A DNA stretch of 43,627 nucleotides, taken from a virus. Both the position numbers and the translations under genes were made by a program. Below the pieces are notes generated by a model. It saw nothing but the letters and a program-made list of their open reading frames with translations, had not been told where the DNA came from and ran no database searches. This document shows, piece after piece, positions 1-43,627 of the stretch (the first letter of the stretch is position 1; each line of letters begins with the position of its first letter). The DNA lies in the IMG/VR virus record IMGVR_UViG_3300009103_001286, positions 1-43,627 of that record, one strand, 5' to 3'.

Positions 1-71
1 ATTTGTTCAATCCTATTGATTGTCTGATTGTTTCCTGTGATTGTGATATTGTTATTACACCAATTTGGCAT
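1..71 (-). CDS. DUF1281/Api92-like protein, N-terminal fragment
   Basis: Partial: only the first 23 codons lie in the window and the gene runs off the left edge. It begins MPNWCNNNITITG, the characteristic opening of the DUF1281 (Api92/YubB-like) proteins found in phages and conjugative plasmids. Their function is not established. The start codon directly abuts the stop codon of the next gene upstream, so it is the last visible gene of that leftward operon. Confidence 0.7.
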   Translation of the reverse strand, partial: MPNWCNNNITITGNNQTINRIEQ

Positions 72-365
72 TTATACCTCCGTCGCTTTCTTTTTTAAAA
101 AACTTGGGTGAACATTCCATCTCATACCAGTCTTTGGGATATTAACCAAGATATATTTTTGTTTAATTCTCTCCACTTTACCTTCCAAAAGCATTCCTCT
201 TCTGCCTCTGAAAAAACAAGTTTCGCCTGGCTTAAAACTCATCTTCGTTTGTTGCGCCAAAGAATCTCGTCTACATCTAATGTGAGATTTTAAATTGTCC
301 AATTCGTTCTCGGACATTTTGTAAATTGTTTCGATTATTTTATCTGTATTCATGTGCCCTTTCAT
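72..365 (-). CDS. Small basic phage-type protein of unknown function
   Basis: 97 residues, not recognised. Lys/Arg-rich, with a CFFRGRRG segment in the middle and a C-terminal part that could form a small beta-barrel (KVERIKQKYILVNI). It lies just downstream of a TTGACT-N17-TAATAT promoter whose expected start point is only about six bases before this ATG. A second ATG at 353, preceded by AAGGG, is an equally good start and would give a 93-residue protein. Confidence 0.65.
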   Translation of the reverse strand: MKGHMNTDKIIETIYKMSENELDNLKSHIRCRRDSLAQQTKMSFKPGETCFFRGRRGMLLEGKVERIKQKYILVNIPKTGMRWNVHPSFLKKKATEV

Positions 366-377
366 TGTTATTAATTA

Positions 378-406
378 ATATTAATGTCTGCTACCAAAAT
401 AGTCAA
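378..406 (-). promoter_or_regulatory. Sigma70-like promoter, conserved-spacer family (P1)
   Basis: On the minus strand TTGACT (401-406) and TAATAT (378-383) are separated by 17 bases. The spacer starts ATTTTGGTAGC, nearly identical to the promoters at 2452, 3138 and 33839. It drives the gene ending at 72. A second TTGACT lies about 18 bases upstream of the -35 box. Confidence 0.75.
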
Positions 407-433
407 TCGCTTAGAATGAGTCAATAGTGCGGG

Positions 434-946
434 TTATTCCTTCATACATCGCTTAAGAATGTCAATATGGTCATTAATTGCATCCTTTTCTAATAACTTC
501 CAGTCCCCAAATACTTCCTTACCTTTGTCAGTATAAGTTGACTCAACATAATACCAAGTGACTTTAGGTCTTCCAAGATAATCCTTTGCGCCTTCTAACT
601 TCGCTAGGTATATAAATTGTTCCCCAGATCTAAATCCGTTAGCCTTATAGTCAGCTTCGTCTTTGTATATTTTATATCCACAATTCTTTTCGCCTCTGTC
701 TCTACCGTAATATACATTTTGAACATCATATAAAGGATTCGTTCTATCTTCAAAGTCAATCTCATCTCCTACTATGTAATGCCATTTAGAACTATCACCA
801 AGCATTATGCCTCTAGTGACTTTCGCTGGGTCTTCCCAATTCTCAATTAAGTTATAACCCAATCCACCTGTGTATCCATCCCAATGTTGATATGAAGCTA
901 TAATTCTCTTCCCTTGTTGTATTCCTATTCTCGCTCTTGTACTCAT
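434..946 (-). CDS. Phage-type protein beginning MSTRARIGI
   Basis: 170 residues. The start MSTRARIGI followed by a HWDGYTGGLG segment is shared by a family of uncharacterised proteins common in phages of many types. No catalytic motif is recognised and the function is unknown. A strong GGGAGG ribosome-binding site precedes the ATG. It is the sixth gene of the operon starting from the promoter at 2452. Confidence 0.7.
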   Translation of the reverse strand: MSTRARIGIQQGKRIIASYQHWDGYTGGLGYNLIENWEDPAKVTRGIMLGDSSKWHYIVGDEIDFEDRTNPLYDVQNVYYGRDRGEKNCGYKIYKDEADYKANGFRSGEQFIYLAKLEGAKDYLGRPKVTWYYVESTYTDKGKEVFGDWKLLEKDAINDHIDILKRCMKE

Positions 947-954
947 GTTCCTCC

Positions 955-1179
955 CTAGTATAGTTTGTCCGACGGTTGATCTTCTAACTCTTCACCCGTG
1001 TAGTCGTCGGTTTGACTAGTTGGGTAGTCTTCATTCCATTTAGTATTACATCTAGGACACTTGTCATCACTTTCATTTAAAGGACCATACTCACAATTTC
1101 TGCAATACCAATCGTCAGCATATTCCAATAGGTCATCCTGTTCTGCTTTTTCTAAATACATTATGTCTCTATCTATCAT
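955..1179 (-). CDS. Small acidic zinc-ribbon protein
   Basis: 74 residues. Two CxxC knuckles (CRNC near residue 27 and CPRC near 42) form a rubredoxin-like zinc ribbon; the C-terminal third is very acidic. The start overlaps the end of the preceding gene by 11 bases. A DNA- or protein-binding accessory role is possible but not shown. Confidence 0.65.
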   Translation of the reverse strand: MIDRDIMYLEKAEQDDLLEYADDWYCRNCEYGPLNESDDKCPRCNTKWNEDYPTSQTDDYTGEELEDQPSDKLY

Positions 1180-1474
1180 TTAATTTCTTATCCCTTTCCT
1201 CTTTACTAATATTTCTAGGTTCTGCTCCAGCCTCTCTCATAGTCTTACTTGGCTCTTCCCATATGTCCATCGCTTCAGCTTTATCGTCTGCATCATATTC
1301 TCTACCTGGAACATTAACATTTGGGTCTTCATCACCCGGCGTTCCATATGGGTCTACTTCTATACATAAGTCTCTTAATATAGATTCAACTTCAGCCTTA
1401 AACATTGTTGGCTCAACTATCTTTACCGCGTGTTCTAATCTTGCTTTTAGTTCGTATAGGAAGTGGCTACTCAT
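1169..1474 (-). CDS. Hypothetical acidic protein
   Basis: 101 residues, no recognised family. The N-terminal half is helical (ELKARLEHAVKIVE); the middle is rich in Asp, Gly and Pro. It overlaps the upstream gene by 4 bases (ATGA) and the downstream gene by 11, so it is part of the same operon. Confidence 0.6.
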   Translation of the reverse strand: MSSHFLYELKARLEHAVKIVEPTMFKAEVESILRDLCIEVDPYGTPGDEDPNVNVPGREYDADDKAEAMDIWEEPSKTMREAGAEPRNISKEERDKKLNDR

Positions 1475-1821
1475 GTCGCAATCTCTCCTCTCGCTAGTTT
1501 ATTAATTGGGTCTTCTTCTAATGGCTCCCAAGGTAATTCATTATCATCATATAATGTGTACCATTGGTTCTCTATGTCTTTGTAATCGTGTATCAGCTTT
1601 TCAGGTTCAACATCGTGCCAGCCTTTCATTCCACCAGCTAGTATGTGAACCAATGTTTCACTATGTCCGTCGGTTCCATGCTCCTTCATAATATCTTTAT
1701 ACTCAACCTGTAGGCATCTCTCCGCCATTTGATAATGTGTTAAAGGTAAAGACCTTTCATCATTATGGATAACCGTTTCCATTTCGTCTATGTCAGTAGC
1801 GCCTATCGTCCAAGTTCTCAT
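1471..1821 (-). CDS. Hypothetical protein
   Basis: 116 residues, unrecognised, acidic and Trp-rich (WTIG, KGWHDVEPE, QWYTLYD, LPWEPLEEDP). ATGA overlaps at both ends show tight translational coupling. No signal peptide or membrane segment. Confidence 0.6.
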   Translation of the reverse strand: MRTWTIGATDIDEMETVIHNDERSLPLTHYQMAERCLQVEYKDIMKEHGTDGHSETLVHILAGGMKGWHDVEPEKLIHDYKDIENQWYTLYDDNELPWEPLEEDPINKLARGEIAT

Positions 1822-2099
1822 GATTCAAATTCCTTCCATCTCCACTTGTTCAACCATTTACCCATGTGGTCATCAGTTCTAAAAGGATCCTTGGTAGGTG
1901 TGTGGCCCATGTAGTTTATTCCGTCTTGAACAACCTGTGTTCCATGGTCGCAACTTAACACCCAACCTGCGGGTCCGTATAATACAGCCTCTCCTCTATG
2001 AATCTGGCCCTGCTTGTTTTTGTAATACACTTTGTCACCCTTTTTGATGTCAGCATAATACTCGTCTTCCCAACTTACCATTTCGCTAAATTCAGCCAT
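1818..2099 (-). CDS. Hypothetical protein with an SH3-like beta segment
   Basis: 93 residues from the ATG at 2099, which overlaps the upstream stop codon (TAATG) and has GGGAG nine bases upstream; a second ATG at 2105 is closer to that site than usual. The segment IKKGDKVYYKNKQGQIHRGEAVLYGP looks like a small beta-barrel of the KOW/SH3 sort. Family and function unknown. Confidence 0.6.
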   Translation of the reverse strand: MAEFSEMVSWEDEYYADIKKGDKVYYKNKQGQIHRGEAVLYGPAGWVLSCDHGTQVVQDGINYMGHTPTKDPFRTDDHMGKWLNKWRWKEFES

Positions 2100-2422
2100 T
2101 ACCATAATCTCCCATTGCCTATTGACATACCATTTTCGTCAACGGTCTCCATTGCTTTTCTATCCAAGTGTTCTGCCCATGTGTGGTTTATGCCATAGCC
2201 CTTCTCTTCATGACATCCATTTACAGGATAATACTTGTAGAATAATTCGGAAGTCTTTTTAGACATTCCTGCTTCTTGTAGTCTGATTATTAAAGCTCGA
2301 ATCAAGCTTCTTTGGTTTGTACCGCTAGTCCAATAAGAATGATCATCGCTCATCTCATATGTCCAGTCGTGTTCTTTTAATAACTTTTCTAATTCTATTA
2401 ATGTGCCTTTTATCTTACTCAT
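2099..2422 (-). CDS. Hypothetical protein, first gene of the left operon
   Basis: 107 residues, unrecognised. Helical N-terminus, then YWTSGTNQRSLIRALIIRLQE and a His/Tyr-rich C-terminal half (YKYYPVNGCHEEKGYG). It is the first gene behind the promoter at 2452 and heads a six-gene leftward run. Confidence 0.6.
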   Translation of the reverse strand: MSKIKGTLIELEKLLKEHDWTYEMSDDHSYWTSGTNQRSLIRALIIRLQEAGMSKKTSELFYKYYPVNGCHEEKGYGINHTWAEHLDRKAMETVDENGMSIGNGRLW

Positions 2423-2451
2423 ATCTTTTTGCCTATATTGCCTTTCTTATT

Positions 2452-2480
2452 ATATTAAGGCCTTGTACCAAAATAGTCAA
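2452..2480 (-). promoter_or_regulatory. Sigma70-like promoter, conserved-spacer family (P2)
   Basis: TTGACT (2475-2480), 17-base spacer beginning ATTTTGGTAC, then TAATAT (2452-2457), minus strand. It lies between two leftward genes and is the only evident promoter for the operon that ends near 434. Confidence 0.75.
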
Positions 2481-2497
2481 GGCCCTAATTTGTCTTT

Positions 2498-2770
2498 TTA
2501 GTCTAAGAGTACCATGTACTCTTTGGCATAGTGTTTTCTAAACCAATCTAAGCCTTTTCTGACCAAATCCCATTTTGGGTCATCCCCATTGTTAGGATCA
2601 GCTGTCATTTCAGCGCCTTTGATTAAGTCATAAACCGCTACAGCATTAGGTTGTAACCAAACCTTTTCTCCGCTGTATGGATTCTTGATTAATTCAGGCT
2701 CATCAAACACTTGAAGATCCAACCCTTTTGGTATTAGGGGTTGGTTCTTATCTACTTGTGGTTTTTCCAT
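2498..2770 (-). CDS. Marine T4-like phage small protein (NPYSGE...YMVLLD type)
   Basis: 90 residues. The core NPYSGEKVWLQPNAVAVYD, then IKGAE, and the C-terminus RKGLDWFRKHYAKEYMVLLD resemble a small protein I associate with T4-like phages of marine cyanobacteria and SAR11. Function unknown. It is co-transcribed with the gene just upstream, one base apart. Confidence 0.6.
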   Translation of the reverse strand: MEKPQVDKNQPLIPKGLDLQVFDEPELIKNPYSGEKVWLQPNAVAVYDLIKGAEMTADPNNGDDPKWDLVRKGLDWFRKHYAKEYMVLLD

Positions 2771-2771
2771 G

Positions 2772-3131
2772 TTAGTCTGCCCTCGATTGCATATAAGCCT
2801 TCATACCATACTTTTCCAAAACATCTGCGAAAGCATCGCAACCTGTTTCTTTGATATCCATTGACTGAGTATAGCTGTTCTTATGTCCTTCGCTTATTTT
2901 ATGCCAAGGTACTCTCCAACCGCCATAAACGCCATTTGAGCCTATATCGTTTGATTTCAGCCATTTAACAAAAGGTCCTCTGGCTGGTCGGATTAAAACA
3001 TTAGCGAAGCCACAATACATAGGCTCGCCATGCTTTTCTACAAATTCATCAACAGCCGAATCTGATGATGCCTTTGCTTCTGCAAAGATCTCTTGAGGTG
3101 TTTTCATATTATTATAAAGTGCCCCTTTCAT
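2772..3131 (-). CDS. Hypothetical phage protein
   Basis: 119 residues from the ATG at 3131. The reading frame is open to 3170, but a promoter occupies 3138-3166, so the longer form cannot be made from that promoter. Its expected start point is about at this ATG, making the message leaderless; an ATG at 3107 (MKTPQEIF) is the alternative. The sequence HGEPMYCGFANVLIRPARG looks conserved and globular but I recognise no family. Confidence 0.6.
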   Translation of the reverse strand: MKGALYNNMKTPQEIFAEAKASSDSAVDEFVEKHGEPMYCGFANVLIRPARGPFVKWLKSNDIGSNGVYGGWRVPWHKISEGHKNSYTQSMDIKETGCDAFADVLEKYGMKAYMQSRAD

Positions 3132-3137
3132 AGTATT

Positions 3138-3166
3138 ATAATAAATTCTGGTGCCAAAATAGTCAA
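3138..3166 (-). promoter_or_regulatory. Sigma70-like promoter, conserved-spacer family (P3)
   Basis: Minus strand TTGACT (3161-3166), 17-base spacer beginning ATTTTGGCACC, TATTAT (3138-3143). It serves the two genes down to 2498. Its presence inside the longest open frame decides the start of that gene. Confidence 0.7.
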
Positions 3167-3282
3167 CCACTAAGAAGTCCCATTTCTAGGGCCTCATTCA
3201 ACCAAGGTTGTATAATGCTGGGTGGATTTGGGTTTGGATCGGGGCCGGCATAACATATTGTACCGGGGTCCCCATCTGGCTG
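3163..3282 (-). other. Open frame with coding character but no start codon
   Basis: Between two in-frame TGA codons there are 39 sense codons without ATG, GTG or TTG near the beginning. The translation, containing YAGPDPNPNPPS then IIQPWLNEALEMGLLSG, looks like a real protein C-terminus. It may be the remnant of a decayed gene, or be read by frameshift, readthrough or an unusual start. The final TGA overlaps the -35 box of the promoter at 3138. Confidence 0.35.
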
Positions 3283-3295
3283 TCACAGCCTTTTT
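3278..3295 (+). terminator. Possible weak hairpin-T terminator
   Basis: GGCTG-TCA-CAGCC followed by TTTTT on the plus strand. The stem is only five pairs and no plus-strand gene is seen upstream, so it may instead belong to the decayed open frame on the other strand. Confidence 0.25.
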
Positions 3296-3323
3296 AAATA
3301 TATCGGGCTAGGCCCTAAATGCT

Positions 3324-3361
3324 ATAACCCTAACGACTACCACGATAATCGATAGGGTTAT
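3324..3361. repeat. Inverted repeat downstream of the 3403 gene
   Basis: ATAACCCTA (3324-3332) and TAGGGTTAT (3353-3361) form a perfect nine-pair stem with a 20-base loop in which CGA/TCG can also pair. It sits after the leftward gene at 3403-3636 and could end its transcript, but no T-run follows. Confidence 0.4.
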
Positions 3362-3402
3362 GCCTAATTCATCTTAACACTAGGGCCAATTGGTTAAATT
3401 GG

Positions 3403-3636
3403 TTACTGAATAAACAATTGCTTCAACTTGTTTATAGTACCTGTAATCTGTGCCTGACCATCCGCCCAACTCTTCTTTTGGAACGATATAGTCTTAGCCT
3501 TTTCATTAGCTATCCAAGTCTCAACCTTCGCTGGTATTAACTTAATGTCAGAAACAATCTTTGGTTCCGCCATTGCTTGAACAGAGATGAAACAGATTGC
3601 GATGCCTAATAGTATGCCTATAAAATATTTCTTCAT
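3403..3636 (-). CDS. Small exported protein
   Basis: 77 residues with a classic signal peptide (MKKYFIGILLGIAICFISVQAMA, cleavage after AMA). The mature part is about 54 residues, basic and probably helical, with no Cys. It overlaps the upstream stop by one base and shares its promoter at 4055. The 42-residue protein at 33685 has a similar plan (signal segment, then a short helical tail ending in QIQTLI), so the two may be related. Confidence 0.65.
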   Translation of the reverse strand: MKKYFIGILLGIAICFISVQAMAEPKIVSDIKLIPAKVETWIANEKAKTISFQKKSWADGQAQITGTINKLKQLFIQ

Positions 3637-3953
3637 TATGCCTTCACTTCTGTAGTCGTATGAATTGGAGCAACCGTTGGTTCAATTTCCAACTTAGGTT
3701 TTCCAACATTTCTTTTCACATATTGAGTAATAGCTGTTTGAGCCGCCTCGCCTGTGAAATCAGAATGTGACATTAAAAAAGAACATATATCTGCTTTACT
3801 TAAAGGCTTCTCTAACTCCACTAATTTGACATCAGTGTGTTTTCTCATATTCAGCGTCTTGATTCTGCCAACATAGTCATTCGCGAATCTTACCTTCGTT
3901 TGACCATTTGGTGCTGTAGATATGCCTGCTACTTTAAATGTTCTAGAGTCCAT
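3636..3953 (-). CDS. T4-like marine phage protein, unknown function
   Basis: 105 residues. The opening RTFKVAGISTAPNGQTKVRF followed by an acidic/basic middle and a helix (AAQTAITQYVKRN) resembles a small protein recurrent in T4-like cyanophages and pelagiphages. Its role is unknown. It is preceded by a leader of about 100 bases after the promoter at 4055. Confidence 0.6.
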   Translation of the reverse strand: MDSRTFKVAGISTAPNGQTKVRFANDYVGRIKTLNMRKHTDVKLVELEKPLSKADICSFLMSHSDFTGEAAQTAITQYVKRNVGKPKLEIEPTVAPIHTTTEVKA

Positions 3954-4054
3954 AACTCTTCTCCTTATATTGATTATTAATAAAGTTGATTAAAATTATT
4001 TTCGATGTTATAATACACGAAAGATATAAATTAAAAAACTCCATATATACTACC

Positions 4055-4117
4055 ATTATAATGCCAAACACCAAAAAAGTCAAGAAAATTGGGCCTGAAA
4101 TGACCCGCTATTTTATT
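4055..4117 (-). promoter_or_regulatory. Promoter P4 with upstream box
   Basis: TTGACT (4078-4083) and a perfect TATAAT (4055-4060), 17 bases apart, spacer beginning TTTTTTGGTG. Upstream, 21 bases from the -35 box, lies AATAAAATAGCGG (4105-4117), the same 13-base box found at the promoters near 33839 and 36228, where it is 11 bases away. The 10-base difference is one helical turn. Confidence 0.7.
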
Positions 4118-4175
4118 GGCTTTTCTGCCAAAAATCCAAAAATTTTTCCAAAAACGCCCCACCAAACCCCATTTT

Positions 4176-4274
4176 CAGAGCCAATCTTCAGAGCCTGACA
4201 GAGCCGACAGAACCGGTTGACAGAGCCTGAACAGAGCCTTCTTGACAGAGCCGACAGAGCCAGGAAGCAGAGCC
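4176..4274. repeat. CAGAGCC repeat array
   Basis: Eight exact copies of CAGAGCC (starting at 4176, 4189, 4199, 4221, 4232, 4246, 4255 and 4268) plus CAGAACC at 4208, most within GACAGAGCC. Spacing varies from 9 to 14 bases. The variable spacing argues against a simple tandem repeat and for repeated binding sites. Confidence 0.7.
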
Positions 4275-4376
4275 ATCAAAGGGTCAGACAACAAGTGGAT
4301 TGATATAGCATATAAGAAGCTCGAAGTCAACCCCTTACGCTGTAGTGTAGTACATAGTGTAAGCAACCATTAGGGC

Positions 4377-4412
4377 ACCGTAGGGGCACGGTCAAGAACG
4401 GTGGGAAACGGT
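4377..4412. repeat. Phased ACGGT repeats
   Basis: ACGGT starts at 4388, 4398 and 4408, exactly 10 bases apart, with the inverted form ACCGT at 4377. The same word recurs downstream in a palindrome at 4625-4639. Ten-base phasing puts all copies on one face of the helix. Confidence 0.55.
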
Positions 4413-4624
4413 CCGCTATAGGCTATTTTCCAAAAAATAAAGCTAAAAATTATTTCGGTGAAGGATGGTGACGAGAGGCATAGTTTAAATACTCTTACGC
4501 ATACAGCTACCTTAAAGCCCATACCTAATACCATACCGTTCTAGCTACCATTCCCGGACCACTTCTACCATTGTGCCACTTCTGATCCACTTAACCATTG
4601 CAGTATCCTGCTCTACCCTTGCAC

Positions 4625-4639
4625 ACGGTCCAGGACCGT
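4625..4639. repeat. Near-perfect palindrome ACGGTCC-A-GGACCGT
   Basis: A 15-base inverted repeat with a single central base, containing the ACGGT word of the upstream phased array and lying just before the CACAGCGAG repeats. Candidate operator or origin-protein site. Confidence 0.5.
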
Positions 4640-4653
4640 TCAACCAAGGTGCC

Positions 4654-4716
4654 CACAGCGAGCTCTTCACAGCGAGGCCTATATACTCACAGCGAGACCT
4701 TTATGTTCACAGCGAG
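4654..4716. repeat. Iteron-like CACAGCGAG direct repeats
   Basis: Four exact direct copies of CACAGCGAG start at 4654, 4668, 4688 and 4708 (spacings 14, 20, 20). The last two intervals are close to two helical turns. Followed by an AT-rich stretch (4717-4760). This layout resembles iterons next to an unwinding element. Confidence 0.65.
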
Positions 4717-4861
4717 CTCTTTAGCATATAGCATAATAAACATAATCCAATTTAAGTTATAACCGTCTAGGGATCAAACTCCTAGCATAGAATAAGAGTT
4801 AACACAGAAGACGTCAAGCATAAAGAACGAAGTGAAGTCAAATCTAACATATCGCGACCGC

Positions 4862-4924
4862 GTGTGCTTCGCACACAAGTGAATTGACCATCATCGCAAT
4901 TTCTGGCGCCGCCGCCCTTCGGGC
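4862..4924. repeat. Two compact TTC-loop hairpins
   Basis: GTGTGC-TTC-GCACAC at 4862-4876 (six pairs) and GCCC-TTC-GGGC at 4914-4924 (four pairs). Neither is followed by a T-run, so they are not typical terminators. They could be part of a transcribed structured leader before the gene at 4970. Confidence 0.4.
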
Positions 4925-4935
4925 TCTAATTGACC

Positions 4936-4963
4936 TTGACCTGACTGCCAGAAAAGTTAAGTA
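4936..4963 (+). promoter_or_regulatory. Probable promoter for a leaderless gene
   Basis: TTGACC (4936-4941), 16 bases, TAAGTA (4958-4963), then six bases to the ATG at 4970. No Shine-Dalgarno sequence is present. The geometry matches the other leaderless promoters of this window. Confidence 0.45.
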
Positions 4964-4969
4964 AATGTA

Positions 4970-5500
4970 ATGATACTAATACAACGTGATAACTTCTTTC
5001 CAAGTGAGGCATTAGAGAATATAAGAAAGGAAGTATTAAAACTTCCATTATATGATAAGCAAGAGTACAATGCCAAATTTAAAAGGAAAGAGAATTGGCC
5101 TGGGGTGCGTTCTGACTTACTACAAATAGTCAACCCAGAATTGAATACAGTTATCCATAACAACTTAGAAGCCCTACCCTGGTTGAAAGGATTGAAGTTT
5201 AATATCTTTGCACACTATAGAGCAAAGGATTCAGCAAAGTCAGAGATCCATTGCGACTTAGAATCGTTAGCAGGATTGATCTATCTTAACCCAACCAATA
5301 CATCAAGTGGGACTTATATCTATAACGCAACCGAAATCATTAACGACATTAAGTACGTACAAAATAGACTTATAGTTTACTCAGGGGCTCAACCACATCA
5401 CAGCTACGGACACTTTGGAGATAGTCCTGAAAATGGACGTCTAACTCTTAATCTCTTCCTGGGTGCTGTTTGGGGTGAAACTTCCGATTACAGTAAATAG
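4970..5500 (+). CDS. 2OG-Fe(II) oxygenase, DUF6445-like
   Basis: 176 residues. Predicted non-heme iron, 2-oxoglutarate-dependent oxygenase. The metal triad is visible as H94-x-D96 and His143 or His144 (GAQPHHSYGHFG), with Arg157 (NGRLTLNLF) to bind 2-oxoglutarate; the segment LAGLIYLNP is the usual strand after HxD. This variant resembles the DUF6445 proteins of phages. The substrate is unknown. First gene right of the repeat region, probably translated from a leaderless message. Confidence 0.75.
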   Translation: MILIQRDNFFPSEALENIRKEVLKLPLYDKQEYNAKFKRKENWPGVRSDLLQIVNPELNTVIHNNLEALPWLKGLKFNIFAHYRAKDSAKSEIHCDLESLAGLIYLNPTNTSSGTYIYNATEIINDIKYVQNRLIVYSGAQPHHSYGHFGDSPENGRLTLNLFLGAVWGETSDYSK

Positions 5501-5504
5501 TAGT

Positions 5505-5690
5505 ATGGAAATTGCAGATGGTATTGTGAATACCTACGCCTTTGTTGTAAGTTGGATTGATATCTCTAGAGGGGTATTCCTATCTGAAGGGATGCCAAAC
5601 TTACAAGAGTGCATGGCGTATCTCAATACTTTTAGCTATGATGCTACGCAAGTAAAATTGGAGTGCATTCAGGTATACCCTGAACAGTAA
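5505..5690 (+). CDS. Two-cysteine small protein
   Basis: 61 residues from the ATG at 5505, just after the previous stop; the longer open frame would overlap it. Two cysteines 18 residues apart (NLQECMAYLNTF and VKLECIQVY) match the pattern of the small proteins at 6613, 6799, 6996 and 8640, but here without a clear membrane segment. Function unknown. Confidence 0.55.
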   Translation: MEIADGIVNTYAFVVSWIDISRGVFLSEGMPNLQECMAYLNTFSYDATQVKLECIQVYPEQ

Positions 5691-5698
5691 GAGTAAGT

Positions 5699-6349
5699 AT
5701 GGAAGTAGACGGATGGAGAAGTGTCCGGAAGGACATTAGTTTAAGAAGTGCGAAGAAGCAGGGCGGCAAAATCGCTAACTATTCACTTGACATAATCAAT
5801 AGTGCTATCAACCAATGTGTTATGAAAAGGGTAGCCTTAGATGTGGGTGCCCACATAGGAATAGTATCCAATCAATTAAGCAAAGTCTTTAGGTATGTTC
5901 ATGCCTTTGAAATTGATAATGATATAAGACCTCATTTAATATATAACCTACAACGTAAAGGGGTCACAAATATAACAGTACATAACTTTGGGTTGGGTGA
6001 AAGAACTGCAGGGGTCAACATACACAAAAGCAATAAGTCTTTTTCAACCCATATAATTCCAGAGTCAACAGGTATCTATAAAATACAACCTCTGGACGAC
6101 ATAGGGTTAGATGATGTAGACTTCATTAAGATGGACGCCGAGGGGTATGAACCTTTAATCATTAAGGGTGCTATGCAAACCATTCTTCGTAATAGACCTG
6201 TTATATTATATGAGTGTAAAGACCACCCCACAAGGTACGGCGACTATCACAAAGACAGTGTCCTGGAGATGCTTGAACCTCATGGCTACAAATTAGTTAA
6301 GAAAGTAGGCAGGGGTCTTAAGAATGCAATCATAGAGTTTAAAGGGTAG
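5699..6349 (+). CDS. FkbM-family methyltransferase
   Basis: 216 residues. S-adenosylmethionine-binding motif I is VALDVGAHIGIVSNQLSK, followed by the acidic motif HAFEIDNDIRPHL, and the FkbM signature is FIKMDAEGYEPLIIKGA. Such enzymes methylate sugars or other small molecules; phages and marine bacteria carry many. The substrate cannot be told. Full length for the compact form of the family, nine bases downstream of the previous gene. Confidence 0.85.
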   Translation: MEVDGWRSVRKDISLRSAKKQGGKIANYSLDIINSAINQCVMKRVALDVGAHIGIVSNQLSKVFRYVHAFEIDNDIRPHLIYNLQRKGVTNITVHNFGLGERTAGVNIHKSNKSFSTHIIPESTGIYKIQPLDDIGLDDVDFIKMDAEGYEPLIIKGAMQTILRNRPVILYECKDHPTRYGDYHKDSVLEMLEPHGYKLVKKVGRGLKNAIIEFKG

Positions 6350-6352
6350 TTT

Positions 6353-6547
6353 ATGGATCTCATAAGTCTAATGGAGATAATCCATTGGTGTAACGAAACT
6401 GCCGCGGTAACAGTCATACCAATGTATGTAGCCGAACAATGCTCAGGCTATTATCAATACACAATCGATACATACTTCGCAGGCGATTGGGAAGAGTTCC
6501 AAAAGTCTTATAAAGCCTTTGAAGAAATGTTTTCCAGTAAAGAATAA
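6353..6547 (+). CDS. Hypothetical small acidic protein
   Basis: 64 residues, unrecognised. Two Cys (residues 13 and 30), aromatic-rich (YYQYTIDTYFAGDWEEF) and an acidic helical C-terminus. Follows the methyltransferase by three bases. Confidence 0.5.
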   Translation: MDLISLMEIIHWCNETAAVTVIPMYVAEQCSGYYQYTIDTYFAGDWEEFQKSYKAFEEMFSSKE

Positions 6548-6612
6548 AACATACTATAAGTTCTATTATTGTTTTTCTTTTCTAAAATTAACTCTAAATA
6601 AAATTACGGTAT

Positions 6613-6795
6613 ATGAAATGGATTTTATTAGTTTATTTTTTTGTAGTTGGACCAACCGGAGGATGGTTGGAGATTCAACGGGTTCCATACGAGAGTAGAT
6701 TCGATTGTAAACAAGCAGAAGAGAATTTCAATTTAAATCCAGACAAACCTGAAACACTTATGGCAAGATGTAAGGAGTTTTCACACAAAGGATAG
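6613..6795 (+). CDS. MKW-type small exported two-cysteine protein
   Basis: 60 residues. An N-terminal hydrophobic segment (MKWILLVYFFVVG) serves as signal or anchor, and two Cys at 32 and 53 bracket a helix (CKQAEENFNLN). First member of a run of three paralogues with the same plan (6613, 6799, 6996), with another at 8640. Likely periplasmic with one disulfide; function unknown. Confidence 0.6.
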   Translation: MKWILLVYFFVVGPTGGWLEIQRVPYESRFDCKQAEENFNLNPDKPETLMARCKEFSHKG

Positions 6796-6798
6796 TAT

Positions 6799-6996
6799 AT
6801 GAAGTGGGCACTAGTAGTATATTTTTTAGTTGGTGGAATTTGGCAGTCAGCAGAAGATTTAAAATATGATGGCTGGTACCGTATGCATTTTGAAACACAA
6901 GAAATATGTGAACAATATGCTAATAGATTTAATTCAACTCCTGGAGAAAAGATAAAAGGCGTTTGCGAACTATCGTTTGTAGACGAATTAAAGTAA
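6799..6996 (+). CDS. MKW-type small exported two-cysteine protein
   Basis: 65 residues, starting MKWALVVYFLVGG, closely matching the gene before it. Cys 37 and 56 flank EQYANRFNSTPGEKIKGV. Its stop overlaps the next start (TAATG). Probably the product of local duplication. Confidence 0.6.
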   Translation: MKWALVVYFLVGGIWQSAEDLKYDGWYRMHFETQEICEQYANRFNSTPGEKIKGVCELSFVDELK

Positions 6997-7196
6997 TGTG
7001 GCAAGTTCTTGTAATGGTTTGTTTTCTAACATATCCTTGCCAATACTTTGTCCAGTCCCCCACTGAATTCTACAAATCATATGATGATTGTATAGAAATA
7101 GCTAATTTCAAAATGCAAGAGCTTACCCAAAAGTTTGAAGCAAATGGGTATACAGTTGTTCACGCACAATATACCTGCATAAAAGACGCAATCTAA
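6996..7196 (+). CDS. MKW-like small exported two-cysteine protein
   Basis: 66 residues from the ATG at 6996, coupled to the previous gene; the longer open frame from 6963 is less likely. N-terminal hydrophobic segment MWQVLVMVCFLTYP, then Cys 32 (DDCIEIANF) and a C-terminal Cys (AQYTCIKD). Divergent third paralogue. Confidence 0.55.
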   Translation: MWQVLVMVCFLTYPCQYFVQSPTEFYKSYDDCIEIANFKMQELTQKFEANGYTVVHAQYTCIKDAI

Positions 7197-7224
7197 GTTA
7201 TAATCCCACATAAGTACTATTACA

Positions 7225-7434
7225 ATGGCATTTAGAAGAGCTAAAAAGCCTAAGCCTTATAATGTTGTAGGCAAGAAACCAAAACAGTATAGAGGCTTTA
7301 GGATATTAAAAGACGGGGCTATGCAACATTGGGATAAACACGCCAATGGACACAATAAAGGCGGATGGAGACCCAAACGAAGTCAGATGACAGGAAGTCG
7401 AGGTACTGGCAGATACTCTCCGGCCCAATCGTAA
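7225..7434 (+). CDS. Small basic protein
   Basis: 69 residues, rich in Lys, Arg, Gly and His (RRAKKPKPYNVVGKKPKQYR, ending RGTGRYSPAQS). No family recognised. It could bind nucleic acid. TAATG overlap with the next gene. Confidence 0.55.
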   Translation: MAFRRAKKPKPYNVVGKKPKQYRGFRILKDGAMQHWDKHANGHNKGGWRPKRSQMTGSRGTGRYSPAQS

Positions 7435-7541
7435 TGGGAAACTTTATTGTTAACATAATCCTAATAATCCTAATCCTAATAACCATATTTCTTGCAGGGC
7501 AATTAACTTGGAATATCTTTATGGGAGTATATCTAACATGA
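7434..7541 (+). CDS. 35-residue membrane peptide
   Basis: MGNFIVNIILIILILITIFL forms a single transmembrane helix, followed by AGQLTWNIFMGVYLT. The start overlaps the preceding stop (TAATG) and the stop overlaps the next start (ATGA). Function unknown. Confidence 0.55.
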   Translation: MGNFIVNIILIILILITIFLAGQLTWNIFMGVYLT

Positions 7542-7723
7542 AACACGACAATAGATACTTTAAAAACGGTAACAAACAGTTATTAAAAGAATTTATAGCC
7601 ATGTTAGTAGTAATGCTAATTCTAGGCCTTGTGGGTTTTGGATTAGGTTGGTATAAAGGACATATGATATGGCAACCAGATCCAGAGGAAAGCAGGTTAA
7701 TTAAAACACCCAAAATTATATGA
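7538..7723 (+). CDS. Small single-pass membrane protein
   Basis: 61 residues from the ATG at 7538 (ATGA overlap). Basic N-terminus (MKHDNRYFKNGNKQLLKE), then a transmembrane helix (AMLVVMLILGLVGFGLGW) and a short polar tail. Unknown family. Confidence 0.55.
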   Translation: MKHDNRYFKNGNKQLLKEFIAMLVVMLILGLVGFGLGWYKGHMIWQPDPEESRLIKTPKII

Positions 7724-7815
7724 AATTTTACATTTACACAACAATATTCTTAATTTGTTTTACACTATTTCTATATTCGTTATGGATAAAAGGTACGCCT
7801 GTACCTGGAATTTAA
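7720..7815 (+). CDS. 31-residue membrane peptide
   Basis: MKFYIYTTIFLICFTLFLYS spans the membrane, followed by LWIKGTPVPGI. ATGA overlap with the gene before and the next ATG follows directly after its stop. Confidence 0.5.
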   Translation: MKFYIYTTIFLICFTLFLYSLWIKGTPVPGI

Positions 7816-7977
7816 ATGATTCATGACCTTACCCTGTTTACTGAATCCCTAACACTTGGCCCTTGGACATTCTTGCTAGGGGTAGCAATTATAATAATAA
7901 CTGTAATGTTAATCTTCAAGTGGATACCCAAATGGAAAAAACAAATAGACGATAAGCTAGATGATCTCTGGAAATAA
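7816..7977 (+). CDS. Small single-pass membrane protein
   Basis: 53 residues: an exposed N-terminus, a transmembrane helix (FLLGVAIIIITVMLIF) and a charged C-terminus (KWKKQIDDKLDDLWK). It ends a run of four tiny membrane proteins (7434-7977). A holin or spanin role is conceivable but unproven. Confidence 0.5.
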   Translation: MIHDLTLFTESLTLGPWTFLLGVAIIIITVMLIFKWIPKWKKQIDDKLDDLWK

Positions 7978-7987
7978 TACCACTTTA

Positions 7988-7996
7988 TAATAAATA
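7988..7996 (+). promoter_or_regulatory. Late-promoter-like TAATAAATA
   Basis: TAATAAATA lies nine bases before the ATG of the virion-like gene at 8005. T4-like phages use TATAAATA-type -10 elements for late genes. A match in front of a structural-type gene is suggestive only. Confidence 0.35.
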
Positions 7997-8004
7997 CACA
8001 TATT

Positions 8005-8637
8005 ATGGCAAAGACAGCAAACAGATCAAAAGATATTATCCCTTTATTGGGTCTTCACGACACTGAAGGTCAATTGTTTGAAAACATTGATGAAATCGGT
8101 GATGATCTAGTTGTTACTTCAAGCAGAGTTGGAGCAAAAGCTCTTGACGTTCAAGCTGATAGTGATAACAAGATTTCTAAAGGACCTAATTTATGGCTGA
8201 CAAGAACAAATAGCAATCCTCAAAAAGGCGGAAAAGGTGGTGCCATTTGGTGGCAAACAAATAATGACGCTGGTGAGATGTTGGATTATGCTAATTTGAG
8301 TTTAGTTATTTCAGATGCTAAAGACGGAACAGAAGATGGTAAGTTGGAAGTAGCTTTAAGAACAAACGGAACAAGAGAAACCATTTTAAAATTTGATGCC
8401 AATGGTATTGAATTAGCAATAGACAAAAGTATGGTTTGGCAAAGTTCTGGATATAAAAAGACTTTCTTAAAAGCAAATGCTACTAAGAAAAGAAATATTA
8501 TTCTTCCTGATTCAGATGGAAATGTTTTAGTAAATGATAGTGGTACAGTTCTAGTAAGCGACTTACCTACATCAGACCCTGGAGTTGCTAATCAATTGTG
8601 GAACGATAGCGGAACACTTAAAGTATCAGCAGGTTAA
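8005..8637 (+). CDS. Phage virion/fibre-type protein
   Basis: 210 residues. The N-terminal part looks like a tail-fibre or virion segment: a beta-rich repeat with NLWLTRTNSNPQ, GGAIWWQTNN and ISDAKDGTEDGKLEVAL, then FDANGIEL. The C-terminus VSDLPTSDPGVANQLWNDSG followed by TLKVSAG is a signature ending of many marine phage structural proteins. Probably a decoration or fibre component. A late-promoter-like element precedes it. Confidence 0.7.
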   Translation: MAKTANRSKDIIPLLGLHDTEGQLFENIDEIGDDLVVTSSRVGAKALDVQADSDNKISKGPNLWLTRTNSNPQKGGKGGAIWWQTNNDAGEMLDYANLSLVISDAKDGTEDGKLEVALRTNGTRETILKFDANGIELAIDKSMVWQSSGYKKTFLKANATKKRNIILPDSDGNVLVNDSGTVLVSDLPTSDPGVANQLWNDSGTLKVSAG

Positions 8638-8639
8638 TA

Positions 8640-8975
8640 ATGAAGTGGATAATCATTGTGTGGTTAATAACCGCAGAATGGCCCGTAGGTGGTTCAGTCC
8701 AATACGGCATATGGCATCCTTCACAACCAGAGTGTTGGGGTTCATTAATTAATGACCGTAATGATATCGTAAAAAGAATCCAAGAACAATATCCTGGCGC
8801 AAAGTTTGATGATATAGATTGTATGTCTAGTGAATGGTATAAGTCTAATGTTACTGAACCTGGATTTGAAATAGATGAATTAACTGGTGATCTTAAAGAT
8901 GGTCATTCATCATATCCTTCAACTGAAATAAAGAGTAATGGGCGAATAAAATCAATCCGCCCAATACAAAGTTAA
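8640..8975 (+). CDS. MKW-type exported two-cysteine protein
   Basis: 111 residues. N-terminal hydrophobic segment MKWIIIVWLITAEW, then Cys 32 (QPECWGSL) and Cys 61 (DDIDCMSSEW), as in the 6613-6996 group, plus a longer polar C-terminal tail. Begins two bases after the virion-like gene and ends just short of the convergent transporter gene. Confidence 0.55.
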   Translation: MKWIIIVWLITAEWPVGGSVQYGIWHPSQPECWGSLINDRNDIVKRIQEQYPGAKFDDIDCMSSEWYKSNVTEPGFEIDELTGDLKDGHSSYPSTEIKSNGRIKSIRPIQS

Positions 8976-8976
8976 A

Positions 8977-9633
8977 CTACTTCTTAACTACATCACTTCC
9001 AGCATCTTTAAATGCTTTCTGCACACCAGTATCAATTTTAACTCTCTTAGACAAATATCTAAGTAGTAATCCATAAGCTGGTAAGAATACTATCAAACCA
9101 ACAAAGATTTTTAATACTGTTTGAGAACCAGCAATTTCAAACCAGTTAGCCGCCATATACTCATTAGCAGAACCAGAGAATGCTGTGAAGAAGAATGCAT
9201 ATGTGTCAATTATGTTTGCAAATACAGTTGAAACTGCAGGTGCTAACCACCAATAAGAATATTTCTCTCTTAGGTATTGGAACACATAGACATCTAACAA
9301 CGTACCAATTGCATACGCAGTCGCACTAGCAAAACCTATTCGGAATGCTACCGACTGTGGAGCACCTTCTGCCAATACAACCAAAATGGATGCAATGATG
9401 GCTAGTGGATACGCCGCTGTAATTGTTGAACGTGCGATATTCTTTCCTAAAATACGTACTGTCAAGTCTGTTGCCAATACTACTAATGGGAAAGTAAATG
9501 CCGCCCACGTTAATTTAACTCCAAGAATCTCTACAGGAATTCCAACCAACGCATTCGAAACTGTGATAACTGCAACGTGCAGGATCACTAATTTCATCAG
9601 CATTTTTTTATCTACATTTTTAAAATTAAACAT
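8977..9633 (-). CDS. yhhQ: Queuosine-precursor transporter family protein (YhhQ/VUT)
   Basis: 218 residues, about six transmembrane segments, matching the VUT_1/YhhQ family that imports preQ0/preQ1. The family hallmark region is visible as FPLVVLATDLTVRILGK, and an Asp-containing segment DTYAFFFTAF follows. Phages with 7-deazaguanine DNA modification often carry yhhQ alongside queCDE genes; none of those is in this window. A strong AGAGGAGG ribosome-binding site precedes the ATG. A TATAAT on the minus strand near 9680 may belong to its promoter, but no good -35 is seen. Confidence 0.8.
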   Translation of the reverse strand: MFNFKNVDKKMLMKLVILHVAVITVSNALVGIPVEILGVKLTWAAFTFPLVVLATDLTVRILGKNIARSTITAAYPLAIIASILVVLAEGAPQSVAFRIGFASATAYAIGTLLDVYVFQYLREKYSYWWLAPAVSTVFANIIDTYAFFFTAFSGSANEYMAANWFEIAGSQTVLKIFVGLIVFLPAYGLLLRYLSKRVKIDTGVQKAFKDAGSDVVKK

Positions 9634-9770
9634 TAATCCTCCTCTATATAGATTAATAATGTCTTTGAATTAGAACCATTATAACATCTTTTATGGTAAA
9701 CGTCTATACAAGAATAAGTTGTATATACATCTTTGCATACCAGAGTTGTGCCAAATGCATAAGTACTTTT

Positions 9771-9962
9771 ATGAGAGATAAAATACATTTAAATCTACAT
9801 TCTGCTAATTTGGTTAAGAAAGCCAAAGAGAAAATCTTATTCAGAACGCAACGTCAACCCGTTGAAGCAGGAGCTCATGGCACTTTGGAATATACTATCA
9901 AAAAAGGTGAAAATACAGGCAGGATCGCCAAACTTAAAAAATTAAAGAAACTTACCGACTAA
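9771..9962 (+). CDS. Small basic protein
   Basis: 63 residues from the ATG at 9771; the open frame extends upstream to 9693 but the extra part is Cys-rich and unlike the rest. Sequence RDKIHLNLHSANLVKKAKEK, then TLEYTIKKGENTGRIAKLKK. It converges with hemH and overlaps its 3' end by 21 bases. Unknown function. Confidence 0.45.
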   Translation: MRDKIHLNLHSANLVKKAKEKILFRTQRQPVEAGAHGTLEYTIKKGENTGRIAKLKKLKKLTD

Positions 9963-10940
9963 TTTAGCAATTAAATCTATATGTGATGTGCTAGTGTTCA
10001 GACAATGAACAAGTTTGAATTCATGTCCACCTTTACTTCTAAAACTTTCTTGCCCTTCATTACCTATTTCATTAATAGTTTCTAAACAATCTGCAGAGAA
10101 TCCTGGACAAGCTATCAATAATTTATGTACATCATTTATAGGTAAATTTATTAGAGTAGTATCTAAAGCAGGATCAAACCAATCTTTCTTTCTACCAAGT
10201 CTACTTTGAAATACAGTTTCAATTGGTATGTTATAAGGTTTTAATTGTTCTCTAATAAGTCTAGTAGTTTTAAGACATTGACAATAATATGGATCGCCCC
10301 TTTCCAAAGTTACTCTTGGTACGTTATGATAACTTAAAAGAATCTGGTCAGGTTTCCACTCTAACCTCTCTAGTTCACGTTCTATCGAACCAGATATTGC
10401 TTTTATGTAATCATCATCGTCAAAGTATCTTGGAACAATTTGTACTGCTGGTTGCCATCTCATATCTTTTAAAACTCTAAACACTTCATCACTTACACTT
10501 CCGGTACAAGATGAACTATACTGTGGGAACAAAGGTAGTACGACTATTGTTTCACAACCTTTATCTTTTAAACTTTTTATTCCTTGTTCTATGCTAGGAC
10601 CACCATGACGTAATGCCCATTCAACATCAACACCAACCATATCTAATCTTTTAGCCAATAGTTCTGCTTGTTTTTTAGTTGTTATTCTTAACGGTGAGCC
10701 TTCAGCAGTCCAAATCTTTTTATATTCTTTTTTAATTTTATGTGGTCTAAAATTTAAAATAAAAACATTTAATATTAACCACCATAATACTTTGTTAAGA
10801 TCAACAACTCTTGGATCACTAAGAAAGTCTTTAAGGAACTTCCTCATATCTCTCCATCGTAGTCCGCTTGGCGTTCCTAAATTAACTAACAGAACTCCTC
10901 TTCGTCCATGTGGTATTTTTGGATGGTCGGGTTTAATCAT
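9942..10940 (-). CDS. hemH: Ferrochelatase
   Basis: 332 residues, full length. Inserts Fe(II) into protoporphyrin IX, the last step of protoheme synthesis. Recognised by RGVLLVNLGTPSG at the N-terminus, VLPLFPQYSSS, the catalytic His205 in LLSYHNVP (usually HGLP, so Gly-to-Asn here), VFQSRLGRKKD, and Glu287 and Glu291 in ADCLETINEIG. Cytosolic or loosely membrane-bound. The start overlaps the stop of a 2OG oxygenase gene by 8 bases, so it belongs to the leftward operon that begins near 14.5 kb. Confidence 0.95.
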   Translation of the reverse strand: MIKPDHPKIPHGRRGVLLVNLGTPSGLRWRDMRKFLKDFLSDPRVVDLNKVLWWLILNVFILNFRPHKIKKEYKKIWTAEGSPLRITTKKQAELLAKRLDMVGVDVEWALRHGGPSIEQGIKSLKDKGCETIVVLPLFPQYSSSCTGSVSDEVFRVLKDMRWQPAVQIVPRYFDDDDYIKAISGSIERELERLEWKPDQILLSYHNVPRVTLERGDPYYCQCLKTTRLIREQLKPYNIPIETVFQSRLGRKKDWFDPALDTTLINLPINDVHKLLIACPGFSADCLETINEIGNEGQESFRSKGGHEFKLVHCLNTSTSHIDLIAKLVGKFL

Positions 10941-11733
10941 CTACTCTTTTGATCCTTTGAAGTAGTGTTCTCATCTTAGTATCTGTAGGAGTTTCTGGCT
11001 TTTTAACTGCCTTAAAGAAATTGTCTACAGCTTTTCGTTTGTCTTCACGTATATTATAATCATCATCTGTTTTCTTAATTTCTAATTGTGAATTAATATT
11101 AATCCTAATACCTTCATCTACAAATGGATAAACTACGTGAGGAGTATGACCTGGGAATACTATTCCTGTTCCTGGAACTGGTCTGACGTGCAATACTCTA
11201 AGGTCTTCCATCATTAAATCTAACCCACCAGATAACGGACAATCTTTTTCAACGGGTCCTTGGTATATTCCAATTGGAGTCATCAAATATGATGTACAAC
11301 TTAATGCTTCTCTATGTGAATGAACAGGAAGATAATCTCCTTTAGTTTGCCAATTAATCCAAGCAGTTGTTTTTTGCATTTCTTTTAATTTAGTATGTGG
11401 AACGAAATATTCACGATACTTTTTTCCAATGTGTTCTATAAAGTCTGATCGGCCTTTCCATTCTAACATATTGATATCGCCTATATCTACTTTCTTTCTT
11501 TTTCCTTCTGTAGAATAATAAGGTTTTACCATTTCTGTTTGGCCTGAAAGTCTATAATCAATACATTGTTTTAATAAATGAATTGTCCACTCTTTTGAAT
11601 AATTAATTTTACAAAAAGGAGTACCATTGATCGGCTCTACCATAATATCTTTTACATCAACATCATCAGTATATTCTTTTGATATTACATCATAAAAATC
11701 TTGAAAGTTTTTATCTTGCCTAATACCAAACAT
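10933..11733 (-). CDS. 2OG-Fe(II) oxygenase-like protein
   Basis: 266 residues from the ATG at 11733, which overlaps the upstream stop (TAATG). The C-terminal half carries the phage-type 2OG fold: TTAWINWQTKGDYLPVHSHR (H-x-H metal pair), GLDLMMED, GTGIVFPGHTPHVVYPF (distal His) and GIRININSQLEI (Arg). The N-terminal 120 residues are additional and unrecognised. Substrate unknown. Adjacent to hemH in the same operon. Confidence 0.7.
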   Translation of the reverse strand: MFGIRQDKNFQDFYDVISKEYTDDVDVKDIMVEPINGTPFCKINYSKEWTIHLLKQCIDYRLSGQTEMVKPYYSTEGKRKKVDIGDINMLEWKGRSDFIEHIGKKYREYFVPHTKLKEMQKTTAWINWQTKGDYLPVHSHREALSCTSYLMTPIGIYQGPVEKDCPLSGGLDLMMEDLRVLHVRPVPGTGIVFPGHTPHVVYPFVDEGIRININSQLEIKKTDDDYNIREDKRKAVDNFFKAVKKPETPTDTKMRTLLQRIKRVDD

Positions 11734-12371
11734 TATATTAACCATTCCTGACATTGAATTGTTGCTCCAAGACTCCATCGTTCTCCTTCTACTTTAAAAG
11801 GATAAGCACAATGTTGAAGTGTTGATGTCATAATAATCATTGTTCCTGGGTCTGGTTTAATAATTTTAACGTCATCCCATTTCCCTCCAGGAAATAATTC
11901 TAAACTACCTCTTTTATTTTCAATAAGAGTTGGCTTACCTTCTTCCCAACCCATATCTTCTGTACTACAAATTTCTTTAGGTGCTTTTAAAAATATAATA
12001 ACGTGTAAATGAGCCTTAGAAGAATAATGAGTATGAATTGGTTGAAACTCATTAGGTGACTGAATTGTTAACCATGAATTTTCTAGTTTAACTGCTGTAC
12101 GCGGAAGATTCTGTTCCTCCAAAAATGTTAAACATTTATCTAGTATAAAATCTGTATGTTCTGTTTTCTTCCATTTCCAACACCATACCCTGTTTGTGTC
12201 CTTTTCTTTTTTAACCTTTATTGCATCGTTCGGGTGTCCAAATTGTCTTATTAGTCTCGCTTCTTTTAAAAACATTTCTGTTTCGCCCTCAGATAGTTTA
12301 TAAACTTTATATGGAAATTTTGACCACATATTTCCTCTCATTTTAATTTTTCTATTAGGACCTTCAATCAT
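11733..12371 (-). CDS. 2OG-Fe(II) oxygenase-like protein
   Basis: 212 residues as drawn. Conserved segments: ENSWLTIQSPNEFQPIHTHY (H-x-H), LHVIIFLKAP, GTMIIMTSTLQHCAYPF (distal His) and GERWSLGATIQ (Arg). Start uncertain: ATG 12371 overlaps the upstream stop, while ATG 12329 (MWSKFPYKVY) has GAGAGGA just upstream. Paralogue of the flanking genes. Confidence 0.7.
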   Translation of the reverse strand: MIEGPNRKIKMRGNMWSKFPYKVYKLSEGETEMFLKEARLIRQFGHPNDAIKVKKEKDTNRVWCWKWKKTEHTDFILDKCLTFLEEQNLPRTAVKLENSWLTIQSPNEFQPIHTHYSSKAHLHVIIFLKAPKEICSTEDMGWEEGKPTLIENKRGSLELFPGGKWDDVKIIKPDPGTMIIMTSTLQHCAYPFKVEGERWSLGATIQCQEWLI

Positions 12372-12603
12372 CTTCTTCTCTCGCTTTTCTAGAATATTCT
12401 TCTAATGCTTCTTCTTCCTCTTTCATTCTCCGTTCAAATTCTGCAAACTTATATTCATCTGTTTGTTCATATAGTTTGGTTTCCCACTTATATATTATGT
12501 TTGTTAAGTCTTGAAAGTGTGGATTAGATTGTGCTACCAAGTCATTCCTGACTTTTCTTATATCTTCTAATATTTGTTTTACAAAATAATATGACTCACT
12601 CAT
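12364..12603 (-). CDS. Small coiled-coil protein
   Basis: 79 residues from the ATG at 12603, which overlaps the stop of the upstream gene and follows a GGA-rich site. Almost wholly helical and charged, with EFERRMKEEEEALEEYSRKA in the C-terminal half. No family recognised. Sits between two 2OG genes. Confidence 0.6.
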   Translation of the reverse strand: MSESYYFVKQILEDIRKVRNDLVAQSNPHFQDLTNIIYKWETKLYEQTDEYKFAEFERRMKEEEEALEEYSRKAREEDD

Positions 12604-13114
12604 AATCTTTCCATCCTTCACATTTAATTAATGCTTTCATACACCATAACTGTCCAGGGCCTTTGAAAGGATATATTGTATGATATACATTAGAACGCAT
12701 AATAATTGCTGTTCCCGGTCTTGGTGGAATATATTGTTGACGTTCTGGTAGTACCAAATCTAATCCTCCTGTTTTATTAACACCGTCTTCTACAACCTCA
12801 AGATGTTCTGGAAACTTTAGAAATACTATTATAAACAAATGATTTCCTTTGTCAACGTAATTCATTACCGGCTTATATTCATTTTCTCCTTGAGTATACA
12901 ACCAAATGTCTAAAAACTTATTAGATTTTGCTGGCTTTAATATTTCTTCTTGAAAATGTTTAACTTTATTAAGTAACCATTCATCGTGCGTATGTCCTCC
13001 CCATCTCATTTCTGGAGTTAAAATTATGTTAGCAACGTTTTCCATAATTTCAGCTTCTTCTAACATCTTTTGATGTACTGGTGGTTCTACGCCATATAAC
13101 TGATATTTTCTCAT
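12596..13114 (-). CDS. 2OG oxygenase-fold protein lacking the metal motif
   Basis: 172 residues. Clearly a paralogue of its neighbours, with matching segments GNHLFIIVFLKFP, GGLDLVLPERQQYIPPRPG, TAIIMRSNVYHTIYPF and LWCMKALIKC. But at the place of the H-x-H pair it reads YKPVMNYVDKG, so two of three iron ligands are gone, and the Arg for 2-oxoglutarate is not evident. It may be a catalytically dead partner of a neighbouring enzyme, or bind another ligand. Confidence 0.65.
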   Translation of the reverse strand: MRKYQLYGVEPPVHQKMLEEAEIMENVANIILTPEMRWGGHTHDEWLLNKVKHFQEEILKPAKSNKFLDIWLYTQGENEYKPVMNYVDKGNHLFIIVFLKFPEHLEVVEDGVNKTGGLDLVLPERQQYIPPRPGTAIIMRSNVYHTIYPFKGPGQLWCMKALIKCEGWKDYE

Positions 13115-13665
13115 TTAGCAATTTCCAAATTATAATTTAAAGTTTTTCTAATACCCTCCCCTTTAAAAGGATATACGTTATGTGAAGTCTGTGAAAGGAA
13201 TATTAATCCTTGTCCTTCTATGGGTCTAATGTGTAAGTTTTTCTTCTCTCTAGGAAATGTTAAATCAACACCTCCGTCTTTAATATTTGGATCAGCAAGT
13301 TGTTTAGGAACATTTATATAAGTTATTCCACTTAAGAATCCGCCGTGTTCATGCACAGGAACATAATGATTTTGTTTTTGGATATTAATCCAAGACGATA
13401 TAGTATTCATTTGGTCAGGTTCATCAAAGTTTAATGCTTCATGCCATAGCTTACCAACTTTACCTATCCAATCTTCTTGACCTTCTATTTTAAAATATGT
13501 TGCTCCACCGTGTTCAACAAAACCCGATGAAGTAACATTATATTCTATATCTGATTCTAAGGTTTTAAAATACTGCAACCATTCATTATTATATTCAATT
13601 TGTACAACCTTAAGTTCAGGCCATACATTTATGACCTTAATATCATTCAGATTTGGTCTTGTCAC
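13111..13665 (-). CDS. 2OG-Fe(II) oxygenase
   Basis: 184 residues from a GTG at 13665 that has GGAG eight bases upstream; the frame has no ATG, and TTG at 13686 is the alternative. Motifs: SSWINIQKQNHYVPVHEHGG (H-x-H), FLSGITYINVP, GLIFLSQTSHNVYPF (distal His) and GIRKTLNYNLEI (Arg). Belongs to the phage HxH-type oxygenases near PF13759. Substrate unknown. Confidence 0.75.
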   Translation of the reverse strand: MTRPNLNDIKVINVWPELKVVQIEYNNEWLQYFKTLESDIEYNVTSSGFVEHGGATYFKIEGQEDWIGKVGKLWHEALNFDEPDQMNTISSWINIQKQNHYVPVHEHGGFLSGITYINVPKQLADPNIKDGGVDLTFPREKKNLHIRPIEGQGLIFLSQTSHNVYPFKGEGIRKTLNYNLEIAK

Positions 13666-13924
13666 TCGAAGCACTCCATTTGTCAAACATTTTACTTAAT
13701 ACAGATCCTTTTGATTCGTTTGGATCTGTTTCAATATTATCTTTCATTTGATAACCAAGTCCGTGTGGACTCATCTTGTGTATTTTTGGATCAAATGTTG
13801 AATTATGTTTCATATGTCGTTGATTCTTTTTGTGTATTCTTTTTTTAGAAAACAGGCCACCAAGTCCTGCCTTCCTTTTTTTTCCGAACCATTTTCGGAA
13901 CTTCTTTTTGTTTTTTTGAAACAT
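13643..13924 (-). CDS. Small very basic protein overlapping its upstream gene
   Basis: 93 residues. Lys/Arg-rich N-terminus (KNKKKFRKWFGKKRK), then SPHGLGYQMKDNI and a polar tail. AAGGAAG precedes the ATG, so the start inside the last 80 bases of the upstream gene looks genuine. An ATG at 13813 would avoid the overlap but has no ribosome-binding site. Unknown function. Confidence 0.5.
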   Translation of the reverse strand: MFQKNKKKFRKWFGKKRKAGLGGLFSKKRIHKKNQRHMKHNSTFDPKIHKMSPHGLGYQMKDNIETDPNESKGSVLSKMFDKWSASSDKTKSE

Positions 13925-14498
13925 TCTTTTTCTTCCTTATCTTGTACGTTTCGTTGTTACAAAAAGGCCATATAGTTTTTATGATTTTTGATTCGAGGGT
14001 TTTAATTTGATGTGGTTCTAAATGATTTAGATTCCACAATAAGACTGGCAAGTCCATCGGGTCAAACTTTAATCTACATTTAAAGTCTAGATTAGTAGGT
14101 TTAACTCGCCCGCTTGGTGTCTTTTTAAAATGGATAGGAATAGTCGGGCTTCCTTCCAACAAATACTTACTGACACCTTCTCGCCATCCTTCCGGAAATT
14201 GTTTGTAAGGTTCTTTTTTAATTTGACTATTGTCACCCTTACCACAATATAATCCTCTAAGATCCACGTTTAATTTAAGAACGTGTGTGTCCATCCTCTT
14301 AAAGGATATTTGAGCATCTGGACTTTTTGCCAGGCCCAAATAAAAATTTTTTTCCGGCCAAATATAATATAATCCTCTATGTGTACCGTCTAGTCCTTGT
14401 GCTACTCTTGTAACTGTACTAGTTTTTGGCACCAAATAATCATGGCCTTCTTCTATAAAAATCCTTTTAATCTGTGCTAGTCTTTCGTTGGTATCCAT
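13845..14498 (-). CDS. GIY-YIG-like protein with basic tail
   Basis: 217 residues. The segment RGLYYIWPEKNFYLGLAKS then SFKRMDTHVLKLN resembles the GIY-YIG nuclease core (G-Y...Y-x-G...R...H), in diverged form; a later Glu is hard to assign. The C-terminal 30 residues are strongly basic (KIRKKKNVSKKQKEV). A homing or DNA-processing nuclease is the likely reading. First gene of the leftward hemH operon; a promoter with about 50 bases of leader precedes it. Confidence 0.5.
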   Translation of the reverse strand: MDTNERLAQIKRIFIEEGHDYLVPKTSTVTRVAQGLDGTHRGLYYIWPEKNFYLGLAKSPDAQISFKRMDTHVLKLNVDLRGLYCGKGDNSQIKKEPYKQFPEGWREGVSKYLLEGSPTIPIHFKKTPSGRVKPTNLDFKCRLKFDPMDLPVLLWNLNHLEPHQIKTLESKIIKTIWPFCNNETYKIRKKKNVSKKQKEVPKMVRKKKEGRTWWPVF

Positions 14499-14558
14499 AA
14501 ATTCTACCCGTTAGACGCTCACAGTTGCCCGTATATTAGCGATATTCTTCATATGTAC

Positions 14559-14587
14559 ATAGTAGCATATGAGTACCAATTTGTCAA
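14559..14587 (-). promoter_or_regulatory. Sigma70-like promoter for the hemH operon
   Basis: Minus strand TTGACA (14582-14587), 17 bases, TACTAT (14559-14564). It points to the gene starting at 14498 and is the only clear promoter for the overlapping genes down to hemH. The divergent rightward promoter lies at 14717. Confidence 0.65.
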
Positions 14588-14716
14588 CTAAATGTACGTT
14601 TTTAGGCAATTTTTATTATGTTAGTATTTAACATTTGTAAATATACATTAGCGAGAACCGACGCCTTGTGACTATAAGGACAACCAAAAGTTGTACCGAA
14701 ATATTAACCAGATAAC

Positions 14717-14745
14717 TTGACATATAACAAAAAATCAAATAAATT
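14717..14745 (+). promoter_or_regulatory. Promoter of the 14754 gene
   Basis: TTGACA (14717-14722), 17 bases, TAAATT (14740-14745), then only eight bases to the ATG at 14754 and no Shine-Dalgarno sequence: another near-leaderless arrangement. Confidence 0.55.
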
Positions 14746-14753
14746 ATTATAAG

Positions 14754-15419
14754 ATGGCTAAAATAGAATTCGATCCAGGTAATACACAATTCCCAGAAGG
14801 TGCTAAAGACATGACTGTCGATATCACAGACTTCATTGGAGTATTCGAAAAGGCTTACAGCAAAGAGTGGTGTGAGTCAACTATGAAATATTTTGATAGA
14901 ATGGATCAATTAGGATTTGGGAGATCAATTCAAGACATTATAGGAACACCAAGACATTTAAAAGATACAAATAATTTTAATACATCTAGATTATACAGCC
15001 AAGGAGATAATATGTTGAGTATTGTAGGAGTACCTGCAATCCAAGATGTATTTTTAGAAACGTTTTGGGCTTGTTATAATGGAATATATAGACAGATGTT
15101 TTCATCATTACAACCAGTTGACTCTGCTCCACAAATGGTTTATGAAATGAAGATTCAAAGAACAAAACCCGGGGAAGGATATCACGTTTGGCATTGGGAA
15201 CAGATGAGTAGATCAGATGTAACTAGATTTATGGTTATTCAAGTATTCCTAAATGATGTTGAAGAAGGTGGCGAAACAGAATGGTTATATTATCCTCGAA
15301 GAATTAAGGCAAAGCAAGGAACATTATTAATATTTCCTGGCAACTATACTCACACACATAGAGGTAATCAACCTCTGTCAGGTAACAAATATACAATTAA
15401 TACTTGGCTAGAATTTTAA
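14754..15419 (+). CDS. 2OG-Fe(II) oxygenase, prolyl-hydroxylase-like
   Basis: 221 residues. GEGYHVWHWEQ supplies an H-x-x-H pair in the position of HxD, followed by MVIQVFLNDVEEGGETEWLY, GTLLIFPGNYTHTHRG (distal His) and NKYTINTWLEF, where Lys stands for the usual Arg. This resembles P4Hc-type enzymes of marine phages. Substrate unknown. Stands alone with the SGNH-like gene in a rightward island between two leftward blocks. Confidence 0.7.
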   Translation: MAKIEFDPGNTQFPEGAKDMTVDITDFIGVFEKAYSKEWCESTMKYFDRMDQLGFGRSIQDIIGTPRHLKDTNNFNTSRLYSQGDNMLSIVGVPAIQDVFLETFWACYNGIYRQMFSSLQPVDSAPQMVYEMKIQRTKPGEGYHVWHWEQMSRSDVTRFMVIQVFLNDVEEGGETEWLYYPRRIKAKQGTLLIFPGNYTHTHRGNQPLSGNKYTINTWLEF

Positions 15420-16391
15420 ATGAATAAATTATATGTTTTCGGAGATAGCTTCTCCGTCACTCCTCCTGGCAAAGACATCACTGTTTATTTTTCTACAGCC
15501 GCAAAAAATAAAGACCTTAAGGAACAATTTGATAAAATGCCTGAGGATACTTTTAAAACTTGGACAAAACAAGTAGCTGACAATTTAAATTTAGAATTAG
15601 TAAATTATTCTGTTACTGGTGGCAGTCAAGAGTTTAGTTGTGCAAATTTACACAGGATAGCTAAAGACATTACTAAAGATGATCAAGTGGTTATGCTTAT
15701 GACCCACCCAGCAAGGTTTTGGTTCTTTGATGACAAACCAGCAGTAACAAACGCAAATATATCTAACATAGATGAAACTGTACCTAAAAATCATTTAGAA
15801 GCAATCCGTCATTACATTACATATATTCAAAGACCTCCTCTAGACTTACAACTTCAAAGTCAAAGACTAGGATGGATGTCAAGTGTTGCTAAAGCATATA
15901 ACTGGAAACCTATCCAAGTTATATTTGGTTTCCCACCAGTAGTAAAATCTGCAAACCCAGGAGATGTATTTCCTTATGAACATTTTTGTAAATGGGATGA
16001 TTACGAAAATATAAGATGTAGTGAAGGAAATTTGCTTATGGATGTGGAGCAACGTGAAATAGAAGAAAGTGTAGATGAATTTAAAATATGGCAAGGATAT
16101 GATACCAGATATAATCATATGCTTAAATCTAACCACAAAGTTCTAGCTGACTTACTAATAGAAGCAATTAAAAATGAAACAAACGTTGATATAACTTCTG
16201 GTAAATGGTTACAAAGAATTATTACTTGGGATTCTTTTGATGATGAAGAATTCTGTAAAAAAGAATTCAATCCTTTTTTCTTAGCAATTCGTAAAAAGTT
16301 CTTTACTAAAAAGTTTGAAGTAGTAAAAAAGCCGTGGGCTGAACGAATTGGTTTACAAGATATTTTGAATAAAAGACGTAAGAAAGATTAG
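15420..16391 (+). CDS. SGNH/GDSL hydrolase-like protein
   Basis: 323 residues. YVFGDSFSVTPPG near the N-terminus is the GDS block, NYSVTGGSQEFSC gives the Gly/Asn block, MLMTHPARFWF follows, and HMLKSNHKVLADLL holds the possible catalytic His. These esterase-fold proteins act on acyl or acetyl groups, often of polysaccharides; here it might act on a cell-surface polymer. Immediately follows the 2OG gene. Confidence 0.6.
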   Translation: MNKLYVFGDSFSVTPPGKDITVYFSTAAKNKDLKEQFDKMPEDTFKTWTKQVADNLNLELVNYSVTGGSQEFSCANLHRIAKDITKDDQVVMLMTHPARFWFFDDKPAVTNANISNIDETVPKNHLEAIRHYITYIQRPPLDLQLQSQRLGWMSSVAKAYNWKPIQVIFGFPPVVKSANPGDVFPYEHFCKWDDYENIRCSEGNLLMDVEQREIEESVDEFKIWQGYDTRYNHMLKSNHKVLADLLIEAIKNETNVDITSGKWLQRIITWDSFDDEEFCKKEFNPFFLAIRKKFFTKKFEVVKKPWAERIGLQDILNKRRKKD

Positions 16392-16609
16392 TGATCTAAT
16401 CCTGTTTTATTTTTAAGGAAGTTCTTTAAAGAAACTAATTTACCTTTTGTAGCTGACAATTTTTCTAATTGTTTTTCAACAGTTCCAATATAATCAATAT
16501 GTTCCGCAACTTGGCTTGATGGACTATTCAAGTAAATGTCCAAATTAGCTTCTATAGCCTTTACTTCAGCTTCTAACTTTTCTATCAATGCAGTTGTAAT
16601 CTGTGTCAT
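16388..16609 (-). CDS. Coiled-coil phage protein (MTQITTALIEKLEAE type)
   Basis: 73 residues, nearly all helix: TQITTALIEKLEAEVKAIE, then EKQLEKLSATKGKLVSLKNF. Proteins with this opening recur in T4-like marine phages. A TATAAATA late-promoter match lies 10 bases upstream. Overlaps the convergent SGNH-like gene by four bases. Confidence 0.6.
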   Translation of the reverse strand: MTQITTALIEKLEAEVKAIEANLDIYLNSPSSQVAEHIDYIGTVEKQLEKLSATKGKLVSLKNFLKNKTGLDH

Positions 16610-16619
16610 AATATGCTAC

Positions 16620-16627
16620 TATTTATA
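16620..16627 (-). promoter_or_regulatory. Late-promoter match TATAAATA
   Basis: Exact T4 late -10 octamer TATAAATA on the minus strand, preceded by C as in cyanophage late promoters. The expected start point is about four bases before the ATG at 16609. It overlaps the end of the upstream 2OG gene. Confidence 0.45.
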
Positions 16628-17273
16628 GTACAACATTACTTGCTCCGTCACCTACTGGGCCTCTAATAAAACAATTAAAAGCCAATGACCATCGTATTTG
16701 TCCGTCTGTCCTATTAGGACTAACACTATGTAATAAATGGCTTGGAAACATAACTAATTCCCATTTCTTAGGTTGAAATGACCATCCATTAGCATTATAA
16801 ACATTTAAACCAGCCTCTTCTGTAAAATCTGGTAGTACTGTATCAGTAAAAATATTCTTCCAGGACCTATCTTTATGGAAATTAATATTGCCAGTATCTT
16901 TTACATCTGACAGATATAATACTCCACTTATTAAAGAATTGGCGTGTGCGTGTTCTCCACTCCAATCGTTCTTTTCATATTTGTTCATCCAACTAGTTTC
17001 TGCAATAAATTTATGTTTTCTATCTACACCTAAGAAATTATGCATAAAACTATCTAATTTAAAATAAATTTGGTCTCGTAATGGTTTAACAATTGGTTCA
17101 TCTAAAACATGAACGTTAACAGAATTTTGTGCATTAGAATATAAATGTGGTTTGTATTCTAAATTTTTAAGATAATTTATTACTTCGTCATCAACAGGAT
17201 TTATAGAAGTCTTACACAAAGGTATTGCAAATAAAGGCGTTACTTCATCTTGAATAATATGTTTGTTTTCCAT
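16623..17273 (-). CDS. 2OG-Fe(II) oxygenase (PF13759-like)
   Basis: 216 residues. TSWMNKYEKNDWSGEHAHAN (H-x-H), LISGVLYLSDVKDTGNINFH, LVMFPSHLLHSVSPN (distal His) and GQIRWSLAFNCF (Arg) fit the phage PF13759-type oxygenases. About half identical along its length to the next gene upstream, so the two are tandem duplicates. Substrate unknown. Confidence 0.8.
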   Translation of the reverse strand: MENKHIIQDEVTPLFAIPLCKTSINPVDDEVINYLKNLEYKPHLYSNAQNSVNVHVLDEPIVKPLRDQIYFKLDSFMHNFLGVDRKHKFIAETSWMNKYEKNDWSGEHAHANSLISGVLYLSDVKDTGNINFHKDRSWKNIFTDTVLPDFTEEAGLNVYNANGWSFQPKKWELVMFPSHLLHSVSPNRTDGQIRWSLAFNCFIRGPVGDGASNVVL

Positions 17274-17274
17274 T

Positions 17275-17925
17275 TTATATTGTCAGTTGAGCTCCTTCGT
17301 CTCCGAACTTGCCTTTAGTCCATACACTGAACGCAAGTGTTCTTCTAATCTCGTTAGTTTGATTTAAACTTACTCCATGGCTCATAAAACTAGGAAAGAA
17401 AACTAACTCCCATTTCTTAGGAGCAATTGCCCAACCCTCTGTATTAAAAACATTTAAGTCAGCACCAGGATTGTAATCAAAACGCACTGTGTCTCCCGGC
17501 CAAAGATTATACCAATTCTTATCCTTCATAAAATTTGTTGAACCGGTATCTCCAACGTCTGTTAAAAATAATAATCCTTGCCACAAAGAATTTGTATGCC
17601 AATGTTGATTACTATAATCTCCCTTTTCATATTTGTTTGTCCAACTAGTATTAATATAAAAATAATGTTTTTGATCTATTCCTAAAAAGTCAAAGAAAAA
17701 ACTTTGTAATTTAAATTCAAGAGCTTCTTTAAGGTCTTTACATATTGGATCATTTAATACAAAAGCATTATAAGAATTTTGAGCTATGCCTTCTGTTTTA
17801 GGACGTGTATCTTGATTTATTAAAAAATCCATAACGTCATCACCAACAGGATCTATACTAGTCCTAACTAATGGTATAGGCCATAGTCCTGTAACATTTT
17901 GATTTGTTATTTTTTCGGTATTCAT
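17275..17925 (-). CDS. 2OG-Fe(II) oxygenase (PF13759-like)
   Basis: 216 residues, the same length as its downstream paralogue. TSWTNKYEKGDYSNQHWHTN (H-x-H), GLLFLTDVGDTGSTNF, LVFFPSFMSHGVSLN (distal His) and IRRTLAFSVWTKG (Arg). One base overlaps the gene before it. Third paralogue at 39455. Confidence 0.8.
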   Translation of the reverse strand: MNTEKITNQNVTGLWPIPLVRTSIDPVGDDVMDFLINQDTRPKTEGIAQNSYNAFVLNDPICKDLKEALEFKLQSFFFDFLGIDQKHYFYINTSWTNKYEKGDYSNQHWHTNSLWQGLLFLTDVGDTGSTNFMKDKNWYNLWPGDTVRFDYNPGADLNVFNTEGWAIAPKKWELVFFPSFMSHGVSLNQTNEIRRTLAFSVWTKGKFGDEGAQLTI

Positions 17926-18497
17926 TATTTAAAATTAGGTCCAGTTAACCAACCCGAGATTGCAATTCTTTCACCCGAGGTTACTGGCTCAACTCCGTGA
18001 AGTAAGTATGGTGGAAATATAATTACTGATCCTTTTTTAAGATCAATATATGTTTTTTCTACTCCATCATATTGTATATAAAATTTTCCTCCCTCAAAGT
18101 TATCTGTATCAGACAATAAAGTTACTATTGATAACTTACGGCACAATCCATTATCAAAATACATAGTATCTTGATGTGTTTCATAACCTGATTCATTACC
18201 ATCGTAATGTAATAATTCAAATTGGGAAGGTCCTGTTAATTCATAATGCCAAATATTATCATTTGTTTTGACTGTTAAACCATATAGAGATAAACAAATT
18301 GGATCAAATTCATCTAAATGTACTGTCTTAACTTTTCTTGCTAAATTTTCATCATCTAAGACTTCTCCTTCTACTTTAACATCTTCTTTTCTTCTTTCTA
18401 AAGTTAAGTCTATTAATTTTGTAGGAACAGTTCCTTCAGGATAAACCCAATAAATGTTTTCTTTTCTAGGCTCAGGTACTTTATCGTATAAGTTCAT
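17925..18497 (-). CDS. 2OG-Fe(II) oxygenase, prolyl 4-hydroxylase-like
   Basis: 190 residues with a textbook P4Hc core: FELLHYDGNESGYETHQDTM (H-x-D), RKLSIVTLLSD, FEGGKFYIQYDG, GSVIIFPPYLLHGVEPV (distal His) and GERIAISGWLTGP (Arg). Likely an active peptidyl or small-molecule hydroxylase. TAATG coupling to the upstream gene. Confidence 0.85.
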   Translation of the reverse strand: MNLYDKVPEPRKENIYWVYPEGTVPTKLIDLTLERRKEDVKVEGEVLDDENLARKVKTVHLDEFDPICLSLYGLTVKTNDNIWHYELTGPSQFELLHYDGNESGYETHQDTMYFDNGLCRKLSIVTLLSDTDNFEGGKFYIQYDGVEKTYIDLKKGSVIIFPPYLLHGVEPVTSGERIAISGWLTGPNFK

Positions 18498-19063
18498 TAA
18501 CTTAAATTATCCTTTTCTGCAACGTAATTGTATGTTATAGCTATTCTAGTATCGTGTTTTTGTGGAGCAGAACTTGAATGAAAATATTTCCCGTCAAAAT
18601 TAAACCAAACGTTACCAGTTGGCGTACATTTTTCTTTAATTGTGTAATTGTCTGAATCAGTTGTTTCATTGTAGATTATTGTGTCTCCATCGCTATGTGT
18701 AGGATAATACATACCAACAGTATGTGGCTGTGGACACGTTTCAGGATTATCTCTATGAGCTGGATGTATAATCTCTTCAGGTACCCTTGTAAACATTCCT
18801 ACTCTAATTCTATATAAATCTTTTAATATTAAATTTTGTCTGTCTAATGCTTGTAATAAAATAGGAAGTGTTATATCAAATAAGTTTGATACAGAACCTT
18901 TATCTTTACTGTATATCAAATGAGCAAAGCCACCAGCATATGGTTTTTTAGGATCATTAAAATTTGCAACACTAGAACTACGGAACCAAGGAGTTTCGTT
19001 TCCGTCTAACTTCATCTTAATAAAATTCCATTGATTTAATCCTAATAAATTACTGTGAATCAT
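18497..19063 (-). CDS. 2OG-Fe(II) oxygenase-like protein
   Basis: 188 residues. IIHPAHRDNPE provides an H-x-x-D-like pair, then VGMYYPTHSDGDTIIYNE, GNVWFNFDGKYFHSSSAP (distal His) and TRIAITYNYVAE (Arg). Resembles the small phage 2OG proteins with GD-type spacing. It overlaps the 3' end of hemE by 14 bases and is co-transcribed with it. Confidence 0.65.
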   Translation of the reverse strand: MIHSNLLGLNQWNFIKMKLDGNETPWFRSSSVANFNDPKKPYAGGFAHLIYSKDKGSVSNLFDITLPILLQALDRQNLILKDLYRIRVGMFTRVPEEIIHPAHRDNPETCPQPHTVGMYYPTHSDGDTIIYNETTDSDNYTIKEKCTPTGNVWFNFDGKYFHSSSAPQKHDTRIAITYNYVAEKDNLS

Positions 19064-20144
19064 TTTTCTTTTTCTTTTTTGCTTCTAATTTTCTTTTTCT
19101 AATAAATTCTCTATTTTGTTTGACTACATCTACTAATACCTCTAAAGACTTTGGATCTGTAGTTTTTAATATGCCTGAACCCAAATTAAACACGTAAGGA
19201 TGTTTTTCAAACTGTCTAATATAATACAATGCTTTTCTTATTATGTCAATCTTTGCTACTGACGGATCATTAGTTAATATTTCCGGATCCATCCCTCCTT
19301 GAATTGCATATTGTGGTATATGCTTTACTGCCCATTTTGGATCTATTTCAGTGCTAATACTAACACAATCTATACCTGTCCAATGGCAAAACTCTTTTAC
19401 ATCTTTACCAATACCTTTTGGGTAACCAATTATTGGAACGTTAGGATGTAATTTTTTAAACTCTTCTACTATTTTAGCAATCGGATTATAACACCAATCA
19501 ATAATAAAATCTTCTCCTAATTCTCCAGCCCAACTATCAAACAATTGTACAACATCACATCCTGCTTTAACTTGTTCTGACAAGTGCATAACAATTATCT
19601 TTGTTAATTTGTCTAATCTAAAAATAGCATCAAATTGATCAATGTCCGATGGTTTAACTGTATAGGTTATATTATATTTGGGATTAGGATTGTTCTTAGG
19701 CCCTGACATCATATATCTTAATATGGTCCATGGTGCTCCAGCAAAACCTATTAATGATTTTTGTGGATCTAATTTCATTCTAACTAATTCAATTGCTTTA
19801 TAAACCGGTTTAAGTTTTTCTTTTATTACATTTAAATCAGTTTGCCAAATTTGAGGATCTAATTCTCCTAGTTTAGGTGCAGGATCAAATGTTAGGGGTT
19901 GTCCCATAGCCCAAGGTATAACCAAAATGTCTGAAAAAATTATCGCGGCATCAAGATCATATCTTTCTATTGGTTGAAGTGTAATTGTTTTGGCAATGTC
20001 TGGAGTAAGAACCATATGCATGAACCCTTTACTTTTATTTTTTATTTCCATATATTCTGGCAAATATCTTCCAGCTTGGCGCATAAACCAAATCGGGAGT
20101 AGTCCTGTTTCGTGACCCATTATAGTTTTTTGAAGTATGTTCAT
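19050..20144 (-). CDS. hemE: Uroporphyrinogen decarboxylase
   Basis: 364 residues from the ATG at 20144; the open frame reaches 20174 only through a GTG. Removes four carboxyl groups from uroporphyrinogen III to give coproporphyrinogen III. Family signatures: LPIWFMRQAGRYLPEY (Arg22), FSDILVIPWAMGQ, GFAGAPWTILRYM, QLFDSWAGELGE, QGGMDPEIL. One oddity: the near-invariant His of FNLGHG is Ser323 here (FNLGSGI). A Lys-rich tail of about 15 residues follows the domain. First gene of the leftward 2OG block down to 16.6 kb. Confidence 0.95.
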   Translation of the reverse strand: MNILQKTIMGHETGLLPIWFMRQAGRYLPEYMEIKNKSKGFMHMVLTPDIAKTITLQPIERYDLDAAIIFSDILVIPWAMGQPLTFDPAPKLGELDPQIWQTDLNVIKEKLKPVYKAIELVRMKLDPQKSLIGFAGAPWTILRYMMSGPKNNPNPKYNITYTVKPSDIDQFDAIFRLDKLTKIIVMHLSEQVKAGCDVVQLFDSWAGELGEDFIIDWCYNPIAKIVEEFKKLHPNVPIIGYPKGIGKDVKEFCHWTGIDCVSISTEIDPKWAVKHIPQYAIQGGMDPEILTNDPSVAKIDIIRKALYYIRQFEKHPYVFNLGSGILKTTDPKSLEVLVDVVKQNREFIRKRKLEAKKKKKNDSQ

Positions 20145-20189
20145 CGGTTTATTGTAATTAGTCTTATTAAACACATATATAATTAGAGT

Positions 20190-20345
20190 ATGAAACGTAA
20201 AAAATTTAGAATCATTAGCAAGAAGAAAGCAACAGCATTCAAAGAGTTAGCTGATGGTTTTTGGTGTATTGCCATAAAAGGAAGACACTGGTCCCAATTT
20301 AAACATTGGTACCAAGAATGGTGGAAGCCTTTATATTGGGACTAA
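20190..20345 (+). CDS. Small basic Trp-rich protein
   Basis: 51 residues: KRKKFRIISKKKATAFKELA, then WSQFKHWYQEWWKPLYWD. TATAAT at 20178-20183 ends six bases before the ATG and there is no ribosome-binding site, so it is probably leaderless. Divergent from hemE. Function unknown. Confidence 0.5.
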   Translation: MKRKKFRIISKKKATAFKELADGFWCIAIKGRHWSQFKHWYQEWWKPLYWD

Positions 20346-20365
20346 TAATACAACCGTAGATTCTA

Positions 20366-20394
20366 TTGACAAAATTCTTAATATGTAATAAACT
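20366..20394 (+). promoter_or_regulatory. Promoter of the structured RNA
   Basis: TTGACA (20366-20371), 17 bases, TAAACT (20389-20394). Transcription would begin near 20401, just before the first long helix of the RNA described next. Confidence 0.5.
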
Positions 20395-20400
20395 AATAGT

Positions 20401-20627
20401 GCTTAAAGAAGTAATAGTCGGGTGGTGTAATCATTCGATAGCACGTCAGGATCTCCAATCCTGAAATCTCGGTTAATCCGAGCCTGACTATGAAAATTCG
20501 AGCAAACCGTGAGAGTGGTGGAAATGTGATTAGACACACCGATTTCAGAGATCGGCACCCGTAGCCGGGTTTTATGAGTAAAATCTCATCTCTCACATCC
20601 GGGGGTGCGAGACGTGGCACCCCCTTT
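20401..20627 (+). ncRNA. Candidate structured non-coding RNA of unknown family
   Basis: About 225 bases without an open frame but full of helices. A nine-pair helix (20414-20422 with 20483-20491) encloses hairpins CAGGAT/ATCCTG (20447-20463) and CTCGG/CCGAG (20468-20482). A second domain is closed by GTGAGAG/CTCTCAC (20509-20515 with 20590-20596) and holds CCGAT/ATCGG, ACCCG-TAGC-CGGGT and ATGAG/CTCAT hairpins. It ends in a GC-rich hairpin (20601-20624). I could not match it to tmRNA, RNase P, SRP, 6S or a known riboswitch. It may instead be a long leader of the gene at 20649. Confidence 0.6.
20601..20624 (+). promoter_or_regulatory. GC hairpin with loop GAGACGTG (copy 1)
   Basis: GGGGGTGC-GAGACGTG-GCACCCCC, eight perfect pairs, followed by TTTAATT. 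It could terminate the RNA above or act as a leader hairpin for the gene at 20649. A second copy with the same loop is at 20799. Confidence 0.6.
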
Positions 20628-20648
20628 AATTAAAGAAGGAGATGCCAT

Positions 20649-20759
20649 ATGGCTAAGAAAAGAAAAAAAGCAAAAGCTAAAGCTAAAAAGAAAGTTAAAA
20701 AAGCTAAAGCTAAAGCAAGAAAAATAAAAAGAAAAAGTAAAAGAAAAAGTCGAAGATAA
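20649..20759 (+). CDS. Tiny Lys/Ala-rich, histone-like basic protein
   Basis: 36 residues, about two thirds Lys or Arg: AKKRKKAKAKAKKKVKKAKA and a serine-spotted tail (KRKSKRKSRR). AAGGAG sits eight bases before the ATG. The composition is that of the tails of histone H1-like bacterial proteins or of a protamine-like DNA condenser. The hairpin at 20601 lies in its leader. Confidence 0.6.
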   Translation: MAKKRKKAKAKAKKKVKKAKAKARKIKRKSKRKSRR

Positions 20760-20767
20760 TTTTAACT

Positions 20768-20792
20768 CAGCAGAGTTAGTTCAACTCTGTTG
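20768..20792 (+). repeat. Intergenic hairpin
   Basis: CAGCAGAGTT-AGTTC-AACTCTGTTG, ten pairs with one G-U. No T-run follows. It lies between the basic-peptide gene and the second GAGACGTG hairpin. Confidence 0.45.
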
Positions 20793-20798
20793 ATATGA

Positions 20799-20820
20799 GG
20801 GGTACGAGACGTGGTGCCCC
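20799..20820 (+). promoter_or_regulatory. GC hairpin with loop GAGACGTG (copy 2)
   Basis: GGGGTAC-GAGACGTG-GTGCCCC, seven pairs. Compared with copy 1 a G-C pair has become A-U and a U-A pair U-G, while the loop is unchanged: compensatory change that supports an RNA structure. It lies 14 bases before the ATG at 20834. Confidence 0.6.
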
Positions 20821-20833
20821 TTACCACCAATTT

Positions 20834-21079
20834 ATGAAAAAGAAAAAGAAGAAATATAATCATAAAAAATTAATTGAAATAATAAAAGACAGTCATGAAG
20901 AACTACCAAGAAGAGATTGGCAAGACATCGCTGACTGTATCCATTCAGACCAGGTTGACCATGCAAGTGTAATGTGGTATATGAAGCATAAAAAGTTTTA
21001 TAAATGGTATGCTAAAAAGTATCTTACACCCTCGGCCCACTTCAGAAAGCCAAAAAACGGCGTTGTTCGCTGGCGATAA
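20834..21079 (+). CDS. Small basic protein
   Basis: 81 residues from the ATG at 20834; the open frame extends upstream through the hairpin but that part would be translated from the leader. Begins MKKKKKKYNHKKLIEIIKD, then RRDWQDIADCIHSDQVDHAS and an aromatic/basic end. Family unknown. Confidence 0.55.
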   Translation: MKKKKKKYNHKKLIEIIKDSHEELPRRDWQDIADCIHSDQVDHASVMWYMKHKKFYKWYAKKYLTPSAHFRKPKNGVVRWR

Positions 21080-21085
21080 CACTTA

Positions 21086-21114
21086 TTGACTTTACCAAAA
21101 TAACCGTATATAAT
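21086..21114 (+). promoter_or_regulatory. Promoter of a leaderless gene
   Basis: TTGACT (21086-21091), 17 bases, perfect TATAAT (21109-21114), six bases, ATG at 21121. The spacer contains TACCAAAATA, the reverse complement of the TATTTTGGTA word conserved in the leftward promoter family. Confidence 0.7.
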
Positions 21115-21120
21115 CATATT

Positions 21121-21339
21121 ATGGTTAAGACTTTGAAAAAGGAATATGGAAAAGGTGGCTCTAAAAGACACGAGATTTTAGATAAAGCAGTCAAATATTT
21201 GTTAAATCCTCGCTTTGGTACGCAAAATCATAAACACATTTTTTTAATAGAAGAAGTAGGTTTAACAGAAACTGAATATCTAGAGTGTTTAAATAAAGCT
21301 ACCAATGGAGGTTTTGTTTGGGACACGATCAAAAAATAA
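21121..21339 (+). CDS. Hypothetical protein
   Basis: 72 residues, unrecognised: KEYGKGGSKRHEILDKAVKY then LTETEYLECLNKATNGG, suggesting a small helical DNA-binding-like domain. Leaderless start. Followed after five bases by pcm. Confidence 0.55.
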   Translation: MVKTLKKEYGKGGSKRHEILDKAVKYLLNPRFGTQNHKHIFLIEEVGLTETEYLECLNKATNGGFVWDTIKK

Positions 21340-21344
21340 GTCGA

Positions 21345-21962
21345 ATGGTTGACATCATCCAAGCTCATGCTCTGAGCTATCCGGGTGGTAGGCATATTGA
21401 TAAAAGAGTTATATGGGCAATGACTCAGGTGCCTAGACATTTATTTGTAAAGCACTTTCCATACGAAGATAGACCTGTACCAATCGGACACGAACAAACT
21501 ATCTCTCAACCTTTCATTGTTGCTTATATGAGTGATGTTATTGGCTTACAACCATTGCATAAAGTATTAGAAATAGGAACAGGCTCAGGATACCAAGCGG
21601 CTATACTATCTCATTTAGCACATGAAGTTTATTCAGTAGAAAGAATTCCAGAGTTAACTGCAAGTGCAAAAAAATTATTTGAACATTTAGAGTATGACAA
21701 TATTAAAACAAAAATAAGCGATGGCTATGATGGATGGTCTGAAAACGCACCTTATGATAGAATTATTGTGACAGCAATGGCTAATGAAGTTCCTGTTGAA
21801 TTAACAAAACAATTAGTAGATGGGGGAAAAATGATTATTCCTGTTAATGGATCATTATTATTAATCACTAAAAAGAAAGAGTTAGCAGGTGTTCCAATAA
21901 TAGAGGAACAAACTTTAATAGGAGTAAGGTTCGTACCGCTTGTGAAAGGCATAAATGCATAA
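21345..21962 (+). CDS. pcm: Protein-L-isoaspartate O-methyltransferase
   Basis: 205 residues from the ATG at 21345 (upstream TTG 21318 lies inside the previous gene). Repairs isoaspartyl damage in proteins using S-adenosylmethionine. Signatures: VPRHLFVKHFP, the substrate loop GHEQTISQPFIVAYM, motif I KVLEIGTGSGYQAAIL, SVERIPEL, and VTAMANEVP. Slightly shorter than the typical enzyme. The tRNA-Asp gene begins two bases after its stop. Confidence 0.9.
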   Translation: MVDIIQAHALSYPGGRHIDKRVIWAMTQVPRHLFVKHFPYEDRPVPIGHEQTISQPFIVAYMSDVIGLQPLHKVLEIGTGSGYQAAILSHLAHEVYSVERIPELTASAKKLFEHLEYDNIKTKISDGYDGWSENAPYDRIIVTAMANEVPVELTKQLVDGGKMIIPVNGSLLLITKKKELAGVPIIEEQTLIGVRFVPLVKGINA

Positions 21963-21963
21963 T

Positions 21964-22040
21964 GGGGGTGTAGCTCAGTTGGTTAGAGCGATCGCCTGTC
22001 ACGCGATAGGTCGAGGGTTCGAGTCCCTTCACTCCCGCCA
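21964..22040 (+). tRNA. tRNA-Asp (GTC)
   Basis: Full cloverleaf: acceptor GGGGGTG/CACTCCC (one G-U), D-arm, anticodon GTC in CTGTCAC, T-arm GAGGGTTCGAGTCCCTT and encoded CCA. Confidence 0.95.
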
Positions 22041-22055
22041 AATAAGGATCGCCAA

Positions 22056-22307
22056 ATGAAATGGATAATAATTTTGTTTTTTATTTTTATATTTGGTTTG
22101 CCTATGTACGCCTATTATTCAGTAAGCAGTGGACATTTCTTTCAAGTTAACGCAGGATGTAAAGAGTGTACAGTAGAAGCAGTTGAAAAAATAAAGGCAA
22201 AATTAAAAGCAGAAAATAAAATGCAAGTAGAAAAAAATAAAAAAGCACTTCATGATGGAACTTATAAACCAAAACAGTGGGCCGGGTGGCCATGGGATAG
22301 AGAATAA
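22056..22307 (+). CDS. Small membrane-anchored protein
   Basis: 83 residues starting [20 protein letters not shown], a signal or anchor segment; then CKEC (residues 36-39), a Lys-rich helix ([18 protein letters not shown]) and an aromatic end [15 protein letters not shown] ribosome site. TAATG coupling to sufB. The MKW opening recalls the 6.6-8.6 kb family but the Cys pattern differs (CxxC). Confidence 0.55.
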
Positions 22308-23746
22308 TGAAACAAGACAAAATACTTAAAGAACGTCTTAAAAAGAAATACGACGCTGGGTTTACTACTAATGTTGAATCCATAACGTTACCCCCTGGGC
22401 TTAATGAAGGAGTTATCAAACAAATTTCAAAAATTAAAAAAGAACCAAAATGGTTACTTGAATTTAGATTAAAAGCATATGAAAGATGGAAATCACTTAA
22501 ACAACCTGACTGGGGTAATCTTGAAATAGAACCAATAGACTATCAAGCCATATCATATTATTCAGCACCTAAAAAAGGACCTGCAAGTTATGATGAAGTA
22601 GATCCTGAAATTAAAAAAGACTTTGAAAAACTTGGCATACCATTAGAGGAAAGAGCCAAACTTGCAGGCGTGGCTGTTGATGCCGTGTTTGATTCTGTAT
22701 CTGTTGCAACTACGTTTAAAGATAAACTGGCAAAGTTAGGAATTATATTTTGTCCTTTTTCAGATGCAGTACAAAATCATCCAGACCTTGTAAAAAAATA
22801 TATGGGATCAGTTATACCTATAAGTGATCATTCATTTGCCGCTTTAAATTCTGCTGTCTTTACAGATGGTTCTTTTGTTTATGTTCCTAAAGGAGTTAAA
22901 TGTCCTATGGAACTATCAACATACTTTAGAATAAACACGGCTAACACAGGACAATTTGAAAGAACTTTAATAATAGCAGATGAAGGAAGTTATGTAAGTT
23001 ACCTTGAAGGATGTACTGCACCAATGAGAGACGAAAGTCAATTACACGCCGCCAATGTAGAACTTGTAGCACTTGATAATGCAGAAATAAAATACTCAAC
23101 AATACAAAATTGGTATCCTGGAGATCCTGTTACAGGTAAAGGTGGTATCTATAATTTTGTAACTAAACGTGGAAAATGTAAAGGAAAGAATTCTAAAATT
23201 ACTTGGACACAATTTGAAACTGGATCACGTATTACTTGGAAGTATCCATCGTGCTTATTAATGGGAGATAACTCCGTGGGAGAATTTTATTCTGTTGCAC
23301 TAACAAATGGTAGACAACAAGCAGATACAGGAACTAAAATGATCCACTTAGGTAAAAATACAAAAAGTACAATTATATCAAAAGGAATATCTGCAGGACA
23401 TTCTAAAAACACATACAGAGGACTTGTAAGGATTTCTAAAAATGCAAGTAATTCAAAAAACTTTACACAATGTGATTCATTAATGTTAGGTAGTCATTGT
23501 TCTGCTAGTACAATACCTTATATTGAAAATAAAAATTCATCAAGTCATTGTAATCACGAAGCAACAACATCTAAATTAGATGATGATCAATTATTTTATG
23601 TAATGTCTAGAGGATTAAAAGATGAAGATGCTAGAAATTTACTTGTATCAGGATTCTGCAAAGAAGTATTTCAAAAACTACCAATGGAGTTTGCCGTGGA
23701 GGCTAATAAACTATTAGAAGTTAGTATGGAAGGAGCAATAGGATAA
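22307..23746 (+). CDS. sufB: Fe-S cluster assembly scaffold SufB
   Basis: 479 residues, full length. SufB is the scaffold subunit of the SufBCD complex that builds [4Fe-4S] clusters. Recognisable parts: the N-terminal [28 protein letters not shown]-type segment ([20 protein letters not shown]), [67 protein letters not shown] and [16 protein letters not shown]. The partners SufC and SufD are absent nearby. One base of overlap with nadA implies coupled translation. A carried host-type metabolic gene. Confidence 0.95.
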
Positions 23747-24714
23747 TGCAAGACTTAATGTATAAAAAAGTTTCTAAAGTTATTCCTGAAATGGAATGGC
23801 AATTTCATTCTCCTTATGTTGAAGAGATTAATAAATTAAAAAAAGAAAAGAATGCAGTTATTCTTGCACACAATTATATGACACCAGAAATATATCATTG
23901 TGTTGCTGACATAGTAGGAGATTCTTTAAAATTAGCACAAGAATCACAAAAAACAAAAGCAGACACCATTATAATGTGTGGAGTAAACTTCATGGCAGAT
24001 ACAGCCAAAATAATGAACCCAAGTAAAACTGTTTTAATACCAGACCCACAGGCAGGATGTTCACTAGCAGAATCTATAACAGGCAAAGATGTTCGTTTAT
24101 TAAAAGAAAGGTATCCTGGTGTACCTGTTGTAACTTATGTAAACACATCTGCCGATGTTAAAGCCGAAACAGATATATGTTGTACATCAGGTAATGCAGT
24201 AGAAATTATAGAATCATTAGGAGTTGATAAAGTTATTTTTCTACCTGATGAGTACCTTGCAAAAAATGTAGCTAAACAAACAAATGTAAAAATTATTACT
24301 TGGCATGGTACTTGTATAGTTCATGAAAGATTTACAGCAAAAGAAATTAGAGAATATAGAAAAGACAATCCTGGAATAACTATTCTTGCCCATCCAGAAT
24401 GTACACCAGAAGTAGTTGCTGAAGTAGACTTTACAGGTTCTACATCTAAAATGAGTAACTACGTTAAAGAAAAACAACCTAACAAAGTATTAATGGTTAC
24501 TGAATGTTCTATGAGTGATAACGTTTCTGTAGAGAATCCTAATGTAGAATTTGTTAGACCATGCAATTTGTGTCCGCATATGAAACGTATTAGTCTTGTA
24601 AAAGTGTTAGAATCATTAATGTTAAATATTCATGAAGTAAAAATTGACCAAGAAGTTATAGAAAAAGCTAGACTTCCAATAGAAAGGATGTTACAATATG
24701 GACAACAATTATAG
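23746..24714 (+). CDS. nadA: Quinolinate synthase A
   Basis: 322 residues, full length. Condenses iminoaspartate with dihydroxyacetone phosphate to quinolinate in de novo NAD synthesis, using a [4Fe-4S] cluster. Cluster cysteines are visible at [11 protein letters not shown] (Cys78), [11 protein letters not shown] and [10 protein letters not shown]; also [28 protein letters not shown] and [10 protein letters not shown]. NadB and NadC are not in the window. Placed directly after sufB, which could supply its cluster. Confidence 0.95.
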
Positions 24715-24871
24715 AAAGAGTTTGGCAAATCATTTGTTTAACAAAATAAATGACTACCAAAATGATCTTACTGTAAGAAATACTAAACCTATGTTATGGC
24801 CCTCTGGATTATATTTTAATCCTATACTTATTGAGGCTTGGATTAACGAACACGATTTGGTAAATGACTAA
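24698..24871 (+). CDS. Hypothetical small protein
   Basis: 57 residues, starting inside the last codons of nad[21 protein letters not shown] and ending [19 protein letters not shown]. No family recognised. The overlap suggests co-translation with nadA. Confidence 0.5.
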
Positions 24872-24873
24872 AA

Positions 24874-24939
24874 ATGATATCAGTTTATATATTAGTAATC
24901 GTATTCATAGTATTTGCAATCATTGTAGGTAATATATGA
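24874..24939 (+). CDS. 21-residue membrane peptide
   Basis: Almost entirely one hydrophobic helix (MISVYILVIVFIVFAIIVGN). ATGA overlap with the next gene supports translation. Unknown role. Confidence 0.4.
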   Translation: MISVYILVIVFIVFAIIVGNI

Positions 24940-25055
24940 AAAATTGGACAATTGGGTTTTTAAAAAAACATTACGGTAAAGGTTCACATAGGTGGGCGTT
25001 TTGGTTTGAAGGTATAGTAATAGGATTATTAGTTTATCATTTTTTTATAGCATGA
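24936..25055 (+). CDS. 39-residue membrane protein
   Basis: Basic N-terminus (MKNWTIGFLKKHYGKGSHRW) then a transmembrane helix (EGIVIGLLVYHFFIA). ATGA overlaps on both sides. Confidence 0.5.
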   Translation: MKNWTIGFLKKHYGKGSHRWAFWFEGIVIGLLVYHFFIA

Positions 25056-25333
25056 AAACTTTATATAAAAAACTAACTGGCTGTTTACTTCATTATTTTA
25101 GATTTGATTTACAACTACATTTCTTTTGGTCTTTCTTTTTAACAATGTTGGCAGTATTTTGGCAACCAATGATATATTCAGGAATCATTGCAACGATAAT
25201 TAAAGAAGGATTAGACTTATGGAGTAAAGGTAAGTGGAATTGGGATGATTTCTGGTTTGGGACTGTTGGTTGGATTGTAGCATTAATCCTTCTTTATTTT
25301 ACTTTTCAAATTCAAAATCTAATTTTTTTATAA
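25052..25333 (+). CDS. Multi-pass membrane protein with HF...KEGLD motif
   Basis: 93 residues with two or three transmembrane segments. LQLHFFWSFFLTML, then IIKEGLDLWSKG and WDDFWFGTVGW recall the H-F/K-E-x-x-D/D-x-x-x-x-x-G pattern of short VanZ- or YfiM-like membrane proteins found in phages. Function unknown. Last gene before the tRNA cluster, whose first tRNA starts at the next base. Confidence 0.55.
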   Translation: MKTLYKKLTGCLLHYFRFDLQLHFFWSFFLTMLAVFWQPMIYSGIIATIIKEGLDLWSKGKWNWDDFWFGTVGWIVALILLYFTFQIQNLIFL

Positions 25334-25409
25334 GCCGCCTTAGCTCAGTTGGTAGAGCAACTGATTTGTAATCAGTAGGTCCGCGGTTCGAATCCGTGAG
25401 GCGGCACCA
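25334..25409 (+). tRNA. tRNA-Thr (TGT)
   Basis: GCCGCCT/AGGCGGC acceptor, anticodon TGT in TTTGTAA, T-loop GTTCGAAT, encoded CCA. First of four tandem tRNA genes. Confidence 0.95.
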
Positions 25410-25415
25410 GTATTC

Positions 25416-25491
25416 GGGGGATTAGCTCATCTGGGAGAGCGCCTGATTTGCATTCAGGAGGTGGCTGGTTCGAGTCCAGTATCCTCCACCA
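25416..25491 (+). tRNA. tRNA-Ala (TGC)
   Basis: GGGGGAT/ATCCTCC acceptor with one G-U pair, anticodon TGC in TTTGCAT, T-loop GTTCGAGT, encoded CCA. Confidence 0.95.
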
Positions 25492-25497
25492 AGTTGA

Positions 25498-25572
25498 TCC
25501 GCGGTAGCTCAGTGGTAGAGCAGTTGACTGTTAATCAATTGGTCGTAGGTTCGAATCCTACCCGCGGAGCCA
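25498..25572 (+). tRNA. tRNA-Asn (GTT)
   Basis: TCCGCGG/CCGCGGA acceptor, anticodon GTT in CTGTTAA, T-loop GTTCGAAT, encoded CCA. Confidence 0.95.
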
Positions 25573-25578
25573 GTATAA

Positions 25579-25652
25579 GCGGATGTCGTATAGTGGTAAT
25601 ACCTTAGCCTTCCAAGCTAATGCTGTCGGTTCGATTCCGATCATCCGCTCCA
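25579..25652 (+). tRNA. tRNA-Gly (TCC)
   Basis: GCGGATG/CATCCGC acceptor, anticodon TCC in CTTCCAA, T-loop GTTCGATT, encoded CCA. Last of the cluster; AGATAAATAC follows at 25658 and may be a late-promoter-like element for the next gene. Confidence 0.95.
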
Positions 25653-25687
25653 ATAAGAGATAAATACATACTTAATAGGAGAATACA

Positions 25688-25861
25688 ATGATTGAAGAAC
25701 TAAAAAATTGGATTATTGCTGTTGCTAAAGATTTTGTTAATGGGTCAACTGCTGGAGCAGGTGAACTATGTGATGAAACTGTCGAAACAGCTGGCACAAT
25801 TTGCGATGAAACTAAAAAAGCAAATGCAAATTTTGTTAAAGCAATAATGGAAAACATATAG
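25688..25861 (+). CDS. Small acidic helical protein
   Basis: 57 residues with AGGAG upstream. IEELKNWIIAVAKDFVNGST, then regularly spaced ELCDETVETAGTICDETKKA, suggesting an amphipathic helix with two Cys. Unknown family. Confidence 0.5.
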   Translation: MIEELKNWIIAVAKDFVNGSTAGAGELCDETVETAGTICDETKKANANFVKAIMENI

Positions 25862-25869
25862 GAGACGTA

Positions 25870-26028
25870 ATGTTTAAAATTCCGAAGATTAAAATGCCTA
25901 AAGTTAAGGTCCCTAATGTTCTAGGTAAAGCAAAAGACCTAGGAAAAAAAATAAGTTCCGAAGTTGGATCTAAAACCAAAGGTGCTGTTAAAGGTGTTAA
26001 AGGTTTAAATCCATTTAAAAAAAAATAA
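25870..26028 (+). CDS. Small Lys-rich repeat protein
   Basis: 52 residues. KIPKIKMPKVKVPNV is a short KxP repeat, followed by KAKDLGKKISSEVGSKTKGA. GGAGA precedes the ATG. Perhaps a membrane- or DNA-associated peptide; unrecognised. Confidence 0.5.
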   Translation: MFKIPKIKMPKVKVPNVLGKAKDLGKKISSEVGSKTKGAVKGVKGLNPFKKK

Positions 26029-26040
26029 AGGAGACTAGTT

Positions 26041-26328
26041 ATGTGGAAATGGCTAGAAAAAATAGTAGGTACATACGACAAGCCTTTGCGTTTGACTAAA
26101 GAATATAAAAGACCTAAACGAGCAAGAACTAAATTAGGCAGATACAAAGCTGACGATAAGTCTACATCTGATTATAATGAAGCTTGGGTAGGTGGAAGAA
26201 AACCTAAAAAGAAACGTAAGATTTATACAATCAGAGGAAAAAAATATGTCCTCAAAAAAGGTAAGAAAAAAGGTAGAAGAAAAACGAAAAAAGATCCGTA
26301 CGCAGGCAAGTGGAACGGCAGGATCTAA
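26041..26328 (+). CDS. Small very basic protein
   Basis: 95 residues with a good ribosome site (AAAGGAGA). Central RPKRARTKLGRYKADDKS and C-terminal KKKRKIYTIRGKKYVLKKGK. Possibly nucleic-acid binding. Overlaps the next gene in another frame for 83 bases. Confidence 0.5.
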   Translation: MWKWLEKIVGTYDKPLRLTKEYKRPKRARTKLGRYKADDKSTSDYNEAWVGGRKPKKKRKIYTIRGKKYVLKKGKKKGRRKTKKDPYAGKWNGRI

Positions 26329-26419
26329 AAAGAAAAGATTAACTCCTTACGAAGTTTATTTGAAAATTTTAGAAGATCCTTCTTATGTTTTTTGGGCAGA
26401 CAAGAAAAATTCTAAATAA
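26246..26419 (+). CDS. Small basic protein in an overlapping frame
   Basis: 57 residues from the ATG at 26246 (AGAGGA upstream): SSKKVRKKVEEKRKKIRTQA, then LTPYEVYLKILEDPSYVFWA. The unique second half reads as real protein. Its stop overlaps the start of the oxidoreductase (TAATG). Confidence 0.5.
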   Translation: MSSKKVRKKVEEKRKKIRTQASGTAGSKKKRLTPYEVYLKILEDPSYVFWADKKNSK

Positions 26420-27744
26420 TGTCAATCCCTAAACAATCAAAATACGTTATTATTGGAGCCGGAATACATGGTTTAAGTACAGCCTGGAAACTTGCTGAAA
26501 AACTTAAATCAGGTAAGGACATTGTTGTCATTGACAAAAGTGGAATTGCCTCCGGGGCAAGTGGAATAGCTTGTGGTGTTGTACGAAACAATTACTTCCA
26601 ACCTGCCATGAGAGAATTAATGGCACATTCAGTTAGTGTTTGGGAAAGCGATCCCAAAGCATTTCATTATCATCCAATAGGTTATATGCAGATAAGTCCT
26701 GAAAGTATGAGAGAAAACGTAACAACAATTTACGAACAACAAAAAGAATTAGGTTACGAATCAGAATTTATTGAAGGTAGAAATGATTCTATGAAATATA
26801 TGAAAAATATATTTCATGATTGGCAAGCCAAAGGTATTACATCTATACTACACGAAAAAAGAGGCGGGTATGCAAATGCTACGCCATCAATGTATGGCTT
26901 GGCAGATAAAGCAGAAAGTCTTGGCGTAAAAATTATAACAAATACAAAAGTAACTGGCTTTAAAAAAGACAATAGTAATACAGTGACAGGAGTCGTAACG
27001 TCAGAAGGAACAATTGAATGCGAACAAGTTATTGTAGGAGTTGGTCCTTGGGTAAGAGATATTTGGAATATGCTTGAACTTCCTAATAAAATTACAATTA
27101 AAACCGAAAAAGGACAAACACATAAAGATTATCCAATGTGGATATATTGGTTTTTACAAGAAGGAGTTTTAAGTGTTGATCCTAACTTATTAAAAAACAA
27201 CGAAGGCAAAATGCCTCCAGTAATTCACGTAGATAGTAATGCCCATTTATTTTCAAGTGTAGATGGTTCTTTAATTACAGATGAGATGTGGGGAATATAT
27301 TACAAGCCAGACTTTAATTTTAAAGGTGTTCAAGGTGGTGCGGCTCCTTACATAGTAAGAAAACCTTTTAATGATGTTAAAGTAGATCCATATGGAAATG
27401 CTTCTACAGATTATCAGACTGGTTATGAATTTGCCCATATGTGGACTTCTGCTCTTGCACATTGTCAAAAAAGATTTGAAGGTAAGGCTTGGCTATATGA
27501 AAAAGGTCCATCGGGTGGACTAGGATGTTTCACACCTGATTCGTTTCCTATTTTTGATCGCTTCTGTGAGAATGTTTATATCATTGCTGATTCCAACCAT
27601 GGCTATAAGATGATTGGTGTTGGAGATTTAGTATCTGATGAAATATTAGGACGAGAAAATTCTTTACTTAAACCATTCAGATTTAATAGATATATCAAAG
27701 GTGAACTTCACCCTACATCTAAAAGTCCTTTTCCTTGGAGTTAA
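26419..27744 (+). CDS. FAD-dependent oxidoreductase, DAO family
   Basis: 441 residues. N-terminal FAD-binding motif YVIIGAGIHGLSTAWKLAE, then IASGASGIACGVVRNNYFQP, a central substrate domain, and the C-terminal FAD segment LGCFTPDSFPIFD followed by ADSNHGYKMIGVG. The family (glycine, sarcosine, dimethylglycine and D-amino acid oxidases or dehydrogenases) oxidises C-N bonds of amino acids. Its closest relatives, as I recognise them, are proteins of marine alphaproteobacteria. Substrate not determinable. Last gene of this rightward block. Confidence 0.85.
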   Translation: MSIPKQSKYVIIGAGIHGLSTAWKLAEKLKSGKDIVVIDKSGIASGASGIACGVVRNNYFQPAMRELMAHSVSVWESDPKAFHYHPIGYMQISPESMRENVTTIYEQQKELGYESEFIEGRNDSMKYMKNIFHDWQAKGITSILHEKRGGYANATPSMYGLADKAESLGVKIITNTKVTGFKKDNSNTVTGVVTSEGTIECEQVIVGVGPWVRDIWNMLELPNKITIKTEKGQTHKDYPMWIYWFLQEGVLSVDPNLLKNNEGKMPPVIHVDSNAHLFSSVDGSLITDEMWGIYYKPDFNFKGVQGGAAPYIVRKPFNDVKVDPYGNASTDYQTGYEFAHMWTSALAHCQKRFEGKAWLYEKGPSGGLGCFTPDSFPIFDRFCENVYIIADSNHGYKMIGVGDLVSDEILGRENSLLKPFRFNRYIKGELHPTSKSPFPWS

Positions 27745-27746
27745 AA

Positions 27747-27932
27747 TTATTTGTAATAGTCTAAATCTTTTGGCTTCTTACCAAAAATCTTTTGTACAAA
27801 ATCAACAACATATCCAGTCCATTGCAAAACCAATGCCCATATTATTACACTTAAAAATAATATTACGCATATAGGAATCCATATCATATAGAATAAAATA
27901 TCTGCTAGAGTTTCTATTATATTTTTTACCAT
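27747..27932 (-). CDS. Small membrane protein
   Basis: 61 residues with one long or two short transmembrane segments (IWIPICVILFLSVIIWALVL) and a basic tail (KIFGKKPKDLDYYK). Overlaps the end of hemF by seven bases and is last in the leftward operon, two bases from the convergent oxidoreductase gene. Confidence 0.5.
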   Translation of the reverse strand: MVKNIIETLADILFYMIWIPICVILFLSVIIWALVLQWTGYVVDFVQKIFGKKPKDLDYYK

Positions 27933-28756
27933 TTGACCTCCGGTGGTAATGACATTAAAATTGCGTCCATATTGCCTCCTGTTTGTAGTCCAAACTTTGT
28001 TCCCCGATCATACATTAAATTAAATTCTACGTATCTACCTCTCTTAAACAACTGAACTTCTTTATCTTCTTTAGTATATTTAAATCTATTATTCAAGAAA
28101 ACAATATGACTCATTATATTTACAAAAGTTTTACCTACATCTTTCACAAATGCCATATCTTTTTTAAAGTCTTTAAAATGATAATCAAAAAATAAACCAC
28201 CTATACCACGAGGTTCTTTTCTGTGTGGCAAATAAAAGTATTCATCGCACCACTCAGAGAATTTAGAATAATACTCTTCATCGTGTTTATTACACATTAA
28301 TTCGAGTTGGGTATGGTACCAATCTTTTTGTTCATCATTTTGAATACAAGGAGTAACATCCATTCCTCCCCCAAACCAACACTTTGTAGTACAAATAAAT
28401 CTAGTATTAAAATGCATTGCAGGTACTTTAGGATTTTTCATATGTAAAACAACCGATATACCTGACGCCCAATAACTAGGATCTTTATCCGCCCCTGGTA
28501 TTTGTTTTCTCATAAGGTCATTAAACTTTCCTGTAACTCTTGAATAGTTTACTGTTCCTTTTTCAAAAACATTTCCTTTAATAACTCTGTGTTCTTGATA
28601 CCATCCTTTTGATTGTGAAGTATTATGCTTAACCATCTTGGCAGGGTTCTTTGAATCAAATTCTTTTTCTAAATCTTCTAGATGTGTGCAAACAGTATTT
28701 TGTAATGATTGAAACCAAGTAGTAGCTGTCTTTTGATACGATTTAATTGACGTCAT
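27926..28756 (-). CDS. hemF: Oxygen-dependent coproporphyrinogen III oxidase
   Basis: 276 residues. Oxidatively decarboxylates coproporphyrinogen III to protoporphyrinogen IX with O2. Characteristic blocks: GISVVLHMKNPKVPAMHFNT followed by RFICTTKCWFGGGMDVTPC, HRKEPRGIGGLFFDYHF, and RGRYVEFNLMYDRGTKFGLQ with TGGNMDAILMSLPP at the C-terminus. Length near the usual 280-300. The start overlaps the upstream lipoprotein gene by 14 bases. Confidence 0.95.
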   Translation of the reverse strand: MTSIKSYQKTATTWFQSLQNTVCTHLEDLEKEFDSKNPAKMVKHNTSQSKGWYQEHRVIKGNVFEKGTVNYSRVTGKFNDLMRKQIPGADKDPSYWASGISVVLHMKNPKVPAMHFNTRFICTTKCWFGGGMDVTPCIQNDEQKDWYHTQLELMCNKHDEEYYSKFSEWCDEYFYLPHRKEPRGIGGLFFDYHFKDFKKDMAFVKDVGKTFVNIMSHIVFLNNRFKYTKEDKEVQLFKRGRYVEFNLMYDRGTKFGLQTGGNMDAILMSLPPEVKW

Positions 28757-28937
28757 CTAATTCTTTTATTTCTACAGGTACAACAGGAACGGCTTGTAGT
28801 ACGTGTCTTTCTTCTGGATATGTATATACTTCTTCCATTATGAAAGAATTATTATTAGTATTAATATTAGTATTACCAGCACATCCAAATAATAATAAAG
28901 CCACGATACTAAATTTTAATTTTTTTAAGTTTTCCAT
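28743..28937 (-). CDS. Small lipoprotein
   Basis: 64 residues from the ATG at 28937. A lipobox LLLFGC|A ends the signal peptide, giving a short mature part NTNINTNNN... with a Val/Pro-rich end (AVPVVPVEIKELDDVN). Possibly an outer-spanin-like or surface lipoprotein. Sits between the thermonuclease gene and hemF, overlapping both. Confidence 0.6.
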   Translation of the reverse strand: MENLKKLKFSIVALLLFGCAGNTNINTNNNSFIMEEVYTYPEERHVLQAVPVVPVEIKELDDVN

Positions 28938-29373
28938 TTGCAATTAATTTTCTTTTATTCTTCAAGTGTTGAGCTTCTATAAGTTTTTTATTTTGTCCAT
29001 AATAAGCGACAGCATAACCTTCTTTGCACATTTGAAGATTTAAGTTTTTACCGTCAGCAAAAACTTCTCCAAGAATTCTACCAAACTTACCTGTTTCAGA
29101 ACCTTTGTGTGTTTTAATTGTTAATTTTTTAGATTTTTTGATTGCATTTTGTAAATATTTTTTAGACAATAGTCCACGTACCTTTTCTTCTTTATTCCTT
29201 GTTCTACTTTCTGGTGTGTCTATTCCAAATAATCTAACTCTACTCTTGTATTGAATTTCAAAACCCATATCTAATACTACATCTATAGTATCTCCATCTA
29301 TTATTTTTTTAATAGACTTAATACGGTATGAAAAATCTGTTGCGTCTCCTAATTTTGGTCCTCTTCTAGGCAT
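28909..29373 (-). CDS. Thermonuclease (SNase-like)
   Basis: 154 residues, staphylococcal-nuclease fold. IIDGDTIDVVLDMG (Asp for Ca2+), SRVRLFGIDTPESRTRNKEE (catalytic Arg, Asp, Glu), GRILGEVFADGKNLN (second Arg) and CKEGYAVAYYGQ. No signal peptide. T4-like cyanophages carry similar nucleases, likely for host DNA degradation. Confidence 0.9.
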   Translation of the reverse strand: MPRRGPKLGDATDFSYRIKSIKKIIDGDTIDVVLDMGFEIQYKSRVRLFGIDTPESRTRNKEEKVRGLLSKKYLQNAIKKSKKLTIKTHKGSETGKFGRILGEVFADGKNLNLQMCKEGYAVAYYGQNKKLIEAQHLKNKRKLIANGKLKKIKI

Positions 29374-29714
29374 TAACTTCCCTTTCCTGGTTTCTCACTA
29401 AAATATTTTAATTTACCTTTAACGTCACGCCATTTTGCCTCGTCGGCAGGAACATCTTCCGGTCTCTTTTTACTTATATTGGGCCACTGTACACTATATT
29501 TCTTATTGAAGTCAACCCATTCACTGGCTCCGTCATCAGTATCTGGTTGTATAGCACTTACCGGACATTCTATTTCACAAACTCCACAATCAATACACTC
29601 GTCTGGATGTATTACAAGCATATTTTCTCCTTCGTAGAAACAATCTACTGGACATACGTCCATACAATCCATTAATTTACATTTAATACAGTTTTGATTA
29701 ACGATGTAAGTCAT
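29373..29714 (-). CDS. fdxA: Ferredoxin, FdxA (7Fe/8Fe) type
   Basis: 113 residues from the ATG at 29714 with GGAG upstream (the frame reaches 29720 through GTG). Two cluster motifs: [17 protein letters not shown] and [12 protein letters not shown]. The N-terminal [13 protein letters not shown] and the long C-terminal tail are typical of the FdxA ferredoxin of alphaproteobacteria. Electron donor, perhaps to the 2OG enzymes' repair or to Fe-S assembly. It overlaps denV by 17 bases. Confidence 0.9.
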
Positions 29715-30117
29715 TTTCACTCCATCTGTACCAATTTGGTTTCTGTTGTATTCTTAATTCAATTCTTTTTCTTATAATTTCTAAATCTTTAGTAGTCGGA
29801 ATCCAATCATTGTATAATTCATTTGGCCATTGTTCTCTTTTAAACTTACGTAAAGGATCAGGATTCATTCCTCTATTTTTCATTTCTTTAATAAGTTCTA
29901 AATATCTATTGTACAAATATTTGCCTTTATTGTAAAAGAATTTTACGTGTCCTTTATTAAGAGTAAACTCTTTTGGCAATGTTTCTTTTGTTTTATTCCA
30001 ATTAGGTGATTTTAATGAACGTTGTAAGGAAGGACCAACCATAAAAATTTCTCTATATTCAGCAACTAGGTGTTGGTCAGATAGTTCGGTAATAGGTACT
30101 AAATTAATTCTTGTCAT
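29698..30117 (-). CDS. denV: Pyrimidine-dimer DNA glycosylase (T4 endonuclease V)
   Basis: 139 residues, matching T4 DenV in length. [20 protein letters not shown] is near-identical in pattern to the T4 protein: catalytic Thr2 (free N-terminus after Met removal), Arg3, Arg22 and Glu23. Also [20 protein letters not shown] and the C-terminal QKPNWYRW aromatic block. It incises UV-induced cyclobutane dimers. Strong indicator of a T4-like phage. Confidence 0.95.
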
Positions 30118-30120
30118 TTA

Positions 30121-30801
30121 TTAACCATAAATTATTTTTGTAAGTTTTTTAGCACAATCCTTCATACCATTAGTATGCCATACAATATTCTTTTTAGGTA
30201 CAGCAGTATATAGTTCTATCTTTTTTAATTCTGGATCGCGAAGTTCTTTATCACTATCTAAACATAATGCGTCTGGATGTATGCCTAACTTCATTGCTTC
30301 TTTAGTTACGTGTTGTACAGGTTTAGTTTTTAGTTCTCCTGCTTTTTCTAAATAAGGTACTGGTGCATACAAAATAATCTTTACATTTTCACGCATACGC
30401 ATTTCTCGTATTGATTCCAACACAACCAAGTTTTCCATATCACCTACATTACCACCTATAACTGTAATTGTTTTATTAGCATCTGTGTCTACTATCCATT
30501 GTCTTATTGCTTCAGTGACGTGTGGTGTAACTTGTACCGTAGCACCTAGGTAATCTCCTTTACGTTCTTTAACAATTATATCATCCATTATTTGTCCAAT
30601 GGTTGTATAGTTTTTTGTTTTGGGTTTTAGAACATTTAAACAAGGATCAAGATACTTGTAGGAAGAACTTCCTGATATATTTTTTTGGATTTCTTTGGCG
30701 AGACCGACTTTATCTATCGCAGAATGTACGCCACTTACAACTATGCAATGGGTTTTATTTTTTATCCTTGTCGTCTTTTTTAACTTCTTCAAAGTCTGCA
30801 T
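30121..30801 (-). CDS. Degenerate CTP-synthase amidoligase-like protein
   Basis: 226 residues. The middle matches the synthetase domain of CTP synthase: [53 protein letters not shown] and [20 protein letters not shown], then [12 protein letters not shown]. But the P-loop (normally GGVVSxLGKG) reads [13 protein letters not shown], the Mg-binding DDGAETDLDLG stretch is missing, and there is no glutaminase domain. It is thus unlikely to make CTP; a nucleotide-sensing, decoy or filament-capping role is possible. The start lies 47 bases inside dnaK. Confidence 0.75.
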
Positions 30802-32674
30802 CTACAACATCTTCTTTCTTGTCATCTTCTTTTGGTGCTTCAGTAGTTGTTTCTCCTTTACCTTGATCAGGTTGAGAGTCTTTATATACTGCTTCACCAA
30901 GTTTCATTGATGCACTTACCAAATCGCTAACTTTTTTCTTAATATCTTCAGCGTCTTTACCTTTAAGTGATTCTTGTAGAGCTTCTTTTGCCTTAATGAT
31001 ATTGTCTTTATCTTCAGCAGATATTTTTTCACCGTGTTCTTTTAAATTCTTATCTACTTCGTGTAGTATAGAATCTGCTTGGTTTCTACTGTCAACTTCA
31101 TCACGTCTTTTCTTATCAGCCTCTTTATTAGCCTCTGCCTCTTTAACCATTTTATCAATTTCGTCTTGGCTTAATCCACCATCAGACTTAATTGTAATTT
31201 TTTGTTCTTTGCCTGTTCCTTTGTCTTTTGCAGATACACTTAATATACCACTTGCATCTATATCAAAAGTTACTTCAATTTGCGGAATGCCTCTTGGTGC
31301 TGGTGGAATTCCTTCCAGGTTGAATGCTCCAAGCATTTTATTATCAACCATCATTTCTCTTTCACCTTGAGACACTCTTATTGTTACTGCTGACTGATTG
31401 TTTTCAGCAGTAGAAAATATTTGACTTTTCTTTGTAGGTATTGTTGTGTTTTTATCAATTAGTTTAGTAGTAACTCCACCTAGTGTTTCAATACCAAGTG
31501 ATAAAGGTGTTACATCTAAAAGTAATACATCTTTAACATCACCTTGTAATACTCCACCTTGAATTGCCGCACCCATTGCCACTACTTCATCTGGATTAAC
31601 TCCTGTATGTGGATCCTTACCAAAGAAGTTTTTAACTGTTTCAACAACTTTTGGCATACGAGTCATACCACCTACTAATACTACTTCGCTAATTTGATTA
31701 GCACTTAACCCTGCATCTTTTAATGCTATTTTACAAGGTTCAATAGTTCTTTTAATTAAATCTTCTACAAGCAATTCAAATTTTGCTCTAGTTACTTTAA
31801 TGTTAAGGTGTTTAGGTCCTGTTTTATCTGCGGTAATAAATGGTAAATTAATTTCTGTTTGAGCAGTTGAAGATAATTCACATTTAGCTTTTTCTGCCGC
31901 TTCTCTTACCCTTTGAATTGCTAATTTATCTTCTTTTAAATCTATTCCACTATCCTTTTTAAATTCTTTTACTAGATAATCTGTTACAACACTATCAAAA
32001 TCTTCACCTCCTAATGATGTATCACCATTAGTTGATTTAACTTCAAATACTCCGTCACCTAATTCTAGTATTGAAATATCAAATGTACCACCACCTAAGT
32101 CGTACACTGCAATTGTTCCTGTTTTATTTTTATCCAAGCCATAAGCAAGTGCCGCCGCCGTTGGTTCGTTTATAATTCTTTCTACTTCTAATCCTGCAAT
32201 TATTCCTGCATTCTTTGTTTCTGTTCTTTGTCTATCATTAAAGTATGCTGGTACTGTTATTACAGCCTTTTTAACTTCTTGTCCAAGATACTTCTCAGCA
32301 GTCTCTTTCATCTTCTGAAGTACTTTTGCTGAAATTTCTGTTGGTGAAAATTCTTTATTATTAGCTTTAATCCAAGCGTCACCTTTTTTAGACTTAACTA
32401 TTTGATATGGTAATGTTTGAATGTCCTTTTGGACTGAATCGCCATCGAATGTTCTACCTATTAGTCTTTTGGTAGCGAAAATCGTATTTTTGGCATTTGA
32501 TACTGCTTGTCTTTTGGCAGGCGCCCCTACTAATTCTTCATTATCTAAAAATGCTACTACTGATGGTGTAGTTCTATTTCCTTCTGCATTTTCTAAAACC
32601 TTTGCGTCTTTACCTTCCATTACGGAAACGCAACTATTTGTTGTTCCTAAATCTATTCCTATAATTTTACTCAT
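30755..32674 (-). CDS. dnaK: Hsp70 chaperone DnaK
   Basis: 639 residues, full length. [19 protein letters not shown] (phosphate 1), [49 protein letters not shown] (phosphate 2), [14 protein letters not shown] (adenosine) and [17 protein letters not shown] (substrate domain) are all intact, and the C-terminus ends [21 protein letters not shown]-driven folding of nascent or stressed proteins. DnaJ and GrpE are not seen. AAAGGAG ribosome site and a perfect sigma70 promoter precede it. Confidence 0.97.
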
Positions 32675-32693
32675 AATTTTATTTCTCCTTTAT

Positions 32694-32722
32694 ATTATAC
32701 ACATATAAGCATGATTTGTCAA
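32694..32722 (-). promoter_or_regulatory. Perfect-consensus sigma70 promoter of dnaK
   Basis: TTGACA (32717-32722), 17 bases, TATAAT (32694-32699), an exact consensus match, about 15-20 bases of leader, then AAAGGAG. A second TTGACA lies 9 bases upstream. No sigma32-type heat-shock elements or CIRCE repeat are present. Confidence 0.85.
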
Positions 32723-32748
32723 TTGTCAAGATCCTTTTGGTGAAATTT

Positions 32749-32940
32749 TTAATGCAGTGTATCCAAATTGCTTGAACAACCGTGTTCTTCTATAAGATTT
32801 ATGTTTTTTACTTCAACGTGAGGCTCATTTCGGGCAAGGGTTTCCCAAGCATCTGCGACATCCATAGCATAGATACCATAGCATTCTTCATTTGGGAAAT
32901 GAATTACGAATAACTTAACTGCGTACTTAAACATATACAC
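32749..32940 (-). CDS. Small two-cysteine protein
   Basis: 63 residues: MYMFKYAVKLFVIHFPNEEC, MDVADAWETLARNEPHVEV, and a late Cys. ATG at 32934 is an alternative start. CTAAATG upstream is a weak late-promoter-like match. Unknown function. Confidence 0.5.
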   Translation of the reverse strand: MYMFKYAVKLFVIHFPNEECYGIYAMDVADAWETLARNEPHVEVKNINLIEEHGCSSNLDTLH

Positions 32941-32956
32941 ATTTAGTTATCTGTTT

Positions 32957-33337
32957 TTATTCTGGAAGATTTTTTGGTTTTTCTTTAGTAACGTCAAATG
33001 TTAGATACATTAAACACACATTAGGATTGCCAGGAAGTTTCATCATCGATACTTTTTGTGATCTATCTTTGTTATAGTATACTATAATCATATAAACAGG
33101 TTCACCATACGATTTGCCATCTGATCTACCTAAACTCCATTCGTCAGCTGTAAAACCTAAGTCATGAAGATGTTGTCTAACTTCGTGTTCAGCACCACAC
33201 ACTACAGGGACTTGGTACCAATAATATGACGGTGGAAACGTCCATTCTTTTGTTTTAGACTCTTCAGTGGTATAGGCAGGTGTTAAGGAAATTAAAAATA
33301 ATATAGTAACCAGCGATAATAATAACTTTCTCATCAT
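32957..33337 (-). CDS. Small exported protein of marine phage/bacterial type
   Basis: 126 residues with a signal peptide (MRKLLLSLVTILFLISLTPAY). The mature part holds a Cys pair (VVCGAEHEVRQHLHDLGF and NVCLMYLTFD) and SLGRSDGKSYGEPVYMIIVY, a pattern I associate with small periplasmic proteins frequent in marine phages and SAR11. Function unknown. Confidence 0.6.
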   Translation of the reverse strand: MMRKLLLSLVTILFLISLTPAYTTEESKTKEWTFPPSYYWYQVPVVCGAEHEVRQHLHDLGFTADEWSLGRSDGKSYGEPVYMIIVYYNKDRSQKVSMMKLPGNPNVCLMYLTFDVTKEKPKNLPE

Positions 33338-33377
33338 TATTATTTAAAATAAAATATAACAAAAGTTCTGTGATAGT

Positions 33378-33653
33378 TTATCTTTTCTTCTTCTTGACCT
33401 TCTTGACCTTTTTCTTTTTGATTATGATTTTAGCTTTTTTAGATTTACCAAAACCTCTCTTGGACTTTTTGTGTGCGTTATAAAATTGGTGGGTGGTGCT
33501 ACCAGCATTATCGCTGACAACACCATAGGGGATATGTTGAATCTTGCCACCCTTTTTAAGGAAGGCTTTCATCATTTTATCTAGTTCTTTTTGTTTAGCT
33601 TGTTGGGCCTCGATTGAACGAACGCCCGATTCATCTTCATTATAACGATTCAT
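33378..33653 (-). CDS. Small protein with Lys-rich tail
   Basis: 91 residues: SIEAQQAKQKELDKMMKAFL, then STTHQFYNAHKKSKRGFGKS and a near-pure Lys/Val C-terminus. A perfect hairpin (33654-33668) touches its start codon. Possibly DNA- or RNA-binding. Confidence 0.55.
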   Translation of the reverse strand: MNRYNEDESGVRSIEAQQAKQKELDKMMKAFLKKGGKIQHIPYGVVSDNAGSTTHQFYNAHKKSKRGFGKSKKAKIIIKKKKVKKVKKKKR

Positions 33654-33668
33654 AGTGTCTTTGACACT
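33654..33668 (-). promoter_or_regulatory. Hairpin immediately before a start codon
   Basis: AGTGTC-AAA-GACACT ends directly at the ATG of the gene at 33653, with TATATA just upstream. If transcription starts at the TATATA, the hairpin would be the very 5' end of the mRNA and would affect initiation or stability. Confidence 0.45.
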
Positions 33669-33684
33669 ATATACTCTATTCCGT

Positions 33685-33813
33685 TTATGAAGTTATTAAA
33701 GTTTGGATCTGTGACCACATATTTTTAGATACTTCAATTATCTGATCAGCCCAAGCAGGCTGTACCAAATATATGTACATAAAAATTGCTCCTAATATCA
33801 TTCCTTTTATCAT
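33685..33813 (-). CDS. 42-residue exported or membrane peptide
   Basis: MIKGMILGAIFMYIYLVQPAWA is a signal-like segment with an AWA cleavage site; the mature part is DQIIEVSKNMWSQIQTLITS. First gene after the promoter at 33839. Similar in plan to the protein at 3403, whose operon has the same promoter type. Confidence 0.5.
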   Translation of the reverse strand: MIKGMILGAIFMYIYLVQPAWADQIIEVSKNMWSQIQTLITS

Positions 33814-33838
33814 ATATGCCTTTGTTGCCTTTCTCTAT

Positions 33839-33891
33839 ATTATATGTTCTTTTACCAAAATAGTCAATGCCATAGAAACCGCTATTTTACT
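33839..33891 (-). promoter_or_regulatory. Promoter P5 with upstream box
   Basis: TTGACT (33862-33867), 17-base spacer beginning ATTTTGGTA, TATAAT (33839-33844). Eleven bases upstream of the -35 is AGTAAAATAGCGG (33879-33891), the box shared with the promoters at 4055 and 36228. The box overlaps the end of the gene at 33887. Confidence 0.75.
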
Positions 33892-34228
33892 TGTCTTTTC
33901 CTTTAAAAAGCTCTTGAACTTCGACATCTAGGTCTTCTATAGTTAATTCTGTACCATCTTCTTTAAGGACTTTTGGTTTCTTTGGTTCCTTTGATTCTTC
34001 TTTACAACACTCGCCTTTGTCTTCTTTATCTTTTGTATGTGCAGAACATTCCTTCTTTTTAGTATTTTTAAACAAATTCTTTTCAGACACAGGATCTTCT
34101 ATTTCTTTAATATTAGAAACTTTGTATCCTGGAAAACGCGATTCAATATCTTTTCCAGTATCACTATAAACAAAAGTTTTAATAGTTTTTTCTGGTAACT
34201 GCAATTTAAATTCAAAACATTTAGTCAT
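33887..34228 (-). CDS. Hypothetical Lys/Glu-rich protein
   Basis: 113 residues. Ordered N-terminal part (FEFKLQLPEKTIKTFVYSDT), then a highly charged stretch with CSAH and ECC cysteines and an acidic end (ELTIEDLDVEVQELF). The Cys/His cluster could bind metal. Last gene of the long mini-gene operon. Confidence 0.55.
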   Translation of the reverse strand: MTKCFEFKLQLPEKTIKTFVYSDTGKDIESRFPGYKVSNIKEIEDPVSEKNLFKNTKKKECSAHTKDKEDKGECCKEESKEPKKPKVLKEDGTELTIEDLDVEVQELFKGKDK

Positions 34229-34373
34229 CTAATTTCTTTAACTCCTTACACTTACTACTATCACCTAAACAATCAAAAAACTTCTCCATGGCATTTAATT
34301 TACCATCTCCATTTTTATTAGTAGTACAACTAACACATAATACCATTACTAAAATTAATATAAAATTTTTCAT
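34221..34373 (-). CDS. 50-residue lipoprotein
   Basis: Signal peptide with lipobox (VLCVSC|T), then NKNGDGKLNAMEKFFDCLGD, which resembles a single EF-hand-like Asp/Gly loop followed by a Cys pair. Overlaps neighbours by 8 and 1 bases. Confidence 0.55.
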   Translation of the reverse strand: MKNFILILVMVLCVSCTTNKNGDGKLNAMEKFFDCLGDSSKCKELKKLDD

Positions 34374-34633
34374 TAATGTAATCTTCCTTTGTCAACTGGT
34401 GCTTCTGTAAAAGGTCTAATTTGTTTAGCCGTTTCCATAAATGTTTCTAACAACCTTTCAAAGTCGTGTTCAGGTAGTAATGTTCTGTATTGTCTTAAAC
34501 CTAGTGCAACAAATGTACTAGCAACCATTTGTGGATCTAATTCAAGTGATTTCTTCACCATTAAAGCAAACAACTCATCGTATACCTTTTGATGAGGATC
34601 TTCTTGCATAAAGTTTTTAGGTTTCTTCTTCAT
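34373..34633 (-). CDS. Hypothetical protein
   Basis: 86 residues, mostly helical: DPHQKVYDELFALMVKKSLE, VALGLRQYRTLLPEHDF, ETFMETAKQIRPFTEAPV. AAAGGT precedes the start. No recognised family. Confidence 0.55.
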   Translation of the reverse strand: MKKKPKNFMQEDPHQKVYDELFALMVKKSLELDPQMVASTFVALGLRQYRTLLPEHDFERLLETFMETAKQIRPFTEAPVDKGRLH

Positions 34634-34758
34634 AATACCTTTATTAATATAATAACTTGTAGAACTATAATCACAACTGGAAGAATTGTTCTAACCAATT
34701 CCATTGTATGATTATATTCATCTAGTTTTCTTTCAAATTTATTTCTTCGTTTTTTCAT
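34630..34758 (-). CDS. 42-residue membrane protein
   Basis: MKKRRNKFERKLDEYNHTME followed by a transmembrane helix (LPVVIIVLQVIILIKVL). ATGA overlap with the next gene. A small holin-like topology. Confidence 0.5.
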   Translation of the reverse strand: MKKRRNKFERKLDEYNHTMELVRTILPVVIIVLQVIILIKVL

Positions 34759-34921
34759 TTCCTTTTATTTTTTCTATTAATTGCTTATGTTCTATTATTC
34801 TTAGTTTCTTTTGTTCTTTAATAACTTCTTGTTGAATCTTATTCTGTGCTTCTAACAAACCTGTTACTCTACCCAACTGGGCCATATGATCTCCGTGACT
34901 ATATCTATGTTTATTTGCCAT
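34739..34921 (-). CDS. Small coiled-coil protein
   Basis: 60 residues: HMAQLGRVTGLLEAQNKIQQ and a heptad-like basic helix to the end. Overlaps both neighbours (20 and 11 bases). Confidence 0.55.
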   Translation of the reverse strand: MANKHRYSHGDHMAQLGRVTGLLEAQNKIQQEVIKEQKKLRIIEHKQLIEKIKGNEKTKK

Positions 34922-35075
34922 TACTTACAACCTCTCTAATATATTTTGCACTTCTTCTTTTCATGCTTTTAATTATTTTTTGCATCTGTTTAACAATAAC
35001 AACTGAATAAACTAAACAGCCACAAGCGATAAACATCAATATCATTGAAATTATCATTAAATCTGGTCCTTCCAT
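34911..35075 (-). CDS. 54-residue membrane protein
   Basis: N-terminal transmembrane helix (LMIISMILMFIACGCLVYSV) and a basic cytoplasmic tail (KSMKRRSAKYIREVVSNGK). GGAGGG ribosome site. Confidence 0.55.
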   Translation of the reverse strand: MEGPDLMIISMILMFIACGCLVYSVVIVKQMQKIIKSMKRRSAKYIREVVSNGK

Positions 35076-35135
35076 TTAGCCCTCCAACATTCCGATTGTC
35101 CACAAAGTTATTACTATAATCATCCATACTTCCAT
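35076..35135 (-). CDS. 19-residue membrane peptide
   Basis: MEVWMIIVITLWTIGMLEG, with a perfect GGAGG at the right distance and a stop codon that abuts the next start codon. One of the smallest convincing genes here. Confidence 0.45.
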   Translation of the reverse strand: MEVWMIIVITLWTIGMLEG

Positions 35136-35144
35136 AATATCCTC

Positions 35145-35297
35145 CTAGTTTAATTTTTTATATTGTTTAAGTAAATGCACATATACTTTTTGCCAGTATT
35201 GTTTAAACCACGGATCTTGTGCAGTTTCCATCATCTTTTTGGCATTAGATATTAATCTATCTTTGCTTGGTTCAAACATTTTTGCTAATGCATTCAT
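35145..35297 (-). CDS. Hypothetical small helical protein
   Basis: 50 residues, amphipathic and basic: PSKDRLISNAKKMMETAQDP then WFKQYWQKVYVHLLKQYKK. ATGA overlap with its upstream gene. Confidence 0.5.
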   Translation of the reverse strand: MNALAKMFEPSKDRLISNAKKMMETAQDPWFKQYWQKVYVHLLKQYKKLN

Positions 35298-35476
35298 TTT
35301 CTTAAGTCCTTAATCTTTATAATTTCTGAACCATTATTTCTACTAGCCAAAAATCCATGTTTGATTAATTCGTCTATTACTTTACCCGAAGCTCTTGCAT
35401 AAGCATAATCATATCCTAACATAAATGCTATACCTACTATACCAAGAACATACGCCGTTATTAACATTGGGTTCAT
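35294..35476 (-). CDS. Small membrane-anchored protein
   Basis: 60 residues: N-terminal transmembrane helix (ITAYVLGIVGIAFMLGYDYA), then a soluble basic part (SGKVIDELIKHGFLASRNNG). ATGA overlaps at both ends. Confidence 0.55.
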   Translation of the reverse strand: MNPMLITAYVLGIVGIAFMLGYDYAYARASGKVIDELIKHGFLASRNNGSEIIKIKDLRK

Positions 35477-35601
35477 AAATTACTCTCCTTATAACTACGC
35501 CATAATGCATAAACTATAAAAACTCCTAGCCACCACATCCAAATATTATTTGCTAGGAATATAAAATTCAAAAAACTTAATACATCTAATATAATTTCCA
35601 T
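35473..35601 (-). CDS. 42-residue membrane protein
   Basis: Two short hydrophobic stretches (VLSFLNFIFLANNIW and WWLGVFIVYALW) joined by a tight turn, charged end RSYKESNL. Starts one base after the previous stop. Confidence 0.5.
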   Translation of the reverse strand: MEIILDVLSFLNFIFLANNIWMWWLGVFIVYALWRSYKESNL

Positions 35602-35602
35602 T

Positions 35603-35824
35603 TTAATAACTTACTGTTAACCCTTTCCCGTAATCAAACCCTTGCTCTTTCGCTTGGATTAATGCATTAAACTGATGGTTTTCAAAAAACTTAATTTGTT
35701 CTCCATTAATATAACAAACATCTTTAGTTTTATAACCAATTGCACACGGACCTTTAGCCCATTCAATTGATGAACAATTAGTTAGTAATAAACCTAATAC
35801 TATAATTTGAATATATCTAATCAT
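35603..35824 (-). CDS. Small lipoprotein
   Basis: 73 residues from the ATG at 35824 (ATGA overlap; the frame continues upstream). Lipobox GLLLTNC|S, then three Cys (PCAIGYK, DVCYIN) in a compact domain ending GFDYGKGLTVSY. Likely membrane-anchored in the cell envelope. Confidence 0.6.
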   Translation of the reverse strand: MIRYIQIIVLGLLLTNCSSIEWAKGPCAIGYKTKDVCYINGEQIKFFENHQFNALIQAKEQGFDYGKGLTVSY

Positions 35825-36012
35825 AATGGTACAGGCCACCCATCTTGACCATACAATGGTGCCTGTGTTTCAGGATCAACTCTAATAATTGTAGCATACC
35901 ATTTTTTTGTTTCATATTCTCTTTGTTTTACTAATGCTTCTTTTAATGTTTTAAAAAAGCCTCCATTTTTATTAGTTCTTAAAAGTTTAACTTGATAAAG
36001 TTTTTTAGGCAC
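35821..36012 (-). CDS. Hypothetical small protein
   Basis: 63 residues: KKLYQVKLLRTNKNGGFFKT, then YATIIRVDPETQAPLYGQDG. Looks like a small beta-sheet domain; unrecognised. Confidence 0.55.
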   Translation of the reverse strand: MPKKLYQVKLLRTNKNGGFFKTLKEALVKQREYETKKWYATIIRVDPETQAPLYGQDGWPVPL

Positions 36013-36202
36013 CTTCTTCTCCCATTTCTTTATTTTTTCCTGTTAATATACCAATTGTATGATTAATTTCATACAAATCTCCTTCTAACTTAATAGTTCT
36101 AGCTATACTTGTTGAAAATTGTAATTCGTCCTGTATCGATATCTTTTGTCGTTCTAAATCAGCTATTCTATCCTTAACTGATTGTTCCATTACTTTTACC
36201 AT
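36005..36202 (-). CDS. Small coiled-coil protein heading the mini-gene operon
   Basis: 65 residues from the ATG at 36202, which has GGGAGG eight bases upstream; the longer frame to 36262 runs through the promoter. VKDRIADLERQKISIQDELQ and the rest form one long helix. First of twelve overlapping or abutting genes down to 33887. Confidence 0.6.
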   Translation of the reverse strand: MVKVMEQSVKDRIADLERQKISIQDELQFSTSIARTIKLEGDLYEINHTIGILTGKNKEMGEEGA

Positions 36203-36227
36203 TATTTGCCTCCCGAAATAATACTTA

Positions 36228-36280
36228 ATTTTAGCATCTTTGGTACCAGAAGTCAATGCCAAAGAATCCGCTATTTTATT
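36228..36280 (-). promoter_or_regulatory. Promoter P6 with upstream box
   Basis: TTGACT (36251-36256), 17 bases, TAAAAT (36228-36233). AATAAAATAGCGG (36268-36280) lies 11 bases upstream. The intervening bases GGCA next to the -35 are also the same as in P5. The only evident promoter for the whole mini-gene operon. Confidence 0.7.
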
Positions 36281-36307
36281 GACTTTCTAAACAAGTTCTG
36301 TTATAAG
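36279..36307 (+). promoter_or_regulatory. Divergent promoter of the SpeD-like gene
   Basis: TTGACT (36279-36284), 17 bases, TATAAG (36302-36307), ten bases to the ATG. Its -35 overlaps the box of the leftward promoter P6, so a protein bound at that box could control both directions. Confidence 0.65.
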
Positions 36308-36317
36308 TAAATGTATT

Positions 36318-36698
36318 ATGTCGGAACCGCTAGTACACGAACACTTTTTATTAAGAGCTGAAGTTGAAAATCCTTCAACAAACAGACGCCAAGTCACAAA
36401 ATTTCTAAACAAATTAATCAAGAAAATCAAGATGAATACGTTATACGGTCCAGTGACAAGTAAATGCAAACAAGAAGGAAATCGAGGAATAACAGCTTTC
36501 GCTATAATTGAAACATCACATATATCTATGCACATTTGGGACGAATGTCAACCAGGCAAAGTTCATTTTGACGTATATTCTTGTGCACCATTTAAGCCCG
36601 ACGATGTTGTTGAACATTTTAAGAGTTTCTTTAAAGTAGTAAAAATGGATTATAAATTTGTAGATAGAGAAAACAGATTTATTGACGTTAAAGTTTAA
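36318..36698 (+). CDS. speD: SpeD-family pyruvoyl decarboxylase
   Basis: 126 residues, the prokaryotic AdoMet decarboxylase fold. Core GITAFAIIETSHISMHIWDE with the processing Ser67 in ETSH (classical SpeD reads SESH), His72 and Cys89 (DVYSCAPF). The Ser would become the pyruvoyl group after self-cleavage. Classic SpeD decarboxylates S-adenosylmethionine for spermidine synthesis; SpeD homologues with altered residues can be ornithine or arginine decarboxylases. speD is common in cyanophages. Near-leaderless start. Confidence 0.8.
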   Translation: MSEPLVHEHFLLRAEVENPSTNRRQVTKFLNKLIKKIKMNTLYGPVTSKCKQEGNRGITAFAIIETSHISMHIWDECQPGKVHFDVYSCAPFKPDDVVEHFKSFFKVVKMDYKFVDRENRFIDVKV

Positions 36699-36985
36699 AT
36701 TTCATACCACAATAACAAATTAGGATCTTTAGGTCTCCAACCAAAAGGAATAGGTTGTAACCAATCTTCTTGTGTCGTTTCTGACCACAAAGTATCAAAT
36801 ATTGCTTGATCATCAAAATCGTCTTCTTTACATTCAAGTTTTTCGGATAACATTTTAATCATTTGTGTAACCTTATCCTTAATCATTTCTTTATTGTATT
36901 CCTGAAGACGTTGAAAATCCCAGTACGGTTTCATATCCTTATATTGCGTTTCTGTTATTGCCATATACATATATTTACTGGTCAT
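36695..36985 (-). CDS. Hypothetical acidic protein
   Basis: 96 residues (ATG 36964, MAITETQYK, is an alternative start). Helical with YNKEMIKDKVTQMIKMLSEK and a Trp/Pro-rich end (QPIPFGWRPKDPNLLLWYEI). Converges with speD (four-base overlap) and overlaps the HNH gene by 11. Confidence 0.5.
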   Translation of the reverse strand: MTSKYMYMAITETQYKDMKPYWDFQRLQEYNKEMIKDKVTQMIKMLSEKLECKEDDFDDQAIFDTLWSETTQEDWLQPIPFGWRPKDPNLLLWYEI

Positions 36986-37349
36986 CTATTTTTAGTTTTC
37001 TGCGTTTTTTATAATCGTTGTTCTTATGACCCTTATATGAGTGGCATACACGACATAATGTTTGTATATTTTCTATAGTATTATTTTCAGCATTACCATC
37101 TATATGGTCAATTTCTAATGCTCCTTTATATGGAATAAAAGCAGTACATTTATATCCTAGCCTTTCATCCACATTTTCACAATAAGTCTTTTTAGCTTCT
37201 GTTATTCCTTCTTCTAACGGTTGAGCACCATATGACGCTAAATGACATTTCCAACATACAGGTCTCCATCTCTTTGTTCCATCTTTATGACTATGTGAAT
37301 ACGTCACATTTCTAGTACAACCGTTATTAATACAAGTAGGTGTGATCAT
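36975..37349 (-). CDS. HNH endonuclease
   Basis: 124 residues from the ATG at 37349. The nuclease core is LEIDHIDGNAENNTIENIQT followed by LCRVCHSYKGHK (DH...N...H), with extra Cys pairs for zinc (CINNGC, CWKCH). Free-standing HNH proteins of this kind spread as homing endonucleases in T4-like phages. The message would be leaderless: only seven bases separate the -10 and the ATG. Confidence 0.85.
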   Translation of the reverse strand: MITPTCINNGCTRNVTYSHSHKDGTKRWRPVCWKCHLASYGAQPLEEGITEAKKTYCENVDERLGYKCTAFIPYKGALEIDHIDGNAENNTIENIQTLCRVCHSYKGHKNNDYKKRRKLKIDDQ

Positions 37350-37356
37350 ATTTTGC

Positions 37357-37385
37357 ATAGTACTAATATGTACTTAAGAAGTCAA
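37357..37385 (-). promoter_or_regulatory. Promoter of the HNH gene (leaderless)
   Basis: Minus strand TTGACT (37380-37385), 17 bases, TACTAT (37357-37362), seven bases, ATG. It excludes the ATG at 37358, which lies within the -10 box. Confidence 0.6.
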
Positions 37386-37398
37386 GTAATAAGATGTG

Positions 37399-37427
37399 TT
37401 GACTTTGAACGTATTTGACACTAAATA
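37399..37427 (+). promoter_or_regulatory. Promoter of the 37433 gene (leaderless)
   Basis: TTGACT (37399-37404), 17 bases, TAAATA (37422-37427), five bases, ATG at 37433. The -10 also resembles a late-type CTAAATA. Confidence 0.55.
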
Positions 37428-37432
37428 TTTGT

Positions 37433-37669
37433 ATGAGAGTGTTTGAAATAATCAAAAACGAAGAAGGGCCGGCATCAAAGGCCTTATGTAAAAGCTCTAA
37501 ACCAGACTCTGCTTTAGGAGCCAGTCAATTAGCGTCTTGCAAAAGTCAAGGCTTAAGAGCTAGGTCAGGCAGAAAATCATATAAAATAGGGAAGAAGAGA
37601 GTTAAGGTGGCAGGCAAAAGAATCAAAGGCAAGCCATATGGAGGACCTCTTCCGTTATATAGTAAATGA
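37433..37669 (+). CDS. Small basic phage protein
   Basis: 78 residues from the ATG at 37433, set by the promoter position. VFEIIKNEEGPASKALCKSS, then GASQLASCKSQGLRARSGRK and a basic Gly/Pro end (KGKPYGGPLPLYSK). A similar short protein is, as far as I recall, widespread in T4-like marine phages. Function unknown. ATGA overlap with yqgE. Confidence 0.6.
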   Translation: MRVFEIIKNEEGPASKALCKSSKPDSALGASQLASCKSQGLRARSGRKSYKIGKKRVKVAGKRIKGKPYGGPLPLYSK

Positions 37670-38220
37670 GTATAATGTCAAAACCAGACCATTGGATTAA
37701 GAAAATATTAGTAGCTACGCCTATTATGGGTCGTGATTCTACATTTCATAAAAGTGTAATTTTACTTTACGAAGAGTCAGTTCAACATATTGCTGGATTA
37801 GTTCTTAATAAACCTACGAAAACTCCTGTAAAAACAATTTTTAAAATGAAAGGATTTACACCAATTAACCTTTCAGATATGGTTTTTTCTGGCGGACCAG
37901 TAAGCCAAGAAGCTATAATGATTTTGCACTCTGACGAATGGAAATGCAATAATACACTTAGATTAAACAATGGCTTCAGCTTAACAAGTGATGCTAATAT
38001 GATGAAAAAAATTCACGAACAAGACAAACCAAAACGTTGGAGAGTGTATAGTGGTTTATCTTTATGGAATCCTGGACAATTAGAAGGAGAAATAAATTCT
38101 AAATGCTGGATGGTTGTTGAAAATCCTTCAGCTGACTTAATTTTAGAAACAAACCCTTTATTGCAATGGCAAAAAGCAATAGACCAATGCAGTAAGCAAA
38201 TGATAGACAAGTATCTCTAG
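37666..38220 (+). CDS. yqgE: YqgE/AlgH (UPF0301) family protein
   Basis: 184 residues, whole family length. KKILVATPIMGRDSTFHKSV, GLVLNKPTKTPV, MVFSGGPVSQEAIMILHSDE and WNPGQLEGEINSKCW are the family's hallmark blocks. Function is unsettled; AlgH was once called a transcriptional regulator. Unusual cargo on a phage. Start 37675 is an alternative. Confidence 0.85.
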   Translation: MSIMSKPDHWIKKILVATPIMGRDSTFHKSVILLYEESVQHIAGLVLNKPTKTPVKTIFKMKGFTPINLSDMVFSGGPVSQEAIMILHSDEWKCNNTLRLNNGFSLTSDANMMKKIHEQDKPKRWRVYSGLSLWNPGQLEGEINSKCWMVVENPSADLILETNPLLQWQKAIDQCSKQMIDKYL

Positions 38221-38246
38221 TCTAACAACCTCTCATTAACCTAGCA

Positions 38247-38254
38247 TATAAATA
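38247..38254 (+). promoter_or_regulatory. Late-promoter match TATAAATA before hemA
   Basis: Exact TATAAATA octamer ending six bases before the hemA start codon. In T4 the start point lies about six bases further, which would make the hemA message leaderless and late-expressed. Confidence 0.45.
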
Positions 38255-38259
38255 TCCAT

Positions 38260-39468
38260 ATGCTCCCAATAGAACCATTTAAAAGAGTTATAGACACATT
38301 AAAAGCGAACGGCAACTACAGAGTCTTCAATGACGTATTGCGAGAAGCTGGACAATATCCTAATACAATTTGGTATGGAAAACATAACATCAAAAAAGTA
38401 ATTAATTGGTGTTCAAATGATTATTTAGGTATGGGCCAACATAAAGTTGTAATGGACGCAATGAGAACAGCTTTAGAAACAACAGGTGCCGGAAGTGGTG
38501 GCACAAGAAACATATCAGGTACTTCACATTATCACGTGGCTTTAGAAATGGAGTTAGCAAGACTTCATAAAAAGCCATCTTCACTTTTATATTCATCGGC
38601 CTTTGTAGCAAATGAATGGACTTTAATTTCACTTAAAAAAATTATTCCAGATATAGAATTTGTTAGTGATAGTGAAAACCATGCTTCTATAATTATGGGA
38701 ATTAAAAATAGTGGAGCAACAAAACATATATTTGAACATAACAATTTAGAAAGTCTAGAAGAAAAATTAAAATTAGTTAAAGGTACACCTTGCGTTATAT
38801 TTGAATCTGTTTATAGCATGGATGGTGATGTAGGATACATTAAAGAAATTTGTGACATCTCTGACAAATATAATGCAATAACATTTATAGATGAAGTTCA
38901 TGCAGTAGGATTATATGGAGACGAAGGAGCCGGGTTTTTAGAAAAACAAGGCTTACAAGACAGAGTTGATATTGTTGCTGGAGGACTAGGTAAAGCATTT
39001 GGAGTTGTAGGAGGTTATGTCGCTTCTGATGCCACAGTAATAGATGCAATTAGATCCGTGTCTGCAGGATTTATTTTTACTACGAGTATGAGTCCAGTAA
39101 TATGTGCAGGTGCTTTGGCTTCTGTAAAATTTCTTAGAGACGAAGGCGGAAGAGATTTAAGACATAAACATCAACTAGCATCACAACAACTTAGAATGTT
39201 ATTAACAGAAGATCATATAGATATAGGAACATCGACATCACATTTGATTCCTGTTATGGTCAGGGATCCAGTTAAATGTAAAAAAATGAGTGATATGTTA
39301 TTACAGGATCATGACATTTATGTACAAGCAATAAACTCGCCAACAGTAAAACCTGGTACAGAACGTTTACGGTTTGCTCCTACACCTTTACATACTGAAT
39401 CTATTATATACGATTTGGTTGACAAATTAAAAATTGTTATGAAAAAAATAGAAAATGAAAAATTATAA
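38260..39468 (+). CDS. hemA: 5-Aminolevulinate synthase
   Basis: 402 residues, full length. Pyridoxal-phosphate enzyme that condenses glycine and succinyl-CoA to 5-aminolevulinate, the entry and control step of the C4 (Shemin) heme pathway. YRVFND (substrate Arg21), WCSNDYLGMGQHKVV, TGAGSGGTRNISGTSHYHV, FIDEVHAVGLYG (Asp211, His214), GGLGKAFG (Schiff-base Lys245) and GTERLRFAPTPLHT. No heme-regulatory CP motif at the N-terminus. First gene of the hemA-2OG-hemC operon. Confidence 0.97.
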   Translation: MLPIEPFKRVIDTLKANGNYRVFNDVLREAGQYPNTIWYGKHNIKKVINWCSNDYLGMGQHKVVMDAMRTALETTGAGSGGTRNISGTSHYHVALEMELARLHKKPSSLLYSSAFVANEWTLISLKKIIPDIEFVSDSENHASIIMGIKNSGATKHIFEHNNLESLEEKLKLVKGTPCVIFESVYSMDGDVGYIKEICDISDKYNAITFIDEVHAVGLYGDEGAGFLEKQGLQDRVDIVAGGLGKAFGVVGGYVASDATVIDAIRSVSAGFIFTTSMSPVICAGALASVKFLRDEGGRDLRHKHQLASQQLRMLLTEDHIDIGTSTSHLIPVMVRDPVKCKKMSDMLLQDHDIYVQAINSPTVKPGTERLRFAPTPLHTESIIYDLVDKLKIVMKKIENEKL

Positions 39469-40123
39469 AATAAGACCTTTATTTGCAATACCTTTATTTC
39501 AATCAACTGTAGATGTTTCTAAAGAAGAAAAGGATTATATCATTAATAATGTTGAATACAAAAGATATCCCGCCGATAATGGATTTGGTTCAACTAGCAA
39601 ATTTTTATTAAATGATGATAAAAGTCTAGCATCACTTAAAAAGAAAATAGATGATTGTGTTATAGAATATCTTACAACAATATTAAATGTAAATCCACAA
39701 TGTAATTTTCAAATGACTAATAGTTGGGCTGTAAGACATATTAAAGGTGATGAAGCAGGACAACATAATCACGCCAATGCTATGTTAAGTGGAATTTTAT
39801 ATATTCAAACTGACGAAAAGTCTGGTGATGTTTTGTTTACTAAAGAACGAAATTATTTTAACCTATTTAATGATCAAGTTATTCAAGTTCCATTTAACGA
39901 CCAAAATGATTATAACGCAGAAGGTTGGGCAGTTAGACCTAAAAACAATATGATATTACTATTCCCATCACATTTAAGACACGAAGTATATCCTAATGAA
40001 AGCGATATTGATAGATATTGTGTTGCTTTTAATCATTTCCCATTTGGTTCTTTTGGATATGACGACGGCTATAATAAAAATGTTCAGTTGGGTTTAAAAA
40101 ATACGACCCATGACCAAAGATAA
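39455..40123 (+). CDS. 2OG-Fe(II) oxygenase (PF13759-like)
   Basis: 222 residues. TNSWAVRHIKGDEAGQHNHA (H-x-H), MLSGILYIQTDEKSGDVLF, MILLFPSHLRHEVYPN (distal His) and DIDRYCVAFNHFPFGSFGYD (Arg). Paralogue of the 16623 and 17275 genes. Overlaps hemA and hemC by 14 bases each, so it is made with them. Substrate unknown. Confidence 0.8.
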   Translation: MKNYKIRPLFAIPLFQSTVDVSKEEKDYIINNVEYKRYPADNGFGSTSKFLLNDDKSLASLKKKIDDCVIEYLTTILNVNPQCNFQMTNSWAVRHIKGDEAGQHNHANAMLSGILYIQTDEKSGDVLFTKERNYFNLFNDQVIQVPFNDQNDYNAEGWAVRPKNNMILLFPSHLRHEVYPNESDIDRYCVAFNHFPFGSFGYDDGYNKNVQLGLKNTTHDQR

Positions 40124-40967
40124 AGTTATTATAGGAACTAGAGGTAGCAAGTTAGCTCTTGCCCAAGCGGAGAGTGTTCAAAAATTATTAAACACAAATT
40201 CTGAAATAAAAATAATAAAAACATCCGGCGACATTCACGAAAACAAAGCCATTGCCGACATAGGAGGCAAAGGTGTATTTTCTACACAAATTGAACAAGA
40301 GTTATTAGATTCAAAAATAGATATGGCTGTCCACAGTTTAAAAGATTTGCCAGGCATAATGACAAAAGGATTAGTTATTAGAGGTGTAATTGAAAGGAAT
40401 GATCCAAGAGATGTTTTAATAGGAAAAATTAAAAAAGGATCAAGAGTTGGAACAAGTTCTCCCAGAAGAACAGCTCAATTAAAATACAAAAGAAAAGACA
40501 TTGAAGTACTTCCTATTAGAGGTAATATAGATACTAGACTTAAAAAACTTGAAGATGGACAGTATGACGCAATAATTTTAGCAAAGGCAGGATTACAAAT
40601 GCTTGGATTAGAAAATAAAGCCGATAAGATATATGAACTTGACGAAATCCCACCTTGTGCTGGACAGGGAATCATCGCGATACAATCTAGAGAAAATGAC
40701 CATACTATTAATGCCAAAATCGCTTCAATAAATCACTTGCAAACATTTTATCAAGCAGAAGCAGAACGTTCTTTGTTAGAAGCTATTGGTGGAGATTGTC
40801 ATACGGCTTTAGGTTGTTATACCATGACATCAGCATATCATCTTTACATAACAAGTGAAATGTATGTAGATGGTAAAAAGTATACTGCATCCGGTTCTGA
40901 CAATGTTATTAATGCCAAAGAACTTGGAAATCGGATTGGCAAAGACTTATTAGAACAACTAGACTAA
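40110..40967 (+). CDS. hemC: Hydroxymethylbilane synthase
   Basis: 285 residues, a little short of the usual 300-320 because the last domain is trimmed. Polymerises four porphobilinogens to hydroxymethylbilane. IIGTRGSKLALAQAE, GGKGVFSTQIEQELLD, DMAVHSLKDLPG (catalytic Asp79), GTSSPRRTAQL, LPIRGNIDTRLKKLEDG and CAGQGIIAIQSRE are all present. The dipyrromethane-cofactor Cys is Cys230 (IGGDCHTALG). Confidence 0.95.
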   Translation: MTKDKVIIGTRGSKLALAQAESVQKLLNTNSEIKIIKTSGDIHENKAIADIGGKGVFSTQIEQELLDSKIDMAVHSLKDLPGIMTKGLVIRGVIERNDPRDVLIGKIKKGSRVGTSSPRRTAQLKYKRKDIEVLPIRGNIDTRLKKLEDGQYDAIILAKAGLQMLGLENKADKIYELDEIPPCAGQGIIAIQSRENDHTINAKIASINHLQTFYQAEAERSLLEAIGGDCHTALGCYTMTSAYHLYITSEMYVDGKKYTASGSDNVINAKELGNRIGKDLLEQLD

Positions 40968-40975
40968 ATATTTTT

Positions 40976-41215
40976 ATGCATCAGGATTACGATAATATGC
41001 CAAGCGAATTAATTTCGGTAGCAGAATTATGGCAAGAAGAAATTAATAAAATCACTCACGCCCTTGAATATTTAAAACTCTCAAAAGAACCAGCAGATCA
41101 AAGATTGCGTTGGAAATATGAAATTATTATTGAATATTTAAAACAAAGAGTTAAAGAAGAGATGCAAGGAATACCCCCTAAAACTTCTCCAAGAGAAAAA
41201 CGTACACTTCATTAA
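40976..41215 (+). CDS. Hypothetical helical protein
   Basis: 79 residues, helical and charged: SVAELWQEEINKITHALEYL, then KEPADQRLRWKYEIIIEYLK. Last gene of the rightward hemA group. CTAAATA ends five bases before its ATG, overlapping the hemC stop; this may be chance. Confidence 0.55.
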   Translation: MHQDYDNMPSELISVAELWQEEINKITHALEYLKLSKEPADQRLRWKYEIIIEYLKQRVKEEMQGIPPKTSPREKRTLH

Positions 41216-41631
41216 TACGGGTCATACGGACCACAAGTACTAATCACCATAAACCAAAGTTGATCATAGTCCCAAATATAATCGTGTTCTTCTTTTAAAT
41301 ATTTTTGCTGTAGAGGCCAAGCTTCTTTCTCCATTTCAGCAGTACAATTGAATTTAGCATTATTCATATCCTGAATATAGTGTATAAGTTCATGTAATAA
41401 TAGCCCTTGAACCCACGGATCATCTATATTAGTTTCTCCCCTAATATAAATGATTTTCTTCTTTAAATCATAGAACCCATGAATGTCTGAATGCTCAGGC
41501 GCTTCTCCTTTATAATAATGCCACTCTAAAGGCGCTTTATCCATACGAATAACTTGTGGTGCGGGCCAATCCACATTATAATTTGTATTTGCTCCTATCC
41601 AGAGCATTAAAGCTATAATAAGTTCTTTCAT
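41212..41631 (-). CDS. Exported HExxH metallopeptidase-like protein
   Basis: 139 residues. A short hydrophobic N-terminus (MKELIIALMLWIGANT) then LLLHELIHYIQDMN, the zinc HExxH motif at residues 80-84, and a Glu about 20 residues on (AEMEKEAWPLQQKY) as third ligand. Probably a small periplasmic zinc peptidase; a role in lysis or wall degradation is possible. Converges with the previous gene. Confidence 0.65.
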   Translation of the reverse strand: MKELIIALMLWIGANTNYNVDWPAPQVIRMDKAPLEWHYYKGEAPEHSDIHGFYDLKKKIIYIRGETNIDDPWVQGLLLHELIHYIQDMNNAKFNCTAEMEKEAWPLQQKYLKEEHDYIWDYDQLWFMVISTCGPYDPY

Positions 41632-41745
41632 AATTTATAATATTTATTTTTAAAATTTTAAGAATATTAATTAAGTGCGTATATTATTATTGTCCAAATA
41701 TAATAAGTGTGTGTTTAAGTTAAATAGTGTTAGAGTAATAGGTTA

Positions 41746-43627
41746 ATGGGAATGTCAGAGAACAATTCTATAATTGTGAAGTCTGAGGTAATGCTATATG
41801 GTAATTACCTACGGACTCATTCTGACTTACGAATAGATTACACAAACCCATTAGGAGAATCGGAAACAATCTTACTTAAAAACTATTTTCTGACATCCCC
41901 CGACCTTATTACCACTAAAGGATCAATCATCAAAGGTGACATCGTTAACCTACTCTCTGTCAATACTACACCCATTGACAATTCAACAGTTGCCTTTGAT
42001 GACCCTTCAGCAATTGGTAAGATTACAATTGCTGATGGTACTGTTATTGTTCAACGTGTTAATCAAACTATTGAACTAAATGCAGGTGATCTAATATACC
42101 TTAATGATGTTGTAGAAGCCAAAGGTGGTTCTGTTGGTATTGCGTTTGCAGATCAAACTACAATGTCCGTTGACGCAGGTTCAAAAATGGTTGTAGACGA
42201 ATTTGTTTATGATCCTGCTACTCCAACTACAGGTTCAATGAACGCAAATGTTATAACAGGAAACTTTTCTTTCGTATCAGGACAAATTGCAAAAGTAGGA
42301 AATGATGCAATGACCGTAACAACACCAGTATTAACAATTGGTGTTAGAGGTACGCAAGTGGCAGGTAAAGCATCACAAGAAGGTGAGGAAAATCAAATTG
42401 TATTACTTCCTAATGAAGATGGAACTGTAGGACAAATTTTAATTTCTAACCAATCAGGTACTGTATTATTAACAAAAGCATTTGAATCAACAACTATTAC
42501 ATCAAGTTTTATGCCACCAACTGTTCCTGTAATACTTCCTGAAGAAATTGTATTGAAAAAATTTGGTACTACAATTAATACTACACGTAGAACAGAGAAA
42601 AAAGCCGAAGAAGATCGTGACGATGAAGAATCCAAAGAAGATGAAGACGAAGAAGATGAAGATGAAGAAAAAGAAGAGGAAGTTGAGGAAGAAACTGAGG
42701 AAGAAACTGAGGAAGAAACTGAAGAGGAAGTTGAAGATCCATTCGAAGAAGAAGTTAGCGAAGAAGAATTAGAGGAAATGGAAGAAGAAATTGTTGAAGA
42801 AACAGCCCCGGTTGCTGAAGAAGAAACAATAATAGAAGAAGATATATTTGAAGAGGAACCAGTTGTCGAAGAACAAGAAGACCAACCTGTTGTGGAAGAT
42901 ACTGTTATTGAAGATGAAATTGAAGAAGAACAACCTGTTGTAGAAGATACAGTTGTTGAAGAAGAAATTATACAAGACGAAGATACTACAGAAGATACAG
43001 TTGTTGAAGATGATACTGTTACTGAAGAGGAGCCTGTTGTTGAAGAAGATACTTATGTTCCACCTGTTGTTACAGAGCCTATAGTAACTTATGAAGATCC
43101 TGTAGAAGACGAAGACACTTATACACCACCTCCTACAACAGATGATAATGTTGAAGAGGAACCCGATACATGGTATGATGATTTTGTAGAGGATCAAGAA
43201 GAGGAAGAAACAGAAGAACCGGAAACTAATGAGGCACCAACTTTTAATACAACTACTGCTGTATCAGTTGCAGAAAGTCTTTCTAATGGAGCAACAGTTA
43301 CTACTATGTCAGCAACAGATCCTAATACAGATACATCATTAAGCACATTAACGTATTCAATTACAGCAGGAAACGATGAAGGTAAATTTGCAATTAATTC
43401 ATCAACTGGTGCAATAACATATGTAGGGCAGGCATCTACATTAACAACTCAAACATTTGAAAGTTTTTCTAATGGTGCAACAGCAACAGGGTGGACTGGT
43501 GATAATGCAGTTTTAGATACTAATAAATGGACAACTGTACTAGGAAAAATTAATGGTAGCATAACTTCTGAACAAGACGTTTATAAAACATTTGACTATT
43601 CATCTGATTACGCAGGAAAAAGAGTTG
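41746..43627 (+). CDS. Giant FecR/acidic/cadherin-domain surface protein, N-terminal part
   Basis: At least 627 residues, open at the right edge (ATG 41752 is an alternative start). After a 60-residue opening, a FecR-like domain follows (about 85-200): VQRVNQTIELNAGDLIYLND, FADQTTMSVDAGSKMVVDEF, NFSFVSGQIAK, TPVLTIGVRGTQV. Residues about 285-490 are an extremely acidic linker with repeated PVVEEDT-like units. A cadherin-type module begins near 495 (APTFNTTTAVSVAESLSNG...LTYSITAGNDEGKFAI). This layout is known in large secreted adhesins; in a phage it would be a giant virion or host-surface protein. Confidence 0.75.
   Translation, partial: MGMSENNSIIVKSEVMLYGNYLRTHSDLRIDYTNPLGESETILLKNYFLTSPDLITTKGSIIKGDIVNLLSVNTTPIDNSTVAFDDPSAIGKITIADGTVIVQRVNQTIELNAGDLIYLNDVVEAKGGSVGIAFADQTTMSVDAGSKMVVDEFVYDPATPTTGSMNANVITGNFSFVSGQIAKVGNDAMTVTTPVLTIGVRGTQVAGKASQEGEENQIVLLPNEDGTVGQILISNQSGTVLLTKAFESTTITSSFMPPTVPVILPEEIVLKKFGTTINTTRRTEKKAEEDRDDEESKEDEDEEDEDEEKEEEVEEETEEETEEETEEEVEDPFEEEVSEEELEEMEEEIVEETAPVAEEETIIEEDIFEEEPVVEEQEDQPVVEDTVIEDEIEEEQPVVEDTVVEEEIIQDEDTTEDTVVEDDTVTEEEPVVEEDTYVPPVVTEPIVTYEDPVEDEDTYTPPPTTDDNVEEEPDTWYDDFVEDQEEEETEEPETNEAPTFNTTTAVSVAESLSNGATVTTMSATDPNTDTSLSTLTYSITAGNDEGKFAINSSTGAITYVGQASTLTTQTFESFSNGATATGWTGDNAVLDTNKWTTVLGKINGSITSEQDVYKTFDYSSDYAGKRV

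Follow-up and report, generated by a model that had tools for sequence, protein, structure and literature searches.

A structured viral RNA of two tandem cloverleafs, almost certainly tRNA-derived, that lack the tRNA elbow and an encoded CCA

The RNA described here, at positions 20401-20627 of the window (the whole stretch of DNA analysed, a 43.6-kb virus record that is AT-rich with 34% GC), is almost certainly tRNA-derived and consists of two cloverleafs in tandem, which would descend from one tRNA-Trp(CCA) and one tRNA-Leu(CAG). The elbow (G18G19, C56 and the canonical T-loop), the CCA and part of the identity elements have been lost from both with every stem retained, and it would be the cloverleaf shape, not translation, that is kept. 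Retention of the RNA for a non-translational role seems rather probable. Our main reading, which is tentative (probability of about 0.4), is that the RNA may act in trans as a mimic or decoy, i.e., a non-translating tRNA mimic that would occupy a tRNA-binding host factor.

Fold and boundaries of the RNA

The region folds with a minimum free energy (MFE) of -86.2 kcal/mol (z of -5.5), a stability that was equalled by 0/200 shuffles, and the structured RNA is real. The earlier note, made from the sequence alone, had described two multi-hairpin domains with long-range helices, and indeed both helices were recovered with a probability of at least 0.95 (nine pairs at 20414-20422/20483-20491 and seven at 20509-20515/20590-20596), as was the GC-rich terminal hairpin at 20601-20624. 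It was also right that long open frames are absent (a mechanical ATG frame of 24 codons spans 20490-20564, with no evident ribosome site), and that signatures of tmRNA, RNase P, SRP or 6S RNA are missing, the Rfam covariance models giving no match. Its promoter stood in part: a TTGACA-17-TAAACT match exists, but three such matches were counted against 2.8 in shuffles, so that the match alone is no evidence. The suggested switching between hairpins at 20571-20589 is unsupported because the TTTTA/TAAAA pairing has a probability of about 0.01, against 0.73-0.93 for ATGAG/CTCAT; a riboswitch or switching RNA was rejected, with no competing folds of similar weight at 20570-20589. Finally, the label of 'unknown structured RNA' was apt for a discrete RNA that matches no standard ncRNA signature, but it overlooked the tRNA-derived cloverleafs that both domains appear to form (Table 1).

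A terminator function of the 3' hairpin is doubtful, because the sequence directly 3' of it (UUUAAUUAAA) contains no more than three consecutive U and the hairpin at 20796-20823 carries the same loop, GAGACGUG. The stem of this second copy differs from the first by a G-C to A-U and a U-A to U-G change that maintain pairing, and two copies of the hairpin occurred in 0/100 shuffles, while no further hairpins of this kind were found in the related loci searched. Note that a small basic ORF lies a short way downstream of each of the two same-loop hairpins.

Table 1. Coordinates of the RNA, its parts and the neighbouring features in the window
Feature	Position	Strand	Basis or remark
Candidate sigma-70-type promoter, TTGACA-17-TAAACT	20366-20394	+	Consensus match; position the sole support
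Whole structured RNA: 5' leader, two cloverleafs, 3' hairpin	20401-20627	+	MFE, z
Cloverleaf 1, probably tRNA-Trp(CCA)-derived	20416-20490	+	RF00005, cloverleaf scan, alignment, tRNA-Trp model
Cloverleaf 2, tRNA-Leu(CAG)-derived	20509-20597	+	Cloverleaf scan, alignment, tRNA-Leu model, relaxed ARAGORN
3' hairpin, 8 pairs, loop GAGACGTG	20601-20624	+	Weak terminator candidate
Small Lys/Arg-rich ORF, 36 aa	20649-20759	+	AAGGAG-type ribosome site; potential target in cis should the RNA be a leader
Second hairpin, identical 8-nt loop GAGACGTG	20796-20823	+	
Ferrochelatase gene	9942-10940		
Uroporphyrinogen decarboxylase gene	19050-20174		
PCMT gene	21318-21962		Host-type metabolic
SufB gene	22307-23746		Host-type metabolic
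NadA gene	23746-24714		Host-type metabolic
Coproporphyrinogen oxidase gene	27926-28756		
CTP synthase N-terminal domain	30121-30801		Host-type metabolic
5-aminolevulinate synthase gene	38260-39468		
Hydroxymethylbilane synthase gene	40110-40967		

Identification and origin of the two cloverleafs

Cloverleafs were searched with a purpose-written scanner, in which stems and spacing are scored and loop sequence is ignored. This loop-blind scan found seven strong cloverleafs in the window, namely the five ARAGORN tRNAs (scores of 52-56), domain 1 (53) and domain 2 (51), the next-best score being 43; in 2.93 Mb of Markov-shuffled control, one match reached at least 46, with a score of 48. Ancestry was assessed by alignment to 140 distinct tRNAs (from related viral records and two SAR11 genomes, with some Kiloniella tRNAs) and with covariance models of tRNA-Leu (14 genes) and tRNA-Trp (7 genes), all taken from outside the window.

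The acceptor stem of cloverleaf 1 (20416-20422/20483-20489, 7 pairs, or 9 pairs at 20414-20491 with its flanks) is followed by a two-base linker, a four-pair D-like stem (arm at 20425-20444, loop AATCATTCGATA, no GG), an anticodon-like arm of 7 pairs around CTCCA (20446-20464) and a T-arm (20468-20482) with a 5-pair stem and the 5-nt loop TTAAT, from which C56 and G57 are missing. Position 73 is A, where tRNA-Trp has G73, and is followed by UGA with no encoded CCA, and about six bases of the D-loop stand where Trp tRNAs have GG. In addition, the longer anticodon stem and the 9-pair acceptor make this domain out-pair its tRNA-Trp relatives. An Infernal check against Rfam, as had been advised, was only partly positive: whole-window standard scans miss both domains owing to the lost signature of T-loop and D-loop, and domain 1 given alone passes the cut-off of the tRNA model RF00005 (34.9 bits, gathering cut-off of 29). 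Its silence on domain 1 in longer stretches is presumably due to speed filters. The best alignments, which exceeded the shuffled maxima, were mostly with tRNA-Trp(CCA), one tRNA-Met reaching about the same score, and the tRNA-Trp model gave 31.4 bits (E of 3e-7), below the five ordinary tRNAs of the window. Judged from these matches, domain 1 is surely tRNA-derived, and tRNA-Trp is its most likely source; the latter is less firm because the domain is outscored by the ordinary tRNAs on the Trp model and its alignment with one tRNA-Met is just as good. The tRNA-Gly(UCC) called by ARAGORN in mitochondrial mode was rejected because neither A1-U72 and A73 nor the top-aligning relatives suit Gly.

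Cloverleaf 2 has an acceptor of 7 pairs (20509-20515/20590-20596), a D-like arm at 20518-20537 (loop GAAATGTGATTAGA, no GG), an anticodon-like arm at 20539-20555 with the loop TTCAGAG, a long variable arm at 20557-20570 and a T-arm at 20574-20589 with a 5-pair stem and the 6-nt loop TAAAAT; A73 (20597) is followed by UCC, again with no encoded CCA. Its D-arm is of the Leu type (GUGGUGGAA...UAGACAC), with AUGUGAU in the D-loop where Leu tRNAs have UUGG. RF00005 did not report domain 2, which is the top match of the tRNA-Leu model in the whole window (44.9 bits, E of 2e-9), aligns best with tRNA-Leu and then tRNA-Ser (above the shuffled maxima), and is called tRNA-Leu(cag) by relaxed ARAGORN. 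The link to Leu is firm, owing to the model match and the alignment.

Lost and retained tRNA features

All stems (acceptor, D, anticodon and T) are perfectly paired in both domains, with zero mismatched pairs. In both, G18G19 is swapped for a longer D-loop segment and the shortened T-loop has only 5 or 6 nt (UUAAU and UAAAAU), so that C56 is gone; the insert and the gap fall in the D-loop and the T-loop, respectively, when the domains are aligned to the tRNA-Leu and tRNA-Trp models. An encoded CCA, absent from both domains, is present in 5/5 ordinary tRNAs of the window (all of which also have an intact elbow), 88/90 viral tRNAs and 47/47 SAR11 tRNAs examined. The Trp-type and Leu-type domains belong to different tRNA classes, yet they show parallel losses.

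Within 4.53 Mb of viral DNA, 86 distinct cloverleafs scored at least 49, and 80 of these carry both GG and C56, the latter in a T-loop of 7 nt. The six exceptions comprise the two domains of the window and four others: L343 and L058 look like chance matches, L422 (the same gene as in L349) keeps CCA and GG and shows a milder change, and the fourth is L136. The two domains of the window are thus the only convincing elbow-less cloverleafs among the 86 surveyed.

Other unusual tRNA genes were observed during this survey. The exception in L136 (1420-1490) is a viral tRNA-Cys-like gene with CCA, in which A19/U56 stands for G19/C56 as a compensated elbow pair. L349 carries a phage tRNA-His and a phage tRNA-Lys (619-689 and 3556-3626) with odd T-loops (ATCGTAA and ATCACTGG) and CCA kept. 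In SAR11 genomes (L294:11 and L314:15) and in L311, we noted a tRNA-Val(GAC) with the D-loop AATAGTA and the T-loop AGCRTAA, and a low-scoring tRNA-Leu-like gene with the T-loop TGCAAAT; the loops suggest that A18/G55 replaces G18/U55, with G19/C56 staying. The unusual-elbow tRNA genes of SAR11 genomes keep 7-nt T-loops and CCA. A predicted tRNA with a CAG anticodon and a short variable loop, unlike Leu tRNA, was found at L157:16329-16402 (record G039). In this 328-kb record, the tRNA matches at the two ends are identical in score and length, which suggests that it is terminally redundant and near-complete.

Homologue search and genomic setting

Covariation is the usual proof that an RNA structure is under selection. 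Searches for homologues with blastn and nhmmer in related loci and 50 whole viral records found none and returned only short chance pieces, from collections that may omit records very near the window's own. Among viral contigs, the exact Leu D-loop pattern gave zero matches, the exact hairpin-loop pattern two (in GC-rich sequence without notable fold), and the exact Trp D-loop and anticodon-loop-plus-T-loop patterns 88 and 87, respectively, with no cloverleaf. The scan using HemE and the neighbour protein at 20795-21079 as anchors gave no viral relatives, and in L081 and L083, which hold weak relatives, the stretch upstream of the ORF relative appeared by eye to contain no such RNA.

The closest cellular relatives of the SufB of the window are Pelagibacteraceae proteins (about 72% identity), and records of 242 and 328 kb are among the relatives found through a 639-aa protein; by these similarities, the source is likely a large marine phage infecting SAR11 or related bacteria. 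The haem pathway is represented by five genes on this single phage fragment (Table 1), in which ALAD was not found. A phage 5-ALA synthase has already been published (PMC11480375), and the words hemC, hemF and ferrochelatase are absent from the main text of that paper. Viral records that share SufB contain predicted permuted (two-piece type) tmRNA genes (L008:811-1185, L017:5687-6057 and L057:6552-6919) with tags of the ANRKAL/ANKKAL type; these were rejected as a match for the RNA of the window, being a different RNA.

Possible roles of the RNA

Given the fold, the descent from tRNAs, the losses shared by both domains and the stems left intact, we infer that the RNA may bind a factor that recognises tRNA and yet be neither used nor cleaved by it; such a factor could be an aminoacyl-tRNA synthetase, or a defence or toxin enzyme that cuts tRNA. 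Since the ribosome and a number of enzymes, RNase P, RNase Z and LeuRS among them, make contact with the elbow (PMC4810234), normal tRNA maturation should work poorly on both RNAs. Escape from anticodon nucleases has been proposed for phage tRNAs whose anticodon loops are altered (PMC10264068). In mycobacteria, VapC toxins cleave tRNA-Leu(CAG) behind a GG of the anticodon loop (PMC6459853) and tRNA-Trp(CCA) within its A-run (PMC6118392). Neither cut motif is intact here, with CAGA in domain 2 and CCAAU in domain 1. By this analogy, a VapC-type enzyme may be the target of the decoy, as a lead only, and no tRNA-targeting enzyme or partner was identified near the RNA. In its most specific form, which we consider doubtful, the proposal would be that of paired 'tRNA shells', i.e., two different tRNAs that both lost elbow, CCA and cleavage motifs, persist as stable cloverleafs and are produced during infection in order to tie up tRNA-binding enzymes of the host such as anticodon nucleases.

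Alternatively, the domains could be two recently disabled phage Trp and Leu tRNA genes of an array, which suffered small loop indels and the loss of CCA and are now functionless. We regard this as rather unlikely, even if tRNA numbers vary among related phage records, no relative keeps the RNA, its tRNA ancestry is clear, and the codon that domain 2 would read is rare (CUG, 8 of the 5,621 codons counted). Indeed, when related tRNAs were mutated in silico until the elbow marks were lost (random mutations assumed, up to about a hundred), all stems stayed intact in only 0.0003-0.0005 of the runs per tRNA, which makes the perfect stems of both domains improbable under decay (a chance of about 4e-4 each), although two or a few loop indels that disabled a very young pseudogene would also leave its stems perfect. 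Decay also fits poorly with like losses in two unrelated tRNA classes, with the extra pairs of domain 1 and with the stability of both domains against shuffles, which exceeds that of most tRNAs (a lower z in only 11/140 and 25/140, respectively).

The main functional rival is a role in cis, in which the RNA would be the leader of the mRNA for the basic protein at 20649-20759 and its tRNA-like folds would bind a synthetase or other tRNA-binding protein, controlling translation or processing in the manner of tRNA-like leaders. Downstream of the 3' hairpin come only three consecutive U and then a ribosome site, with the start codon 25 bases past the hairpin, and the same hairpin loop occurs again upstream of the next small basic protein, all of which would suit a leader. 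However, the downstream product is not a synthetase, and known tRNA-like leaders use less than two full cloverleafs; such a role appears unlikely.

Improbable above all are working non-canonical tRNAs in the style of animal mitochondria, to which the host would add CCA for use in translation or as amino-acid donors: elbow-less tRNAs do function in mitochondria, tRNA-Pyl lacks G18G19 and TPsiC (PMC7609411), SAR11 as a possible host group has tRNA genes with unusual elbows, and domain 2 retains A73, U33 and the long variable arm, but domain 1 has A73 against the G73 of Trp and extra pairs that squeeze its anticodon loop, CCA is not encoded, the ribosome, RNase P, RNase Z and LeuRS touch the elbow (PMC4810234), the five canonical tRNAs of the same phage retain theirs, and CUG codons are rare.

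Comparison with known systems and significance

The window pair shares the cloverleaf plan of ordinary tRNA-Trp(CCA) and tRNA-Leu(CAG); domain 1 resembles the former in A1-U72 and CUCCAA, and domain 2 the latter in its D-arm and long variable arm. Unlike these, the elbow and CCA are lost, and G73 too in domain 1. As in tRNA-Pyl and type II mitochondrial tRNAs (PMC7609411), G18G19 and TPsiC are missing, and the lengthened anticodon stem is common to these tRNAs and domain 1. In contrast, the window pair has other anticodons, D-loops that are larger and not smaller, a probable Trp/Leu ancestry and no encoded CCA, and is a phage gene in a bacterial setting. A tRNA-Pyl identity was rejected, as the window domains have neither the CUA anticodon nor the 5-nt D-loop.

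The phage tRNAs that counter tRNA-cutting defences (PMC10264068, PMC11555353) likewise concern nuclease-targeted classes and altered anticodon loops, but they are intact and replace the cut host tRNAs, whereas the window pair, without elbow and CCA, should not translate. A tRNA shape outside translation, as proposed here, is also known from the tRNA-like structures of RNA viruses and the tRNA-like modules of bacterial Y RNA (YrlA), from which the present RNA differs by two complete cloverleafs, by a DNA phage as its source and by the lack of an Rfam match to them. Y RNA/YrlA itself was rejected, with no Rfam match and no Ro/TROVE protein in the window (a fragment) or in eight related records.

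Altogether, elbow-less tRNA-derived RNAs escape ARAGORN and whole-sequence Rfam scans, and because of this blind spot viromes may contain more of them than is reported. The usual view of phage tRNAs is that they assist with codon usage or stand in for tRNAs that host defences have cut. A tRNA-shaped phage RNA without the parts needed for translation would, if true, add a third use, that of mimicry in trans, and provide a directly testable molecule.
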